Source of the DNA: Methylothermaceae bacterium
Lineage (GTDB): Bacteria; Pseudomonadota; Gammaproteobacteria; Methylococcales; Methylothermaceae
Assembly (NCBI GenBank): GCA_026981855.1
Contig: JALSIB010000020.1
Location: forward strand, 1-64,000
Length of the DNA: 64,000 nt
Direction: 5' to 3'
The notes under the pieces were generated by a model, which saw only the letters and a list, made by a program, of their open reading frames with translations, had not been told where the DNA came from and searched no databases. This document shows positions 1 through 64,000 of the stretch, piece by piece. The position numbers and the translations under genes were made by a program. Numbering within the stretch: the stretch's first letter is position 1; each line of letters starts with the position of its first letter.

Positions 1-3
1 TCA

Positions 4-1146
4 TCAGTGGCTCCTTTTGATCTTTTCCAGCTCGGGAATGACTGCTTCCAGGATATCCAGGGCCATCACCATTCGATGGCTGCTCTTGGGTATTCTATAC
101 AGTTTATTATCTATTGGGACCTTACAGCTAAGCAGTGTCAAAACACAGCACTCCAAGGCACCCAGATGGGTAATTTCAAACCCGTGGGTATTATCGGTAG
201 GAAAAGCCAGACAGGCGGCCCGGGGGACGTGGCCGTTTTTCATGGCGATGGAGCCGTCGCTGCCAAAGCCTGCCAGCACGGCGTATTGCACTTCGATCCC
301 CACCTTGGTAACGGCTTCGGCAAGCTCCCCGTTGAGGGAATCATCGTAAACCCCGTAACCATCTTGGGAGAGCAAAACCGGCACATCTTCCCGGCCAATG
401 GGATATTCCGGGGATCTGGGACAGATTTCCAGGGCAATGAGCACGTCGGGACGCTGAGCGAAAGTGAAATACTGGGCGCCGATGGCGCCGACTTCTTCGT
501 TGGCGGTGGCTGCCAACAATACGTGATAACGGGGTTGTTTCAAATGTTCGGCCAACAGGGTCAAAATGGCAAGGGAAGCCCGGTTATCCAGAGCATAACT
601 GGCGATATGATCACTTCCAAGCAGGAAAGGCCGCTTGCGGTGGCGGCCCACCACGCCCCGGGTGCCGGGACGGATACCTGCCCGCCGGAGGTCATCGGTG
701 GTCTGTTTGGTCTCGATCCAGGCATTCTCCCACTTCAGCGGTTGGTCATTCTGAAAACATTGCTGGGGGGATTCGTGGGAGACGTGGTGCGAGCCGAAGC
801 TGAGGATCCCGGAGACGGTCTCCCGGTCGCCCAGTAGATCCACCACACCTTCCCCGTACACCCAGGGAAACGAGCCGCCCAACTTTCTCGCTTGCACCCT
901 GCCATTGGGGTCGATGCGCTTGACAATCATGCCGATCTCATCTTTGTGGGCGGTGATGGCCACGGTGGAGGCATTGGGGTCCGCCGCTTCGATGCGGGCA
1001 ATCAGGTTGCCGGCGGAATCCTGCTGGAATTCGAGACCCAGATCTTGCCAGCGCGCCATCAGCCAGCGGTCGATCTCCGCCTCGTTGCCGCTGGGACCGT
1101 GGCACAGGACCATGGCTTCGAGGTCGCGGAGCAAGGTGTCATGCAT
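4..1146 (-). CDS. M42 family metallopeptidase (aminopeptidase/cellulase-like)
   Basis: This 380-residue protein is a cytosolic di-metal peptidase of the M42 family, which forms large oligomers that trim N-terminal residues from peptides. The metal-binding landmarks are visible in order: a TAHKDEIG segment near residue 65, DNRASLAIL near 188, the catalytic ATANEEVGAIGAQ near 213, and a final NTHGFEITH histidine near 318. The length fits the family. The start ATG at 1146 overlaps the end of the upstream SnoaL-like gene by 8 nt, so the two are probably co-translated. The natural substrate cannot be read from the sequence. Family assignment is firm. Confidence 0.88.
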   Translation of the reverse strand: MHDTLLRDLEAMVLCHGPSGNEAEIDRWLMARWQDLGLEFQQDSAGNLIARIEAADPNASTVAITAHKDEIGMIVKRIDPNGRVQARKLGGSFPWVYGEGVVDLLGDRETVSGILSFGSHHVSHESPQQCFQNDQPLKWENAWIETKQTTDDLRRAGIRPGTRGVVGRHRKRPFLLGSDHIASYALDNRASLAILTLLAEHLKQPRYHVLLAATANEEVGAIGAQYFTFAQRPDVLIALEICPRSPEYPIGREDVPVLLSQDGYGVYDDSLNGELAEAVTKVGIEVQYAVLAGFGSDGSIAMKNGHVPRAACLAFPTDNTHGFEITHLGALECCVLTLLSCKVPIDNKLYRIPKSSHRMVMALDILEAVIPELEKIKRSH

Positions 1147-1486
1147 AATGAGCCACCATCCTGACCACTTTTCCTTCCCCGTTGAGCACCATCATCTCCG
1201 CCGCCCGGGTGCCGTTCTGGTTGACGTAGATCAGCACCAGGCTGGCGCTGCCTGCCAGCACGTCCTGAAGATCGAAATGGAGGTCGGGGTAATGGGCCAG
1301 CCCTTTGGCGAAATAATTCCGCAGGGCGTCCTTGCCGGTGATTTCGGCGTTGCCGGTGAGTTTTTCCGCGATCGGCGAGGTGATTCGCACCTCATCGGCA
1401 TAATGGGAGAGGATCCGCTCAAGGTCGTGGGCGTTCCAGGCGTCGATCCATTCCCGGGCGAAGGATTCGATGTCTGCTTTTTTCAT
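1139..1486 (-). CDS. SnoaL-like / NTF2-fold protein
   Basis: A 115-residue protein with the pattern of the NTF2/SnoaL fold. It has an N-terminal helix (ADIESFAREWIDAWNAHDLE), then a 'HYADEVRITSPIAEKLTGN' strand-loop typical of ketosteroid-isomerase-like proteins, and an aromatic-rich sheet ending in MVAHYA. These folds serve many roles, from small-molecule isomerases and cyclases to polyketide enzymes, so no reaction can be assigned. Its stop overlaps the M42 peptidase start by 8 nt. The gene starts 18 nt after the Uma2-like remnant, and I see no clear ribosome-binding site. Confidence 0.72.
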   Translation of the reverse strand: MKKADIESFAREWIDAWNAHDLERILSHYADEVRITSPIAEKLTGNAEITGKDALRNYFAKGLAHYPDLHFDLQDVLAGSASLVLIYVNQNGTRAAEMMVLNGEGKVVRMVAHYA

Positions 1487-1504
1487 GATGACTGGAGGAG
1501 CGGC

Positions 1505-1813
1505 TCACATTTCCCGGGAAAAGATCGAGGCCACGTCCACCTCCAGCGCCTTCAGCACGCTGGAGGTCACGCTGCCGCTTCCGCTGGCGAAACACACCGA
1601 ACCGTAGCGTCCCTCTTCCAGTCCCAGAACCTCTTCACGCACATGTTCCAGTAACAGGAATTCCAGATTGCGGGAACACCATTGGTGGGTCACGGAAGGA
1701 GCGGGTGTCTTGTCGCGCAATTCCCCCTCGATGATTTCGTAACGTCTGTCGTCGTCAAGCCGGAAATACACTTCGTAGGTCCAGCGCTTGACCACGTTTG
1801 GATTGGCAACCAT
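1505..1813 (-). pseudogene. Uma2-family (DUF820) remnant, truncated
   Basis: The first ~62 residues match the start of Uma2/DUF820 proteins, a PD-(D/E)XK nuclease-like family: KRWTYEVYFRLDDDRRYEII, GELRDKTPAPSVTHQ and RNLEFLLLEHVREE are hallmark segments. A full member is about 180-200 residues and continues into a D...PD / ExxS catalytic core. Here the frame changes after about residue 65 into an unrelated tail and stops at residue 102, so the nuclease core is missing. The ATG at 1813 is preceded by a good GGAGGA ribosome site, so a short peptide may still be made. The most likely reading is a decayed gene; a shortened functional protein is less likely. Confidence 0.6.
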
Positions 1814-1844
1814 GGGACTTCCTCCAAAACCAGCCAGGATCGGA

Positions 1845-3047
1845 TCATAGAGGCTTTGTGCCTTTTCCACCAGCAAAGAAAAAGGCTGACAGAAAGATGG
1901 CGGCCAGAGCGTATGCGATCCACTCATTGGTATGCCAACCATGCGGGGCCTGCATCGAAACGAGCCATTGCCGCCAGTCTTCACCCGCGGCGTGCCAGCG
2001 CAGCCCCAGTCCTGTCAGCACTGACAGCAATGACAGAACCAAGAGCAGGGGGCGTGATGAGCGGTGTGCGTGAGCGTGCTTCCCGTCTTGCTCATATTCT
2101 GGCCGTAACGGTCCACACACACCATCGTGGCAGGGCTCGACCAGGCAGGCCCGGGCGCTGTCGGGCACCTCCAGCTCGAATTCCAGGGTGGAATGGCGAA
2201 CCTGGTAGCGGTCGGCCAGTCGCTGTTTGATGCGCTGCTTGATGGTTTCGATTTTTCCTGCATCCTCCGGGTCGATCACCACGTGGGCTTCCAGGGAGCG
2301 GCGCTGTTCGTCGATGTCCCAGACGTGCACGTGGTGGAGGCTCCTGACGCCTTCCTCGTTTTCCAGGGTATGGATCAGCTCGGCGAGATCGATGTCCAGG
2401 GGGGTGCTTTGCATCAGGATGCGGATGGTGTGCTTGATTTCGCTCCAGCCGTGCCAGAGCACGTAGGCGGCGATCAGCAGCGTGCAGATCAGGTCGGCGA
2501 TGGTCCAGCCGTACAGCAGGATCAGGCTTCCGGCGACGATCACCGCCACCGACCCCAGGGCGTCGGCGACGTTGTGGAGAAAGGCGGCGCGGATGTTGAG
2601 GCTGTGTTTGGACATGGCATAGGTCAGCATCGCCGTGATCACGTCCACCAGCAGGGCGAATCCCCCCACGTAGACCACCAGCCAGCCCTCGATGGGCTCG
2701 GGGTTGAAGAAGCGGATGATGGCCTCGTAGATCAGATACAGCCCGATCAGGATCAGGGCGGTCAGGTTGATCAGGGCGCCGATCAGTTCCGCCCGCTGAT
2801 AGCCGAAGGTGCGCAGCGCGTCGGCCGGCCGTTTGGCGATCCGGTGGGCGACCAGCGCCACTCCCAGGGAACCGGCGTCGGACAGGTTGTGGAGGGCGTC
2901 GGCCACCAGCGCCAGGCTGCCGGAGACGATGCCGCCGACGATCTGGACCACGGTGAGCAGGACATTGACCAGCAGTGCCCAGATCAGCCGGGTTTCGCCG
3001 GCATCGCTTCCGTGATGGTGATGAGGGTGGTGATGTTCATGTGCCAT
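1845..3047 (-). CDS. Cation diffusion facilitator (CDF/CzcD-type) metal exporter with C-terminal extension
   Basis: A 400-residue inner-membrane protein of the CDF family, which exports Zn(II), Co(II) or Cd(II) in exchange for protons. It opens with a histidine cluster (residues 3-12) and has the expected six helices. The metal-site motifs are ALVADALHNLSDAG near residue 45 and AAFLHNVADALGSVAV near 155, both HxxxD-type. A cytoplasmic ferredoxin-like domain follows (HHVHVWDID, HVVIDPED). After this canonical end comes an added ~95 residues with a Cys/His cluster (CLVEPCHDGVC, near 299) and two further predicted membrane helices (near 330-348 and 372-392). I chose ATG 3047 because the His-rich start is typical and the longer form has no family support. 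The gene is divergent from the HEPN/MNT pair and near the czc-type operon. Confidence 0.88.
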   Translation of the reverse strand: MAHEHHHPHHHHGSDAGETRLIWALLVNVLLTVVQIVGGIVSGSLALVADALHNLSDAGSLGVALVAHRIAKRPADALRTFGYQRAELIGALINLTALILIGLYLIYEAIIRFFNPEPIEGWLVVYVGGFALLVDVITAMLTYAMSKHSLNIRAAFLHNVADALGSVAVIVAGSLILLYGWTIADLICTLLIAAYVLWHGWSEIKHTIRILMQSTPLDIDLAELIHTLENEEGVRSLHHVHVWDIDEQRRSLEAHVVIDPEDAGKIETIKQRIKQRLADRYQVRHSTLEFELEVPDSARACLVEPCHDGVCGPLRPEYEQDGKHAHAHRSSRPLLLVLSLLSVLTGLGLRWHAAGEDWRQWLVSMQAPHGWHTNEWIAYALAAIFLSAFFFAGGKGTKPL

Positions 3048-3104
3048 GGACTTCAACTCTCTTATCTTCAATACTGAATACCATACCCGACCTTGGAGAA
3101 AAAA

Positions 3105-3497
3105 ATGAATGCGGAAAGATTCCAGCAGCGCATCGAAGGCTTCCAAAAGGCAGTCGAACGATTGGAGGAAGCCTGTATGCAGAAGAAAAACGACTTCCTA
3201 CGCGATTCAGTGATCCAGCGCTTCGAGTTCTGTTATGAGTTGGCCTGGAAAATGCTGAAACTCAAACTGCTCCAGGAAGACATCGATACCCGGAGCCCCA
3301 AAGCCACCTTGCAGGCGGCCCTGGAACTTGGGCTGATCGAAGATGGCAATGGCTGGACCGAACTGCACCGGATGCGCAACCCGGCCACCCATACCTGCGA
3401 CGAATCCCTTGCGGAAGCGGTCTACGCTTTCGTCTGCCAGAGCGGATTATCCCTTCTGAAGCAATTGGCCGATCGGGCGGAAACGTGGAAACGCTGA
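3105..3497 (+). CDS. HepT-like HEPN protein (nucleotidyltransferase substrate-binding, HI0074 type)
   Basis: A 130-residue all-helical protein of the HI0074/HepT family. The conserved start 'QRIEGFQKAVERLEEA' and the 'IQRFEFCYELAWKMLK' helix are clear. The segment RMRNPATHTCDE contains RNPATH, the Rx4H HEPN motif associated with RNase activity in HepT toxins. ATG 3105 is chosen because GGAG lies 6 nt upstream; an in-frame TTG at 3093 is a weaker start. The gene overlaps the following MNT gene by 13 nt, the classic two-gene arrangement. Whether this pair is a toxin-antitoxin system or a general two-subunit nucleotidyltransferase is not settled by sequence. Confidence 0.85.
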   Translation: MNAERFQQRIEGFQKAVERLEEACMQKKNDFLRDSVIQRFEFCYELAWKMLKLKLLQEDIDTRSPKATLQAALELGLIEDGNGWTELHRMRNPATHTCDESLAEAVYAFVCQSGLSLLKQLADRAETWKR

Positions 3498-3799
3498 ACC
3501 TATACGGCCTTTCCGAAGCCATCATGGAAGATCTGCGGCGGGTGTTTGGGCGTTTTCCCGAGATCGAGCGGATCCTCGTTTACGGATCGCGTGGACGGGG
3601 GGATTTCAAACCCCATTCGGATATCGACCTGGCGATCATCGTGCCGACCATGAGCCGGCAACGGTTCACCGAGCTGTGGTCGGAACTGGAGGATCTGCCG
3701 ATCGTCTTCAGACTCGATGTGGTCCATTGGGACAGCATGGGCAACCCGCGCCTGAGGGAGCGGATTCTCCGAGAGGGGCGGGTAATCTATCAGCCCTGA
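3485..3799 (+). CDS. MNT-type minimal nucleotidyltransferase (HI0073 type)
   Basis: A 104-residue minimal nucleotidyltransferase. It has the polymerase-beta fold signature YGSRGRGDFKPHSDIDLAI near residue 33: the GS motif followed by the DxD metal-binding pair. A later aspartate in RLDVVHWD completes the usual triad. In HEPN/MNT pairs of the MntA/HepT kind, the MNT subunit silences the HEPN partner by modifying it with nucleotides. The catalytic residues here look intact. The start overlaps the partner gene by 13 nt, implying translational coupling. Confidence 0.85.
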   Translation: METLNLYGLSEAIMEDLRRVFGRFPEIERILVYGSRGRGDFKPHSDIDLAIIVPTMSRQRFTELWSELEDLPIVFRLDVVHWDSMGNPRLRERILREGRVIYQP

Positions 3800-3980
3800 A
3801 TTACCCGCCATCCATCACGATCCCCTTTTCCTTGTCCGGATCGCCTCCTAAACCCTACTGGAGGAAGGGAGGGGGAGGGAACCATCATGTCGGGTGGTTA
3901 TATTGCCAGGATGGCCTTTGCGGACGGCTGATACGCTGGCTTTTCCCTTCCCCCTTGAAGGTCGTTGCCGGACAGGGCGG
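3800..3980. other. Intergenic gap between MNT gene and glycine-rich lipoprotein gene
   Basis: A 181-nt spacer between two convergent genes. It contains purine-rich GGAGG/GGGAGGGG stretches near 3856-3878 and a pyrimidine-rich counterpart near 3941-3958. These faintly resemble the GA-rich dispersed repeat found inside czcA and upstream of ribF, but I could not make a convincing alignment. No gene seen. Confidence 0.4.
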
Positions 3981-4526
3981 TCATCGGGTATCGCCGTTCT
4001 TGGGCTTGAAAACGCCTGATCCTCCCGGTGTGTAGGTGCCGCTTCCCCCCGTGTGGCCCGGTCTGTAAACGCCGGATCCCCCCGAAACACCTGGCTTGTG
4101 GTGGGATGTCTCGCCGCCAGGCCTGCCGGGGTGATGGGAGTGGTTCCCTCCCCCATGGCCGCCGGAGCCACCGAATCCCCCGGTTCCCTGCCAATGCAAG
4201 TCGTAATCCATTACCCTGTTTTTATCACGATCCACGCGACACCAGTAGCTCAGTCTGCGATCTGCCTGGTGTTTGGGTTGTACATGAGCGGTGCCTTCGA
4301 TACGGATGCGGTTTCGGGACTCGGAACGGACGCTGGCGCCCTCGAAGTTCACCCGGGTTCGCGAGCCCAGCTGCTTGCGCACCACGCGTTTGATGCGGTA
4401 TTGGCAGCGGCTCACTCCCCGCTCGTGATCTGAATAATAGGGTTTTCCGCCATTTCCGCGGACGTGGGTATTGTTACAGGCGCCAAGAAGCAGGACGGTC
4501 GCCATCGTGAAACAGGTTTTTTTCAT
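3981..4526 (-). CDS. Glycine-rich putative lipoprotein
   Basis: A 181-residue protein not assigned to a known family. The start MKKTCFTMATVLLLGACNN is a lipoprotein signal with lipobox LGAC and lipidated Cys17. A basic middle part (residues ~35-110) contains paired cysteines in SRCQYRIKR and YWCRVDRDK, which could form a disulphide. The C-terminal ~65 residues are low-complexity Gly/His/Pro, ending in imperfect repeats of the form GGSGxYxPG. ATG 4526 is preferred over the longer frame because it begins the signal peptide. The product is probably anchored at the outer membrane or periplasm. It follows czcA on the same strand, 88 nt downstream, but a role in metal export is only a guess. Confidence 0.6.
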   Translation of the reverse strand: MKKTCFTMATVLLLGACNNTHVRGNGGKPYYSDHERGVSRCQYRIKRVVRKQLGSRTRVNFEGASVRSESRNRIRIEGTAHVQPKHQADRRLSYWCRVDRDKNRVMDYDLHWQGTGGFGGSGGHGGGNHSHHPGRPGGETSHHKPGVSGGSGVYRPGHTGGSGTYTPGGSGVFKPKNGDTR

Positions 4527-4614
4527 TGTACCGGTACCCTTGATAGTGGAGTTCCAAAACTGATTTGCTCGTAATAGTACTCCAAAAATCGACATTGAAA
4601 GAAACTCTCCATCT

Positions 4615-7600
4615 TTATGGCTGTCTGGAAGGTGCGAACCATTTATACAGCGCTGGAATCACCAGCAAGGTCAGCACCGTGGAGGTGAACAGTCCGCCGA
4701 TCACCACCGTCGCCAGGGGGCGCTGGACCTCGGAGCCCGTGCCCGATGCCAGCAGCAGGGGGATCAGCCCCAGGGCGGTGGTGACGGCGGTCATCAGTAC
4801 CGGCCGCAGCCGCAGGCAGGCGCCGCGAATGGAGGCCTCGTCCAGGGACAGGCCATCCCCCCTCAACTGGTTCAGATAGGTGACCAGCACCATGCCGTTT
4901 TCCAGTGCGATCCCGAACAGGGCGATAAAGCCCACCGAGGCAGGCACCGAGAGGTGCTGGCCCGACAGCGCCAGCGCCAATACGCCGCCCACCAGCGCCA
5001 ACGGAATGTTGAGCAGGATCAGGGCGGTGTTCTTCAGCGACCCGAAGCTGCTGTAGAGCAGCAGCGCCACCCCCAGGAGGGTGATCGGCACCACCACCGC
5101 CAGGCGCTTGTTGGCCTCCTGCTGAAGGCGAAACTGGCCACCCCAGGTGACCAGGTAACCGGGCGGCAAATCCACGGACTGGTCGATCGCCTGCCGGGCC
5201 TCGGCGACGAAGGAGCCAATGTCGCGGCCGACCACGTTGGCCTGGATGGTGATGAAGCGCTGGTTGTTCTCCCGGGTGATCTGTCTTGGTCCCACCAGTT
5301 CCTTGATTTCGGCCACCTGGGAAAGGGGAACCCGGATGCCGTCCGGTCCCGGAATCAGCAGTTCGGCGATGGCCTGCGGGGTGGCCCGGGCATCCTTGCG
5401 GTAGCGGACGTAGATGTCGAAGCGGCGGATGCCCTCGAACACCTGTCCCGCCGTCTCGCCGCCGACCGCGGCCCGCAGGGTGTCTTGCACATCCTCGATG
5501 TTGAGCCCATAGCGGGCCACCTGTTCCCGGTCCGGGCGGATCAACAGCTGCGGCGTCCCGCTCACCTGGGCCACCTGGACGTCGGCCGCGCCCTCGACCT
5601 TGCCGATCACGGCAGCAATGTCGTCGGCCTTGTCTTTGAGCACCTCCAGGTCGTCGCCGAACAGTTTGATGGCCAGTTCCGCCCGCACCCCTTCCAGCAG
5701 TTCATCTACGGTCATCTCGATGGGCTGGGTCAGGTTGACCAGGATACCCGGCAGGTCATGCAGGGTTTCGCGCACCTGTTCCTCCACGAATTCCTGGTCC
5801 CCCGGACGCCGCCACTGCTCCTTGGGTCTGAGCAGGACATACATCTCCGCCGAGTTGACCGGATCGGTATGGGCGCCCACTTCACCGCGGCCGATCCGGC
5901 TGGTGACCCCGGTGATTTCGGGAATGGCCATCAGACGCTTCTCGGCGATCAGGGTCAGACGCTTGGTTTCCTCGATGGCGATGGAAGGGGCCATGGTCAG
6001 GCGGACCACCAGGGTGCCTTCCCGCAGCTTGGGCGTGAACTCGGAACCGAGGAAAGGGAACACGACAGCGCCGATCACCAACAACGCCAGCGACAGGATC
6101 ACGGCCACCTTGCGATGGTGGACGAACCAGGTGACCCAGGGCCGGTAGATATTCAACAGTTTTCGCACCAGCCAGACTTCTTCTCCCTTCTCCTTCTGGG
6201 AGAGAGGCCGGGGGAGAGGGCGATCATCGGAGTTTATCTTTATCCCAACCCCTTCCCCTCGAGAAGGGGGGGTCTTCCGCCCGCTTCTACGCCGCAACAA
6301 TAGATTGCTGATGGCCGGAGCCGCCACCAGGGCGTAGATGAGCGAGCCCAGCATCGCCAGGGCGACGGTGTAGGCCAGCGGCCGGAAGGTCTTGCCTTCC
6401 ACGCCCTGGAGGGTGAACAGGGGCAGGAACACCAGGATGATGATGGCGATGGCGAACACGATCGGCCGGCCCACTTCCAGGCAGGCCCGGCGCACCACGT
6501 GCCAGCGGGGTTCGTCTGCCGGGGAAGTGGCCAAGTGGCGGTCCACGTTCTCGACGATGACGATGGTGCCGTCCACCATCATGCCGATGGCGATCGCCAA
6601 GCCCCCCAGCGACATCAGATTGGCCGACATCCCCAGCCATTTCATGGCGATGAAGGCAAACAGGACCGAGAAGGGAATCGCCACCGCCACCACGATGCTG
6701 GGACGGAAGCCACCCATGAAAGCCAGCAGCACCAGAGCCACCAGCACCACGCCCTGTACCAGGGCCGAAGTCACGGTGGCGACCGAAGCCTCGACGATGT
6801 CCTTCTGCTGGTAGTAGGGGTTGATCCGCACCCCTTCCGGGAGGGCGTTGTTGATCTCGGCGATCTTCTTCTCCACCCGTTCGATCACGGTGGAGGCATT
6901 GGTGCCATAGAGCTTGATCACCATGCCGGCGACCACCTCCCCCTCACCGTTGCGGGTCTGGAGTCCGTAGCGGATCGCCCCGCCGATGCGAAGATCCCCC
7001 AGCTGGCGCAGATACACTGGCCGACCGTCCACGGTCTTGACCACGATCTCGGCCAGATCGTCCAGCCCCCGTGCCAGCCCCACCGAGCGCACGATCAACT
7101 GTTCGGCGTTGCGCTCCAGATATTGGGCGCCGACGTTGAGGTTGTTGGCCTCTATGCGACGGATGACTTCTGCCAGGGTCAGGTCGTAGCGCAGCAGAGC
7201 ATCGGGATCGATGACCACCTGGAACTGCTTCTCGAACCCGCCGATCCCCAGTACCTCGGTGACGCCCGGCACGGTCTGGAGATTGAACTTGACGATCCAG
7301 TCCTGCATCGTTCGCAGTTCTTCCAGCGAATAGTTGCCGGTCGTGTCTTCCAGGTAGTAGAACAGGACCAGTCCCATGCCGGTGGAGATCGGTCCCATCT
7401 GGGGGTTGCCGAATCCCTGGGGGATCTCCTGTCGCGCCTCCTGCAGCCTTTCGCCCACCAGTTGGCGGGCGAAATAGATGTCCATGTCGTCCTTGAAGTA
7501 GATGTTGACCACCGACAGGCCGAAGTTGGACACCGAGCGGATTTTCTCGATCCCCGGCAGCCCCGTCATCGCCGCTTCCAGCGGATAGGTGACGTACATC

Positions 7601-7785
7601 TCGATTTCGTTCGGCGCCAGCCCTTCGGTCACGGTGAACACCTGGACCAGATTGGGGGAAACGTCCGGGAAGGCGTCCACCGGCAACTGGCGATAGTTGT
7701 AGTAACCCGCCGCGCACACGCCGATCAGCAACAGCACCACCAGCAGCCGGTTGCGGAGGGAAAATTCAATGAGTCTGTCGATCAT
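4615..7785 (-). CDS. CusA/CzcA-family heavy-metal efflux RND pump
   Basis: A 1056-residue inner-membrane proton antiporter of the heavy-metal RND family. The N-terminus MIDRLIEFSLRNRLLVVLLL and the following LPVDAFPDVSPNLVQVFT are diagnostic. GGLAIAIGMMVDGTIVIVEN near residue 397 is the TM4 region carrying the acidic proton-relay residues. A second RND repeat begins at LGSEFTPKLREGTLVV. The family pumps Zn/Co/Cd/Ni or Cu/Ag; the metal is not resolved here. An insertion of about 31 residues (near 505-535, reading PPSRGEG...PLPRPLSQKEKG) lies in the cytoplasmic linker between the halves and is encoded by a dispersed DNA repeat. It is last in a czcC'-czcB-czcA order. Confidence 0.92.
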   Translation of the reverse strand: MIDRLIEFSLRNRLLVVLLLIGVCAAGYYNYRQLPVDAFPDVSPNLVQVFTVTEGLAPNEIEMYVTYPLEAAMTGLPGIEKIRSVSNFGLSVVNIYFKDDMDIYFARQLVGERLQEARQEIPQGFGNPQMGPISTGMGLVLFYYLEDTTGNYSLEELRTMQDWIVKFNLQTVPGVTEVLGIGGFEKQFQVVIDPDALLRYDLTLAEVIRRIEANNLNVGAQYLERNAEQLIVRSVGLARGLDDLAEIVVKTVDGRPVYLRQLGDLRIGGAIRYGLQTRNGEGEVVAGMVIKLYGTNASTVIERVEKKIAEINNALPEGVRINPYYQQKDIVEASVATVTSALVQGVVLVALVLLAFMGGFRPSIVVAVAIPFSVLFAFIAMKWLGMSANLMSLGGLAIAIGMMVDGTIVIVENVDRHLATSPADEPRWHVVRRACLEVGRPIVFAIAIIILVFLPLFTLQGVEGKTFRPLAYTVALAMLGSLIYALVAAPAISNLLLRRRSGRKTPPSRGEGVGIKINSDDRPLPRPLSQKEKGEEVWLVRKLLNIYRPWVTWFVHHRKVAVILSLALLVIGAVVFPFLGSEFTPKLREGTLVVRLTMAPSIAIEETKRLTLIAEKRLMAIPEITGVTSRIGRGEVGAHTDPVNSAEMYVLLRPKEQWRRPGDQEFVEEQVRETLHDLPGILVNLTQPIEMTVDELLEGVRAELAIKLFGDDLEVLKDKADDIAAVIGKVEGAADVQVAQVSGTPQLLIRPDREQVARYGLNIEDVQDTLRAAVGGETAGQVFEGIRRFDIYVRYRKDARATPQAIAELLIPGPDGIRVPLSQVAEIKELVGPRQITRENNQRFITIQANVVGRDIGSFVAEARQAIDQSVDLPPGYLVTWGGQFRLQQEANKRLAVVVPITLLGVALLLYSSFGSLKNTALILLNIPLALVGGVLALALSGQHLSVPASVGFIALFGIALENGMVLVTYLNQLRGDGLSLDEASIRGACLRLRPVLMTAVTTALGLIPLLLASGTGSEVQRPLATVVIGGLFTSTVLTLLVIPALYKWFAPSRQP
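6179..6272 (-). repeat. GA/CT-rich dispersed repeat translated within the RND pump gene
   Basis: About 94 nt, a multiple-of-three insertion as judged by the intact reading frame. It contains CT-rich and GA-rich arms (6181-6205 and 6249-6272) able to pair locally. On the minus strand the segment around CCCCCGGCCTCTCTCCCA then AAGGGAGAA matches the intergenic copy at 19233-19277. The encoded peptide is low complexity and polar. This kind of 'PLPLSQ/EG' repeat is common between genes in gammaproteobacteria but unusual inside a conserved transporter. Confidence 0.6.
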
Positions 7786-7795
7786 GCCCGTCTCC

Positions 7796-8998
7796 TCAAT
7801 GGTGGTGGCCCGATTCCATGGAGCCTTTGCCCAGCTCGGACTTGAGCAGGAAGGCGCCCTGGGCGATGAATTTCTCTCCGGGCTTCAGCCCCGCCAGAAT
7901 TTCCACCCGGTCCATCGCCCGTTGCCCCATTCTGACCGGCCGCGGCTCGAAATGGCCGGTTTCTTCCTGGACGAAGACGACAGGTCTGCCCTCCACTTCC
8001 ACCAGGGCACCGGCGGGGATCACGAGCGCCGCCTGTTTTTCCATGACGCTGACCTTGGCGCTGACGAACATGCCCGGCCGCCAGCGCCGGTCCGGGTTGT
8101 CGATGATCACCCGCGCCAGGGCGCTGCGGGCCTGCTCGTCCAGTACCGGGCTGACATAGTCGATTCGCCCCTCGGCGGGTGCGATGCCGTGTTCGGCCGC
8201 GACCCGCACCGCCAGTCCCCGATGGATCAGGGGAAGATCCTTCTGGTAGACGGTAAGGTGCACCCAGACCCGGTCCAGATCCGCCAGCACGAAGGTGGTC
8301 CGGTCCGATTGCAGGAATTCCCCCAGCGCCGCATGCTTCTCGATGACCTCTCCCGAAGCGGGGGCGCGCAGTTCGTAGCGGGTCAGGTCGCCTTTTTCCC
8401 GGTGCTGGAGCACCGAATCGATTTCAGCCGGTTTCAATCCCAGCGCCAGCAGCCGATGTTTGGCGGCGTCAAGCTCCACCGATGCGGCGATCTGGGCCTG
8501 TTGGGTCTCGAGAAAGATGCGTTTCGAAGTGATTCCCTTGCGGAACAATTGCCGTTCCCGCGCCAGGTTGGCATTGGCCAGATCCAGCCGGCTCTTTGCA
8601 ATCAGCAGCGCTGCCTTGGCCGCGGCCAGTTCCCGGCTGGTGAGAATGGCCAGCAGGTCGCCGGCTTCGACCTTGTCGCCGACTTCCTTGAAAGCCTTCC
8701 TGACGATGCCGCTGACCTGGGGCACCACGTGGTAGAGCCGGTCGGGCGCGATCACCACCTCACCGGTCAGGTGGGTGGTGATGGCCACTTTGCCCGGTCC
8801 GGCGGTGGCCAGTTGAATGCCGAATTCCTTCAGCACGTCCGGGGCGAGTTCAATTTCGCCTTCGTGCTCATGCCCGTGATCCACCCCGCCGTGTTCGGCT
8901 TCACCCGTTTCGTGGGGATGTTCTGCCTCCTGCGCATTTCCCTGGGGCCAGGGAGAAAGCAGCAGGCAAAAAAACAAAAACCAGGTGGTCGTTCTCAT
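7796..8998 (-). CDS. Periplasmic adaptor subunit of heavy-metal RND efflux system (CusB/CzcB type)
   Basis: A 400-residue membrane-fusion protein linking the RND pump to an outer-membrane channel. A signal peptide (MRTTTWFLFFCLLLSPWPQGNA) is followed by a His/Glu-rich stretch, HPHETGEAEHGGVDHGHEHE, likely to bind metal. Then come the lipoyl half-motif VSGIVRKAFKEVGDKVEAGD, a coiled-coil hairpin with 'LANANLARERQLFRKGITSKR', and a second lipoyl half RAPASGEVIEKHAALGE. Beta-barrel and membrane-proximal domains end in GQRAMDRVEILAGLKPGEK. ATG 8998 overlaps the stop of the upstream stub gene as ATGA. The pump gene follows 10 nt later, so these are one operon. Confidence 0.9.
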   Translation of the reverse strand: MRTTTWFLFFCLLLSPWPQGNAQEAEHPHETGEAEHGGVDHGHEHEGEIELAPDVLKEFGIQLATAGPGKVAITTHLTGEVVIAPDRLYHVVPQVSGIVRKAFKEVGDKVEAGDLLAILTSRELAAAKAALLIAKSRLDLANANLARERQLFRKGITSKRIFLETQQAQIAASVELDAAKHRLLALGLKPAEIDSVLQHREKGDLTRYELRAPASGEVIEKHAALGEFLQSDRTTFVLADLDRVWVHLTVYQKDLPLIHRGLAVRVAAEHGIAPAEGRIDYVSPVLDEQARSALARVIIDNPDRRWRPGMFVSAKVSVMEKQAALVIPAGALVEVEGRPVVFVQEETGHFEPRPVRMGQRAMDRVEILAGLKPGEKFIAQGAFLLKSELGKGSMESGHHH

Positions 8999-9270
8999 GT
9001 CTGAACCTCGTTGTCTGAAGATGTTTGCTCGGAATTCAACCGAAGATTGTGACCCAGGCTCAGCGACAGCGCGTCCCACAGGGAGAGGGTGGCGGGTACC
9101 CGGGGTGTGGGAACCTCCATCACCATGGGGGGTGTTTCGGGCGGCGGGGGGGCGCTCCAGCCTTGCAGTCCCCAGCCGAGTAACAGAAGCGAGCACCACA
9201 AGGGCGCTTTTGGGTTCGGGTTCAGGCGCGCGTCCGGGCCACCTGGATTTCCCCGCAGGGAAGCATTCAT
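8995..9270 (-). pseudogene. Truncated TolC/CzcC-type outer-membrane factor (stub)
   Basis: A 91-residue reading frame at the position normally held by the outer-membrane channel gene of a czcCBA operon. It has a possible export signal (KAPLWCSLLLLGWGLQGWSA). Then TLSLWDALSLSLGHNLRL resembles the first helix of TolC-like proteins (usual form LTLEDALxLALxxNPxL). A normal CzcC/TolC is about 400-450 residues, so about 330 are missing and no second fragment lies nearby. GAGGAG is 8 nt upstream of ATG 9270, and its stop overlaps the adaptor start as ATGA, so translation of the stub could still drive adaptor translation. A genuine small protein is an alternative. Confidence 0.55.
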
Positions 9271-9375
9271 GCGTGTACTCCTCAGTTCGTCAGGCAATGG
9301 AAACAGGACCGACCCGATTCACTTTTCGCCAAGGAAAATGAACGGGTTCAATCCGTCGTTACGAGGGGGGATGCC

Positions 9376-9732
9376 TTAAACGATGGGAGGGCGAAGGAAG
9401 GGGAGATGGGTGAGTGGAGAAAAACTGAAACGGTAAGGGGGAAAGTAACCGGAGGCTGGCGGATGAAACGTCGTGGCCGGGCTCCCCTGAAACGCCAGAG
9501 CGCCCACGTGACCGCCGTGATCGTCACTGCAGAAATGACAGCCGTGACCGTCTTGCCCCCCTTCGGAGGCAGGCGGGATAGCTTCATCCGAAGCGGTGTC
9601 GTCCACCGACAGGGAAAAAACGGGGTGAGGGTTGTGGGCGTCAGCGGCATAGGCGATGTGGATGTCTGTCACCAGCCAGGTGGACATCCACAAGGTCATC
9701 AGGATCAAGGTGGAAGAGAGAAGCCGCTGCAT
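9376..9732 (-). CDS. Small His/Cys-containing periplasmic protein, CzcI/DUF2946-like
   Basis: A 118-residue exported protein with an N-terminal signal segment ending near AYAADA. Its central cluster GQDGHGCHFCSDDHGGH contains a CHFC and several histidines, the type of metal-binding patch seen in small proteins placed first in czc/cop operons (CzcI, CopL, DUF2946 family). The C-terminal half is rich in Pro and aromatic residues. It lies 8 nt after ugd and about 100 nt before the efflux stub, all on the minus strand. Family assignment rests on position and the Cys/His cluster, so it is moderate. Confidence 0.55.
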   Translation of the reverse strand: MQRLLSSTLILMTLWMSTWLVTDIHIAYAADAHNPHPVFSLSVDDTASDEAIPPASEGGQDGHGCHFCSDDHGGHVGALAFQGSPATTFHPPASGYFPPYRFSFSPLTHLPFLRPPIV

Positions 9733-9740
9733 GCCTTACA

Positions 9741-11084
9741 TCATAGCACCGTCGGCTGTTTTTCCAAACGTCCGATCCCGTAATAGTGGAACCCCATTTC
9801 CCGCAGCGTTTGTGGATCGTAAATGTTTCTTCCGTCGAAGATGACCGGTTGCCTGAGGAGGGTTTTCAGCCGGTTGAAATCCGGGCTGCGGAAGAGATTC
9901 CATTCGGTCACCACGGCCAGGGCGTCGGAATCTTCCGCGGCGGCTTCGGGGGAATCCACCAGGATCAGGTCGTCTTTTTCCCCGTAGATCCGCCGGGCTT
10001 CGTCCATGGCGACCGGGTCGTAGGCCCGGACGCGGGCGCCGGCTTCCCACAGGGATTCCATCAGTACCCGGCTGGGCGCTTCGCGCATGTCGTCGGTGTT
10101 GGGTTTGAACGCCAGGCCCCACAGGGCGATGGTCCGGCCTTCGAGATCGCCGTTGAAATGGTCGTGGATCTTTTCGAACAGGCGCCGTTTCTGGCGCTGG
10201 TTGACCGCCTCGACGGCGGACAGGAGACGGGCCTCGTAGCCGACTTCCCGGGCCGTCCTTTCGAGGGCTGACACGTCCTTGGGAAAACAGGAGCCGCCAT
10301 AGCCGCATCCCGGATAGATGAAGGCGTATCCGATGCGGCTGTCTGAGCCGATGCCCTTCCGAACCTGTTCGATGTCGGCCCCCAGGCGCTCGGCCAGGTT
10401 GGCCAGTTCGTTCATGAAGCTGATCTTGGTGGCCAACATGGCGTTGGCGGCGTATTTGGTCAGCTCCGCCGATCGGATGTCCATCGCCACCATCCGGTCA
10501 TGGTTGCGGTTGAAGGGGGCGTAGAGGGCGCGCAGAAGTTCCGTGGTACGGGGGTTGTCGGTGCCGATGACGATGCGGTCCGGTTTCATGAAATCGTCGA
10601 TGGCCGCGCCTTCCTTGAGAAATTCCGGGTTGGAAACCACGTCGAATTCGACTTTCCGTCCCCGTTCCGCCAAGGTTTCGCGGATCCGTTGGCGTACCTT
10701 GTCGGCCGTGCCCACCGGGACTGTGGACTTGTCGACCACGATGCGGTATTCGTCCATATGCTCGGCGATGGTTTCGGCGACCGCCAGCACGTATCTAAGA
10801 TCCGCCGAACCGTCCTCGTCGGGAGGCGTGCCGACGGCGATGAACTGGAACAGCCCGTGTCCCACCGCCTCGGCCGGGTCGGTGGTGAAGCTGAGGCGGC
10901 CTGCGGCGGCGTTGCGTTCGACCAGTTTGTCCAGGTCGGGTTCGTAGATGGGAATGACACCCTCCCGCAACTGACCGATCTTGTGTTCGTCCACGTCCAT
11001 GCACAGGACTTCGTTGCCGACTTCCGCCAGGCAGGCGCCGGTGACCAGGCCAACGTATCCTGTCCCGAAAATGGTTACTTTCAT
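9741..11084 (-). CDS. ugd: UDP-glucose 6-dehydrogenase
   Basis: A 447-residue NAD-dependent enzyme oxidising UDP-glucose to UDP-glucuronate for capsule or exopolysaccharide precursors. The N-terminal Rossmann motif [20 protein letters not shown] is exact for the family. The catalytic cysteine sits in [13 protein letters not shown] near residue 260, and the C-terminal nucleotide domain has [15 protein letters not shown]. The in-frame region upstream of ATG 11084 has no family similarity, so the shorter start is used. An extended -10 (TGCTATCAT) lies about 110 nt upstream. It is the first gene of the minus-strand run leading into the metal-efflux genes. Confidence 0.95.
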
Positions 11085-11200
11085 GATGTCGTCCGAATTG
11101 GTTGTTTTGGAAATTGGGTGGTGGATTCCGCAGGTGGAGGGGATCCGTCCTGCCGGAAGGTTTCGCCCGGGGATGAATGAAACCCGGTTCCATTCGTAAA

Positions 11201-11206
11201 ATGATA
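11201..11206 (-). promoter_or_regulatory. Candidate extended -10 for ugd
   Basis: On the minus strand TGC precedes TATCAT, an extended -10 pattern. No good -35 is present at 17-18 nt. It would give a leader of about 110 nt for ugd. Weak evidence. Confidence 0.3.
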
Positions 11207-11364
11207 GCAAAAGTTCCAAGGGGACATGGCGGATTGTGCAATGGAGGAGGGAGGCGCCTGCCGCCTCGGGACTTGCCGTCCGCGCAGGCAAGTGGTTGAA
11301 AAAGGAGGGCGAAGGGCCTGGACCTTGCGGGATGGCGTCCTCCTGGATGAAAATCGTTCTCAAC

Positions 11365-11393
11365 TTGAAGCGCCAGGGGGAATCGGGGATAAT
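11365..11393 (+). promoter_or_regulatory. sigma-70-like promoter of panD
   Basis: TTGAAG at 11365-11370 and GATAAT at 11388-11393 are separated by exactly 17 nt, ending 33 nt before the panD ATG. Both hexamers match consensus at four or five of six positions. Confidence 0.5.
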
Positions 11394-11426
11394 TGCCCGA
11401 TCCAAATCAACCTCTTGGAAACCGTT

Positions 11427-11807
11427 ATGCACGTAACCATGCTGAAGGCCAAGCTGCATCAGGCGCGGGTGACCCATTCGGAACTCATGTACGAGGGGTC
11501 GTGCGCCATCGACAGCGATCTGCTGGATCGTGCGGGAATTCGTGAGTACGAGCAGATTCATATCTACAACGTCAACAACGGCGAGCGGTTCGTCACCTAC
11601 GCCATCCGTGCCGAAGCCGCTTCGGGCATCATTTCCGTCAATGGGGCGGCCGCGCGTCTCGCCGCGCCGGGCGACATGGTCATCATCTGCGCCTATGCCT
11701 CGCTTTCACAGGAAGAAGTGGAAACCTTCCAGCCGACCCTGATTTATCTGGATGACCGTAACCGCGTCATCCGCACGGGTCATTCGATTCCAGTCCAGGC
11801 CGCCTGA
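11427..11807 (+). CDS. panD: Aspartate 1-decarboxylase (pro-enzyme)
   Basis: A 126-residue pro-enzyme that makes beta-alanine from L-aspartate for pantothenate and coenzyme A. It self-cleaves between Gly24 and Ser25 in YEGSCAID, forming the pyruvoyl group on the new alpha chain. Other conserved parts are [16 protein letters not shown] at the start, the YNVNNGERF loop, and [16 protein letters not shown]. Length is normal. The start ATG at 11427 is the family start. The last 28 nt overlap the convergent DUF123 gene. No panB or panC is in the window. Confidence 0.95.
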
Positions 11808-12238
11808 ATTTCCAGCAAATTTCCCTCTCCCAGTATTCTTTTCCCCCACGTCAACGGCGGCGGATTCCGCATGTGAAAGAGATGGGCGGGGCAACGGCAA
11901 TCCGAACTGCCGAAGCCCTTCAGGGGAGCGGCGATTCCGGGTTGCCGGGCCAGCGCCAGAGCCCACCTGTGTTCCCGCCTGTCTTCGCCGCAGGCCAGCC
12001 AGATGCACCGGATGGGCAGCCGTTGCCGCAGATGGTCGATGTGCCAGTGCGGTTTGCCTGTTCCATTCAGGTGATGGCGCAGCCTCGCCGCCAGCCCGCC
12101 CGGCCCCAGGGCGCTTCCGACGTAGAGATAGAACCCCGGTTGCAAGGTCAGGGATCCCAGCTTTCCGATCACGCAGTGGGCAGGGCTTCGGCAGGGCAGC
12201 CAGAGTAGATAGCCGCCGGGGGAATCAGGCAGTCGCAT
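11780..12238 (-). CDS. DUF123 / GIY-YIG-like protein
   Basis: A 152-residue protein of the DUF123 family, considered a divergent GIY-YIG nuclease fold. Diagnostic segments are [29 protein letters not shown] with [14 protein letters not shown], and [14 protein letters not shown] late Cys-rich piece ([16 protein letters not shown]) completes the family pattern. Many members are stand-alone; DNA cleavage has not been shown for this type here. It ends inside the 3' end of convergent panD (28-nt overlap) and is the last of a probable mgtE-DUF2905-DUF123 run on the minus strand. Confidence 0.82.
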
Positions 12239-12358
12239 CGCCGGCGCCGCGCCATGAGGCTTCCGGCGACGCGGCGGCGGAATTCCCTTCCCGCCACGGC
12301 GCCGGTTGGAACCCGGCCCGGGCGATCGGTGAGGGGAAGGTCCGGGGCAACCGGGCGG

Positions 12359-12574
12359 TCACCGGCGGAAGAAAAGATTGATGATCAGGGTCAACACGAT
12401 GCTGACGATGATCATGGAAGTGATGGGAATGAAGATGAACTTGTTTTCGTCCTGGATCCGGATGTCGCCCGGCAGCCGGCCGAACCAACTGAACAGACCC
12501 GGGGCGTAGGTGAGGATCAGGCCCATGATCAGCAGAATCACGCCCAGAACGATGAAGAATTTACCTCCTGCCAC
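12359..12574 (-). CDS. DUF2905 small membrane protein
   Basis: A 71-residue inner-membrane protein of the DUF2905 family. Two hydrophobic helices (FFIVLGVILLIMGLILTYAP and PITSMIIVSIVLTLIINLFF) flank the conserved loop WFGRLPGDIRI. GTG 12574 is chosen because an AGGTG site lies 6 nt upstream and the resulting N-terminus matches usual family length. An ATG at 12634 would add 20 residues without similarity. Function is unknown in the family. It follows mgtE on the same strand. Confidence 0.7.
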   Translation of the reverse strand: MAGGKFFIVLGVILLIMGLILTYAPGLFSWFGRLPGDIRIQDENKFIFIPITSMIIVSIVLTLIINLFFRR

Positions 12575-12700
12575 GGGATTCACCTGTCGGTTCGTCGATG
12601 GGTGTATTTTGCCCCGCCAGCGGCTGGCCTGCAAACATGCTGCGGCAGGGAATCGGCCATTGGAGCCGGTTTCCCGAATTCTCCGGGAATGAAGCCACCA

Positions 12701-14068
12701 TCAGGTAAGCCACCAGGTCGCCAGTCCCAGAAACGCCATGAAACCGACCACGTCGGTGACGGTGGTCAGCAGCACGCCGCCTGCCAGCGCGGGGTCGATC
12801 CCCAGCCTGTCGAGGAGCAGCGGGATGGTGACGCCGGCCAATGCGGCGCACAGCAGGTTGATGATCATGGCCGTGGCGATCAGGATACCGATGTGCAGGG
12901 CCTGGAACCAGATGGCGGCGATCAGTCCCACGACGACCGCCCACAATACCCCGTTGAGGAAGGCGACGGCGACTTCCTTGTTGAGCAGAACGAACAGATT
13001 GGTGGCACCGATCTGTTTCAGCGCCAATCCACGGATCACCAGTGTGAGGGTCTGGGTGCCGGCGATTCCGCCCATGCTGGCGACGATGGGCATCAGGACC
13101 GCCAGGGCCACTTCCTTTTCGATCGTTTCCTCGAACAAGCCAATCACCCAGGCGGCCAGGAAGGCGGTGACCAGGTTGACCCCGAGCCAGACCGCGCGTC
13201 GCTTGGCGCTTTCGGTGGCCGGGGCCATCATGTCTTCCTCCTCGCTCAAACCGGCCGAACTCATGAGGGTATGGTCGGCCTCGTCGCGGATTACATCCAC
13301 CACGTCATCGACGGTGATGCGGCCCAGCAGCCTTCCGTCCCGGTCCACCACCGGGGCCGAGACCCAGTCGTGATGCTCGAACAACATCGCCACGTCCGAA
13401 GCCGGCAGGTCGGCGGGGATGGCTTCGATGTCACTGACCATCAGTTCACGCACGGTTTTGTCCGGCGGGTTGGTCAGCAGCACCGACAAGGGCAGGATGC
13501 CGATCAGCCGGTCGTCCTTGTCGACCACGTAGAGGCTGTCGGTCAGATCCGGCAGGTCGCCGCGGCGGCGCAGATAACGCAACACCACGTCGAGGGTGAC
13601 GTGGGGGCGCACCGTGATGGTGTCGGTGTGCATCAGGTTGCCGGCGGTGTCCTCGGGGAAGGACATCACCCGTTCCAGGCGGCCGCGGTCGTTCTGGCTC
13701 AGGGTGCGGATCACCTGTTCCCGGACTTTTTCCGGAAGATCCTCCAGAATGTCGGCCAGATCGTCCGGATCCAGGGTGCCGGCGGCTTCGGCCAGTTCCT
13801 CCGAACGGCTCTTTTCGATCCCCTTGATCAATGCGGCGCGGGCTTCCTCGCCCAACTCCACCAGCACCTCGCCGGCGATTCCGGAAGGCAGCAGCGACCA
13901 CACCACCAGTCTGTCGGCGGGCTTCAGCGCTTCGAGCAGGTCGGCGATCTCCCCGGGCGTCAGGGCCTGGAGAAGGTCCTTGAGTTCGGTCAGCTTTCCG
14001 GTTTCGAGATCGGCGGCCAGCTCTCTCAGGTGTTCGGTGGTGGGTTCGTGCTCGGTGCTGATGGGCAT
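12701..14068 (-). CDS. mgtE: MgtE-type magnesium transporter
   Basis: A 455-residue Mg(II) channel/transporter of the inner membrane. The N-terminal MgtE superhelical domain (LTPGEIADLLEALKPADR) is followed by two CBS domains (SLYVVDKDDRLIGILPL; SAPVVDRDGRLLGRITVDDV) that sense cytosolic Mg. The C-terminal five-helix pore carries the signature MPIVASMGGIAGTQTLTL. Length is normal. ATG 14068 has AAGGA upstream; ATG 14104, 12 codons earlier, is possible but lacks a ribosome site. The gene is divergent from murJ. Confidence 0.93.
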   Translation of the reverse strand: MPISTEHEPTTEHLRELAADLETGKLTELKDLLQALTPGEIADLLEALKPADRLVVWSLLPSGIAGEVLVELGEEARAALIKGIEKSRSEELAEAAGTLDPDDLADILEDLPEKVREQVIRTLSQNDRGRLERVMSFPEDTAGNLMHTDTITVRPHVTLDVVLRYLRRRGDLPDLTDSLYVVDKDDRLIGILPLSVLLTNPPDKTVRELMVSDIEAIPADLPASDVAMLFEHHDWVSAPVVDRDGRLLGRITVDDVVDVIRDEADHTLMSSAGLSEEEDMMAPATESAKRRAVWLGVNLVTAFLAAWVIGLFEETIEKEVALAVLMPIVASMGGIAGTQTLTLVIRGLALKQIGATNLFVLLNKEVAVAFLNGVLWAVVVGLIAAIWFQALHIGILIATAMIINLLCAALAGVTIPLLLDRLGIDPALAGGVLLTTVTDVVGFMAFLGLATWWLT

Positions 14069-14181
14069 GGGGCGGATATCCTTTGGGGGTGTGGAAAAAT
14101 TCATTTATTCTAACAAACAGCTATGGCCGGATCGGCCGTATTTCAAGAGACTTTGTCCTTTGCTTGGGGGTAAGAGGGGTT

Positions 14182-15726
14182 TTGAGCCGCAGACTTTTCA
14201 GATCCACCGCCATTGTCGGCGCCATGACCATGGTTTCCCGGGTGCTGGGATTCATCCGCGACGTGGTGATCGCCTTCCTGTTCGGGGCCGATGCCGCCAC
14301 CGATGCTTTTTTCGTTGCCTTCAAGATTCCCAATTTTCTGCGCCGTTTGTTTGCCGAGGGCGCCTTCTCCCAGGCTTTCGTGCCGGTCATGGCCGAGTAC
14401 AAGGAGCAGCGCAGCGGGGCGGAACTGAAACAATTGCTCGACCGCACGGCCGGCTCCCTGGCGTTGGTATTGATGGGGGTGACGATCCTGGGGGTGGTGG
14501 GGGCTGCCTGGGTGATTCTTCTGTTCGCCCCGGGTTTTTCCCGCCACGGGGCGCAATTCGATCTGGCGGTGCAAATGTTGCGGATCACTTTTCCCTATCT
14601 GTTTTTCATCTCCTCCACCGCCCTGGCCGGGGGGATTCTCAATACCTTCAATCGTTTCGCGGTACCGGCCTTCACGCCGGTGTTGCTCAACCTGTGCCTG
14701 ATTTCGGCCGCCTTCTGGCTGGCCCCCCGTCTGCCGGAACCGGTGACGGCACTGGCCTGGGGGGTGTTCGCCGCCGGGGCGGCGCAACTGCTGTTCCAGT
14801 TTCCGGCGCTTTGGCGATTGCGGTTGCTGCCCCGGCTGCGGTACGGGTTCCACGATCCGGGGGTGCGCCGGATCCTCAAGTTGATGTTGCCGGCCCTGTT
14901 CGGGGTCTCGGTGACCCAGATCAATCTGTTGATTGATACGTTGCTGGCTTCGTTCTTGCCCCACGGCAGTATTTCCTGGTTGTATTATTCTGACCGGTTG
15001 GTGGAGTTTCCCTTGGGTGTGTTCGGCATCGCCCTGGCGACGGTGATCCTGCCCAATCTTTCCAAGGACTGGGCGGCAGGCCGGCACGAGGCCTTCTCGG
15101 CTTCCATCGACTGGGGGCTGCGCTGGGTGGCCCTGATCGGACTGCCGGCGGCGGTGGGTCTGTTCGTATTGGCCGAGCCGATTCTTTCGACCCTCTTTCA
15201 ATACCATTCCTTCACTGCCCGCGACGTTCACATGGCGGGCTTGAGCCTGATGGCCTATTCGGTGGGCCTGGTGGGGTTCATCCTGGTCAAGATCCTGGTG
15301 CCCGGCTTCACCTCGAGACAGGATACGCGGACGCCGGTTCGTTACGGTGTCTATGCGATGGTGGTCAACCTGATTCTCAATTTCAGCCTGATCTGGACCC
15401 TGGCCCACGCCGGACTGGCGCTGGCGACCTCGCTGGCGGCGTGCGTCAATGGAGGTTTGCTGCTTCGGGGGTTGCGAAAGGCGGGGGTTTACCGGCCCGC
15501 CGGGGGGTGGTGGCTGTTTCTGTCGCGGTTGATTCTCGCCAACGCCGCGATGGGGGCGGTGCTGTATCATTATGCCGGTCCCCTGGACTGGACCGGCTGG
15601 GGGATAAGGGAGCGGATATTCCACCTGTTGTGGTGGATCGGCATTGGCGCGGGCATCTACGTTTTGACCTTGCTGATGACTGGAATTCATCGCAGCTTCC
15701 GCCGGCCTGCAAGGCTCGGGCCGTGA
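14182..15726 (+). CDS. murJ: Lipid II flippase MurJ
   Basis: A 514-residue polytopic inner-membrane flippase of the MOP superfamily that moves lipid II to the periplasmic face for peptidoglycan synthesis. The typical start SRRLFRSTAIVGAMTMVSR and the loop FRDVVIA-type segment 'GFIRDVVIAFLFGADAATDA' are clear, followed by FKIPNFLRRLFAEGAFSQAF. Fourteen hydrophobic segments are expected and the length matches. TTG 14182 is chosen as start because AAGAGGGG lies just upstream and it gives the family N-terminus; no ATG fits. In related bacteria murJ is normally followed directly by ribF, but here a 3.4-kb gene intervenes. Confidence 0.93.
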   Translation: MSRRLFRSTAIVGAMTMVSRVLGFIRDVVIAFLFGADAATDAFFVAFKIPNFLRRLFAEGAFSQAFVPVMAEYKEQRSGAELKQLLDRTAGSLALVLMGVTILGVVGAAWVILLFAPGFSRHGAQFDLAVQMLRITFPYLFFISSTALAGGILNTFNRFAVPAFTPVLLNLCLISAAFWLAPRLPEPVTALAWGVFAAGAAQLLFQFPALWRLRLLPRLRYGFHDPGVRRILKLMLPALFGVSVTQINLLIDTLLASFLPHGSISWLYYSDRLVEFPLGVFGIALATVILPNLSKDWAAGRHEAFSASIDWGLRWVALIGLPAAVGLFVLAEPILSTLFQYHSFTARDVHMAGLSLMAYSVGLVGFILVKILVPGFTSRQDTRTPVRYGVYAMVVNLILNFSLIWTLAHAGLALATSLAACVNGGLLLRGLRKAGVYRPAGGWWLFLSRLILANAAMGAVLYHYAGPLDWTGWGIRERIFHLLWWIGIGAGIYVLTLLMTGIHRSFRRPARLGP

Positions 15727-15762
15727 CCCGGTTTCCGTTCCACCACGATTCATCGAACTTGA

Positions 15763-18700
15763 ATGGAAATGCGACGACGCAGGGCTGATTTCTGGCTGCT
15801 TTTGGGCTATGGGCTGTTGCTGGTCTACGGCACCCTGTTTCCCCTCGATCCCGTGGATGGGTCCGCTTCGGTGGATTGGCGCCGGCTGTTCGACTGGAGA
15901 GGCGCATGGGCGCGGCTTTCGCTTTCGGACGTGCTGGTCAATCTGCTCGTCTATCTGCCTTGGGGCTATCTGTTAAGCCGGCGCCTGGAGCGGTTGCCGG
16001 GGTCGGCGGCTTTTTGGCTGACCGTGGCGGCGGGGGGGCTGCTGAGCATTACGCTGGAATACATCCAGCTGTATCTGCCGGCCCGGGTCTCGTCTTTCAG
16101 CGACATCGTGCTCAATACGGTGGGTACGGCGGCAGGTGCGCTCATCGCCATGAGTTTGCGCCATGCCTCGTCAGGCCGCCGGCTGCGGCGACTGCGGGCG
16201 CGCCTTGTGATTCCGGGTGGGGTGGGGGATCTGGGGCTGTTGGTGCTCGGAGCCTGGGCACTGTCGGAGTTGACGCCCTTGGTTCCTTCTCTGGACTTCG
16301 GGATTCTGAAACAGGGGGTGAAGCCTTTGTTTCTGGCCTTGCGGGATTCAGAGCGGATTCAATGGCACAAGATGGCGGCCTATGCCCTCAATTTGACGGC
16401 ATTGGGGCTGGTGCTGCGGACGATTCTGCGTTTCCGGTCGTTTTTCTGGCGCGCGTTCCTTGTCGCGTTCGCAGGCGTGTTGTTGCTGAAAATTCCAGTG
16501 GTGAGCCGTCAACTGGGATTGGAGGCATGTCTGGGACTGGGGATGGCGGCGTTTTCCCTGCTGGTGCTGAATGGTTTGGGGGGTTCGGGATGGGTGCCTT
16601 GGGTGGGCGGCGCCGGTGTGCTCGTCGCCAGACTTCTGGAAGCCCTGTCCAAGGGAAGCGGCGACAGCCTGGCGGCCCGTCCTTTCAACTGGGTTCCCTT
16701 CGCCGGCCAGGGAAATGGGATCGCCGGTCTGATCGATATCCTGTCCGGGATCTGGCCCTATCTGGCGCTGGCCTTTTTCGCGCGCCTGGTGGCCTCGTCC
16801 AGATGGGTGCTGTGGTCGGGGGCGCTGGCGGTCTTTACCCTGGCCTTGTTTCTGGAGTGGTGGCAGCAGTTCATTCCCGGCCGTTATCCGGATGCCACCG
16901 ACGCCTATCTGGCGCTCGCCGGTTGGTTGTTCGGCTGGTATTACGCCGCCCGCAATCGAAGCGAGGACGCTGTCACCTGGGAAGAGGGGGGGGCGGTGCC
17001 ATTGTGGGCCTATGGAACGCTGGTGTTGGGCGTGATGGCGGCCATGGTGGCGGCCGGGCTCCAGTCTCCGCGGGAGGTGGCCGATAGCCGGGGGCGGCTT
17101 GCGTTTCCCGACCCGGCGCAACTGAGGGCACCGTCGTTGCCCGCTTTCAGATTCGGGCACCCACGCCTGCCGGCCCCTTCTTTCAGGGAAATCGCTGAAA
17201 TACGCAGGCACAATCCGAGGTTTTTCCAGGTGCATCGTCAACGGGCCAAGGGCGGCAAGGGGGATTTTTTCTCCATCGCCTTGACTGGCCGCATCGATCC
17301 CGCCGCCATTTCCCTGCAGGAAACCACCCATCGTCTGTTGGCGTTGAAATTCAGCTGGCGGGGTCATGAGCAGGGGATGCCGTTGGCACTGGTTTACGAC
17401 TGGCTGTATCCCCGGCTTTCCTTGGCGCAGCGTCGGGCCTTGCAGGAGAAATTGGCCGAAGGTTGCCGCTATCTGATTCACCTGATTCGCAAGGACGCTC
17501 TTTCCCCCTACAACGTCTATCTTTACAACAGCCCCTTCCAGGCGTTGATGGCCGTGGCTATTGCATTGTATGGCGATCATCCCTATGGCGAGCAATGCAT
17601 GGCTTTCACCCACGATTTCTGGAAGCGGCGGGTGCTTCCAGTGTGGCGTCAGATAATGGGCAGGCATGGTGGCTGGCACGAGGGGGGGGAGTATGTGGGT
17701 ATCGGAATCGGTAGGGCGGTCTATACGGTGCCCGCCATGTGGAGGAAGGCGACCGGCGAGGATTTGTTCCGGACCGAGCCTGGGATTCGCGGTTTCCTCG
17801 ACTTCCTGATCTATCGCTATCGGCCGGATGGTTTCCACATGCGGTGGGGGGATGGCGCATTTTTCAACAAGTGGGTTCCCGACCGGTTTCCGTTGGCGCT
17901 TGAATACCGTGACCGGGCCGCCTATGGTTTTTTTGGCTGCCTGCGGCGTTTCGGGCCGACGGCCTGGCCGTGGGGGCCTTTGCCCGACAAAAGCCTGTGT
18001 GACCGCGGTGCCTACCAAAGTCTTCCCCTGCAGAAAAGGTTCGACGGCATCGGGATGGTGATCGCCCGCAGCGACTGGGGCCAAGACGCCACCTATGTCA
18101 CCTTCAAGGCCGGGGACAATTATTGGTCCCACACCCACCTGGATCAGGGGGCTTTCACGCTTTACAAGGGCGGACCCCTGGCGATCGACAGCGGGCTGTA
18201 TGGTCCCAGATACGGCTCCGACCATCACATGAACTACAGTTATCAAACCATCGCTCACAATGTCGTCACCGTGACCGATCCCGACGACGATGCGCCCCTG
18301 CCGCCCAAGAAAAAGAAGCATTCCCCCCGCCCCATCGCCAATGATGGTGGCCAGCGGCGGGTAGGCTCGGGTTGGGGAAAGCCGGCGCCTGTCGATTTGC
18401 AGGATTGGCGCAGCCAATACGAAACCTATCATACCGGCCGCATTGCCCGCTATTACGAAGGGAATGGGCTGGTGGTGGCGGTTGCCGAATTGACGCCGGC
18501 CTATACCAATGCCCGTTGTGGCAAGGGCGATGCCTTCGACCGGACCTGCCGGGTTTCGCGCTATTGGCGGACTTTCGTCTACGACCGGCGGGAGGATGTG
18601 GTCGTGGTCCATGATGATGTGACCGCTACCCGCGCCGATTTCGTAAAGCGCTCGCTGGTGCATTCTGTCGAACGCCCCAGAATGATCCCCGGCGGCTTTG

Positions 18701-19149
18701 TTCTGGAGGCTTTGCCGAAACCGGCGCTTCACAGAACCGGCGGGCGATTGGAAGTGAAGGTGCTTTTCCCTCAAGGTGCTTATCTCAACTCCGTCGGTGG
18801 CAAAGGGTTCGAGTTTTGGGTGGATGGCAAGAATTACGACGGGAGAGGGGAAGTATGGCGGAAAGTGGCAAGATTGAGAGAACCCAAGCCGGAGCCGGGC
18901 AGGTGGCGGGTGGAGATCGTGCCGCCACAGCAACGGGAGCGGGATCGCTTTCTCATGGTGCTCAAACCGTCGCTTCGTGGGCGGCATAACCCTACCCGCA
19001 TCGTGTCTATCGAGGAAAGGGATGTGGTGGGTTGCCGGCTGGTGGGAGAGGGAAGGTCCGTGACCATGCGGTTTCCCCCGGATCGTCCAGGAGTGCGTAT
19101 CGGTCTGTCATCGGGTGGCAGAATCGATTTGACCCTGCCGCCGGAGTGA
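15763..19149 (+). CDS. VanZ-VanZ membrane protein fused to a heparinase II/III-like domain
   Basis: A 1128-residue fusion. Residues ~10-130 form a VanZ-like domain (YGTLFPLDP, VNLLVYLPWGYLLSR, LEYIQLYLPARVSSFSDIVLN). After several more helices, residues ~305-410 form a second VanZ-like unit (FNWVPFAGQG, LFLEWWQQFIPGRYPDATDA). A last helix near 415-435 leads to a ~690-residue soluble part with an alpha/alpha-toroid-like region (LVYDWLYPRLSLAQRRAL, LYNSPFQALMAVAIALYG) and a beta-sandwich with GDNYWSHTHLDQGAF (783-797) and AIDSGLYGPRYGSDHHMNYS, the heparinase II/III C-terminal pattern of polysaccharide lyases. The catalytic part is probably periplasmic. It begins 36 nt after murJ. The substrate is unknown; an uronic-acid exopolysaccharide is a guess. 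ATG 15769 is an alternative start. Confidence 0.85.
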   Translation: MEMRRRRADFWLLLGYGLLLVYGTLFPLDPVDGSASVDWRRLFDWRGAWARLSLSDVLVNLLVYLPWGYLLSRRLERLPGSAAFWLTVAAGGLLSITLEYIQLYLPARVSSFSDIVLNTVGTAAGALIAMSLRHASSGRRLRRLRARLVIPGGVGDLGLLVLGAWALSELTPLVPSLDFGILKQGVKPLFLALRDSERIQWHKMAAYALNLTALGLVLRTILRFRSFFWRAFLVAFAGVLLLKIPVVSRQLGLEACLGLGMAAFSLLVLNGLGGSGWVPWVGGAGVLVARLLEALSKGSGDSLAARPFNWVPFAGQGNGIAGLIDILSGIWPYLALAFFARLVASSRWVLWSGALAVFTLALFLEWWQQFIPGRYPDATDAYLALAGWLFGWYYAARNRSEDAVTWEEGGAVPLWAYGTLVLGVMAAMVAAGLQSPREVADSRGRLAFPDPAQLRAPSLPAFRFGHPRLPAPSFREIAEIRRHNPRFFQVHRQRAKGGKGDFFSIALTGRIDPAAISLQETTHRLLALKFSWRGHEQGMPLALVYDWLYPRLSLAQRRALQEKLAEGCRYLIHLIRKDALSPYNVYLYNSPFQALMAVAIALYGDHPYGEQCMAFTHDFWKRRVLPVWRQIMGRHGGWHEGGEYVGIGIGRAVYTVPAMWRKATGEDLFRTEPGIRGFLDFLIYRYRPDGFHMRWGDGAFFNKWVPDRFPLALEYRDRAAYGFFGCLRRFGPTAWPWGPLPDKSLCDRGAYQSLPLQKRFDGIGMVIARSDWGQDATYVTFKAGDNYWSHTHLDQGAFTLYKGGPLAIDSGLYGPRYGSDHHMNYSYQTIAHNVVTVTDPDDDAPLPPKKKKHSPRPIANDGGQRRVGSGWGKPAPVDLQDWRSQYETYHTGRIARYYEGNGLVVAVAELTPAYTNARCGKGDAFDRTCRVSRYWRTFVYDRREDVVVVHDDVTATRADFVKRSLVHSVERPRMIPGGFVLEALPKPALHRTGGRLEVKVLFPQGAYLNSVGGKGFEFWVDGKNYDGRGEVWRKVARLREPKPEPGRWRVEIVPPQQRERDRFLMVLKPSLRGRHNPTRIVSIEERDVVGCRLVGEGRSVTMRFPPDRPGVRIGLSSGGRIDLTLPPE

Positions 19150-19232
19150 TGACCGCAAACGTCAACCGCGTGTGGGTTGCCCGGGCGTTTTCTGCCGCGC
19201 CGCCGGGTTTGATCCGGTAAAAGTGGGGGTAT

Positions 19233-19277
19233 GTCTCCCTCATCCCCGGCCCCTCTCCCAAAGGGAGAGGGGAGAAA
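19233..19277. repeat. GA/CT-rich palindromic dispersed repeat upstream of ribF
   Basis: A 10-bp perfect stem (CCCCTCTCCC at 19250-19259 with GGGAGAGGGG at 19263-19272, loop AAA) within a longer CT/GA-rich element. The same element, degenerate, is found inside the RND pump gene at 6179-6272. It lies in the 223-nt gap after the VanZ-heparinase gene. It has no T-run and so is not a standard terminator. Confidence 0.65.
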
Positions 19278-19314
19278 CCGGTTCGTACGATTGCCCTGTC
19301 GAGCTCGTCATCTG

Positions 19315-19345
19315 TTGTGATCGACCGGGATGGATTTGTTAGAAT
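19315..19345 (+). promoter_or_regulatory. Candidate promoter for ribF
   Basis: TTGTGA at 19315-19320 and TAGAAT at 19340-19345, spacing 19 nt, 27 nt before the ribF ATG. The wide spacing makes this a weak call, but ribF likely needs its own promoter because the VanZ-heparinase gene and a repeat separate it from murJ. Confidence 0.28.
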
Positions 19346-19372
19346 GGCGGATTTGGCGAATCGTATGGCGGT

Positions 19373-20329
19373 ATGCAACTCATCCAGGGCCTGAACCGGA
19401 TTCCCTCCCGGGGAACCGTGGCCACCATCGGTACCTTCGACGGGGTTCATCTGGGGCACCGGTATGTCATCGACCGGTTGGCGGAAGTGGGCAAAAGGTT
19501 GAAGTTGCCGGTTACCGTGGTTCTGTTCGAGCCCCAGCCCCGCGAGTACTTCACCGGCTCCGCGGCGCCGGCGCGCCTGACCCGGCTGCGGGAAAAGCTG
19601 GCCCATCTCCGCGAACTGCCGGTGGACCGGGTGTTGTTGCTGCGTTTCAATCGCCGGCTGGCGGCCTTGCCGGCATGGGAATTCATCGGCCGGGTGCTCG
19701 TCGAAGGGCTGGGGGTCAGGCACCTCGTGGTGGGGGACGACTTCCGTTTCGGCTGCAACCGGGAAGGGGATTTCAACTTGCTCAGCCAGGCAGGCGGATC
19801 GCATGGATTCGAGGTGATGTCCATGCCAAGTTTCACCATCGATGGCGTGCGGGTCAGCAGTACCCGCATAAGGGAATTGTTGGAGCGGGGGGATCTTGCC
19901 AGGGCCGCGCGTTATCTGGGGCGGACCTACTCGATGTGCGGGCGGGTGACGACCGGCCGGAGGCGGGGACGTGATCTGGGGTTTCCAACCGCCAACCTGG
20001 ATCCTTGCCGCCGCAAAAGTCCGATCAGCGGCGTGTTCGCAGTCAGGGTGGATGGGCTGGACACCGGTTCCCTGCCAGGGGTGGCCAATGTGGGGGTGCG
20101 TCCCACCGTCGAGGGTGAGGGTGGCCGGGTGCTGCTGGAGGTGCATCTCTTCGACTACGAGGGCGATCTCTATGGCCGCCGGCTGGAAGTGTTTTTTCAT
20201 CATAAGATACGCGAGGAGCGCCGTTTCGCTTCCCTCGACGCACTGCGGAAACAGATAGAGAAGGACGTGGCCCTGGCCCGTCAATGGTTGCAATCTCAGG
20301 AAAACCCATGGACTACAAGAATACTCTGA
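19373..20329 (+). CDS. ribF: Bifunctional riboflavin kinase / FAD synthetase
   Basis: A 318-residue enzyme converting riboflavin to FMN and FMN to FAD. The N-terminal nucleotidyltransferase domain has [16 protein letters not shown] (HxGH-type site), [14 protein letters not shown] and SSTRIRELL. The C-terminal flavokinase has [17 protein letters not shown] and [13 protein letters not shown], with [15 protein letters not shown]. Length is normal. The last 22 nt overlap the ileS start, showing the usual ribF-ileS coupling. Confidence 0.95.
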
Positions 20330-23136
20330 ACCTGCCCAAAACCGATTTTCCCATGCGCGCCAATCTGGCCAGGCGCGAGCCCGAGCGCCTGGCCAAATGG
20401 CAATCGATGGGGCTTTATCAGAAGGTGCGCGAGCGATTCGCCGGACGGCCCAGATTCGTCCTCCACGATGGCCCGCCCTATGCCAACGGTCCGATTCACA
20501 TCGGCCATGCGGTGAACAAGATCCTTAAGGACTTCATCGTCAAATCCAAGGCTCTGAGCGGCTTCGACGCCCCTTACGTGCCCGGCTGGGATTGCCATGG
20601 CCTGCCCATCGAATTGCAGGTGGAGAAGAAGGTTGGCAAGGCCGGCCACAAGGTGACAGCGGCCGAATTCCGCCGCGCCTGCCGGGACTACGCCCGGTCG
20701 CAGATCGAATTGCAGCGCCGGGACTTCATCCGTCTTGGCGGCCTGGGGGACTGGGATGCGCCGTATCTGACCATGGACCCCCGGTTCGAGGCCGACATCC
20801 TGCGTTCATTCGGCAGGATTCTCGAGGCCGGTCACGTCACGCGGGGTGCCAAGCCGGTGTATTGGTGCACCGATTGCGGTTCGGCCCTGGCGGAGGCGGA
20901 AGTAGAGTATGAAAACAAGCGCTCGCCGGCCATCGACGTTCGCTTCAAGGCGGTGGACGAGGAGGCTTTTCTGGCGCGTTGTCATCACGTTCCGGGGCAC
21001 GAAGGCGAGGGGCCCGTTTCCGTCGTCATCTGGACCACCACCCCTTGGACTCTGCCTGCGAATCAGGCCGTGGCCCTGCACCCGGACCTGGAATATTCAT
21101 TGGTACAGTGCCAGGGTGAGCACGGGCCTGAGCGTCTGCTGGTGGCCGAGGGCCTGCTCAAGGAGGTGATGGACCGTTACGGCATCGAGGCGTATCGGGT
21201 GGTTGCCTACTGTACAGGCAAGGATCTGGAAGGTATCCGCCTGCAGCATCCCTTTTACCGCCGCGAGGTCCCTCTCATCCTCGGAGAACACGTCACCCTG
21301 GATGCGGGGACCGGCGCCGTTCATACCGCGCCCGGCCACGGTCAGGAGGATTACGAGATCGGCCGGCGTTATGACCTGCCGGTGGAGAATCCGGTTGGCA
21401 GTGACGGGCGTTTCCTGCCCAATACCGAACTGTTCGCCGGGGAGCACGTTTTCACCGCCAACGATCACGTGATCGAGGTACTCAAGGCACGTGGCGCCCT
21501 GCTGCACGAGGAAGTGATCGAGCACAGCTACCCCCACTGCTGGCGTCACAAGACGCCCATCATCTTCCGTGCCACGCCGCAGTGGTTCATTTCCATGGAC
21601 AAGGCGAAATTACGGCGCAAGGCCCTGGACGAGATCAAGGCGGTGCGATGGATTCCCGACTGGGGACAGGCGCGGATCGAGTCGATGGTGGAAAACCGTC
21701 CCGACTGGTGTATTTCGCGCCAGCGTAATTGGGGCGTACCGATCGCGGTTTTCCTCCACAAGGAGACGGGTGAACTTCACCCCGATACCCCCGCATTGAT
21801 CGAACAGGTGGCAAAGCGCATGGAAGCGGACGGTATCGATGCCTGGTTTGACCTGGATCCGGCGGAATTGTTGGGGCCCGACGCCGGGCACTACGACAAG
21901 ATCACCGATATCCTGGATGTCTGGTTCGATTCCGGGGTCACCCACGAATGCGTGCTCAAGGCGCGGGAGCGGCTCGGATTCCCGGCCGACCTGTATCTCG
22001 AGGGATCCGATCAGCACCGGGGCTGGTTCCAGTCCTCGCTCCTCACTTCGGTGGCGATGAACGATTGCGCACCCTACCGCCAGGTTCTGACCCACGGTTT
22101 CACCGTGGATGAAAAGGGCTACAAGATGTCCAAGTCACGAGGCAACGTGGTGGCACCACAGAAAGTGATGGACCGGCTGGGGGCCGATGTGCTCAGGCTC
22201 TGGGTGGCGGCCACCGATTACCGGGGGGAAATGGCCGTTTCCGACGAGATCCTCAAACGGATCTCGGATGTCTACCGCCGGTTGCGCAATACCGCCCGTT
22301 TCCTGTTGGCCAACATGGCCGGATTCGATCCGGCGAAGGACATGGTCGGTTATGAATCCATGCTGCCCCTGGATCGCTGGGCCGTGGACAGGGCCCAGCG
22401 GTTGCAGCGGGAGGTGACCGCCGCCTATGACCATTACCAGTTCCACCAGGTCTATCAGAAGGTTCACAATTTCTGTGCGGTGGACATGGGCAGTTTCTAT
22501 CTCGATGTGATCAAGGACCGGCAATACACCTGCAGGGAAGACAGTCTGGCCCGCCGTTCGGCCCAGACCGCCATGTATCATGTGGGTGAAGCCCTGGTGC
22601 GCTGGCTGGCGCCGATTCTCAGCTTCACCGCCGAAGAAATCTGGGAGTGTCTTCCGGGAGAGCGCGACGAATCCGTGTTTCTGGTGGGTTGGTACGAGGG
22701 GCTGGCGCCTTTGGAGGATGACGTGCCCATGAACCGGGCGTTCTGGGACAAGGTTCTGGCGGTTCGGGAGGAGGTTTCCAAAGAGCTGGAGAAATTGCGG
22801 GAACGCGGTGGAATCGGTTCGTCGCTTGAAGCCGAGGTCACCCTTTTCTGCGATGGCGAATATCGGCAACTGCTGGAACGTCTGGAGGACGAGTTGCGTT
22901 TCGTGCTGGTGACCTCCCAGGCCAGGGTTCTGCCTTTGTCCGAGGCGGTGCAGGGTGCCGAGGTTGCCGAAAACATCGAAGGGCTCAGGATTCTGGCCGA
23001 GCCTTCCCCGCACCCCAAATGTATCCGCTGCTGGCATCGGCGCGGGGATGTCGGGATCCATCCGGATCATCCAGAGATCTGCGGCCGTTGTGTGGAAAAC
23101 GTGGAGGGTGAGGGAGAGATCCGGCGCTACGCCTGA
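20308..23136 (+). CDS. ileS: Isoleucyl-tRNA synthetase
   Basis: A 942-residue class Ia aminoacyl-tRNA synthetase. It carries the HIGH-type motif in [20 protein letters not shown] near residue 58 and [10 protein letters not shown] near 602. It has an editing domain ([16 protein letters not shown]), and a C-terminal zinc finger with [12 protein letters not shown] and [11 protein letters not shown] 20308 is chosen because [16 protein letters not shown] is the family start and AGG lies 7-8 nt upstream. It overlaps ribF and is followed by lspA 15 nt later. Confidence 0.96.
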
Positions 23137-23151
23137 TCGTCGATCGTACAG

Positions 23152-23649
23152 ATGACGGTGAAATACAAATGGTTGGTCGTCGCCCTGGGGGTGGTGGTGG
23201 CCGATCAGCTGAGCAAGCTGTGGGTGGCCGCCAACCTGCCGCTTTACCAGCGGATCGAGCTGCTGCCTTTTTTCAATCTGACCCACGTGCACAATACCGG
23301 CGCCGCTTTCAGTTTCCTTGCCGACGCGGGGGGATGGCAGCGCTGGTTCTTCCTGGGGCTTGCAGTGCTGGTGAGCGCTTTCATCGTGCGCTACCTCTGG
23401 CGTCTGGGGGAGCATGAGCGCTGGCAGCTGGCCGCCCTGTCGTTGATTCTGGGCGGGGCGCTGGGCAATCTCATCGACCGGGCGCGGTTGGGATATGTGA
23501 TCGACTTTTTGGATTTTTATTACCGGCAATGGCATTGGCCAGCCTTCAACCTTGCCGATTCGGCGATCACTGTCGGGGTGGTGATCCTGTTGCTGGATAG
23601 TTTCAGACCCCATCACGAGAAGGAGATTGGTCATGGCGATGGATCCTAG
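23152..23649 (+). CDS. lspA: Lipoprotein signal peptidase (signal peptidase II)
   Basis: A 165-residue inner-membrane aspartyl protease that removes signal peptides from prolipoproteins. Four membrane helices are evident. Conserved motifs are VVADQLSKLWV, VHNTGAAFSFL, GALGNLIDR with VIDFLDFYY, and the catalytic second aspartate in FNLADSAITVG. The C-terminus overlaps the next gene by 17 nt. Confidence 0.95.
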   Translation: MTVKYKWLVVALGVVVADQLSKLWVAANLPLYQRIELLPFFNLTHVHNTGAAFSFLADAGGWQRWFFLGLAVLVSAFIVRYLWRLGEHERWQLAALSLILGGALGNLIDRARLGYVIDFLDFYYRQWHWPAFNLADSAITVGVVILLLDSFRPHHEKEIGHGDGS

Positions 23650-24310
23650 AAAACGACAGAAGAAACTTCAGCGCAAGGCGCAAAAACGCAAGCAAAAGGT
23701 CACGACGAAAAAGAAGGTTCAGAGCAAAGGATTGCAGCCGGCCAAATATATCGAGTACCCCGTATTTGAATGTTTGATGGCCGAGAGCATCGAAGAGGTC
23801 GGGATGGGAAGCGTGTTGATCGCCCGCGAGACCCCTTATGCCGAGGTGGCGGTGAGCGCCTTCGTGGTGGATTCATGGTGTCTGGGCGTCAAGGAGGCGT
23901 TCTTCACCGTCATGCGCAAAACCGATTATCGCTCCAAACTCAAGCCGATGCTGGCCAAGACCCATGAGGAGCATGGAATCCGGGCGGTGGAGCCTGCCTG
24001 CGCGCGTAAATTCCTGCAACAGGCGGTGGCGTATGCGGAAGCGCTGGGATTCGAGCCCGCCGAGGATTATTGGCGGGCGGAGAAACTGTTCGGAGACACT
24101 GATGCCGCCCAGTGCGAAACCACTTTCAATTTCGGCCGGGAAGGCAGACCGTTTTATGTCCAGGGCCCCAACGATGATTTGAAGGTCGTCCGCCACGTGA
24201 TCGAGCGGTTGACCGAGAAGGTCGGTGAAGGCAATTTCGACTATCTGATCGAAATAGACGGCGAACGCCAGGCCAGCCGGGAAGAGCTGGAATCGCTCTG
24301 GGACCGCTGA
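23633..24310 (+). CDS. Conserved protein of unknown function with Lys-rich N-terminus
   Basis: A 225-residue protein I do not recognise functionally. Residues 1-40 are strongly basic (KRQKKLQRKAQKRKQKV), suggesting RNA, DNA or ribosome contact. The core contains a regular pattern, YPVFECLMAESIEEVGMGSV then VAVSAFVVDSWCLGVKEAFF, recalling an uncharacterised family whose members share 'VxVFxVDxxCLGVKxxF'. C-terminal residues alternate charged helices with an FYVQGPNDD loop. ATG 23633 has AGGAG 7 nt upstream and lies inside the lspA 3' end, so expression is probably linked to ileS-lspA. Cytosolic by sequence. Confidence 0.75.
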   Translation: MAMDPRKRQKKLQRKAQKRKQKVTTKKKVQSKGLQPAKYIEYPVFECLMAESIEEVGMGSVLIARETPYAEVAVSAFVVDSWCLGVKEAFFTVMRKTDYRSKLKPMLAKTHEEHGIRAVEPACARKFLQQAVAYAEALGFEPAEDYWRAEKLFGDTDAAQCETTFNFGREGRPFYVQGPNDDLKVVRHVIERLTEKVGEGNFDYLIEIDGERQASREELESLWDR

Positions 24311-24324
24311 TCGTTTCTCTGCGT

Positions 24325-24927
24325 TCAGAGGCGGCTTTCGTCTGAAGCCGGATGTCTGATCAGGCCTGAAAGCAGGTCGTGGAAAAGCCGCCAGTCGAAG
24401 CTCTCGCCCGGATCTGTCTTGCGGCCCGGGGCGATGTCGCAATGGCCGACGATGCGTCCAGGTGTCAGTTGGGGGTAGTGGTGGATCAAGGTGGCCGCCA
24501 CCTCGGCCAGTCGCAGATATTGCACCTGGGTATAGGGCAAGGTTTCGGTTCCTTCCAGTTCGATGCCGATGGAAAAATCGTTGCATCGCTCTCTTTCCCC
24601 AAAGCGGGAAATTCCCGCGTGCCATGCGCGGCGCTGAAACGGCACATACTGGGTGAGGCCGCCCAGACGGTCTATCAGCAGATGCGCCGAGACCTTCAGA
24701 GCGCTGATTTCACGAAAGTAGGGATGCGCATCCGGCGATAAATCATTGCAGAAGAGCCGGTCGATGTGCCTCCCCCCGAATTCTCCCGGCGGCAGGCTGA
24801 TGCAATGGATGACCAGCAGGGAAATCTCTCCCTCGGGGCGCTCGTCCTGATTGGGGGAAGGCACTTTTCTGGCATTTTCCAGCCACCCCCCCGCGAGAGG
24901 TTGGGGGGCGATTTTCCATTGGTTCAT
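24325..24927 (-). CDS. ampD: 1,6-anhydro-N-acetylmuramyl-L-alanine amidase AmpD
   Basis: A 200-residue cytosolic zinc amidase that cleaves the lactyl-amide bond of anhydro-muropeptides during cell-wall recycling. Zinc ligands are visible in LLVIHCISLPPGEFGG, RAWHAGISRFGER and IAPGRKTDPGESF. The family segment PSPNQDERPEGE is present near residue 25. Length is normal. It converges with the unknown gene at 23633-24310, leaving a 14-nt gap. No ampE follows. Confidence 0.94.
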   Translation of the reverse strand: MNQWKIAPQPLAGGWLENARKVPSPNQDERPEGEISLLVIHCISLPPGEFGGRHIDRLFCNDLSPDAHPYFREISALKVSAHLLIDRLGGLTQYVPFQRRAWHAGISRFGERERCNDFSIGIELEGTETLPYTQVQYLRLAEVAATLIHHYPQLTPGRIVGHCDIAPGRKTDPGESFDWRLFHDLLSGLIRHPASDESRL

Positions 24928-25046
24928 CGTTTTGAGAATCCAGTCACGGTTAGAAAATTCCAGAAAGATTATCCTTACATCAAATCTGTGAAGACAGCTA
25001 ACGGTCCATTTTGGATTGATAGAACACGGAACGCCGGAGTGATCAA

Positions 25047-27365
25047 ATGATCTCGGAAAAGAAAATCGTCGATTTCAAGGATCGTCACCCATCCGCTAAT
25101 CAATCGACCGCACCGGTCATCGCCGAATGCCGCAGGGTGTTTCAAAAAGAATTCGTTCCTATCTTATCGCGTTTTTTCGACAAGGTGGACGACGAGCTTT
25201 TCGCCATGTCGGACAAGGCCGTCAGCAGCACCATTCAGGAATTGTACTTCGAGGCCATGCGCTATCTGCGGCGGGAAAGGGAAAATATCGAGCGCCAATA
25301 CCTGAATGCGGTGCTCAAAGGCTATGACGATTTCTGGCAGACGCAACCCGGCAAGAAGGCAGCCGCCAGCGCCGGGTCGCTGGAACTGGATGAGGACGAC
25401 TTTTCCCTGGTGGAGAACGAAACCCTGGAAATCGATCTGGCGGTCGGCACCTTGATCAACAAGGGCAACAACCTTTTCCACCGCGACTTGTTCGCCCTCA
25501 ACAAACGCTTCGCCAAGCTGCTGAACCGGGCCGAGATAGGCAATGAAGACAATCCTCTCGGACCCCACAATCTGGGTAAGCGCTTCGCCGAGGTGCTGCG
25601 TCCCCTGACCCTGGAGCTGAAGGTCAAGCTGATTTTGTTCAAGCTATACGAAAATCACGTCATCGGCGAGCTGGAGGCTGCCTACGAGATTTTGAATGAC
25701 ACCCTGGCTGAAAAGGGCGTTCTGCCGGAGATTCCCCGCAAGGTCAAAAAGCGGTCCGGGAACCGGAACCCCGGCCAGAACCAGGAGAGAGAACCGGCCG
25801 CCGGCGGCAATGCCGCTTCCGTACCCGATCAGACCGCGTATGTCCAGGCGATCCAGGCGATGCATACACTGCTTTCGGCTTGGCGCAGTCAGGTGGGATT
25901 GCCTTCGCTGGCGAGCCTGGCCGATGAGCCGGGGGTGGTGGTTTCGGAAACCCAGGAACTGGTGGGGGCGCTGTCTTCCCTCCAGGAACCCGAGCAGGTG
26001 GCCCGGTTGACGGCCGCCTTGCAGGAAGATGAAAACACCAACGTCAAGCTCATTCTGGCCAACCACCTGAGTGAAGTCCATGGAGGAACCAGGGCGCTGT
26101 CCCAGGTCGACGAAGACGTGATCGACATGATCGGGATGATCTTCGATTTCATTCTCGAAGACCGGAATCTTCAGGACAAGATCAAGGCCACCATCGGACG
26201 GTTACAGATACCGATCATCAAGGTGGCGATTCTGGACAAATCGTTCCTGTCCAAGAAAACGCATCCGGCACGGGGCCTGTTGAACAAGCTGGCCCACGCT
26301 GGCATCGCCCTGTCCGGAGACGAGGAGCTGGAGAAAAACCCTGTCTTTCAGCGTATTTCCGAAATCGTCGAGCGGGTTTTGAACGAATTCACCCAGGACA
26401 TCGGTTTGTTCGAGGAGCTGTTGCAGGAATTCACCCAGTTCATGGAACAGGAGGGACGGCGCAGCGAACGCCTGGAAGAACGCACCCGTCAGTCGGTCGA
26501 GAGCAAGGAGCATCTGTTGTTGGCCAAAAAGGAGGTGGCTGACGAAATTGCCAGAAGGTTGGCGGGCGTCCATCTGCCACCCAGATTGAGGCATTTCTTT
26601 TCCCATACCTGGAAGGACGTATTACTGCTTTCCTGCCTGCGCAAGGAACGGGAACCGGACACCTGGGAAGCCAAACTGGCGTTGACCGATTCCCTCTTCC
26701 TGACTTTGGCGCCACCCAAGGACGATACCGACTCGCGGCGCATCCTCAAACGCATCCCCGGCGTGTTGCGGGCCCTGCGTCAGGAGCTGGAGGAAATATC
26801 CCTCGATCCCAAGCAGGTGGCGCTGTTGTTCAAGGAGCTGGAAACGATTCATCAAGCGCTTTTCCAGAGTGGAAACGGGGCGCTCAATCCCGAGCTGGCG
26901 AAGGAATTACAGGAAATTTCATTCAACCTTCCCGATGTGGACAACGTGGATATTTCGGAGTTGACCGATTTCGATCAGAAGGAAGTCGAAGAGGAGATCA
27001 TTCTGATCTCCGAGGAATCGGTGGGCGACGAGGAGGATGAATTCGTCCGGCAGGCCGGCAAGATGGAAGTGGGTGACTGGCTTGAACTGAAGGATCCCGC
27101 CGGCAAGTCGCAACGGATCAAGCTCTCCTGGATCAGCAAGGTGACGGGTATCCGGATATTCGTCAACCGCCGGGGGATGAAGGTGGGGGAATACACTCTC
27201 AACGGCCTGGCCGCCGAACTGCGCAGGGGGAATGCCGTGGTCATCGAAGGGGCCAAGGTGCCTTTGATGGATCGTGCTCTGGCATCGATGATGAGCACCC
27301 TCAAGCATCCGGCCAAACAACCACCGACTCCGAATGTTGGAGAGCCTGCGCCGGTTCTGCATTGA
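25047..27365 (+). CDS. DUF1631 family protein
   Basis: A 772-residue cytosolic protein of the DUF1631 family, found in many gamma- and betaproteobacteria. The N-terminus has the family's DDELFAMSDKAV and LYFEAMRYLRRER. The middle is helix-rich (ELAxKLxLxKLYEnHVIGEL; VIDMIGMIFDFILEDRN; DKSFLSKKTHPARGLLNKLA). The last ~100 residues (GDWLELKDPAGKSQRIKLSW, RGMKVGEYTLNGLAAELRRG) look like a PilZ-like beta domain, which would suggest c-di-GMP binding, but I do not see the full RxxxR...DxSxxG signature. GGAG lies 7 nt before the ATG. Confidence 0.82.
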   Translation: MISEKKIVDFKDRHPSANQSTAPVIAECRRVFQKEFVPILSRFFDKVDDELFAMSDKAVSSTIQELYFEAMRYLRRERENIERQYLNAVLKGYDDFWQTQPGKKAAASAGSLELDEDDFSLVENETLEIDLAVGTLINKGNNLFHRDLFALNKRFAKLLNRAEIGNEDNPLGPHNLGKRFAEVLRPLTLELKVKLILFKLYENHVIGELEAAYEILNDTLAEKGVLPEIPRKVKKRSGNRNPGQNQEREPAAGGNAASVPDQTAYVQAIQAMHTLLSAWRSQVGLPSLASLADEPGVVVSETQELVGALSSLQEPEQVARLTAALQEDENTNVKLILANHLSEVHGGTRALSQVDEDVIDMIGMIFDFILEDRNLQDKIKATIGRLQIPIIKVAILDKSFLSKKTHPARGLLNKLAHAGIALSGDEELEKNPVFQRISEIVERVLNEFTQDIGLFEELLQEFTQFMEQEGRRSERLEERTRQSVESKEHLLLAKKEVADEIARRLAGVHLPPRLRHFFSHTWKDVLLLSCLRKEREPDTWEAKLALTDSLFLTLAPPKDDTDSRRILKRIPGVLRALRQELEEISLDPKQVALLFKELETIHQALFQSGNGALNPELAKELQEISFNLPDVDNVDISELTDFDQKEVEEEIILISEESVGDEEDEFVRQAGKMEVGDWLELKDPAGKSQRIKLSWISKVTGIRIFVNRRGMKVGEYTLNGLAAELRRGNAVVIEGAKVPLMDRALASMMSTLKHPAKQPPTPNVGEPAPVLH

Positions 27366-27408
27366 ACGGGGGACGGATGTCCCCTTCGCCTGACCGCCAT
27401 CCCCCTTC

Positions 27409-27492
27409 CCACCTGTCACTTCTGCCGGACCTGAATTCACAGACGCATTTCGGTCCGGCGGTCCCTTTCCGGATCCCGAAAAGGCAAACCGA
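27409..27492 (+). repeat. Dispersed repeat, short copy (84 nt)
   Basis: By hand alignment this 84-nt stretch matches the reverse complement of 37281-37410 with about ten mismatches (roughly 88 % identity). The second copy carries one ~46-nt insertion after the first 21 nt. Shared blocks include CCACCTGTCACTTCTG, GAATT(C/T)AC(A/G)GACG, ATTTCGGTCCGGCGG and GCAAACCGA. No coding potential is shared between the two sites. Confidence 0.75.
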
Positions 27493-27535
27493 CAAGGGCT
27501 GAGCTTTCCTTTTTTTTCTTGAACTTGAAAACCGG

Positions 27536-27558
27536 TCTTCCGTCTCAAAGACGGAAGA
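27536..27558. repeat. Stem-loop (10-bp stem, 3-nt loop)
   Basis: TCTTCCGTCT and AGACGGAAGA flank the loop CAA. No T-run follows on the plus strand, so it is a structural element rather than a clear terminator. It sits about 80 nt before the AAA/R3H gene. Confidence 0.5.
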
Positions 27559-27637
27559 TCTGTTTACATGCTCTCGGGCTCTTGGAATAATGCCAACCAC
27601 TTTCCAAGCCGTTCCAATCTAACATCCAAACCCCTTC

Positions 27638-29140
<1,503 letters not shown>

Positions 29141-29255
29141 CGGTCTGCGAAGGCGAACGTTTTTTGCCGTCCGCAGATACTGTCTCCGATCCGGGTGCGC
29201 CGGCCGGGCTTGGACTAGACTTCCATAACAAACAGCAGAATTGGAGTTTGGAGTC

Positions 29256-32200
29256 ATGGGAATGTTCAAGCCTGATACCGGCCCGGGAAGCAGACACCCC
29301 TTCCTGGGAACCTTCCTCTTCATGGTCGCCACCATCGCCGCGATGGATCTCGCCATCGAGGCGATGATGAGCCGGCAGCCAGGGTGGGAGACAGCTTTCA
29401 ATCCGGAAGTGAAAAGTATGCTGGGATCCGGTTTGTTGGCGCTGGCGAGCGCGTCTTTGATCGGTCTCGCCTGTTTCAGGCCGCTGCGGAGAAAGATCGA
29501 GCGGATCGAACGACAGACCGAGCAGAACGCCCGCCGCAACGCCAAATTGCGCCAGGCCCTGGACGCCAGTCAGAATATGATTCTGATCACGGATGAAAAG
29601 GGAAGGATCGTTTATGTCAACCCCGCTCTGTGTCAATTCACCGGTTATCCGGAAGACCATCTTCTCGGCAGAACGCCTGCGATTCTGGACAGCCCCCGCG
29701 CCGACAGGACGGTCTTGTCCGACATGAACGCCACCTTGGCAGCCGGCCATTCATGGTCTGGCCGGCTGCTTTGCCGCCGTTCCGCGCCCAAGCCGTTTCC
29801 CGTGGCCATCGAGGGGCAGGCGATGAAGCCGGACGAGGCGGAATACTGGGCCGAGGTGCACGTCACGCCCATCCTGGACGAGGGGAGGGCGTTGTGCGGA
29901 TACGTGCAGATTCAATGTGACGTCAGCGAAGCGGTTGAGAAGGAGAAGTCGGCCCGGATGGAAAGAGCCGATACCGAGGCGAGGTTGAAGATCGCCGATA
30001 TCCTGAGCGGTCAGGAGGACCTGGAAGGGCGCATAGGCCGGGTGCTGGAAGTTTTGTTCGAGCTGGAAGGGTTGGCGTTGCAGAAAAAGGGCGGTTTGTT
30101 TCGCAAGAACGGTGAAGTGCTGGAGATGTTCGTGCTTCGGGGAGCTTTCACCGACGAGTTCCGGCGAAAGGAAAAACAGGTGCCCCTGGGGGCGTGTCTT
30201 TGCGGCAAGGCGGCGGTTTCGGGGGAATTGCTGGTTTCCGACGACTGTTTTTGCGATCCCCGTCATGAGCACCGGTTCGAGGGGATGAAGCCTCATGGGC
30301 ACTATATCGTTCCCCTGCGCCATGATGAGCGTGTCCTGGGGGTTTTGTTCCTCTATACCGACCCGTATCCCCAGCAATCCCCCGCCCGTTTGGCGACCTT
30401 GCGACTGGTGGGGGAAATGCTGGCCCTGGCCCTGTTACAGGAACAGACCAAGGAAATGCTGGCGCTGGCCAAAGAACAGGCCGAGGCCCAAGCCCAGGCG
30501 AAAAGCGCTTTTCTGGCCAATATGAGCCATGAGATCCGCACCCCGATGAATGGCGTGCTGGGCATGCTCGATCTGTTGCGGGAAACCTCCTTGACCACGG
30601 AGCAACAAGAACTGGTGGGAACGGCGGTCAATTCCGCCGAGGCGCTGCTGGAGATCATCAACGAAATCCTAGATTTTTCCAAGCTGGAAGCGGGGAAGGT
30701 CGAAATCGAGCGGACGGCTTTCATGTTGCCCGATCTGATGGAGGATGTCTGCGCCTTGCTGGCGCAACGTGCCTATGACAAGCATCTCGATCTCAATCTC
30801 GACCTGCCGCCGGATTTGTCGCCGCTGCGTGAAGGGGATCCGACCAGGTTGCGCCAGGTATTGACCAATCTGATCGGCAACGCCATCAAGTTTACCGAAC
30901 TGGGGGAGGTGACGGTCGGCGTTCATGAGCGGGGGGAAGGCGAGTTGTTGTTCGAAGTGCGCGATACCGGTATCGGGATTCCGGCCGAAGCCCAGTCGCG
31001 GTTGTTCCGGCCTTTCGATCAGGCGGATGTTTCGACCACCCGGCGTTTTGGCGGGACCGGTCTGGGGCTGAGCATCAGCAAACGCCTGGTGGAACTGATG
31101 GGGGGCGTGATCGGCGTCGACAGTGTGCCGGGGCAGGGTAGCCGCTTCTGGTTCAAGGTGTCATTGCCCTGCCGGGGCGAAGGTCTGGCCGGATTCCAAT
31201 CGCCGGCTGAAATTCGGGGAAAGAGAGCCCTGATTGTCGATGACAATGCCACCAACCGCCGGATCCTTTCCAGCTACTTGCGGCATTTTGGCCTGGAGGC
31301 GGTCGAGGTTGCCGATGGGAAGGCGGCGCTGGAGCTCTTGGAACGGGATGGGGGGTTCGACATCGTGCTCACGGACATGCACATGCCCGGTATGGACGGT
31401 GCCGGGCTGGCGGCGGCCATGGAGGCCGAGCCGGCGATGGCGTCCATTCCCCGGCTGTTACTTTCTTCCGGGGTGATGATGGGTGAGGAGGAAAAACGGC
31501 GGCTGGGGATCGTGAAAAGCTTCCTCAAACCTGTGAGGCGCACTGTGTTGGAGAACGCCCTGAAAGAAGTGCTGGGGAAGGCTGGCGTCCGGCGGCGGGA
31601 AATTTCGGCCGGCGTCGGAATGACATGGCCGGGCCGCAAGGTGCTGGTGGTGGAGGACAATCTCGTCAACGCCAAAGTGATCACGGCCCGGCTGAAGAAG
31701 CTGGGCATCGAGCCCACCTTGGCGATCCATGGGGCGGAGGCGTTGGAAAAACTGGAGGATCAGGCTTTCGATCTGGTGTTGATGGATTGTCAGATGCCGG
31801 TCATGGACGGCTATGAGGCGACCCGGTGCCTGCGCAACAGAGAGCTGGAAAAGGGGTCGGCCAGGGTGCCGGTCATCGCGCTGACCGCCCATGCCGGTGA
31901 GGGAGAGGAGGAAAAATGTCTCGGATGCGGCATGGACGCCTATCTCAGCAAGCCGGTTCGTGGCGAAGCGTTGATCGAAACGTTGTCGCGCTATCTGGGC
32001 GGGCCAGTGGAAAGGGTGGACTCGGCGCGGGAGCCGGCGGTCGAAAATCGGGAGCTTCCGGTATGCGATTTGGAGGCGGCGCTGAAACAGCTCGATGATG
32101 ATCGGGAACTGCTCGACGAAATGATCGGGCTGTGTCTCGACGAGCTGCCGAAAAGGCTGGAGGACTTGCGTCAGGCTCAAGACAGGGGCGATGCGGATGC

Positions 32201-32405
32201 TCTGGCCGACGCGGCCCATGCCGTCAAGGGGATGGCGGGGCATTTTTGCGCAGGGCGCTTGCAAGCCCAGGCCCGCGAACTGGAACAGGCGGCCCGTCAA
32301 GGGGGCCGGGACGGCTTCGAAACCCTCACTCTGGCTCTGATAGAGACGGCGGAGGCGATGGTGCGGGCGTTGAACACGGCAAGGGAGACCGCTCATGTCA
32401 CATGA
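29256..32405 (+). CDS. Hybrid sensor histidine kinase (TM-PAS-GAF-HisKA-HATPase-REC-REC-HPt)
   Basis: A 1049-residue membrane kinase. Two N-terminal helices (near 22-45 and 60-78) precede a coiled linker, a PAS domain (~100-220; [19 protein letters not shown]), and a GAF domain (~248-390) carrying several cysteines. HisKA follows with phosphorylatable His in [12 protein letters not shown] (about 425), then HATPase ([24 protein letters not shown]). Two receiver domains each keep the acceptor Asp ([22 protein letters not shown]), and an HPt domain has His in [10 protein letters not shown] (about 988). All phosphotransfer residues are intact. GGAG precedes both ATG 29256 and 29262. The end overlaps the next gene by 11 nt. 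Confidence 0.93.
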
Positions 32406-34251
32406 ATTCAGCTATGAGGAATTGAAGGCGGCCGAACGCTTGCCTTCCCCCGCGGGCGTGGCGCTGTCCATCCTGCAGTTGGTGGAAAAGGAAGAGGCCT
32501 CCATCGATGAGTTGGCGACACTGGTTCAGGCCGATCCGGCATTGAGCGCGAGGTTATTGCGTTTCGCCAACTCGCCGATGGTCGCGCCCAGGCGGCCCAT
32601 CGTCGCCATTCAGGATGCGGTGGCCTTGATCGGGATGAACGGGGTGCGGAGTCTGGTGTTGTGCCTGTCTCTGGTTGGGCGTTACAAGACCGGTCAGTGC
32701 GATCATTTCGATTACGCCCGCTATTGGTCCGGTTCCCTCGCCCTGGCGCAGGCGATGTCCTCTCTTTGCGCCTTATCCCGCCTGGCGGCGGCGGAAGAAG
32801 CCTTCACCATCGGTTTGCTGGCGGACATTGGCCGCCTGGCCCTGGCGACCGCCTGGCCCGAGGAATATAGCCGTTGCCTGATGGCGTTGCAGAATGCGAA
32901 TGATTTGAGGGCGTTGGAGCAACGTTGTTTTTCCATCGATAACGTGGCGTTGACCCGCTTGCTGCTGGCTGATTGGCGTCTGCCGGAAATATTCATCGAG
33001 GCCTTGTGTCTCAGCCACGAGGAGAAGGAACCCGGTGAGGATCGTTGCGGGCGTCTGGCGAGGTTGTTCGTTTTTTCCCGCTCGGTGCGGGAATATTGTC
33101 TGGCGGCTGAGGAAGAACGTTCGTCTCTTGAAGATTCCCTTGCCGGGCAGCTGAAGTCTCTGCCTTTGCAACTGGAACTGGACGAATGGCTCCCCGCTGT
33201 GCTGGATGAATGGCGCGCCTGGGGCAAGATGATCGAGGTGCCCACGGCTTTTCCAAAACATGAAAAGCCGGGAAAGGGGAAAAAGGAAACGCCGCTTCCC
33301 GGGCTGAAAATCCTGTTGGTGGACGATGACCGGATGCTCCTTGCCAGGCTGGGCAAACAGCTGCAAAAAGCCGGCCACCGGGTGACTGCCTGCAGGGATG
33401 GGCAGGCGGCCCTGTCGCTGCTGTTGCAAGACATGCCGCAAATGGTGATCACCGATTGGCATATGCAGCCCATGGATGGCCTCAAGCTCTGCAGGGCGTT
33501 GAGAAACTCGGAGGTGGGAAAGGAATTGTTCATCATCATGTTGACATCGAGCGAAAGTGATGACGAATTGGTTCAGGCTTTCGATGCCGGCATAGACGAT
33601 TATGTGATCAAGCCAGTCAGCATGCGGGTGTTGCTGGCAAGAATACGGGCAGGGCAGCGCATTCTCTCGCTGCAGGAGGAGTTACGGCAGGAACACGCTT
33701 TATTGGAGCAGAAAGCCAAGGAGTTGGCATTGGCCAACAGGCGGCTGGAGCAGATGGCCAACACCGATATGCTGACGGGGTTGCCCAACCGGAGATACGC
33801 GATCCGCCGGCTTAAGCAGGAATTGGCGGAGAGCAAGCGCAGTGGCGCCGATCTGGGTGTGATGATTCTGGATCTGGATCACTTCAAACAGATCAACGAC
33901 AAGTTCGGTCACGAGGTGGGGGATAAGGTTCTGGTTCATGTCGCCAAAGTCATGAATCAGGTTCTCCGCACGTCCGACATCGTCTGCCGCTTCGGGGGCG
34001 AGGAATTTCTGGTCATCGCGCCATCAACCGGTTTGATGGCGGGCCGGAAGCTGGCGGAGAGAATCCGCTCGGCCCTGGAGGCCACCCCGCCACCCAAATT
34101 GAAACTCGGCCGGCCGGTGACCGCGAGCATCGGTGTGGCGTCGCTTGGAGGAGGGGACGAAGACGAGGTGGATATCATTCGCCGCGCCGATCACGCGCTC
34201 TATAAAGCCAAGGCTGCCGGACGCAACAGGGTGCTCGTGGATGGGGGATGA
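32395..34251 (+). CDS. HDOD-REC-GGDEF signalling protein (diguanylate cyclase)
   Basis: A 618-residue cytosolic protein. An HDOD domain (~15-230; [48 protein letters not shown]) is followed by a receiver domain (~302-420) with acceptor Asp in [12 protein letters not shown] and lysine in DDYVIKPV. A coiled linker then leads to a GGDEF domain (~455-615) with an intact GGEEF active site. RTSD lies exactly five residues before GGEEF, the product-inhibition I-site. So it should make c-di-GMP, be feedback-inhibited, and be controlled by phosphorylation. The 11-nt overlap with the hybrid kinase gene makes that kinase the likely phosphodonor. Confidence 0.93.
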
Positions 34252-34292
34252 AATCGAACGCAACCATTCCTGAAGCCATCGGATCGTTTTGT

Positions 34293-34298
34293 TATAAT
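34293..34298 (+). promoter_or_regulatory. -10 element upstream of cytochrome c gene
   Basis: A perfect TATAAT lies about 110 nt before the cytochrome ATG. The matching -35 (CTGAAG at 34270-34275, 17-nt spacing) is weak. It sits in a 158-nt spacer after the HDOD gene, consistent with separate expression of the cytochrome. Confidence 0.42.
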
Positions 34299-34409
34299 CG
34301 CAGATTCATGTTTGATGGCGTTGGCTGGTGGAATGGGGGCTGGTTCAGTCCGGATTCATCCGACACCTGTTATGGTGAGCCAACCTGGAAATAACAATGG
34401 AGGAACAAA

Positions 34410-34838
34410 ATGAAATTTCGTCAAATAGCCTTGGGCGTCGCTTTGGCTGCCACGATGGGAATGTCTTCACTGGCGTCTGCCACCGAGTTCACCCAGGACG
34501 AGAAGCTCTGGCTGGGGATGAAGATCTATGAGCGGGCCGCCGGACGCGGTTGCGGAACCTGCCACGATGTCAAACCGTTTCCGGATCTGACCGAGAGCGT
34601 GAAGAAGTTGTCCAAGGACGAATTCATCAAGGTGGTCAAGGAAGGTCGCGCAGGCACCATCATGACGCCGATGGCGCCGCAGATCATGAAAATCGGCCTG
34701 GTCGAAAAAGCTTGTATGACCGAAGAGCAGGCGCTGGATGCCCTGCATGGCTATCTGCTCGCCTTGGCCAATGGCGAGGTCAAGGGAAAAGTCAAGAAGC
34801 CCAAGAGCCTGAAGGAAAAGATGAAAGGTTGTCAATAA
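34410..34838 (+). CDS. Small periplasmic c-type cytochrome
   Basis: A 142-residue exported mono-haem cytochrome c. The signal peptide ends at SLASA-T near residue 24. The single haem site CGTCHDVKP is near residue 48, and the methionine-containing TIMTPMAPQIMKIGL near 85-100 can supply the axial ligand. The last 20 residues are lysine-rich. GGAGG is 7 nt upstream of the ATG. The protein is preceded by its own -10 and followed by a strong terminator, so it is probably a single-gene transcript. An electron carrier role is clear; its partner is not. Confidence 0.88.
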   Translation: MKFRQIALGVALAATMGMSSLASATEFTQDEKLWLGMKIYERAAGRGCGTCHDVKPFPDLTESVKKLSKDEFIKVVKEGRAGTIMTPMAPQIMKIGLVEKACMTEEQALDALHGYLLALANGEVKGKVKKPKSLKEKMKGCQ

Positions 34839-34861
34839 AACCTGAACCCGCTGCGGGATTG

Positions 34862-34894
34862 AAAAGCCGGTTCGTGTCAACGAACCGGCTTTTT
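34862..34894 (+). terminator. Intrinsic terminator after cytochrome c gene
   Basis: AAAAGCCGGTTCG and CGAACCGGCTTTT form a 13-bp stem around a TGTCAA loop, ending in a T-run. Because the stem starts with A residues it can also end transcripts arriving on the minus strand from the WD40 gene. Confidence 0.9.
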
Positions 34895-34906
34895 GTATGA
34901 CGAAGT

Positions 34907-35872
34907 TTATGGTTTCTTTTTGCTCAATCGCCACATCTGAACGTTGCCATCGGAGGTGGCGCTCAAGAGAAAACGCCCCTTGCGGATGAATCGCAATCCG
35001 AGCACCGGCCGGGCGGTGGGGCGCCAGGCGGAGCGGTCGGGCATGAACTGGCGCAGCAACCGTCCCTTTTTGACGCTCCAAAGCTTGATGCCCTGCGAGG
35101 GGTGACCCGTGGCCAACAGGCTTTCCCTGGCGGAGAAAGCCGCGCGGGTCACGGTGATGAAAGCCGGATCGAGTTCGCGCAGGAGTTCGCCTGTGGAGGT
35201 CTTCCAGAGCCGGATGGGCCCCAGAAGGGCGTTGGTCATCGCATAGGTTCCCTTGGGAGAGAGGGTCACCTGGGCGAGTTTGCCCCGGTGTTTCCAGCGG
35301 TGAACGAGCCTTCCGGAATCGAGATCCCACAGTTTGGCCTCGCCGTCATCGCCGCCTGTCAGTGCGAAACGCTGCCTCTGGTCGAGTGCGACGGTTTTGA
35401 CCGTGCGTTGATGGGGGAAGGCGAAACGGGTTTTGCCGCCGGGTAGAGAAAAGTACACCGCCCGGTCCTCAAGTCCTATCAACGCCCAACGGCCATCGGC
35501 GGACAGCGCTACGGTCTGGACACCCTTCAAAGCCCAGGATGCCAGGGGCCTGCCCTGCCAACCGTCCCACCACGCCACCCCTCGACGGTCGGCGGTCAGG
35601 GCATAGTGACCGTCCGGGGTCACGGCGACGGCGATCAGGTTTTGTTCCTGAGTGCCTCCGTGGCGAAAGGTGTGTTGCAACCGTTTTTGGGGCTTCAGCT
35701 GCCACCATTCCGCACCATGATCGATGCTGGCAAGCAGGGCGTGATCGTTTCCCAGGGCGGCGGCGGTGATTCCTCCCGGAACCAGTTGCCAGCTCTTTGC
35801 CGGCTTGGTCCCGTTGCCGCAGCCCGGGAGAAGACAAACCAGGAGTAATATCAGCAAAGCTCCCGGTTTCAT
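34907..35872 (-). CDS. WD40-repeat-like lipoprotein, coupled to cysG
   Basis: A 321-residue protein with a lipoprotein signal (LLVCLLPGC, lipidated Cys18), followed by beta-propeller-like repeats. Each runs roughly as 'A.tpDGhYALTADRRGVAWWD' and ends with a W-D/W-x pair: VTPDGHYALT, LSADGRWALIGLEDRAVYF, RQRFALTGGDDGEAKLWDLD, SPKGTYAMTNALLGPIRLW, FSARESLLATGHPSQGIKLW, RFLLSATSDGNVQMWRL. About seven blades fit the length. Its ATG overlaps the cysG stop as ATGA. The function is unknown; it is probably a periplasm-facing scaffold or binding protein, and its genetic coupling to siroheme synthesis is notable. Confidence 0.82.
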   Translation of the reverse strand: MKPGALLILLLVCLLPGCGNGTKPAKSWQLVPGGITAAALGNDHALLASIDHGAEWWQLKPQKRLQHTFRHGGTQEQNLIAVAVTPDGHYALTADRRGVAWWDGWQGRPLASWALKGVQTVALSADGRWALIGLEDRAVYFSLPGGKTRFAFPHQRTVKTVALDQRQRFALTGGDDGEAKLWDLDSGRLVHRWKHRGKLAQVTLSPKGTYAMTNALLGPIRLWKTSTGELLRELDPAFITVTRAAFSARESLLATGHPSQGIKLWSVKKGRLLRQFMPDRSAWRPTARPVLGLRFIRKGRFLLSATSDGNVQMWRLSKKKP

Positions 35873-37266
35873 TGCGAAGTTCCCCGAAACCAGGCCAGTT
35901 TGCCATGTAACCGCACGACTTCGCCGATGATGACCAGGGTGGGAGGGGAAACGTTTTCCTTTTTGGCGCTGTCGGCCAGGGTGGCGACGGTGGCGATGAC
36001 GACTTTTTGCTCCGGCGTGGTACCCGCCTGAATCATCGCTGCCGGGGTTTCGGCCGGCATGCCGTGGCGGATCAGGGACTGGCAGACATCCGCCAGACCG
36101 AGCAGTCCCATGTAGATCACGAGCGTTTGATTGGGAACGATCATTTTTTCCCACTCCAGATTGGGGCGGTCTCCCCGGCGGTGGCCGGTCACGAACAGGC
36201 AGGACTGGGCATGATCGCGGTGGGTCAGAGGGATGCCGGCATAGCTCGCGCACCCCGATGCGGCGGTGATCCCGGGCACGACCAGGAAAGGAATGCCTTC
36301 TTCCGCCAGGCTTTCGATCTCCTCTCCCCCCCTGCCGAAAATGAAAGGATCCCCCCCTTTGAGCCTGACCACTCTTTTTCCCGCTTTGGCCAGGCGGACC
36401 AGCAAATGATTGATCTCCTCCTGCGCCAGGGTGTGGGCGGCGCGGGCCTTGCCGGCATAGATCTTTTCCGCGTCCCGCCTCACCAGTTCCAGCACCGCTT
36501 GGGACACCAGGCGGTCATAGACCACGACGTCGGCTTCCTGCATCAGTCGCAGCGCCCGGAATGTCAACAGGTCGGGGTCTCCCGGTCCGGCTCCGACCAG
36601 GGCGACGAAACCCGGCGATGTGCCGGTCGCCCGGGCGGCTGTCTGAAGGGCGCTTTCGAGAGCCTCCTCGGCTTTTTTCCGTTGTCCCGCCAGCATCAGT
36701 TGTCCGGGGGGGCCGGAAAGAACCTGTTCCCAGAAACGGCGTCTTTGTTCCTGACGGCTCAGCATTTTTTTGACCCGGTCGCGGTAATTACCTGCAAGTT
36801 TAGCCAATTGCCCAAAATTCGCAGGGATCATCGCTTCCAGGCGGGCTTTCAGCAGGCGGGTCAGAATCGGCGCGCGGCCCCCGCTGGAAATGGCGACCGT
36901 CAAGGGGGAACGATCGACGATGGCGGGCATGATGAAGTTGCAGCTTTCAGGTTGATCCACGGTATTGACCAGGAGGTGCTTATTTTCTCCCAGTTCCGCG
37001 ATCCGGGCGTTGAGCGCCGGGTCGTCGGTGGCGGCGATGACCAGTCGGCGCTGTTCCAGATCCCCGGGCTCGAAGGATTTTCGCCGCAGTGTCAAAGCCT
37101 CTTGTTTCGCCAGTTCGGTCAGACGGGGATGAAATGAAACGGAAAGCACGGTGACCTTCGCCCCGGCGCGAAGCAGGAGCTCGGTTTTCCGCAGAGCGGT
37201 CGAGCCACCGCCGACGACCAGGCAATCGCGTCCTTTGACATCGAGAAACACAGGCAGGTAGTCCAT
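35869..37266 (-). CDS. cysG: Siroheme synthase (multifunctional)
   Basis: A 465-residue fusion making siroheme from uroporphyrinogen III. The N-terminal precorrin-2 dehydrogenase/ferrochelatase (MDYLPVFLDVKGRDCLVVGG; VNTVDQPESCNFIMPAIV; AISSGGRAPILTRLL) is joined to a C-terminal uroporphyrinogen-III methyltransferase (VALVGAGPGDPDLLTFRAL; VRLKGGDPFIFGRGGEE; GITAASGCASYAGIPLTHR). Start ATG 37266 gives the family N-terminus. ATG 37281 is five codons longer and is exactly where a dispersed repeat ends, so it may be fortuitous. Siroheme serves sulfite and nitrite reductases, neither of which is in this window. Confidence 0.94.
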   Translation of the reverse strand: MDYLPVFLDVKGRDCLVVGGGSTALRKTELLLRAGAKVTVLSVSFHPRLTELAKQEALTLRRKSFEPGDLEQRRLVIAATDDPALNARIAELGENKHLLVNTVDQPESCNFIMPAIVDRSPLTVAISSGGRAPILTRLLKARLEAMIPANFGQLAKLAGNYRDRVKKMLSRQEQRRRFWEQVLSGPPGQLMLAGQRKKAEEALESALQTAARATGTSPGFVALVGAGPGDPDLLTFRALRLMQEADVVVYDRLVSQAVLELVRRDAEKIYAGKARAAHTLAQEEINHLLVRLAKAGKRVVRLKGGDPFIFGRGGEEIESLAEEGIPFLVVPGITAASGCASYAGIPLTHRDHAQSCLFVTGHRRGDRPNLEWEKMIVPNQTLVIYMGLLGLADVCQSLIRHGMPAETPAAMIQAGTTPEQKVVIATVATLADSAKKENVSPPTLVIIGEVVRLHGKLAWFRGTSQ

Positions 37267-37280
37267 TTTCTCAACATCCA

Positions 37281-37410
37281 TCGGTTTGCTTTTTCGGAGG
37301 CCGGGAAGGGTCCGCCGGACCGAAATTCGTCCGTAAATTCAGGCCCGGCGCGGCCCTCCCTGGCCGCTGACGGACCCTTCCCGGACCCCTCCGACAGAAG
37401 TGACAGGTGG
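37281..37410 (-). repeat. Dispersed repeat, long copy (130 nt)
   Basis: Reverse-orientation copy of the 27409-27492 repeat, with an extra ~46 nt (about 37345-37390) that itself contains GGGTCCGGGAAGGGTCCG-type internal repeats. One end touches the upstream in-frame ATG of cysG. It fills most of the divergent region between cysG and tusA, so it may carry or displace the cysG promoter. Confidence 0.75.
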
Positions 37411-37476
37411 TAAGGTCCATTTTTCCGCTCGTTGATTTGCTATGATTTTGTTGCATTGAAACTTGAGTGGGTAAGC

Positions 37477-37704
37477 ATGGAATTCGACAGGGAACTGGAT
37501 ACCAGTGGTCTCAATTGCCCCTTGCCATTGTTGCGGCTGAAAAAGACGCTGAACGAAATGGAAAGCGGGCAGATCGTTCATGTGATCGCCACCGATCCCG
37601 CCTCGGTTCTGGATTTCGGGGTCTTCGCCGATCAAAGTGGCAATGAGATTCTGGCGCAACGGCAAGACCAGGGACGATATCATTTCTGGATCCGTAAAAG
37701 ATAA
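37477..37704 (+). CDS. TusA-family sulfur carrier/transferase
   Basis: A 75-residue sulfur-relay protein. The TusA core LDTSGLNCPLPLLRLKKTL carries the acceptor cysteine in the CPxP motif at Cys14, and the rest (VHVIATDPASVLDF, YHFWIRKR) matches the compact alpha/beta fold. TusA proteins pass persulfide sulfur to tRNA 2-thiolation, molybdenum cofactor assembly or, in sulfur oxidisers, the Dsr system. Which one applies here is not shown. It lies divergent from cysG and convergent with the HAD gene. Confidence 0.9.
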   Translation: MEFDRELDTSGLNCPLPLLRLKKTLNEMESGQIVHVIATDPASVLDFGVFADQSGNEILAQRQDQGRYHFWIRKR

Positions 37705-37776
37705 GTGTGACCGGCCCACGGCGGGTGGGACAGGGTTGTGGTGCCGGATCCATGTTTCACCTGTTTCAGCGCTGGA

Positions 37777-38502
37777 CTATGCTTGACTTGTTCCCTCGTC
37801 GATGACGGCCGGATCGGTTCCCCGGCGCAGGGACAGCACGGGCCAGTTTTGGCTGCGGGCGATTTGCTCCAGCTTGGGGTCGGGATCGACGGCGACCGGG
37901 TGGCCCACTTGGTTGAGAAGCGGCAGGTCATTGTGGGAATCGGTATAGAAAGTCGCCGTTTCCGTTTGTAGCCGGTGTGCTTGCAACCATTGGTTGAGGC
38001 GCTCGACCTTGCCTTCCCGAAAGCACGGCGTGCCCGTGAAACGCCCGGTATAGCGATCGTTCGCAAATTCTGGACGGGTGGCGATGAGGTCATCGATGGC
38101 GAAAAGTTCTGCGATGGGGGCGGTGACGAAGGCATTGGTGGCGGTGATGATCACCAGCCGGTCGCCCCGTTGGCGATGGCATTCCACCAGCTTTTTGGCT
38201 GCCGGAAGCACGATGGGTTCGATTTTTTCCATGATGAACCGTTCCCGGAGACGATGCAGGACTTTGGGGGGGTGGGCGCTCAAGGGTTTGAGGGCGAACT
38301 GGAGGAAATCGCGGATATCGAGAACGCCCTGTTGGTAGTCCTGGTAAAACCTGCGATTGGCGGCTTCGTATTCGTCAGCGTCCACGAGGCCGTGTTCCAC
38401 CAGGAACTGGCCCCACAGATAGTCGCTGTCACCGCCCAGCAGGGTGTTGTCCAGGTCGAACAATGCCAGCGAGGGGGAGGTGGGATGGGATTTGGGAATC
38501 AC
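37777..38502 (-). CDS. HAD-IB family phosphatase (SerB-like)
   Basis: A 241-residue haloacid-dehalogenase phosphatase. Motif I is ALFDLDNTLLGGDSDY (nucleophile Asp, DxDNT). Motif II lies in LVIITATNAFVTAPIAE, motif III in FREGKVERL, and motif IV in FYTDSHNDLPLLNQV. This pattern fits the HAD-IB subfamily whose members act on phosphoserine or similar small phosphates. The length is typical for TIGR01490 proteins. The start is GTG at 38502 with a weak AGG upstream. Substrate unknown. Confidence 0.85.
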   Translation of the reverse strand: MIPKSHPTSPSLALFDLDNTLLGGDSDYLWGQFLVEHGLVDADEYEAANRRFYQDYQQGVLDIRDFLQFALKPLSAHPPKVLHRLRERFIMEKIEPIVLPAAKKLVECHRQRGDRLVIITATNAFVTAPIAELFAIDDLIATRPEFANDRYTGRFTGTPCFREGKVERLNQWLQAHRLQTETATFYTDSHNDLPLLNQVGHPVAVDPDPKLEQIARSQNWPVLSLRRGTDPAVIDEGTSQA

Positions 38503-38588
38503 TTGCGGTTGCCTGAATCCTTGTGTAGGTTATATTTCCATGAGTTGTTCATTTTATCATCTCTCATCCGTTGCATCTTCTTCAGGCC

Positions 38589-39116
38589 ATGATCGATTCT
38601 GAAGGATATCGCCTGAATGTGGGGATCGTTCTCTGCAACGATGCGGGCGCCGTTTTCTGGGCCCGGCGGATCGGCATGCGTTCCTGGCAGTTTCCCCAAG
38701 GGGGCATCAAGCACAAGGAAGATCCGGAAGCGGCGATGTTCCGGGAGCTTTACGAGGAGACCGGCCTGACGCACCAGGACGTCGATATCATAGGCCGTAC
38801 CCGGGATTGGTTGCACTATCGTCTGCCAACACGTTATATCCGGCGGCATTCCTTGCCTTTGTGTATCGGTCAGAAACAATTATGGTTCTTGCTCAGGCTT
38901 CGAACCTTGGAAGATCGTATTCGGTTGGACTGTAGCGGTCATCCCGAGTTCGACGATTGGCGATGGGTGGAATATTGGCACCCTGTCCGGGAAGTGGTCT
39001 ATTTTAAAAGGGAGGTGTATCGCAAGGCGCTGGCTGAGCTTGGGCGTTTTCTGGTTTCCGACAGTGTGCCCATCGATCCGAGCGGATACCTGACCCGTCA
39101 AAAGGACTCCTGTTAA
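38589..39116 (+). CDS. rppH: RNA pyrophosphohydrolase
   Basis: A 175-residue Nudix hydrolase that removes pyrophosphate from mRNA 5' ends and so starts RNA decay. The start [20 protein letters not shown] is the family start. [20 protein letters not shown] then ELYEETGL forms the Nudix box with its metal-binding glutamates. [15 protein letters not shown] is the RNA-contact loop. ATG 38589 is preferred over 38571. Length and C-terminus are normal. Confidence 0.94.
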
Positions 39117-39155
39117 GTTCTTCTGTCACCCGTCACGGTATTTTAGGAGGAAAAT

Positions 39156-39596
39156 TTGTCCTATTTCAGGAAGCTGCTGGGGACAGTCCTGATCTTGTCG
39201 CTCCTGATTCCCCTGATTTGTCAGGCAGGGGATCATGCGCCGGTGGTGGTCGCCGTGAATCCTTCCGTGATGGCGGCCGTGATGTCCCGCAATGAAATCC
39301 GGGCTGTTTTCGCCATGCGGCGAAGCACTTGGCGTGACGGGACGCCCGTTCGTGTGTTCGTTTTGCCTGACGACGATCCTGTACACCGGGATTTTTGCAA
39401 GAAAATCCTGAAGATCTATCCCCACCAGTTACGCCGGATCTGGGATCGGAACATCTTCTCGGGGATCGGCCAGACCCCGATTGAAGTCGAGAGCCTCAGC
39501 GAGATGCGGGAGCGGATTTCGCGAACCAGCGGGGCCATTGGTTATTTGACCGAAGATCACGTCGATGCCTCGGTTAGGAAGGTGGAGGTGCCATAA
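39156..39596 (+). CDS. Small PstS/PBP-like periplasmic protein
   Basis: A 146-residue exported protein like the short 'phosphate ABC transporter substrate-binding' proteins. A signal peptide (LGTVLILSLLIPLICQA) precedes VVVAVNPSVMAAVMSRNEIR, the 'IFxxRxxxW.dG..V.vf.lp' pattern (FAMRRSTWRDGTPVRVFVLP), and GAIGYLTEDHV. It is about half the size of a real PstS, so it contains only one lobe and is not a normal transporter subunit. The start is TTG 39156 with a near-perfect AGGAGGA 6 nt upstream. The porin gene begins on the very next base after its stop. Confidence 0.75.
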   Translation: MSYFRKLLGTVLILSLLIPLICQAGDHAPVVVAVNPSVMAAVMSRNEIRAVFAMRRSTWRDGTPVRVFVLPDDDPVHRDFCKKILKIYPHQLRRIWDRNIFSGIGQTPIEVESLSEMRERISRTSGAIGYLTEDHVDASVRKVEVP

Positions 39597-40829
39597 GTGA
39601 ATTCGGTGAGGATAAAAAGGGGGTGGGCCGGCAAGACGGTGAAAGCGGATCTTGTAATCGCTTTGCTTCTGCTGGCCGTCTCGAGTGGCGCTGTGGCGGG
39701 CGACGAGCCGCTTTGGCGCAGCAGCCTTCAGTTTCACGGCTTTCTCAGCCAGGGCTTTGTTTGGACATCCGCCAATCGTTGGTATGGGGACAGCGAGGAA
39801 GGGAGCCTTGATTTTACCGAGATGGGGCTCAATTTGTCCTTTCGGCCCGTGGGTCCGTTGAGGCTGGCGGCTCAGGGGGTTTTTCGCCGCAGCGGCCGGC
39901 TCAACCCCCACGAGGTACGGCTCGACTATGCCTTGGCGGACTATACCTTCCTCTCCACCGCTCAGGGGCGGTTGGGAATCATGTTGGGGCGGGTCAAGAA
40001 TCCACTGGGTCTTTACAACGAAACCCGGGATGTGGCTTTCACCCGGCCGACCATCTTCCTTCCCCAGAGTGTCTATTTCGACCGGACCAGAAATTTTGGT
40101 CTGGCCAATGATGGCTTTCAGTTCTACGGCGAATATTCCACCGCCTGGGGGGATTGGTTTCTGCGCGCCGGGGCCGGCTGGCCCAACGGAACCCGGGACA
40201 AGGAATTCGAGCGTTTGATTTTAGGGAGGAACTGGGATGGTGAGTTCGAGCCGAGGCTTTCCGGCATCGGCCGCCTGGTGTATGAATATCAGGGAGGAAT
40301 GGTCCGGCTGGCGGTGACAGGGGCGATCGTCAATACCGAATATCAGCCGGGCAAGAACAATCCCTTCCAGCGCGGCTGGCTTGCCTTCAAGCCGGTGATC
40401 TTTTCCGCCCAGTACAACGGGGAGAAATTGACCATTACCGGGGAATACGCCCTCCGTTTTTCCAAATTCGATGATTTTGGAATCTATTTTCCTGATCAGA
40501 GCGTAACGGGTGAGAGTTACTACCTGCAGGCAAGCTATCGCATAGTGCCGAAAGTGGAAGTGGTGGGACGGTATGATGTGTACTTTGCCGACCGTGACGA
40601 TACCAGCGGGCGGAAATATGCCAAACTGACCGGCAATCCCCGGCACAAGCGTTTCGCCCGTGACTGGACGGCGGGAATCCGTTGGGACATCACTCCCTGG
40701 TGGATGGTCCGGGCCGAGTACCACAATGTATATGGAACCGGTTGGCTTGCGGTTTCAGAGAACGGCGATTTCAGTGATGCCCGGAAACGGTGGCACATGT
40801 TCACCTTTTTGACCGCTTTCCGCTTTTGA
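39597..40829 (+). CDS. Outer-membrane porin-like beta-barrel protein
   Basis: A 410-residue protein with a signal peptide (VIALLLLAVSSGAVAGD) and alternating beta-strands ending in a C-terminal phenylalanine (FTFLTAFRF), the sorting signal for outer-membrane barrels. Segments such as RLAAQGVFRRSG, LGIMLGRVKNPLGLYNETRD and YYLQASYRIVPKVEVVGRYD are typical strand-turn-strand repeats. It starts with GTG directly after the stop of the PBP-like gene, so the two form an operon. Substrate unknown; PstS-like neighbours often accompany anion-selective porins. Confidence 0.78.
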   Translation: MNSVRIKRGWAGKTVKADLVIALLLLAVSSGAVAGDEPLWRSSLQFHGFLSQGFVWTSANRWYGDSEEGSLDFTEMGLNLSFRPVGPLRLAAQGVFRRSGRLNPHEVRLDYALADYTFLSTAQGRLGIMLGRVKNPLGLYNETRDVAFTRPTIFLPQSVYFDRTRNFGLANDGFQFYGEYSTAWGDWFLRAGAGWPNGTRDKEFERLILGRNWDGEFEPRLSGIGRLVYEYQGGMVRLAVTGAIVNTEYQPGKNNPFQRGWLAFKPVIFSAQYNGEKLTITGEYALRFSKFDDFGIYFPDQSVTGESYYLQASYRIVPKVEVVGRYDVYFADRDDTSGRKYAKLTGNPRHKRFARDWTAGIRWDITPWWMVRAEYHNVYGTGWLAVSENGDFSDARKRWHMFTFLTAFRF

Positions 40830-40838
40830 CCGCAGGCG

Positions 40839-41663
40839 TTAATAGCCTTCCGAGTGGAAATCAAGGCCCGCAGGCGGGTTTTCGAGTCTTTCCACCCGGG
40901 TTTCTATTTTGCCGTCAGGATGCAGTTCCAGCCAGCGCCAGCCGGGGGGTAGGGAATCCAGGGCGAAAGTTTCGGAATGGGGCTTGAACTGAAAGCAGGT
41001 GGAGGGAACGCTCCAGAGGGGAGTCGATTGGTGGTGGGTACTGAAAGTCTGGTGGACATGGCCGAATATTACCGCTTTGACCTGGCTGAAATCACTCAGC
41101 AAGGCAAGAAATTCTTCTCCATTGTCCAGCCGCATGGTGTCCATCCAGGCGCTTCCCACCGGCACGGGTGGATGGTGCAGAGCGATCAAGGCCGGGCGAC
41201 CGTCTCCAGCAGTGAGGCTTTGGGCGAGAAAATCCAGCTCCTTTCGAGACAGATGTCCTTGATGGGAATTTTCCTTGTGGCTGTCCAGACAAACAAGTTG
41301 CCACGGGGGGAAGAGAATGCGCCTGGCGCAGTGGCTTTCATGCCGGCACAGGATGGCGTCCATCAAGGCCGGGGAATCATGATTGCCCGGCAGACACACC
41401 CATGGCACCGCGAGGTTGTCCATGATATGGCGTAAACGCCGGTAACTGTCTTCGAAGGGGTCTTGTACCAGGTCGCCTGTCAGAAGGATCAGTTCAGGGG
41501 GCCACAGGGGATGGGACAGCAGGTGCCGCAGGACTTCCCGCAAGCTGAGTTCGGTGTCCACACCCATCAGAGTCTGGCCCGCCCGTTCCAGAAGGTGACA
41601 GTCCGATAGCTGGAGAATTCTGAAAGGCGCCTCACCTTCCAGTCGGAGTTCGGTCGATTTCAT
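40839..41663 (-). CDS. Metallophosphoesterase, CpdA-like cyclic nucleotide phosphodiesterase
   Basis: A 274-residue calcineurin-like phosphoesterase. All metal motifs are present in order: LQLSDCHLL, LLTGDLVQD, CLPGNHDSP, IALHHPPVPVG and IFGHVHQT. The arrangement resembles CpdA (cAMP phosphodiesterase, IcC), including the two-metal site and length. ATG 41663 overlaps the argA stop as ATGA, so it is translated from the argA message. Other members of the family act on phosphodiesters of different kinds, so cAMP is likely rather than proven. Confidence 0.86.
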   Translation of the reverse strand: MKSTELRLEGEAPFRILQLSDCHLLERAGQTLMGVDTELSLREVLRHLLSHPLWPPELILLTGDLVQDPFEDSYRRLRHIMDNLAVPWVCLPGNHDSPALMDAILCRHESHCARRILFPPWQLVCLDSHKENSHQGHLSRKELDFLAQSLTAGDGRPALIALHHPPVPVGSAWMDTMRLDNGEEFLALLSDFSQVKAVIFGHVHQTFSTHHQSTPLWSVPSTCFQFKPHSETFALDSLPPGWRWLELHPDGKIETRVERLENPPAGLDFHSEGY

Positions 41664-42970
41664 AGGCATTTGAGCAGGATTTTGGAGTTGCGTTTGTAGT
41701 TGTAACAGGATTTGCGCTCCACCGGTAACTCGTTGAAATCGACAAGACGAAATCCCCGTTCCAGGAACCAATGGGTGGTGCGGGTCGTGAGGACGAACAG
41801 CCGGCGCAACCCCAGGCTGCGGGCTTTTTCCTCTATCGCCTCGAGGAGGCGTTTTCCCCTGTCTTCTCCCCGATATTCGGGATGAAGGGCCAGGCAGGCC
41901 AGCTCTCCCATTCCGGCTTCAGGGAAGGCGTGGAGTGCGGCGCAGCCGATGATCAGTCCGTCGCGTTCGATCACCCAATAGTCGCCGATTTCCATTTCGA
42001 TTCTTTCCCGGGAACGCTTGACCAAAATCCCCTCTCTTTCCAAAGGCTCGATCAGTTCCAGGATTCCGCCGATATCTTCGATCCGGGCGCCGCGCAAGGT
42101 TTCGAAAGGTTCGGCCGCTATCAAGGTGCCGATGCCGTCGCGGCTGAACAGCTCCAGCAACAGGGCGCCATCCACATGCCGGTCGAGCAGATGGGCGCGG
42201 GTGACGCCGTGTTCGACCGCTTCGACGGCCGCTTCCACATGTTGCGCGACTTCCGGGGTGAATGCCTCCCAGTTCAGCAGATCCCTGGCTTCGGCGGTGG
42301 TCATTTGCCGGATGGGGGAGCGGATGCGGGCGTCGATGCAATCGTGCTCCATCAACAACAAGAGCTTGTCGGCCCCGATTGCGCCGGCGATGGCCATCGC
42401 GACCCGCTCGGCGCCGAGGTTGAAGGTTTCACCGCTGGGTGAATAGCCCAAAGGAGAGACCAGAACCAGGTTTTCGCCCGCCAACAGTGCCTGGATGTTT
42501 TCCCGGTCCACCCTTCTCACCTCCCCGGTATGTTCGAAGTCGATTCCATCGATCACACCCAATGGCCTGGCGGTGACGAAATTGCCGGAGACGACCTTGA
42601 GGCGCAGTCCCGCCATGGGGGAATCGGCGATTCCCATCGACAGCCGGGCTTCGATTTCCACCCGTACCTGGCCTGCGGCTTCTTTGACGCACTCGAGCGC
42701 CCTGGGATCGGTGATGCGGAGGTTTCGGTGATAACGGCTGGAGATCCCCAAAGTCTCCAGCCGCCGTTCTATCTGGGGGCGGATGCCGTGGACCAGAACT
42801 AGGCGGATGCCCAGACCGTGGAGCAGGGCGAGATCATGGATCAGCCCGGTGAAACGCTCATCGAGAAGGGCTTCCCCACCGAAGAAAACCACGAAGGTTT
42901 TCCCCCGGTGGGCATGGATATAGGGAGACGAAGCCCGGAACCAGCGGACGAAGGTGTCCGGCTCTGTCAC
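41660..42970 (-). CDS. argA: N-acetylglutamate synthase
   Basis: A 436-residue fusion for the first step of arginine synthesis. The N-terminal amino-acid-kinase-like domain (FVVFFGGEALLDERF; LVLVHGIRPQIERRL; GLRLKVVSGNFVTARPLGVI) is followed by a GNAT acetyltransferase (GCAALHAFPEAGMGELACLA; ALHPEYRGEDRGKRLLEAIE). This is the kinase-GNAT form typical of gammaproteobacteria and is usually feedback-inhibited by arginine. It lies 3 nt after ilvD and overlaps the CpdA-like gene. Confidence 0.94.
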   Translation of the reverse strand: MTEPDTFVRWFRASSPYIHAHRGKTFVVFFGGEALLDERFTGLIHDLALLHGLGIRLVLVHGIRPQIERRLETLGISSRYHRNLRITDPRALECVKEAAGQVRVEIEARLSMGIADSPMAGLRLKVVSGNFVTARPLGVIDGIDFEHTGEVRRVDRENIQALLAGENLVLVSPLGYSPSGETFNLGAERVAMAIAGAIGADKLLLLMEHDCIDARIRSPIRQMTTAEARDLLNWEAFTPEVAQHVEAAVEAVEHGVTRAHLLDRHVDGALLLELFSRDGIGTLIAAEPFETLRGARIEDIGGILELIEPLEREGILVKRSRERIEMEIGDYWVIERDGLIIGCAALHAFPEAGMGELACLALHPEYRGEDRGKRLLEAIEEKARSLGLRRLFVLTTRTTHWFLERGFRLVDFNELPVERKSCYNYKRNSKILLKCL

Positions 42971-42973
42971 GGC

Positions 42974-44671
<1,698 letters not shown>

Positions 44672-44790
44672 CGAATTTCAACTCCATCGATTGTTGGGGT
44701 TTGCCTTGAAAGCGTCATTGGGGCATAGGGTGAAAACAAAGAGAGAGGTTCCGGCAAGGCCTGCATATTCTCGCCGCGCCGGGGTGGCCA

Positions 44791-45465
44791 TCATAACGAA
44801 GACAGGGAATCCCATCCGCGTTTCCGCCGCCACCCGAGGCGGGGAAGGATCAGGCCCAGCAGAATGCCCCCGGCGAGCACGGCGGCGCCGATGAGAAACC
44901 ATCGCTGCGAGTTTTCGCGGTTCAGAGTCTTGTTTTCCAGTTCGAGCCGTTGAATCTGTCTTTCCTGCTCGGCCACCCGTTCGCGCAAGCGGTTGCGCTC
45001 GGCCTCGATCTCGATGGCATGGGTGGCCGCATGGCGAATATGTTTGAGCTCGTTTTCCAGACGGGTGTTTCGCTCAGTCAGTTCGGCGGTTTCGCTGGTC
45101 AGGGACCCTTTGGCCTGTTTCAGGGTTTCGAGCGCTTGCTTGAGCTGGGCGTTTTCGCTTTTCAACCGTTCGATCTGGCCGGTGGCGGCTTCCAGTTTCT
45201 TGCGTGCGCTGGGTTCAGCGCTCAAATAGCGGGTCAGTATCCACCCTGTGGTTCCGTCGTGGAGACGTATCTTGCTGTAGCCGCTTCGGGAGTCCTGCTC
45301 CAGGACAGTGACGGATGCGCCGCTTCTCAGCCGCCGCAGAATCTTGTATCGGATTCCTTTTCCCGCCCTCAGGTTCACTTCGATCCGATCCGTGACATAG
45401 GCGGTTTTATCGGCGTAGGCGGTGCAGGTCAACAGCAGCAGAAACAGGATGGCTATGATTTTCAT
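44791..45465 (-). CDS. SH3-domain and coiled-coil membrane protein (TIGR04211 type)
   Basis: A 224-residue protein. Signal peptide MKIIAILFLLLLTCTAYA is followed by an SH3b domain (AYVTDRIEVNLRAGKGIRYK; GASVTVLEQDSRSGYSKIRL; TGWILTRYLSAEPSARKKLE). A ~90-residue coiled coil, leucine/glutamate/lysine rich, precedes one C-terminal helix (WFLIGAAVLAGGILLGLILP) with a basic tail. It therefore sits in the inner membrane with the SH3 domain in the periplasm, possibly contacting peptidoglycan. The upstream in-frame part is out of family and excluded. Function unknown. Confidence 0.83.
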   Translation of the reverse strand: MKIIAILFLLLLTCTAYADKTAYVTDRIEVNLRAGKGIRYKILRRLRSGASVTVLEQDSRSGYSKIRLHDGTTGWILTRYLSAEPSARKKLEAATGQIERLKSENAQLKQALETLKQAKGSLTSETAELTERNTRLENELKHIRHAATHAIEIEAERNRLRERVAEQERQIQRLELENKTLNRENSQRWFLIGAAVLAGGILLGLILPRLGWRRKRGWDSLSSL

Positions 45466-45572
45466 CGGGGGATGGACTCCGTAATGCCGGTGGATGGCGA
45501 TACGGCATTGTACCCTTCGATCATGGATCGTTTCACCTGGTGAAGACAACCGAACATCCCCCCTCGGCTGAT

Positions 45573-46481
45573 TCAAATACCTGTCTGGGGGAGGAGGAGG
45601 AATTCCAGCAACGCTTTTTGCGCGTGCAGCCTGTTTTCGGCTTCGTCCCACACCACGCTTTGGGGCCCTTCCAAAACCTCGGCGCTGACTTCTTCGCCTC
45701 GGTGTGCGGGCAGGCAGTGCATGAAAAGGGCGTCGGACCGGGCCAGTTGCATGATTTCCGGCGTCACCTGGAAATGGCGAAAGGCGTCTCGGCGTTGCCG
45801 TTGTTCTTCTTCTTGGCCCATGCTGGCCCAGACGTCGGTGACGATCAGGTTCGCGCCGCTGGCGGCCTGCCGGGGGTCATGGGTAAGCGTCACATGGGAG
45901 GCGGAACGCTCGAGCAGCCCGGCTTCCGGTTCGTAACCTTCGGGGCAGGCGACATTGAGCTGGAAGTCCAGCAGTTTCGCGGCGTTGATATAGGACTGAC
46001 ACATGTTGTTGCCATCGCCGATCCAGGCGACCGTACGTCCCCGGATTTCACCCCGGTGCTCGAACCAGGTTTGCATGTCCGCCAGCAATTGGCACGGGTG
46101 GAAGCGATCGGTCAGGGCATTGATCACGGGCACCCTGGAGTATTTCGCGAATCGTTCCACCGTATCGTGGCTGTGGGTGCGAAGGGCGATGACGTCGACC
46201 ATTCTGGACAGCACCCGGGCGGTGTCTTCAAGCGGTTCCCCGCGCTCCAGCTGGGAATCCTTGGGGGCGAGGAAAATGGCGGCGCCGCCCAGTTGTACGA
46301 TGCCGGCCTCGAAAGATACCCGGGTACGGGTGGAGGCCTTTTCGAAGATCATTCCCAGAACCCGGTTTTTCAGCGGCTCATAAGGGCCGGCCAGGCGTTT
46401 GCGCTCCATGGCGCGGTGGATCAGCATTCTCAGTTCTTCTGCCTGGAGGTCCTGGAGGGTGAGGAAGTGTCGGGTTTTCAC
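45573..46481 (-). CDS. argF: Ornithine carbamoyltransferase
   Basis: A 302-residue enzyme making citrulline from ornithine and carbamoyl phosphate. Carbamoyl-phosphate site [13 protein letters not shown] is intact, as are [13 protein letters not shown] (HPxQ), and [16 protein letters not shown] (HCLPAHR). ATG overlaps the argD stop by 4 nt (ATGA). It is second in the argD-argF operon. Confidence 0.95.
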
Positions 46482-47677
46482 GATGTCGTTCCTGAAATAA
46501 GGCCCACAACGGTTTCGGCCAATTGATCCGCCTGATTCTCGTCCAGAATGAGGGGAGGCAAAAGACGTACCACGTTGTTGGCGGTCACGTTAATCAACAG
46601 GCCCTGGGCGAGGGCTTTGGGAACCAGGCCGCCGCAAGGCGCCTGTAACTCGATACCCAGCATCAGGCCGTGGCCGCGGATCGCCTTCACCTGCTCGAGG
46701 GGTTCCAGCCGTTGCCGGAATGTGTCCAGCAGCCGCCGACCCAGCCATTCCGCGCGGGACAACAATTTTTGTTCCTCGATGATCCGCAGCACTTCCAGTG
46801 CGACCCGGCAGCCGAGGAAGTTTCCGCCGAAGGTCGAGCCATGCATCCCGGCGGTGAGTGCCCGGGCCGCCTTGCCCCGTGCCAGGCAGGCGCCAATGGG
46901 GAAACCGTTACCGAGCGCCTTGGCCAGGGTCGTGACATCGGGAGTGATGGATTGGTGCTGGAAGGCGAACCACCGTCCCGTCCGTCCGATTCCGGTCTGA
47001 ACCTCGTCGAGCATCAGCAGCCAGTCGTTGTCGTCGCAGAGAGAGCGCAAGCGGCTCAAATAGCCCGGGGCCGGTGTCCTGACTCCGCCTTCCCCCTGTA
47101 TCGGTTCGACCAGGATGGCGACGATGTCGCTTCTGCCCGACAAAGATGCCAGGGCGTCGATGTCGTCGTAGGGGATCTGGAGGAATCCACCGACCAGCGG
47201 CTCGAATCCCCGCTGGACTTTCGCGTTACCGGTCGCGCTCAAGGTGGCGAGGGTGCGGCCATGGAAACTGCCTTCCATGACCACGATCTTGGGATCGGCG
47301 ATACCACGGCCGGCGCCGACGGCGCGGGCGATCTTGATGGCGGCTTCGTTGGCTTCGGCGCCCGAATTGCAGAAAAAGGCATTGTCCATGCCGCTGAGGC
47401 GGCAAAGTTCGCCGGCCAGCCGTTCCTGGGGGGGGATGCGATAGAGGTTGGAAGTGTGCCAAAGCTGTCCCGCCTGTTGGCAAAGAACCTCGTAAAGCGC
47501 GGGATGGGCATGGCCCAGGTTGCAAACGGCGATGCCGGACAAAGCGTCCAGGTAACGTTTGCCTTGCCGGTCCCAGAGCCAGGCCCCTTCGCCCCGGACG
47601 AAGGTCACGGGGAATCGGGAATAGGTGGGCATCACGCGGGAACTCTCAGGCTGACACGGGTCAATGGATTCAGTCAT
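46478..47677 (-). CDS. argD: Acetylornithine aminotransferase
   Basis: A 399-residue class III PLP transaminase of arginine synthesis. Visible parts are [38 protein letters not shown], a PLP-binding [15 protein letters not shown] and the Schiff-base lysine in [18 protein letters not shown] 47677 is used; ATG 47632, 15 codons later, has a purine-rich GAGAG upstream and is possible. Family starts support the longer form. The gene has a 200-nt leader with an attenuator-like hairpin. Confidence 0.94.
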
Positions 47678-47743
47678 TGCAAATGTTGCTTTCGTATTTC
47701 GGGAACACGTTCGGTATGCCAGGCCTTGAAGCGGCGTAAAGCA

Positions 47744-47766
47744 AAAAGGCAGCCCTTGGACTGCCC
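47744..47766 (-). terminator. Terminator-like hairpin in the argD leader
   Basis: On the minus strand GGCAGTC pairs with GGCTGCC (one G-T pair) around a four-base loop and is followed by TTTTTG. It lies 67 nt before the argD start and within a few bases of the predicted transcription start, with no gene upstream to terminate. It may act as a 5' stabilising structure, an attenuator, or the end of a short RNA. Confidence 0.5.
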
Positions 47767-47776
47767 GAACTGGTTC

Positions 47777-47805
47777 ATTTTATTGAAATCCCCGGCCGGG
47801 GACAA
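47777..47805 (-). promoter_or_regulatory. sigma-70-like promoter of argD-argF
   Basis: On the minus strand TTGTCC and TAAAAT are separated by exactly 17 nt. Expected start is near 47770, giving a leader of about 93 nt. No good ArgR box could be found. Confidence 0.5.
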
Positions 47806-47860
47806 TAGATCCAGGGCCAATTGTCAGCCCAAAGGACGAAAACCGAGCGGGAATTTGCAA

Positions 47861-47866
47861 TATAAT
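47861..47866 (+). promoter_or_regulatory. -10-like TATAAT upstream of amidase gene
   Basis: A perfect TATAAT 33 nt before the amidase ATG, in a locally AT-rich stretch. No acceptable -35 is visible at the usual spacing. Confidence 0.35.
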
Positions 47867-47899
47867 TGATTCAAGGTCGTTTGTGCCCGGGGGGTGGTC

Positions 47900-49195
47900 A
47901 TGAAGCGTTGGATTTGGGTAGCCTGGATAGGTCTGGGCGCCTTGTTCGTCGAAGCGGGCTGGGCGCTGGAAATTCGCGGTATTCGTTACTGGAATGCGCC
48001 CGATCACGTGCGTCTGGTGTTGGATACGTCAGGTCCCGTCAAGCCCAAGGTGTTCGGTCTCGAGAATCCCCATCGGTTGGTTCTGGACATGCCGGGGGCC
48101 AAGCTCCAGGCGCCTCTCCCCAAGCCAGGCGGCCACACCCCTTTGTTGCAAGGGTTTCGGAGCGGGAAGCCCAGGCCCGGCCTCTTGCGACTGGTGGTCG
48201 ATCTGAAATCCCCGGTACGGCCGAAAGTGTTTTCCCTACCCCCCAACAAGCACTATGGACACCGCCTGGTGGTGGATCTCTATGGCAGGGAAGCCAAACC
48301 GGTCAAACGGGCCTCCGCGCGGCACAAGCCTCCGCGGTTGAGGGATGTGGTGGTGGCCATCGATGCGGGGCATGGGGGGGATGATCCCGGGGCCATCGGC
48401 CGCCATGGTACCCGGGAAAAGGACGTGGTGTTGTCGATCGCCCGCAAGCTGGCCAAATTGATTGACGGGACGGCCGGGATGAAAGCGGTTCTGATCCGAA
48501 GCGGGGACTACTATATTCCCTTGCGCCGGCGGATGGAATTGGCCCGCAAGGCCCGCGCCGACCTGTTCATATCCATTCATGCCGACTCGTTCAGGAATCC
48601 CCGCGTCAGTGGCGCGGGGGTCTATATCTTGTCGCGGCGGGGCGCTTCCAGCGAGGCCGCGCGTTGGTTGGCGGCGCAGGAAAACGCCGCCGATCTTGTC
48701 GGAGGCGTGAGCCTCGACGACAAGGACGACGTGCTGGCCAAGGTGCTGCTGGATCTGTCCCAGACCGCCACCCGCGAGCACAGTCAGGATCTCGCCCGGG
48801 AAGTGTTGCAGGAATTGACCCGAATCGGCCGTATCCATCACCAGGGGGTTCAACAGGCGGGATTCGTGGTCCTGAAATCTCCCGATATCCCTTCGGTTCT
48901 GGTTGAAACCGCGTTCATTTCCAATCCCCGGGAGGAGCGCAGGCTGCGCAGTTCCAAGTATCAATGGTACTGGGCCAAGGCGATCCATCGGGGGGTGCGT
49001 GATTATTTCAGGCGTCACGCGCCACCGGGAACGCTGCTGGCTTCGGAAAGGCGCCATGTCATCGCCCGGGGGGAAACCCTGGCCAAAATCGCCCGCAAAT
49101 ATGGCGTCAGCACCCGGCAGTTGATGCTTCACAACGCGCTTTCCGGAACCCGGATCAAGGCGGGGCAGGTGCTCAAGATCCCCATGGGCGGATGA
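47900..49195 (+). CDS. N-acetylmuramoyl-L-alanine amidase (AmiB/AmiC type) with AMIN and LysM domains
   Basis: A 431-residue exported cell-wall hydrolase. Signal peptide (WVAWIGLGALFVEAGWA), AMIN domain (~25-130; IRGIRYWNAPDHVRLVLDTS), zinc amidase domain (~150-370; VVVAIDAGHGGDDPGAIG, YIPLRRRMELARKARADL, FISIHADSF, VETAFISNPREE) and a C-terminal LysM (HVIARGETLAKIARKYGVS). In E. coli AmiB/AmiC the zinc amidase is activated by EnvC or NlpD at the division site; LysM here would add peptidoglycan binding. ATG 47900 has GGGGG 5 nt upstream. Stop overlaps mutL (ATGA). Confidence 0.93.
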   Translation: MKRWIWVAWIGLGALFVEAGWALEIRGIRYWNAPDHVRLVLDTSGPVKPKVFGLENPHRLVLDMPGAKLQAPLPKPGGHTPLLQGFRSGKPRPGLLRLVVDLKSPVRPKVFSLPPNKHYGHRLVVDLYGREAKPVKRASARHKPPRLRDVVVAIDAGHGGDDPGAIGRHGTREKDVVLSIARKLAKLIDGTAGMKAVLIRSGDYYIPLRRRMELARKARADLFISIHADSFRNPRVSGAGVYILSRRGASSEAARWLAAQENAADLVGGVSLDDKDDVLAKVLLDLSQTATREHSQDLAREVLQELTRIGRIHHQGVQQAGFVVLKSPDIPSVLVETAFISNPREERRLRSSKYQWYWAKAIHRGVRDYFRRHAPPGTLLASERRHVIARGETLAKIARKYGVSTRQLMLHNALSGTRIKAGQVLKIPMGG

Positions 49196-50967
49196 GCCGT
49201 ATCCGGTTGTTGCCGCCGCAATTGATCAACCAGATTGCGGCAGGAGAAGTGGTGGAGCGGCCCGCCTCGGTGGTCAAGGAACTGGTGGAGAACAGCCTCG
49301 ACGCCGGTGCCGATCGGATAGAAGTCAGTGTCGAGGGGGGTGGGATCCGGCTGATCCGGGTACGGGACAATGGGGCAGGGATTGCCAGAGACGAGTTGCC
49401 GCTTGCGGTTGCCCGTCATGCCACCAGCAAGATCGCCACCCTGGAGGACTTGCTGCAGGTGAGGACGCTTGGCTTTCGTGGGGAGGCATTGCCCAGCATC
49501 GCCTCGGTGGCCCGCCTGGATCTGGCGTCGCGGCCAGGGGGGGAAGCCTGCGGTTGGCGTCTGGTGGTGCATCCATCGGGGGAAACCGATGCGCCGGTTC
49601 CCATCGCTCATCCGCCCGGGACCACAGTGACGGTGGCAGATCTGTTTCATAACGTTCCGGCCCGGAGAAAGTTTCTCCGCAGCGAAAGAACGGAGTTCGG
49701 TCATATCCGGCGGTTTCTCGAGCGCCTGGCCCTGAGCCGCTTCGACGTGGGATTTGTGCTCACCCACGAACGGCGGGAGATTTTCAAGTTTCAGGCGGTT
49801 GCCGCCGAAGCGCGCCGGGAGGAACGGGTGGCGGCGATTCTGGGGCGTGAATTCATGGATCAGTCCTTGAGGATCGAGTTTTCCACCGAGGGTATGCGGC
49901 TGTGGGGATGGGTGGGATTGCCGGCCATCGCCCGCCGTCAGGCCGACCGCCAGCACTGGTTCATCAATGGCCGGGCAGTGCGGGACAAATTGCTGAGCCA
50001 TGCCCTTCGCAACGCTTATCGTGACGTCCTGCCGGGGGATCGTCAACCGGCGGCATTGCTGTATCTGGAGATCGACCCCGCGCAGGTGGATGTCAACGCC
50101 CACCCGGCCAAGCTGGAAGTGCGGTTTCGCGACGCCCGCATGGTCAGGGACTTCATTTCCCAGTCCCTGTACCGGGCGCTGGGGAAATCGCGCCCTGCGG
50201 CGGACATGCCGAAATCCTTCCCTCCCCGTCCGGCCGTCTCCAGGCCACCTGCCGGCGGGCGTCACGGGAAAGGCGCGGTCAACGAGTCGCTGGCGCTCTA
50301 TGAGGCGCTGCATGAAGACGACCTCCCCCGGCAGGCGCGGCGGGAGGGGGGGCAAGCGCACCAGCCGGCCGAGGCCGTGACGGCGGCGCCCTTGGGGTAT
50401 GCCGTCGCCCACCTGCATGGGATCTACATTCTCGCCGAAGCCGAAAACGGATTGGTGATCGTCGATGCCCACGCCGCCCACGAGCGCATTCTCTATGAGA
50501 AGTTGAAACGTCAGATGGAGGAGGGGGCGGTCGTTCGCCAGCCCTTGCTGCTGCCGCTCACGATGCAGGTCAGCGCCCGTGAGGCGGAATTGGTTTCCCG
50601 TCACCAGGAATTGCTTTCCGGATTGGGGCTGGAGCTGGAGTCTGTCGGGCCGGAGGCGGTGGTGATCAGGGCGCTGCCGGCTTTGCTGGCACGGGCCGAT
50701 GCGGAGCGATTGGCGCGGGATGTGATCGCTGAATTGGACCAGTGCGAGGACGCATCGGAAATCCAGGCATCGGTCCGCGAAAGACTGGCCACCTGTGCTT
50801 GTCATCGTGCGGTGAGGGCCGGTCAGCGGCTCGGCCGGGAGGAAATGAACGCTTTGCTGCGCGAACTGGAACGAACCGATCGGGGCGGCCAGTGCAATCA
50901 TGGTCGGCCGACCTGGGTGAGGCTCGATTTCCAGACCCTGGACAATTTTTTCCTGCGGGGACGCTGA
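49192..50967 (+). CDS. mutL: DNA mismatch repair protein MutL
   Basis: A 591-residue ATPase linking MutS to strand incision. The N-terminal GHKL ATPase has IAAGEVVERPASVVKELVEN, NGAGIARDELPLAVARHATS, TLGFRGEALPSIASVA. The C-terminal dimerisation domain holds VDAHAAHERILYE, close to the DQHAxxExxxxE endonuclease motif but with Ala in the second position, and CNHGRPT near the end. It overlaps the upstream amidase by 4 nt and is 13 nt from miaA. Confidence 0.94.
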   Translation: MSRIRLLPPQLINQIAAGEVVERPASVVKELVENSLDAGADRIEVSVEGGGIRLIRVRDNGAGIARDELPLAVARHATSKIATLEDLLQVRTLGFRGEALPSIASVARLDLASRPGGEACGWRLVVHPSGETDAPVPIAHPPGTTVTVADLFHNVPARRKFLRSERTEFGHIRRFLERLALSRFDVGFVLTHERREIFKFQAVAAEARREERVAAILGREFMDQSLRIEFSTEGMRLWGWVGLPAIARRQADRQHWFINGRAVRDKLLSHALRNAYRDVLPGDRQPAALLYLEIDPAQVDVNAHPAKLEVRFRDARMVRDFISQSLYRALGKSRPAADMPKSFPPRPAVSRPPAGGRHGKGAVNESLALYEALHEDDLPRQARREGGQAHQPAEAVTAAPLGYAVAHLHGIYILAEAENGLVIVDAHAAHERILYEKLKRQMEEGAVVRQPLLLPLTMQVSAREAELVSRHQELLSGLGLELESVGPEAVVIRALPALLARADAERLARDVIAELDQCEDASEIQASVRERLATCACHRAVRAGQRLGREEMNALLRELERTDRGGQCNHGRPTWVRLDFQTLDNFFLRGR

Positions 50968-50980
50968 GAAGGGGGTTCCC

Positions 50981-51928
50981 GTGAACGGTTCCGCCGACAA
51001 GCCTTTGGCCCTGATGCTCATGGGGCCGACCGCCTCCGGGAAGTCCGCCCTGGCCGTGGAGTTGGCCCGGCTTTTGGGTGGAGAGATCATCAGTGTCGAT
51101 TCCAGTCTGGTCTATCGCGGGATGGACATCGGCACGGCAAAACCTTCCGCCGAACTGCGAAGCACGATTCCACACCATCTGGTCGATCTGCTCGATCCCC
51201 GCGAAACCTATTCGGCCGGCCGCTTCCGCCGCGACGCCCTGGCGCTGGTCGAGTCGATCTCCCGTGAAGGCCGTATTCCGATTCTGGTCGGTGGCACCAT
51301 GTTATACTTCAATACCCTGCTTCGGGGGCTGGCCGTCTTGCCCCGGGCGGATTCGGAGGTCAGGGCGCGTATCGACGCCGAAGCCGCCCGCGAGGGCTGG
51401 CCGGCGCTCCATGCGCGATTGTCGAAGATTGATCCCGAGGCGGCGCGGCGCATCCACCCCAACGATGGTCAAAGAATCCAGCGGGCGCTCGAAGTCTACC
51501 GGCTGACCGGCAAGCCGTTGAGCCATTGGTGGGCGCAGGATGGGGAAGAGGGGGGCGAATTGCCTTTCCGGACGGTGAAAATAGCCGTTGCCCCCGAAAG
51601 CAGAGAGATCCTGCATCGCAGAATCGCGGCCCGTTTCCGCGCCATGTTGCAGCAAGGGTTGATCGAGGAGGTGCGGCGGCTCTGGCGGCGGGAGGATTTG
51701 CACCTTGGGCTGCCGGCGCTGCGGAGCGTGGGCTATCGCCAGGTTTGGCTCTACCTGGACGGCCGCTATGATTTCTCCGCCATGAACGAAAAAGCCGTGA
51801 TCGCCACCCGCCAACTGGCGAAACGCCAGTTCACCTGGTTGCGCCGGGAGCGGAAGATTCACTGGTTCGACAGCGATGATCGGGACTTGGCGGCCAAAGT
51901 CATCTCCATCGTAGAAATGGTGCGTTGA
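50981..51928 (+). CDS. miaA: tRNA dimethylallyltransferase
   Basis: A 315-residue enzyme adding dimethylallyl to A37 of tRNAs reading UNN codons. P-loop LMGPTASGKSALAVEL, DSSLVYRGMDIGTAKPS, PHHLVDLLDP, YSAGRFRRDA and VGGTMLYFNTLLRGL are all present, with C-terminal QLAKRQFTWLR. GTG 50981 is the start; AAGGGGG precedes it. Unlike many relatives, hfq does not follow; gap does. Confidence 0.95.
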   Translation: MNGSADKPLALMLMGPTASGKSALAVELARLLGGEIISVDSSLVYRGMDIGTAKPSAELRSTIPHHLVDLLDPRETYSAGRFRRDALALVESISREGRIPILVGGTMLYFNTLLRGLAVLPRADSEVRARIDAEAAREGWPALHARLSKIDPEAARRIHPNDGQRIQRALEVYRLTGKPLSHWWAQDGEEGGELPFRTVKIAVAPESREILHRRIAARFRAMLQQGLIEEVRRLWRREDLHLGLPALRSVGYRQVWLYLDGRYDFSAMNEKAVIATRQLAKRQFTWLRRERKIHWFDSDDRDLAAKVISIVEMVR

Positions 51929-52061
51929 ACGGTTGGAATTCCGCCGCCCTTCCTGGACGTACCTTCTCCCCGTTTGATATAGTTTTCGGATTCCAAAGAA
52001 TTTAGTCGCCGCCGGTCGGGCGGTGTTTGCAAATGATTCAACTTCAGGGGAGATGCATTTT

Positions 52062-53075
52062 ATGGCGATCAAAGTAGCAATCAACGGGTATGGGCGGATC
52101 GGGCGTAATGTGCTGCGCGCCTTGTTCGAGTCGGGCCGTACCGACGAGTTCGAGATCGTGGCGATCAACGATCTTGGCGACGCTCAGACCAATGCCCATT
52201 TGACGCGTTATGACACCGTTCATGGCCGGTTCCCGGCGCAGGTGGACGTTGACGGAGATTGGCTGGTGGTCGATGGCCATAAAATCAGGGTGCTGGCTGA
52301 GCGTGATCCCGCCAAACTGCCCTGGGGCGACATGGATATCGACGTGGTGATGGAATGCACCGGTTTCTTCACCTCCAAGGAAAAAGCCTCGGCCCACCTG
52401 AAGGGGGGCGCCAAAAAGGTGCTGATTTCCGCGCCGGGTGGCAAAGATGTCGACGCCACCATCGTCTACGGGGTCAATCATCAGGTTCTCAAGGCGACCG
52501 ATACCGTGGTTTCCAACGCTTCCTGCACCACCAACTGCCTGGCGCCCCTGGTCAAGCCGCTGCATGACAAGATCGGGCTGGAGCGGGGGCTGATGACCAC
52601 CATCCACTCCTATACCAACGATCAGCGGCTGATCGATGTCTATCATGGCGATTTGCGCCGTGCCCGTTCCGCCACCCACAACATGATTCCCACCAAGACC
52701 GGTGCCGCGGCCGCCGTGGGCCTGGTGTTGCCCGAACTGGCCGGCAAGCTGGACGGTTTCGCGGTGCGTGTCCCCACCATCAACGTTTCGCTGGTTGATT
52801 TGACCTTACATGCTGCCCGCTCCACCACCAAGGAGGAGATCGATCAGATCCTCAAGGAAGCGTCCGAAGGGGAGCTCAAGGGTATCCTGGCGTTCAACGA
52901 TGAGCCTCTGGTGTCGATGGACTTCAACCACAACGCCCATTCATCCATTTACGAGTCTCCTTTGACCAAGGTGATCGATGGCACGTTGGTGAAAGTCACT
53001 TCGTGGTACGACAACGAATGGGGTTTCTCCAACCGCATGCTCGATACCGCCAGGGCATTGATGGAGGCGCGTTGA
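52062..53075 (+). CDS. gap: Glyceraldehyde-3-phosphate dehydrogenase, type I
   Basis: A 337-residue tetrameric enzyme. NAD(P) site [20 protein letters not shown], catalytic cysteine in [15 protein letters not shown] near residue 155, and [19 protein letters not shown] at the end. Residues after the first strand read [17 protein letters not shown], the form seen in many autotroph/proteobacterial enzymes. Start ATG 52062 has AGGGGAG upstream. Only 3 nt separate it from pyk, so they are co-transcribed. Confidence 0.95.
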
Positions 53076-53078
53076 TTC

Positions 53079-54554
53079 ATGTCTGACGTGTACGTGCCCA
53101 GACGCACCAAGATCGTGGCCACCCTGGGGCCGGCTACCGACAGCCCCGAAATGCTGGAGAAACTGGTGGCGGCCGGGGTCGATGTGGTGCGTTTGAACTT
53201 TTCCCATGGGACTGCGGAAGATCATCGCCGCAGAGCCGGCCTGATTCGGGAGATTTCCGAAGGCAAGGGGCGCTATGTGGCGATTCTCGCCGATCTCCAG
53301 GGGCCGAAGATACGGATCGCCCGCTTCAAGCAAGGCAAGGTGGATTTGCAGGTGGGCGCCAGGTTCGCGCTCGATGCTGATTTTCCGCTGGAAGAGGGGG
53401 ATGAAACCCAGGTGGGGATCGTCTACCGTGACCTGCCCAAGGACGTCGTTCCCGGTGATGTGCTGTTGCTCGACGATGGACGGGTGGTGTTGAAAGTCGA
53501 GAACATTGACGGCAATCGGGTGGAATGCGTGGTGGTCGTCGGTGGCGCGTTGTCCGACAACAAGGGGATCAACAAGCAGGGAGGTGGCCTTTCCGCCACA
53601 GCCCTGACCGAAAAGGACAAGGAAGACATCAAGACCGCCGTCGAGATCGAAGCGGATTATCTGGCCGTCTCTTTTCCCCGAAGTGCCGCCGATATCCACC
53701 TTGCCCGGCGTCTGCTGCACGAAGCGGGCGGAGAGGCGGGCATCGTCGCGAAGATCGAGCGTGCCGAGGCGGTGCAACCAGGGGTGATGGAGGAAATCAT
53801 CGAGGCCTCCGACGCCATCATGGTGGCCCGTGGTGATCTGGGGGTGGAGATTGGAGACGCCCGCCTGCCCCAGGTGCAGAAAGATCTGATCTTCAAGGCC
53901 AGGGACATGGACCGGGCGGTGATCACCGCCACCCAGATGATGGAGTCGATGATCGAAAGCCCGTTGCCGACCCGGGCGGAAGTGCTCGATGTGGCCAATG
54001 CGGTCTTCGATGGAACCGATGCGGTGATGCTCTCGGCCGAGACCGCCTCCGGAAAGTATCCGGTCGATGCTGTGAAGGCGATGGACCGGGTTTGCCGGGA
54101 GGCCGAGAAAAGCCCCCGGGTCAGGCGTTCCTCTCATCGTATGGACAGGCAGTTCAAGCGGGTCGACGAGGCGATTGCGATGGCTTCCATGTACTTGGCC
54201 AATCATTTTCCGGTACGGGCGATCGCCGCCCTCACCGAAAGCGGCGCGACACCCTTGTGGATGTCCAGGATCCGTTCCGGCATCCCGATCTACGCCCTGA
54301 CCCGGCATGTGAGAACCTGCCGCAAGGTGACCCTGTACCGGGGGGTGTATCCGATCTATTTCAAATGTGACACGACCGAGCACGTGGTTCAGAACAAGGC
54401 GGCCCTCAATCTGCTGCTCAAATACCGGGCCGTAACCGAAGAGGATCGGGTACTGATCACCAAGGGTGATCTGACCGGCGTGACCGGTGGTACCAATACC
54501 CTCAAAATTGTCAAAGTCAAGAATGCGTTGGCTTTGGAGACGGGGGCAGCCTGA
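53079..54554 (+). CDS. pyk: Pyruvate kinase
   Basis: A 491-residue glycolytic enzyme producing pyruvate and [55 protein letters not shown], the metal/substrate motif [33 protein letters not shown] and [20 protein letters not shown] are all present. The C-terminal regulatory domain is complete. Placed between gap and fbp without pgk. Confidence 0.95.
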
Positions 54555-54584
54555 GCGCTGAAAAAACATAAACTGGAGGTGGCT

Positions 54585-55619
54585 ATGCAAGGTCAAGGGG
54601 TTTCATTAACCGAGTTTTTGATTGAGGAACAACGCAAGGTGGCGGGGGCCACCGGCGAACTGACGCTGCTGATCGCGGATATCGCCAGAGCCTGCAAGGC
54701 GATCGCCAGGGAAGTTCGTTACGGTGCCCTGGTGGGGAACCTGGGCGCGGTGGGGGAAGATGCGGAGAACATCCAGGGGGAAGTACAGCAGAAGCTGGAC
54801 GTGCTCTCCAATGACATCATGATTTCGATCCTCAGCCGTTCGGGGCATGTGGCGGCGATGGCGTCCGAGGAGAACGACGAGATCATCCAGGTGCCCAGGG
54901 AAAACCGGGGCAAATATCTGGCGTGCTTCGATCCGCTGGACGGTTCCTCCAATATCAACATCAACATGTGCATCGGAACCATCTTTTCCATTCTGAAATG
55001 TCCGGAAGGGGTGGAAGAGCCCACCGAAGCGGACTTCCTGCAACCTGGCAGGGAGCAGGTGTGTTCCGGTTTCTGTGTCTATGGGCCGTCGGTGACCCTG
55101 GTGCTGACGACCGGCAATGGCGCTCATGGCTTCACCCTCGACCAGGGAGTGGGGGAGTTCATTTTGACCCATCCCAACATCCGGATCGATGAAGAGGCCA
55201 GGGAATTTGCCATCAATATGTCCAACCGCCGTTTCTGGGAACCCCCGGTGCGGCGTTTCATCGAAGAGTGCGAGCAGGGCAAGGAGGGGCCCCTGGGCAA
55301 GGACTTCAACATGCGCTGGATCGCGTCCTTCGTCGCCGAGGTCTATCGGATATTGATGCGGGGAGGTATCTGGACCTATCCCCTGGATGAAAAGCTCAAG
55401 AAAAAGGGGCTTGCCGGCAGGCTTCGTCTGATGTACGAAGCCAATCCCATGGGCTTCATCGTGGAGCAGGCCGGCGGGGTGATATCCACCGGACGGGAAA
55501 GAGTTCTGGATATCCAGCCTGAATCGATCCATCAGCGGGTGCCGCTGTTCCTGGGAGCGAAAAAGGAGATGGAGCGGATCGAGGTCTATCACCGCGAGTG
55601 GGATCAAGCTCAATCCTGA
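54585..55619 (+). CDS. fbp: Fructose-1,6-bisphosphatase, class I
   Basis: A 344-residue phosphatase making fructose-6-phosphate. Metal sites are in MASEENDEI and CFDPLDGSSNININMCIGTI, with MYEANPMGFIVEQAGG and YRILMRGGIWTYP near the substrate site. ATG 54585 has TGGAGG 5 nt upstream. Together with the tkt and fba genes nearby it supports sugar-phosphate regeneration in the Calvin or RuMP cycles. It is 6 nt from the convergent regulator gene. Confidence 0.94.
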   Translation: MQGQGVSLTEFLIEEQRKVAGATGELTLLIADIARACKAIAREVRYGALVGNLGAVGEDAENIQGEVQQKLDVLSNDIMISILSRSGHVAAMASEENDEIIQVPRENRGKYLACFDPLDGSSNININMCIGTIFSILKCPEGVEEPTEADFLQPGREQVCSGFCVYGPSVTLVLTTGNGAHGFTLDQGVGEFILTHPNIRIDEEAREFAINMSNRRFWEPPVRRFIEECEQGKEGPLGKDFNMRWIASFVAEVYRILMRGGIWTYPLDEKLKKKGLAGRLRLMYEANPMGFIVEQAGGVISTGRERVLDIQPESIHQRVPLFLGAKKEMERIEVYHREWDQAQS

Positions 55620-55625
55620 TCGGCG

Positions 55626-56585
55626 TCATCGCTTCCCGGATGCAGGGGGTGGGGTGTCTGAACCCTGCCCCTTTTGCGTATCTGCGGGATTCGTGAATTC
55701 CCATGCTCGTTCCCTGACGAAAGTCTTGAACGCCTCCGCTGCCCGTGACAACTTCTTGCCGCTTCGGTGCGCCAGATACCACTTGCGCATCAATGGAAAG
55801 GATTCCACATCCAAAATGACCAACCTCCCATCGTCCAGCTCGCGCCTGATGGTGTGCAACGACACGATGCCAAGGCCCAGGCCCTCGGCCACACCATGAA
55901 TGATGGCCGTGTTGGTGTTCATTTCCATGCTGCTCGAGATTGAAAGCCCCTTTTTGTTGAAGAAACTTTCGACGGCGCCCCGGGTTCCGGAACCTTGTTC
56001 GCGAATCAAAAAGGTTTCCCTTTCGAGTTTTTTCAGGGGGATTTTCGTGCGGGTGTGCAGGGGATGCCTTGGCGGTGCGATGACCACCAACGGGTTGTCC
56101 ATGAAGGGTTCTGCGATCAGATCCCAGTCTGCTGGAGGTTTCCCCATCAGGGCCAGGTCGGTGGCGTTTTCCTCCAGCAGCCGCAAGAGTCCCTGCCGGT
56201 TGGTGACTTTGAGGTCGATTCGGACTTTGGGAAAGCTCTTGCAGAAGTCGGCCAGGGCGTGAATGGCGAAGTAATGGACGGTGCTGACGACCGAAATGGT
56301 GAGGCAGCCGCCCTCGGTGCCCTTGATCTGTTCCAGGATTTGCTCGGTTTCCTGAAGTTCGTTGGCGATGTTGCGGCTGAGACGGTAGATTTCCTTTCCC
56401 GCTTCAGTAAGGTAGAGTTTCCTTCCCAGCCGCTCGAGCAAAGGCAGTCCCAGATTTTCTTCCAAAAGCTTGATCTGCATGGAGACCGCCGGCTGAGTCA
56501 AGTATAATTCCTGGGCCGCATGGGTAAAGCTCAAACGTCGGGCGACCTTCTCGAAGACCTGGAGTTGGCGTAAAGTGATATTCAT
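55626..56585 (-). CDS. cbbR: LysR-family regulator, CbbR type
   Basis: A 319-residue LTTR. The N-terminal winged helix (TLRQLQVFEKVARRLSFTHA; YLTQPAVSMQIKLLEENLG) is followed by a co-inducer domain. FIREQGSGTRGAVE and LMGKPPADWDLIAEPFMDNP are typical of CbbR. CbbR proteins activate Calvin-cycle operons in response to NADPH or triose/RuBP metabolites. It is divergent from tkt-fba-fba, which supports this assignment; the generic LysR family call is certain. Confidence 0.85.
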   Translation of the reverse strand: MNITLRQLQVFEKVARRLSFTHAAQELYLTQPAVSMQIKLLEENLGLPLLERLGRKLYLTEAGKEIYRLSRNIANELQETEQILEQIKGTEGGCLTISVVSTVHYFAIHALADFCKSFPKVRIDLKVTNRQGLLRLLEENATDLALMGKPPADWDLIAEPFMDNPLVVIAPPRHPLHTRTKIPLKKLERETFLIREQGSGTRGAVESFFNKKGLSISSSMEMNTNTAIIHGVAEGLGLGIVSLHTIRRELDDGRLVILDVESFPLMRKWYLAHRSGKKLSRAAEAFKTFVRERAWEFTNPADTQKGQGSDTPPPASGKR

Positions 56586-56607
56586 AAGCCCAGAGCAAGC
56601 ATAAGAA

Positions 56608-56646
56608 TAAATTATATTGAATTGAAAAAATATTGACTGTAATTTA
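56608..56646. promoter_or_regulatory. Candidate CbbR operator pair in the cbbR-tkt region
   Basis: TAA-N7-TGA at 56608-56620 and TGA-N7-TTA at 56634-56646 fit the TNA-N7/8-TNA CbbR pattern. They lie in an AT-rich tract beside a minus-strand TATAAT (56611-56616) that could serve cbbR, and plus-strand TTGAAA-N17-TATAGC (56622-56650) that could serve tkt. The A+T content means chance matches are possible. Confidence 0.4.
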
Positions 56647-56761
56647 TAGCGAATTCCAGTTAAAGTGCCAAGATAGCGGCCAGGAATGGGACGGTTGTTT
56701 CGTGTCAGCAGAAGGCCGAACAGCCATCTTCGATTAATGAAAAACTAAAGGGAGGGATGAC

Positions 56762-58771
56762 ATGCCTTCACGCCGAGAACTCGCAAACGCCATACGCGCC
56801 CTGTCCATGGACGCGGTCCAGAAAGCCAAATCCGGACATCCTGGAGCCCCCATGGGGATGGCGGACATCGCCGAGGTGTTGTGGAACGATTATCTGCGAC
56901 ACAACCCGAACAATCCAAAATGGGCCGACCGTGACCGTTTCGTCCTTTCCAATGGTCACGGCTCCATGTTGATCTATTCGCTGCTGCATCTCAGCGGCTA
57001 CGACTTGCCCATCGAAGAGCTGAAGAATTTCCGCCAATTGCACTCCAAGACGCCCGGGCATCCCGAGTATGGTTATACCCCCGGCGTGGAAACGACCACC
57101 GGCCCCCTGGGGCAGGGGATCGCCAACGCCGTCGGCATGGCGCTGGCGGAAAAGGTGCTGGCCAATCAGTTCAACCGGGACGGCCATGACATCATCGACC
57201 ACTACACCTACGTGTTCCTGGGTGACGGCTGCATGATGGAAGGGGTCTCCCACGAGGCCTGCGCCTTGGCGGGCACCTTCAAGCTGGGCAAGCTGGTGGC
57301 CTTCTGGGACGACAATGGCATCTCCATCGATGGTGAAGTGGAAGGCTGGTTCACCGACGATACCGCGGGGCGTTTCGAGGCTTATGGCTGGCACGTCATT
57401 CGCGGCGTCGACGGACACAACCCCGACGCCATCAAGGCCGCGATCGAAGAGGCGCGTGCCGAGACCGGAAAGCCCAGCCTGATTTGCTGCAAGACCATCA
57501 TCGGTTTCGGTTCTCCCAACAAGCAGGGCAAGGAGGAATGTCACGGCGCTCCGCTGGGAGACGATGAAATCGCCCTCACCCGGGAAGTCCTGGGCTGGAA
57601 CCATCCTCCCTTCGAAATTCCCAAGGAAATCTACGACGGCTGGGATGCGCGGGAAAAAGGCGCTCAATGGGAACAGGCATGGCAGCAGAAGTTCGCCGCC
57701 TACAAGGCGGAGTATCCCGAACTGGCTTCCGAGCTGGAACGCCGCCTGAATGGGGTGTTGCCGGAAGATTGGCCCCAGGTGGCGCAGGCCTACATCAACG
57801 AAACCAACAGCAAGGCGGAAAAGGTCGCCACCCGCAAGGCTTCCCAGAACACCCTGGATGCCTATGCCCCGCACCTGCCCGAATTTTTTGGCGGCAGCGC
57901 CGATCTGACCGGTTCCAATCTGACCAACTGGAAGGGATGCAAGGATCTGAACACACCGGGAGACAGCCACGAAGACGGTAATTACGTCCACTACGGGGTG
58001 CGTGAATTCGGTATGGCGGCGATGATGAACGGCATCTGCCTGCATGGCGGATTCCGTCCCTTCGGCGGTACTTTCCATGTCTTTTCCGACTATGCCCGCA
58101 ACGGCGTCCGGATGTCGGCCCTGATGAAACTGCCGATCATCTACGTGTTCACCCACGATTCCATCGGCCTGGGAGAAGACGGCCCGACCCACCAGCCTGT
58201 CGAGCACCATGCTTCCTTGCGGCTGATTCCCAACCTCAACGTCTGGCGCCCCGCGGATGCGGTGGAAACCGCCGTCGCCTGGCGCGACTCCATCAACAGC
58301 AAGGAAACGCCGGCGGCCTTGGCCCTGACCCGTCAGGGATTGCCGCACCTCGACCGTACCGCGGATCAGATCGAAGCGATCAGCAAAGGCGGCTATGTCT
58401 TGCGTGACTGCGACGGCACGCCCGACGCGATCATCATCGCCACGGGTTCCGAAGTGCACCTGGCCGATGAGGCGGCCAAGCGCCTGGCGGCCGAGGGCAA
58501 GAAGGTCCGCGTGGTCTCGATGCCGAGCGTCGATGTCTTCGAAGCGCAATCGGACGATTACAAGGAGTCCGTCCTGCCTTCCGCTGTGAGGAAGCGGGTG
58601 GCGGTGGAAGCCGGTGCGACGGCGGGTTGGTACAAATACGTCGGACTGGATGGTAAAGTGGTCGGGCTCGACCGTTTCGGCGAATCCGCTCCCGGTGGCG
58701 TTCTGATGGAAGAATTCGGATTCACGGTGGACAACGTCGTCAAGGCGGTCGAAGAGGTACTGGCAAACTGA
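56762..58771 (+). CDS. tkt: Transketolase
   Basis: A 669-residue thiamine-diphosphate enzyme moving two-carbon units between sugar phosphates. The TPP motif [13 protein letters not shown] with [13 protein letters not shown] is near residues 155-195. N-terminal [18 protein letters not shown] and central [35 protein letters not shown], TKxx-type '[18 protein letters not shown]' follow. Length is normal. GGGAGGGATGAC precedes the ATG. First gene of tkt-fba-fba. Confidence 0.96.
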
Positions 58772-58792
58772 GATTTTGAGGAGGAGGCTGTT

Positions 58793-59839
58793 ATGGCACT
58801 CATTACCTTGAGACAACTGCTGGATCATGCCGCCGAGAATGGTTATGGCGTGCCTTCGTTCAATATCAACAATATGGAACAAGTGCATGCCATCATGGAA
58901 GCGGCTGATGAAACCGACAGTCCGGCGCTGATGCAAGTCAGCGCCGGTGCCCGCAAATACGCTGGCGCTTACTTCATCCGTCATTTGGTGGCCGCCGCCC
59001 TGGAGCAGTGGCCCCATATTCCCATCGTGGTGCACCAGGACCACGGCGCCGATCCCGGCGTTTGCGCCCGTTCCATCCAGTCCGGTTTCACTTCGGTGAT
59101 GATGGACGGTTCCCTGATGCCCGACATGAAGACTCCCTCCAGTTATGAATACAACGTGGAGGTGACCACCAAGGTGACCGATATGGCGCATGCCTGTGGG
59201 GTCTCCGTGGAGGGGGAACTGGGGTGTCTGGGGTCTTTGGAAAAAGGCGTTTCGGACAAGGGCGAGGCGATCGACAAGGAAATGCTGCTGACCGATCCCG
59301 AACAGGCGGCGGACTTCGTCAAGAAGACCAAGGTGGATGCGCTGGCGGTGGCCATTGGAACCAGCCATGGCGCCTACAAGTTCACCAAGCCCCCCACGGG
59401 CGACATCCTGGCCATCGACCGGATCAAGGAAATCAACGCCCGCATTCCCGACACCCATCTGGTGATGCACGGGTCGTCATCGGTGCCCCAGGAATGGGTC
59501 AAGATCATCCATGACTATGGCGGGGACATCGGGGAAGCCTATGGGGTGCCGGTGGAAGAGATCGTGAAGGGAATCCAGCACGGTGTGCGCAAGGTGAACA
59601 TCGATACCGACCTGCGCCTGGCGTCCACCGGGGCCATTCGCAAGTTCCTGGCGGACAATCCCAAGCAGTTCGATCCCCGCAAGATCTTCGATGCTGCCAC
59701 CAAGGCGATGAAGGACATCTGCAAGGCCCGTTACGAAGCCTTCGGTTGCGCCGGCAACGCTTCCAAGATCAAACCCATCTCCATGGAGGACATGCTCCAG
59801 CGCTATGCCTCCGGCGAGTTGGATCCTCGCATCCAATGA
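58793..59839 (+). CDS. fba: Class II fructose-bisphosphate aldolase, copy 1
   Basis: A 348-residue zinc aldolase of the Calvin-cycle subtype, forming fructose-1,6- and possibly sedoheptulose-1,7-bisphosphate. [11 protein letters not shown] carries zinc/catalytic residues; [25 protein letters not shown] and VNIDTDLRL follow. GAGGAGG is a strong ribosome site. It is followed by a near-identical paralogue after 93 nt. Compared with copy 2 it lacks about six residues in the loop after GCLGSLE. Confidence 0.94.
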
Positions 59840-59867
59840 TTTGAACATTGGAACCATTACCTGCCTG

Positions 59868-59895
59868 CGTCTCCGAAAAGGGAATTTCGGAGACG
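59868..59895 (+). repeat. Stem-loop between the two fba genes
   Basis: CGTCTCCGAAA pairs with TTTCGGAGACG (11 bp) around AGGGAA. Only GTTTGATTG follows, so it is at most a weak terminator. It may protect the upstream mRNA or tune copy-2 expression. Confidence 0.6.
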
Positions 59896-59932
59896 GTTTG
59901 ATTGATTACCTTTCTTAACACGAGGACATTAA

Positions 59933-60997
59933 ATGGCACTCATTACTCTGAGACAACTTCTGGATCACGCCGCCGAAAACGGTTACGGCGTCCCGGCGTT
60001 CAACGTCAACAACATGGAACAGGTCCATTCGATCATGGAAGCTGCCGCCGAAGTGGATAGCCCGGTGATCATGCAGGCTTCCGCCGGCGCCCGCAAATAC
60101 GCCGGCGAAGCTTTCTTGCGCCATCTGATCCTGGCGGCGGTGGAACAATGGCCCGATATTCCCATCGTCCTGCATCAAGACCATGGCGCCGATCCCGGGG
60201 TCTGCGCCCGGTCGATCCAGTCCGGTTTTACCTCGGTGATGATGGACGGTTCCCTGATGCCGGATGCCAAGACGCCCGCTTCCTATGAATACAACGTGGA
60301 AGTGACCGCCAAAGTGACCGAAATGGCCCATGCTTGTGGTGTTTCGGTCGAGGGTGAGCTGGGTTGTCTCGGTTCCCTGGAAACCATGCAGGCGGGCAAG
60401 GAAGACGGCGTTGGCGCGGAAGGGGAATTGACCAAGGACATGTTGCTGACCGATCCCGAAGAAGCCGCCGATTTCGTTAGAAAGACCAAGATCGATGCTC
60501 TGGCCATCGCCATTGGCACCAGCCACGGCGCCTACAAGTTCACCCGTCCGCCCACCGGAGACATTCTGGCGATCGAGCGGATCAAGGAGATCCACGCGCG
60601 TATTCCGGATACCCATCTGGTGATGCATGGCTCCTCGTCGGTGCCACAGGACTGGCTGGAAATCATCAACAACTATGGCGGCGACATGGGCCAGACCTAT
60701 GGCGTGCCGGTGGAAGAAATCGTCGAAGGGATCAAGCATGGTGTCCGCAAGGTCAACATCGATACCGATCTGCGCATGGCGTCGACCGGTGCGATGCGTA
60801 AATTCCTGGCGGAAAATCCGAAGGAGTTCGACCCGCGCAAGATCTTCAAGGTCGCCACCGCGGCAATGAAGGATATCTGCAAGGCGCGCTACGAAGCCTT
60901 CGGTTGCGCTGGCCAGGCTTCCAAGATCAAACCGATCTCCCTGGAAGTCATGTACCAAAAGTATGCCGCCGGCGAACTGGACCCCAAAGTCCAATAA
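59933..60997 (+). CDS. fba: Class II fructose-bisphosphate aldolase, copy 2
   Basis: A 354-residue paralogue of the preceding gene, nearly alike from end to end (same [20 protein letters not shown] start). The main difference is the loop near residue 145, [20 protein letters not shown], longer than in copy 1. Catalytic motifs [29 protein letters not shown] and NIDTDLRM are intact, so both should be active. GAGG is upstream of the ATG. It is followed by a strong terminator. Confidence 0.94.
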
Positions 60998-61001
60998 AAC
61001 C

Positions 61002-61024
61002 CGGTCGATCCAGAGAATCGACCG
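61002..61024 (+). repeat. Short inverted repeat before the fba terminator
   Basis: CGGTCGAT and ATCGACCG with a 7-nt loop, right after the fba stop and just before the main terminator. No T-run of its own. Confidence 0.5.
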
Positions 61025-61027
61025 CTT

Positions 61028-61063
61028 GCAAGGGGCGCCTGTTTCAGGCGCCCCTTGCTTTTT
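61028..61063 (+). terminator. Intrinsic terminator after tkt-fba-fba
   Basis: GCAAGGGGCGCCT pairs with AGGCGCCCCTTGC (13 bp) around GTTTC, followed by TTTTT. It closes the tkt-fba-fba transcript before convergent valS. Confidence 0.93.
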
Positions 61064-61076
61064 CAGGATGGACGTT

Positions 61077-63833
61077 TCAGATGGTGGAAATTCTGGAAAA
61101 TTGTTCTTCCAGACGGGAGAGGGTTGCGGTCAACTCTTTCAGTTTCTCCTTCTCCCTGGCCACGACCTGTGCCGGAGCCCGTTCGATGAACTTGGGATTA
61201 CCGAGTTTGTTTTCGATCCGGGGGAGCTCTTTTTTGATCCGCTCGATTTCCTTGCTGAGACGCTGAAGTTCGGCTTCCTTGTCGATCAGACCCGCCAGGG
61301 GAATGAGTATTTTCAGGTCATCCACCAGGGAGATCGCCGATTCCGGGGCGGTGGCGCCGGCGTCCAGCCACTGAATGGATTCGATCCGCCCGAACCGCTC
61401 CAGCCACGCGCGCCAGGTTTCGACCCGTCCGGGATCATCGGGACCGCCTCCCTGAAGCAAAACCGGCAGGCGCTTTCCGGGGGGGATGTTCATTTCACCG
61501 CGAATCCGCCGCACGCCGAGAATGAATGCCTGCAGCCACGAAACTTCTCTCTCGGCGGCTTCGTCGATCGCGGACGCGTCCTTTTGCGGATAGCTTTGAC
61601 GCATGACCGTCTGCCCGTCGATTCCGGCTATTGCCGCCGCTTTCTGCCAGATCTCCTCGGTGATGAAGGGAATGATGGGGTGGGCCAGGCGCAGAAAGGC
61701 CTCGAGAACGCCGATCAGGGTTTGCCGGGTGCCGCGTTGTTGTTCAGGGGTGCCGGTTTGCAGGGAAATCTTGGAAAGCTCCAGGTACCAGTCGCAGTAT
61801 TCGTCCCAGAGAAATTCATAGATCGCGGCGGCGGCCAGATCGAAGCGGTAGGATTCGATCGAATCGTGGACGGTTTGCACCGTTTTATGGAATCTCGAGA
61901 CGATCCAGCGGTCGATGGGGCTGTATGTCACCTGATCGCCCTCGCCCGCCGGCGCGTGTCCCTCGGTATTCATGAAGACGTAACGGGAAGCGTTCCAGAG
62001 TTTGTTGCAGAAATTTCGGTAGCCCTCGATGCGGCCGAGATCGAAGCGGATGTCCCGGCCGGTGGTGGCCAGGGAGGCGAAGGTGAAACGCAGGGCGTCG
62101 GCGCCATAAGAGGGAATACCCTGGGGGAATTCCTTGCGGGTCTGTTCCTCGATCTTTTTCGCCATTTGAGGCTGCATCAGACCTGCGGTGCGTTTTTTCA
62201 CCAATTCATCCAGGCTGATGCCGTCGATCAGATCCAGCGGATCGAGCACGTTGCCCTTGGACTTCGACATTTTCTGCCCGTGGGCGTCCCGCACCAGGCC
62301 GTGGATGTAGACGTCGCGAAAAGGCACGTCCCCCATGAACTTCATGCCCATCATCACCATCCGGGCGACCCAGAAGAAGATAATGTCGAAGCCGGTCACC
62401 AGCACGCTGGTGGGATAGAAGATTTCCAGTTCGGGCGTCCTGTCCGGCCAGCCTAGGGTGGAAAAGGGCCACAGGGCGGAGGAAAACCAGGTATCGAGCA
62501 CGTCGTCGTCCTGACGCAGGGGACGGTCTCCAAGGCCGTGTTTCTCGCGCACCTCCGTTTCGCTGTGGCCGACATAGAGGTTGCCCTCGTCGTCGTACCA
62601 GGCGGGGATCCGGTGCCCCCACCAGATCTGACGGCTGATGCACCAGTCCTGGATGTCTTCCAGCCATTGATAGTAGGTCTTGCTCCAGTTCTCCGGGATG
62701 AAGCGTATCCTGCCTTCCCTGACCACCTGAAGGGCCGTCTCCGCCAGAGGTTTCGCCCTGACGAACCATTGATCGGTGAGGTAGGGCTCGATGACGGCGC
62801 CCGATCGATCCCCGCGGGGAACCTTGAGGACGTGATCCTCGACCTTTTCGAGCAGGTCGAGTTTCTTCAGATCTTCCACGATTTTCTTTCGCGCCTCGAA
62901 TCTGTCGAGTCCCCGGTAGGGAAGGGGGGCGTTGTCGTTGAGTCTCGCGTCAGGGGTGAAAATGTTGATCTGGGGCAGGTCGTGCCGTTTCCCCACCTCG
63001 TAGTCGTTGAAATCATGGGCGGGTGTGATCTTGACGCAGCCGGTACCGAATTCGGGGTCCACATAGGCGTCGGCGATGATGGGGATCTCCCGCTCTGTGA
63101 GCGGCAGCCTGATGGTCCTGCCGATCAGATCGCGATAGCGCGCGTCGTCGGGATGGACGGCGACGGCGACGTCTCCCAGCATGGTTTCGGGACGGGTGGT
63201 GGCCACCACCAGATGCCCGCTGCCGTCCGCGAGGGGATAGCGGATGTGCCAAAGGTGGCCTTTTTCCTCCTCGGAGATCACCTCCAGATCGGACACCGCG
63301 GTATGCAATACCGGATCCCAGTTGACCAGACGCTTGCCGCGGTAGATCAGCCCTTCTTCATACAATTTGACGAAGACCTCTCTGACCGCCCGCGACAATC
63401 CCTCGTCCATGGTGAAACGTTCCCGTGACCAGTCCACGGAAGCGCCGAGGCGGCGCAACTGGCGGGTGATGGTGCCCCCCGAATGCTCCTTCCATTCCCA
63501 GATGCGATCGACGAACCGCTCCCGGCCCAGGTCATGACGGCTCTTGCCCTCGCGTTCCAGGATGCGTTCGACCACCATCTGGGTGGCGATACCGGCGTGA
63601 TCGGTGCCCGGCTGCCACAAGGTGTTGAAGCCACGCATCCGGTGGTAGCGAACGAGACCGTCCATGATCGTGTCCTGAAAGGCGTGGCCCATGTGCAGGC
63701 TTCCAGTGACATTGGGAGGCGGGATCATGATGCAGTAGGGCGTGCCTTTGCCGGAGGGCGCGAAATATCCCTTTTCCTCCCATTCCTTGTACCAGCGTTG
63801 CTCGATCGCGTGCGGGTCGTAAGTCTTTTCCAT
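61077..63833 (-). CDS. valS: Valyl-tRNA synthetase
   Basis: A 918-residue class Ia synthetase. HIGH-type site is in [20 protein letters not shown] near residue 40, and [12 protein letters not shown] near 520. An editing domain with [19 protein letters not shown] and the C-terminal coiled coil ([20 protein letters not shown]) complete the family layout. The catalytic [19 protein letters not shown] is present. Transcribed toward the fba terminator. Confidence 0.96.
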
Positions 63834-63895
63834 CTTTTGCGCGTCTGTTGTAATGTAAATTCACCAATTTTATCATTCACGAATCGACACGTCCC

Positions 63896-64000
63896 ATGAC
63901 TTCACCTGCCTATTGGAACGAAGCCACCGACTATCTCCTCGGCCGTGATGAAATCATGGCCCGGTTGATCGAAACCTATCCGGAAACGCTGGTGCGTACC
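63896..64000 (+). CDS. DNA-3-methyladenine glycosylase 2 (AlkA-like), 5' part only
   Basis: Only the first 35 codons are in the window. MTSPAYWNEATDYLLGRDEI then MARLIETYPETLVRT resembles the N-terminus of AlkA-family base-excision glycosylases, where 'P.YW..A...L...D..M..LI..YP' is common. The catalytic helix-hairpin-helix lies beyond the edge. It is divergent from valS across a 62-nt gap. Assignment is moderate because it rests on the N-terminus. Confidence 0.5.
   Translation, partial: MTSPAYWNEATDYLLGRDEIMARLIETYPETLVRT

What the first reader, a model, noticed from the sequence alone, without database searches (positions are those of the whole stretch)
15763..19149. VanZ-VanZ-heparinase II/III-like fusion inserted between murJ and ribF
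Seen: a single 1128-residue frame with two VanZ-like units (near 10-130 and 305-410), a final helix and a ~690-residue soluble domain with a heparinase II/III-type core (GDNYWSHTHLDQGAF, AIDSGLYGPRYG). Known: VanZ proteins are small membrane proteins, one linked to teicoplanin resistance, and heparinase-like domains cleave uronic-acid polysaccharides; murJ, ribF, ileS and lspA are usually contiguous. Inference: an envelope-anchored polysaccharide lyase whose membrane part may sense or hold a glycan. I know of no characterised protein with this architecture. ugd (UDP-glucuronate) at 9.7-11.1 kb is a possible but unproven link.
Basis: partly seen in the sequence, partly recalled or inferred. Interest (0 to 1): 0.78.

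Follow-up and report, generated by a model that had tools for sequence, protein, structure and literature searches.

The report
VanZ-heparinase fusion in polysaccharide pathway
A methane-oxidising bacterium and some distant relatives carry one large inner-membrane protein that joins a lipid-handling membrane module (VanZ) to a heparinase-like domain outside the membrane; it probably trims or matures the cell's own, probably sulfated, surface polysaccharide, a combination I found no published description of.

Summary
Window 15763-19149 is one 1128-residue gene with two recognisable VanZ units, a degenerate unit between them, a last transmembrane helix and a heparinase II-like domain. That domain matches heparinase II (PL21) by sequence (E 8e-39) and by modelled fold (E 1.8e-28). 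Its Tyr/His pair and metal-site residues are conserved, as are the VanZ unit 1 active-site residues (19 of 19 fused homologs).

It is not unique to this genome. Homologs occur in 12 of 368 other sampled gammaproteobacterial genomes, mostly inside polysaccharide loci (Wzx, Wzm/Wzt, glycosyltransferases, exosortase, sulfotransferases). In this genus it sits behind murJ, and the matching sulfated-polysaccharide locus lies on another contig. The VanZ module is also fused to a Wzy/O-antigen ligase in related proteins, and the two trees show that modules were exchanged. Two congeners carry the lyase as a separate exported protein, so it works outside the cytoplasm.

Best reading: an inner-membrane maturation enzyme for a Wzy-type, probably sulfated exopolysaccharide. 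The lyase (or C5-epimerase) acts on the nascent chain, and VanZ acts on its lipid carrier. The polysaccharide role is well supported; the chemistry is inferred. The ugd link is not supported. New variant of known kinds.

The parts
15763..19149 (+). VanZ-VanZ(degenerate)-VanZ-heparinase II-like fusion gene, 1128 aa
   Evidence: homologs
15790..16167 (+). VanZ unit 1 (residues 10-135), apparently active: D56, N60, E99, Q102, R108, S111, D114 identical in 19 of 19 fused homologs
   Evidence: Pfam VanZ 16-131; counts; motifs match VanZ-1 as described in PMC12419801
16210..16617 (+). middle membrane segment (residues 150-285), probably a degenerate VanZ unit
   Evidence: no profile match to unit 1; the equivalent region of VanZ-Wzy and VanZ-only relatives gives a third VanZ stretch
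16675..16977 (+). VanZ unit 3 (residues 305-405), partly conserved (Q368, D377, T379 and D380 kept in all 12 of the query's class)
   Evidence: NCBIfam vanZ_1 333-384; hhalign to unit 1, 80.9%, E 1.4e-6
17005..17058 (+). last transmembrane helix (residues 415-432) leading out of the cytoplasm; 13 helices in all, N inside, C outside
   Evidence: model helix 415-432; loop charges
17134..19146 (+). heparinase II-like extracytoplasmic domain (residues 458-1128): alpha toroid then beta sandwich
   Evidence: phmmer to 2fuq E 8e-39; domain model pTM 0.86, Foldseek to heparinase II E 1.8e-28, TMq 0.73
17512..17514 (+). N584, probable carboxylate neutraliser near the HepII His202/Glu205 position (Asn in 19 and His in 2 of 21 sequences)
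   Evidence: Asn neutralisers in related lyases listed in PMC12088678
17692..17694 (+). Y644, aligned with the catalytic Tyr257 of heparinase II
   Evidence: alignment; conservation
18130..18138 (+). H790 (aligned with HepII His406) and H792 (aligned with a HepII metal-site His)
   Evidence: alignment; conservation
18187..18201 (+). D809 (probable metal ligand) and Y813 (probable second Tyr of the double-Tyr motif)
   Evidence: invariant in 21 sequences; motif described in PMC8006597
18256..18258 (+). H832, probable third metal ligand (TIAHN)
   Evidence: invariant in 21 sequences
14224..15726 (+). murJ, lipid II flippase; the fusion gene follows on the same strand in all seven genomes of the genus that carry it (gap -11 to +56 bp, start/stop overlap in four)
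19373..20329 (+). ribF, downstream flank of the slot; followed by ileS and lspA (flank only)

Best explanation
The protein is an inner-membrane enzyme of a lipid-carrier-dependent (Wzx/Wzy-type, exosortase-associated) exopolysaccharide pathway whose product is probably sulfated and contains uronic acid. Thirteen helices forming three VanZ (lipocone) units hold a heparinase II-like domain in the periplasm. The periplasmic domain abstracts the C5 proton of a uronic acid in the cell's own nascent chain and cleaves it by beta-elimination, which would set chain length, trim the chain or clear misrouted polymer. VanZ unit 1, whose active site faces the same side, acts on the phosphate head group of the polyprenol carrier and so releases or recycles the carrier. 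SHOWN: architecture, conserved residues of both active sites, predicted fold, recurrence, link to polysaccharide loci, exchange of the module with a Wzy polymerase/ligase. INFERRED: lyase rather than epimerase chemistry, VanZ enzymatic activity, coupling of the two, sulfation of the substrate.
For: (a) Fold and active site: heparinase II E 8e-39 by sequence and E 1.8e-28 by structure; Tyr644, His790, His792, Asp809 and His832 conserved. (b) VanZ unit 1 active-site residues identical in 19 of 19 fused homologs although the module diverges strongly. (c) Outside this genus, almost every fusion gene with enough sequence around it lies in or near polysaccharide genes: Wzx flippase, GT2, polysaccharide deacetylase (L079), Wzm/Wzt exporter (L078), exosortase, GT4 and asparagine synthase (L087), ATP sulfurylase/APS kinase (L080), sulfotransferases and sulfatase-type genes. 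(d) Homologs of those neighbours make up the host's own Wzy/sulfotransferase locus on contig C57, and exosortase is present in all nine members of the genus searched plus G057. (e) Co-occurrence in 369 genomes: with the sulfatase-type gene 10 of 13 against 0.74 expected, p 8e-12; with the ESDDWGPG protein 8 of 13 against 0.60, p 3.5e-9. (f) The same VanZ module is fused to Wzy_C in relatives, and VanZ and lyase trees conflict, so modules were exchanged. (g) Stand-alone lyases with a signal-peptide-like start in G003 and G009 confirm the extracytoplasmic side.
Against: No activity is measured and the substrate is unknown. In this genus the gene is not in the polysaccharide locus but behind murJ, so its link to that locus rests on other genomes. 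G006 has the locus markers but no heparinase domain, so the lyase is dispensable there. G057 carries the fusion without recognised polysaccharide genes around it. Two homologs (G301 and the second copy in G396) have lost the catalytic Tyr and His. HepII His202/Glu205 are not kept as such. The co-occurrence test does not correct fully for shared ancestry (8 of the 9 families with the fusion also have the sulfatase-type gene). VanZ enzymology is itself a published prediction, not a measurement.
Confidence: 0.55

Rival explanations
1. The soluble domain is a polymer-level C5-epimerase (GlcA to IdoA type), like human dermatan sulfate epimerase 1, and not a lyase. It would work with the sulfotransferases of the pathway to make a heparin- or dermatan-like bacterial polysaccharide.
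For: Human DS-epi1 is in the top ten of the fold search (E 8.4e-19, TMq 0.54). DS-epi1 contains the same Pfam DUF4962, and its catalytic residues and metal site are conserved in heparinase II (PMC8006597). The genes lie in biosynthetic, not catabolic, loci with sulfotransferases.
Against: Heparinase II is clearly closer (22% against 14% identity in the structural alignment; only lyases found by sequence). Lyases are known inside biosynthetic loci (AlgL in alginate, from general knowledge).
Confidence: 0.22
2. VanZ is only an anchor or scaffold that keeps the lyase beside the polymerase/export machinery; it has no chemistry of its own here.
For: In G003 and G009 the lyase lives without VanZ. 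Units 2 and 3 are degenerate.
Against: Unit 1 keeps seven active-site residues in 19 of 19 homologs while most of the module varies. In G003 and G009 a VanZ-Wzy protein is encoded next door, so VanZ is not lost from the system.
Confidence: 0.12
3. The protein serves peptidoglycan or lipid II turnover together with MurJ, not an exopolysaccharide.
For: Directly behind murJ in all seven genomes of the genus that carry the fusion, with start/stop overlap in four. VanZ genes are often near MviN-type flippases (PMC12419801).
Against: No murJ homolog found beside the gene outside the genus, where it lies among polysaccharide genes instead. Heparinase folds act on uronic acids, which peptidoglycan lacks (general knowledge). 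VanZ-1 type, linked to exopolysaccharides rather than peptidoglycan.
Confidence: 0.07
4. A scavenging or defensive lyase that cleaves foreign uronic-acid polysaccharides at the cell surface.
For: Heparinase II homologs of this fold are mostly catabolic, for example in Pedobacter and Bacteroides.
Against: No uptake or uronate catabolism genes recognised around the gene in the genomes examined; neighbours are glycosyltransferases, flippases and exporters. The host is a member of the Methylothermaceae, a family of methane oxidisers (general knowledge). The inner membrane is a poor place to meet foreign polymer.
Confidence: 0.04

Closest known systems
Heparinase II, PL21 (Pedobacter heparinus HepB, 2FUQ)
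   Same: alpha toroid plus beta-sandwich fold, Tyr257/His406 equivalents, metal-site residues
   Different: 22% identity; below the NCBIfam HepB equivalog cut-off (161.6 against 600 bits); His202/Glu205 replaced (Asn584 region); fused to a membrane module and found in biosynthetic loci
VanZ-1 family of the lipocone superfamily (PF04892)
   Same: unit 1 has D/N in helix 2, ExxQ in helix 3, SxxDxxxN in helix 4 (motifs)
   Different: three units in one chain, only the first fully conserved; fused to a polysaccharide lyase, a fusion not mentioned in the text of the lipocone survey (no occurrence of 'lyase' or 'heparinase'; its supplementary tables were not read)
VanZ x3 - Wzy_C (O-antigen ligase/polymerase) fusions of Methylococcales and other Gammaproteobacteria
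   Same: homologous VanZ module, same murJ-ribF slot in G003, G006 and G009, shared neighbours such as a trypsin-like peptidase
   Different: catalytic partner is a membrane polymerase/ligase instead of a periplasmic lyase
Human dermatan sulfate epimerase 1 (6HZN)
   Same: fold, DUF4962 region, Tyr/His and metal site
   Different: 14% identity; acts in the Golgi; no VanZ module

Membership tests
PL21 heparinase II | toroid plus beta-sandwich fold | tested here: met
   Foldseek E 1.8e-28, TMq 0.73
PL21 heparinase II | catalytic Tyr257 and His406 | tested here: met
   Y644 and H790 aligned, kept in 19 of 21
PL21 heparinase II | catalytic His202 and neutraliser Glu205 | tested here: not met
   region reads SPYNVYLY; Asn584 (His in two homologs) likely substitutes
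PL21 heparinase II | score above the curated HepB equivalog cut-off | tested here: not met
   161.6 of 600 bits
PL21 heparinase II | cleaves heparin/heparan sulfate | not testable with these tools
   needs enzyme assay
VanZ (Pfam PF04892, lipocone VanZ-1) | Pfam score above gathering cut-off | tested here: met
   68 bits, cut-off 30.1
VanZ (Pfam PF04892, lipocone VanZ-1) | helix 2 Asn, helix 3 ExxQ, helix 4 Asp/Asn active site | tested here: met
   unit 1, 19 of 19; N118 in 12 of 19, Glu in the other 7; units 2 and 3 only in part
VanZ (Pfam PF04892, lipocone VanZ-1) | lipid head group cleavage or transfer | not testable with these tools
   activity predicted, not measured, in PMC12419801
Glycopeptide-resistance VanZ-A/VanZ-F | score above NCBIfam resistance cut-offs | tested here: not met
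   16.3 of 250 and 14.9 of 375 bits
Dermatan sulfate C5-epimerase | fold, double-Tyr/His and metal site | tested here: inconclusive
   fold and Y644, Y813, H790, H792 present, but shared with lyases
Dermatan sulfate C5-epimerase | epimerises without cleavage | not testable with these tools
   needs NMR/D2O exchange assay

The most novel reading that the evidence does not exclude
A single protein couples cleavage (or epimerisation) of a growing heparin-like, sulfated bacterial polysaccharide to release of its lipid carrier, and the VanZ module is an interchangeable carrier-handling part that evolution has joined to either a lyase or a Wzy polymerase.
Probability: 0.25. Interest if true: 0.82.

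Novelty: new variant of a known kind. Interest (0 to 1): 0.6.

Why it matters
The biochemical role of VanZ is unsolved; a recent survey predicts that it acts on polyprenol-linked head groups in polysaccharide synthesis. A natural fusion of an apparently intact VanZ active site to an enzyme whose polymer chemistry can be assayed gives a handle on that prediction. The swap between lyase and Wzy polymerase/ligase partners on one membrane module strengthens it. The neighbours also point to a sulfated, uronic-acid exopolysaccharide in methanotrophs and other Gammaproteobacteria, which could be a bacterial source of heparin-like polymer and of modifying enzymes.

Tried and rejected
ugd (9741-11084, minus strand) as a functional partner: rejected, not found beside the gene in any congener. 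Vancomycin/teicoplanin resistance: rejected as a filing, scores far below resistance cut-offs. Assembly artefact: rejected, full-length homologs in many assemblies. One-off insertion into a murJ-ribF-ileS-lspA block: rejected, the slot holds a VanZ-bearing gene in the nine genomes of the genus where it is complete and in the truncated G004 contig. Two VanZ units only: extended to three, the middle one degenerate. Outside Gammaproteobacteria: a 399-genome phylum sample gave no further close ortholog. Literature: no paper found that joins VanZ with heparinase in a relevant way; heparinase with exopolysaccharide and exosortase gave none.
Full report
OBSERVATION. The frame 15763-19149 (+) is open over 1128 residues. 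Pfam finds VanZ (two stretches), DUF4962 and Hepar_II_III_C, all above their curated cut-offs. NCBIfam finds a HepB-like region at 592-1093 (E 2e-47, below the equivalog cut-off) and vanZ_1 with its best stretch at 333-384. The Protein Data Bank search gives heparinase II at E 8e-39 over residues 542-1095. The two outer VanZ units match each other (80.9%, E 1.4e-6). The middle segment does not match by profile, but relatives with the same layout show three Pfam VanZ stretches, so I read it as a third, degenerate unit.

TOPOLOGY AND STRUCTURE. The AlphaFold model of the whole protein (pLDDT 77, pTM 0.59) gives helices throughout 1-432 and then a toroid plus beta sandwich. Loop charges across the query's class fit 13 membrane helices with the N terminus inside and the heparinase domain outside; this is a weak test by itself. 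A natural experiment supports it: in G003 and G009 the heparinase domain is a separate protein that starts with a signal-peptide-like segment, and it lies inside the Methylothermaceae clade of the lyase tree (100/100), which is most simply read as loss of the VanZ part. The domain model alone (pTM 0.86) matches heparinase II best (E 1.8e-28, TMq 0.73), then PL15 alginate lyase and exo-heparinase, then human dermatan sulfate epimerase 1 (E 8.4e-19).

ACTIVE SITES. The phmmer alignment puts Tyr257 and His406 of heparinase II on Y644 and H790, and a neighbouring metal-site His on H792; the residue numbers follow from an offset of 25 between chain position and published number, which I derived from the letters of the alignment. 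D809, Y813 and H832 are invariant in 21 sequences. Catalytic residues of HepII and relatives are taken from PMC12088678: HepII uses His202, Tyr257, His406 and Glu205; many relatives use Asn as the neutraliser. Here the His202/Glu205 region reads SPYNVYLY with N584 (His in two homologs). In VanZ unit 1, D56, N60, E99, Q102, R108, S111 and D114 are identical in 19 of 19 fused homologs. These fit the VanZ-1 motifs of the lipocone survey (PMC12419801). Two homologs, G301 and the second tandem copy in G396, have lost both the Tyr and the His (H/V and F) while keeping the metal site, so pseudo-enzymes exist.

DISTRIBUTION. The host falls in Methylothermaceae by its named 70% relative. In its genus, seven of ten genomes carry the fusion directly behind murJ on the same strand (gap -11 to +56 bp, overlap in four; G004 is cut by a contig end). 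G003 and G009 have a separate lyase plus a divergent VanZ-Wzy gene in the slot, and G006 has a VanZ-Wzy homolog and no lyase. In 368 other sampled class genomes 12 carry a close homolog, eleven of them as a full-length fusion and one cut by a contig end. A 399-genome phylum sample added none.

CONTEXT. Outside the genus the gene lies among polysaccharide genes: Wzx flippase, GT2 and deacetylase (L079), Wzm/Wzt exporter (L078), exosortase with asparagine synthase and GT4 (L087), ATP sulfurylase/APS kinase (L080), sulfotransferases and a sulfatase-type protein. G057 is an exception. The host genome has ten sulfotransferase matches and three Wzy_C matches. On contig C57 a Wzy, a sulfotransferase, an ESDDWGPG protein, glycosyltransferases, asparagine synthases and a sulfatase-type gene lie together. 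Most of these have counterparts in the loci that hold the fusion in other genomes, at up to about 64% identity. Exosortase is present in all nine members of the genus searched and in G057. Counted in the 369 class genomes, the fusion co-occurs with the sulfatase-type gene in 10 of 13 (0.74 expected, p 8e-12) and with the ESDDWGPG protein in 8 of 13 (0.60 expected, p 3.5e-9). By family, 8 of the 9 families with the fusion also have the sulfatase-type gene (counted by hand from those tables). Shared ancestry is not fully removed. Of the 21 genomes with the sulfatase-type gene, 17 carry some VanZ-triple protein: ten lyase fusions, four Wzy fusions, three VanZ alone.

MODULE EXCHANGE. In the VanZ tree the query's class of lyase fusions forms one clade (100/100). 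A second class of lyase fusions falls with the VanZ-Wzy proteins on the other side (100/100). In the lyase tree the two classes are mixed (HepA needs 4-5 changes in bootstrap trees, at least 2 forced by well-supported branches). So the membrane module and its partner have been recombined more than once. A secreted trypsin-like peptidase neighbours both kinds of fusion.

MECHANISM. The best account is a periplasmic uronate-chemistry domain tethered to a lipocone module in a Wzy-type polysaccharide pathway. That both active sites are placed on the periplasmic side, that unit 1 is fully conserved, and that the alternative partner of the same module is a polymerase/ligase all suggest work on lipid-linked or nascent chains. 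Whether the chemistry is elimination or C5-epimerisation cannot be settled by sequence: DS-epi1 shares its catalytic residues and metal site with heparinase II (PMC8006597). Closeness to HepII favours a lyase; the presence of sulfotransferases in biosynthetic loci keeps the epimerase alive. The murJ adjacency could reflect use of flipped lipid carriers, or only a stable slot.

VERDICT. Not an artefact, and not a drug-resistance VanZ. A new combination of known domains, recurrent and context-supported, without a published description that I could find. Gene calls in neighbouring loci come from my own simple caller, so exact starts are approximate.

Noticed in passing
L081:13552-17082 and L085:10099-13575: Lyase fusions that have lost both catalytic residues (Tyr to H/V, His to F) but keep the metal site; in G396 the degenerate copy stands in tandem behind an intact one, a likely pseudo-enzyme pair.
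   Followed up: partly
L079:9104-9874 and nine other loci: A secreted trypsin-like peptidase of about 250 aa lies beside VanZ-Hep and VanZ-Wzy genes; all ten genomes searched (nine of the genus plus G057) have it, in the host on another contig (C19).
   Followed up: partly
L079:5730-8656, L077:8070-10952, L086:3420-6393: A cassette of HprK-related kinase A, NTP_transf_5 nucleotidyltransferase and small proteins next to the fusion gene in three genomes; function unknown.
   Followed up: no
L029:4550-6964: An 804-aa protein with three VanZ stretches and no recognised partner domain, in the same murJ-ribF slot as, and convergent with, the lyase fusion.
   Followed up: partly
19149-19373, and inside the frame 4615-7785: Palindromic repeat (CCCCTCTCCCAAAGGGAGAGGGG) between the fusion gene and ribF; a similar-looking repeat seems to be read in frame inside the RND efflux pump gene.
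   Followed up: no
58793-59839 and 59933-60997: Two very similar genes in tandem whose start ([21 protein letters not shown]...) looks like class II fructose-bisphosphate aldolase.
   Followed up: no
L127:8829-9872: ESDDWGPG protein without a Pfam match (relative in L086 tested), a recurrent member of these polysaccharide loci and strongly co-occurring with the sulfatase-type gene (14 of 17 genomes).
   Followed up: partly
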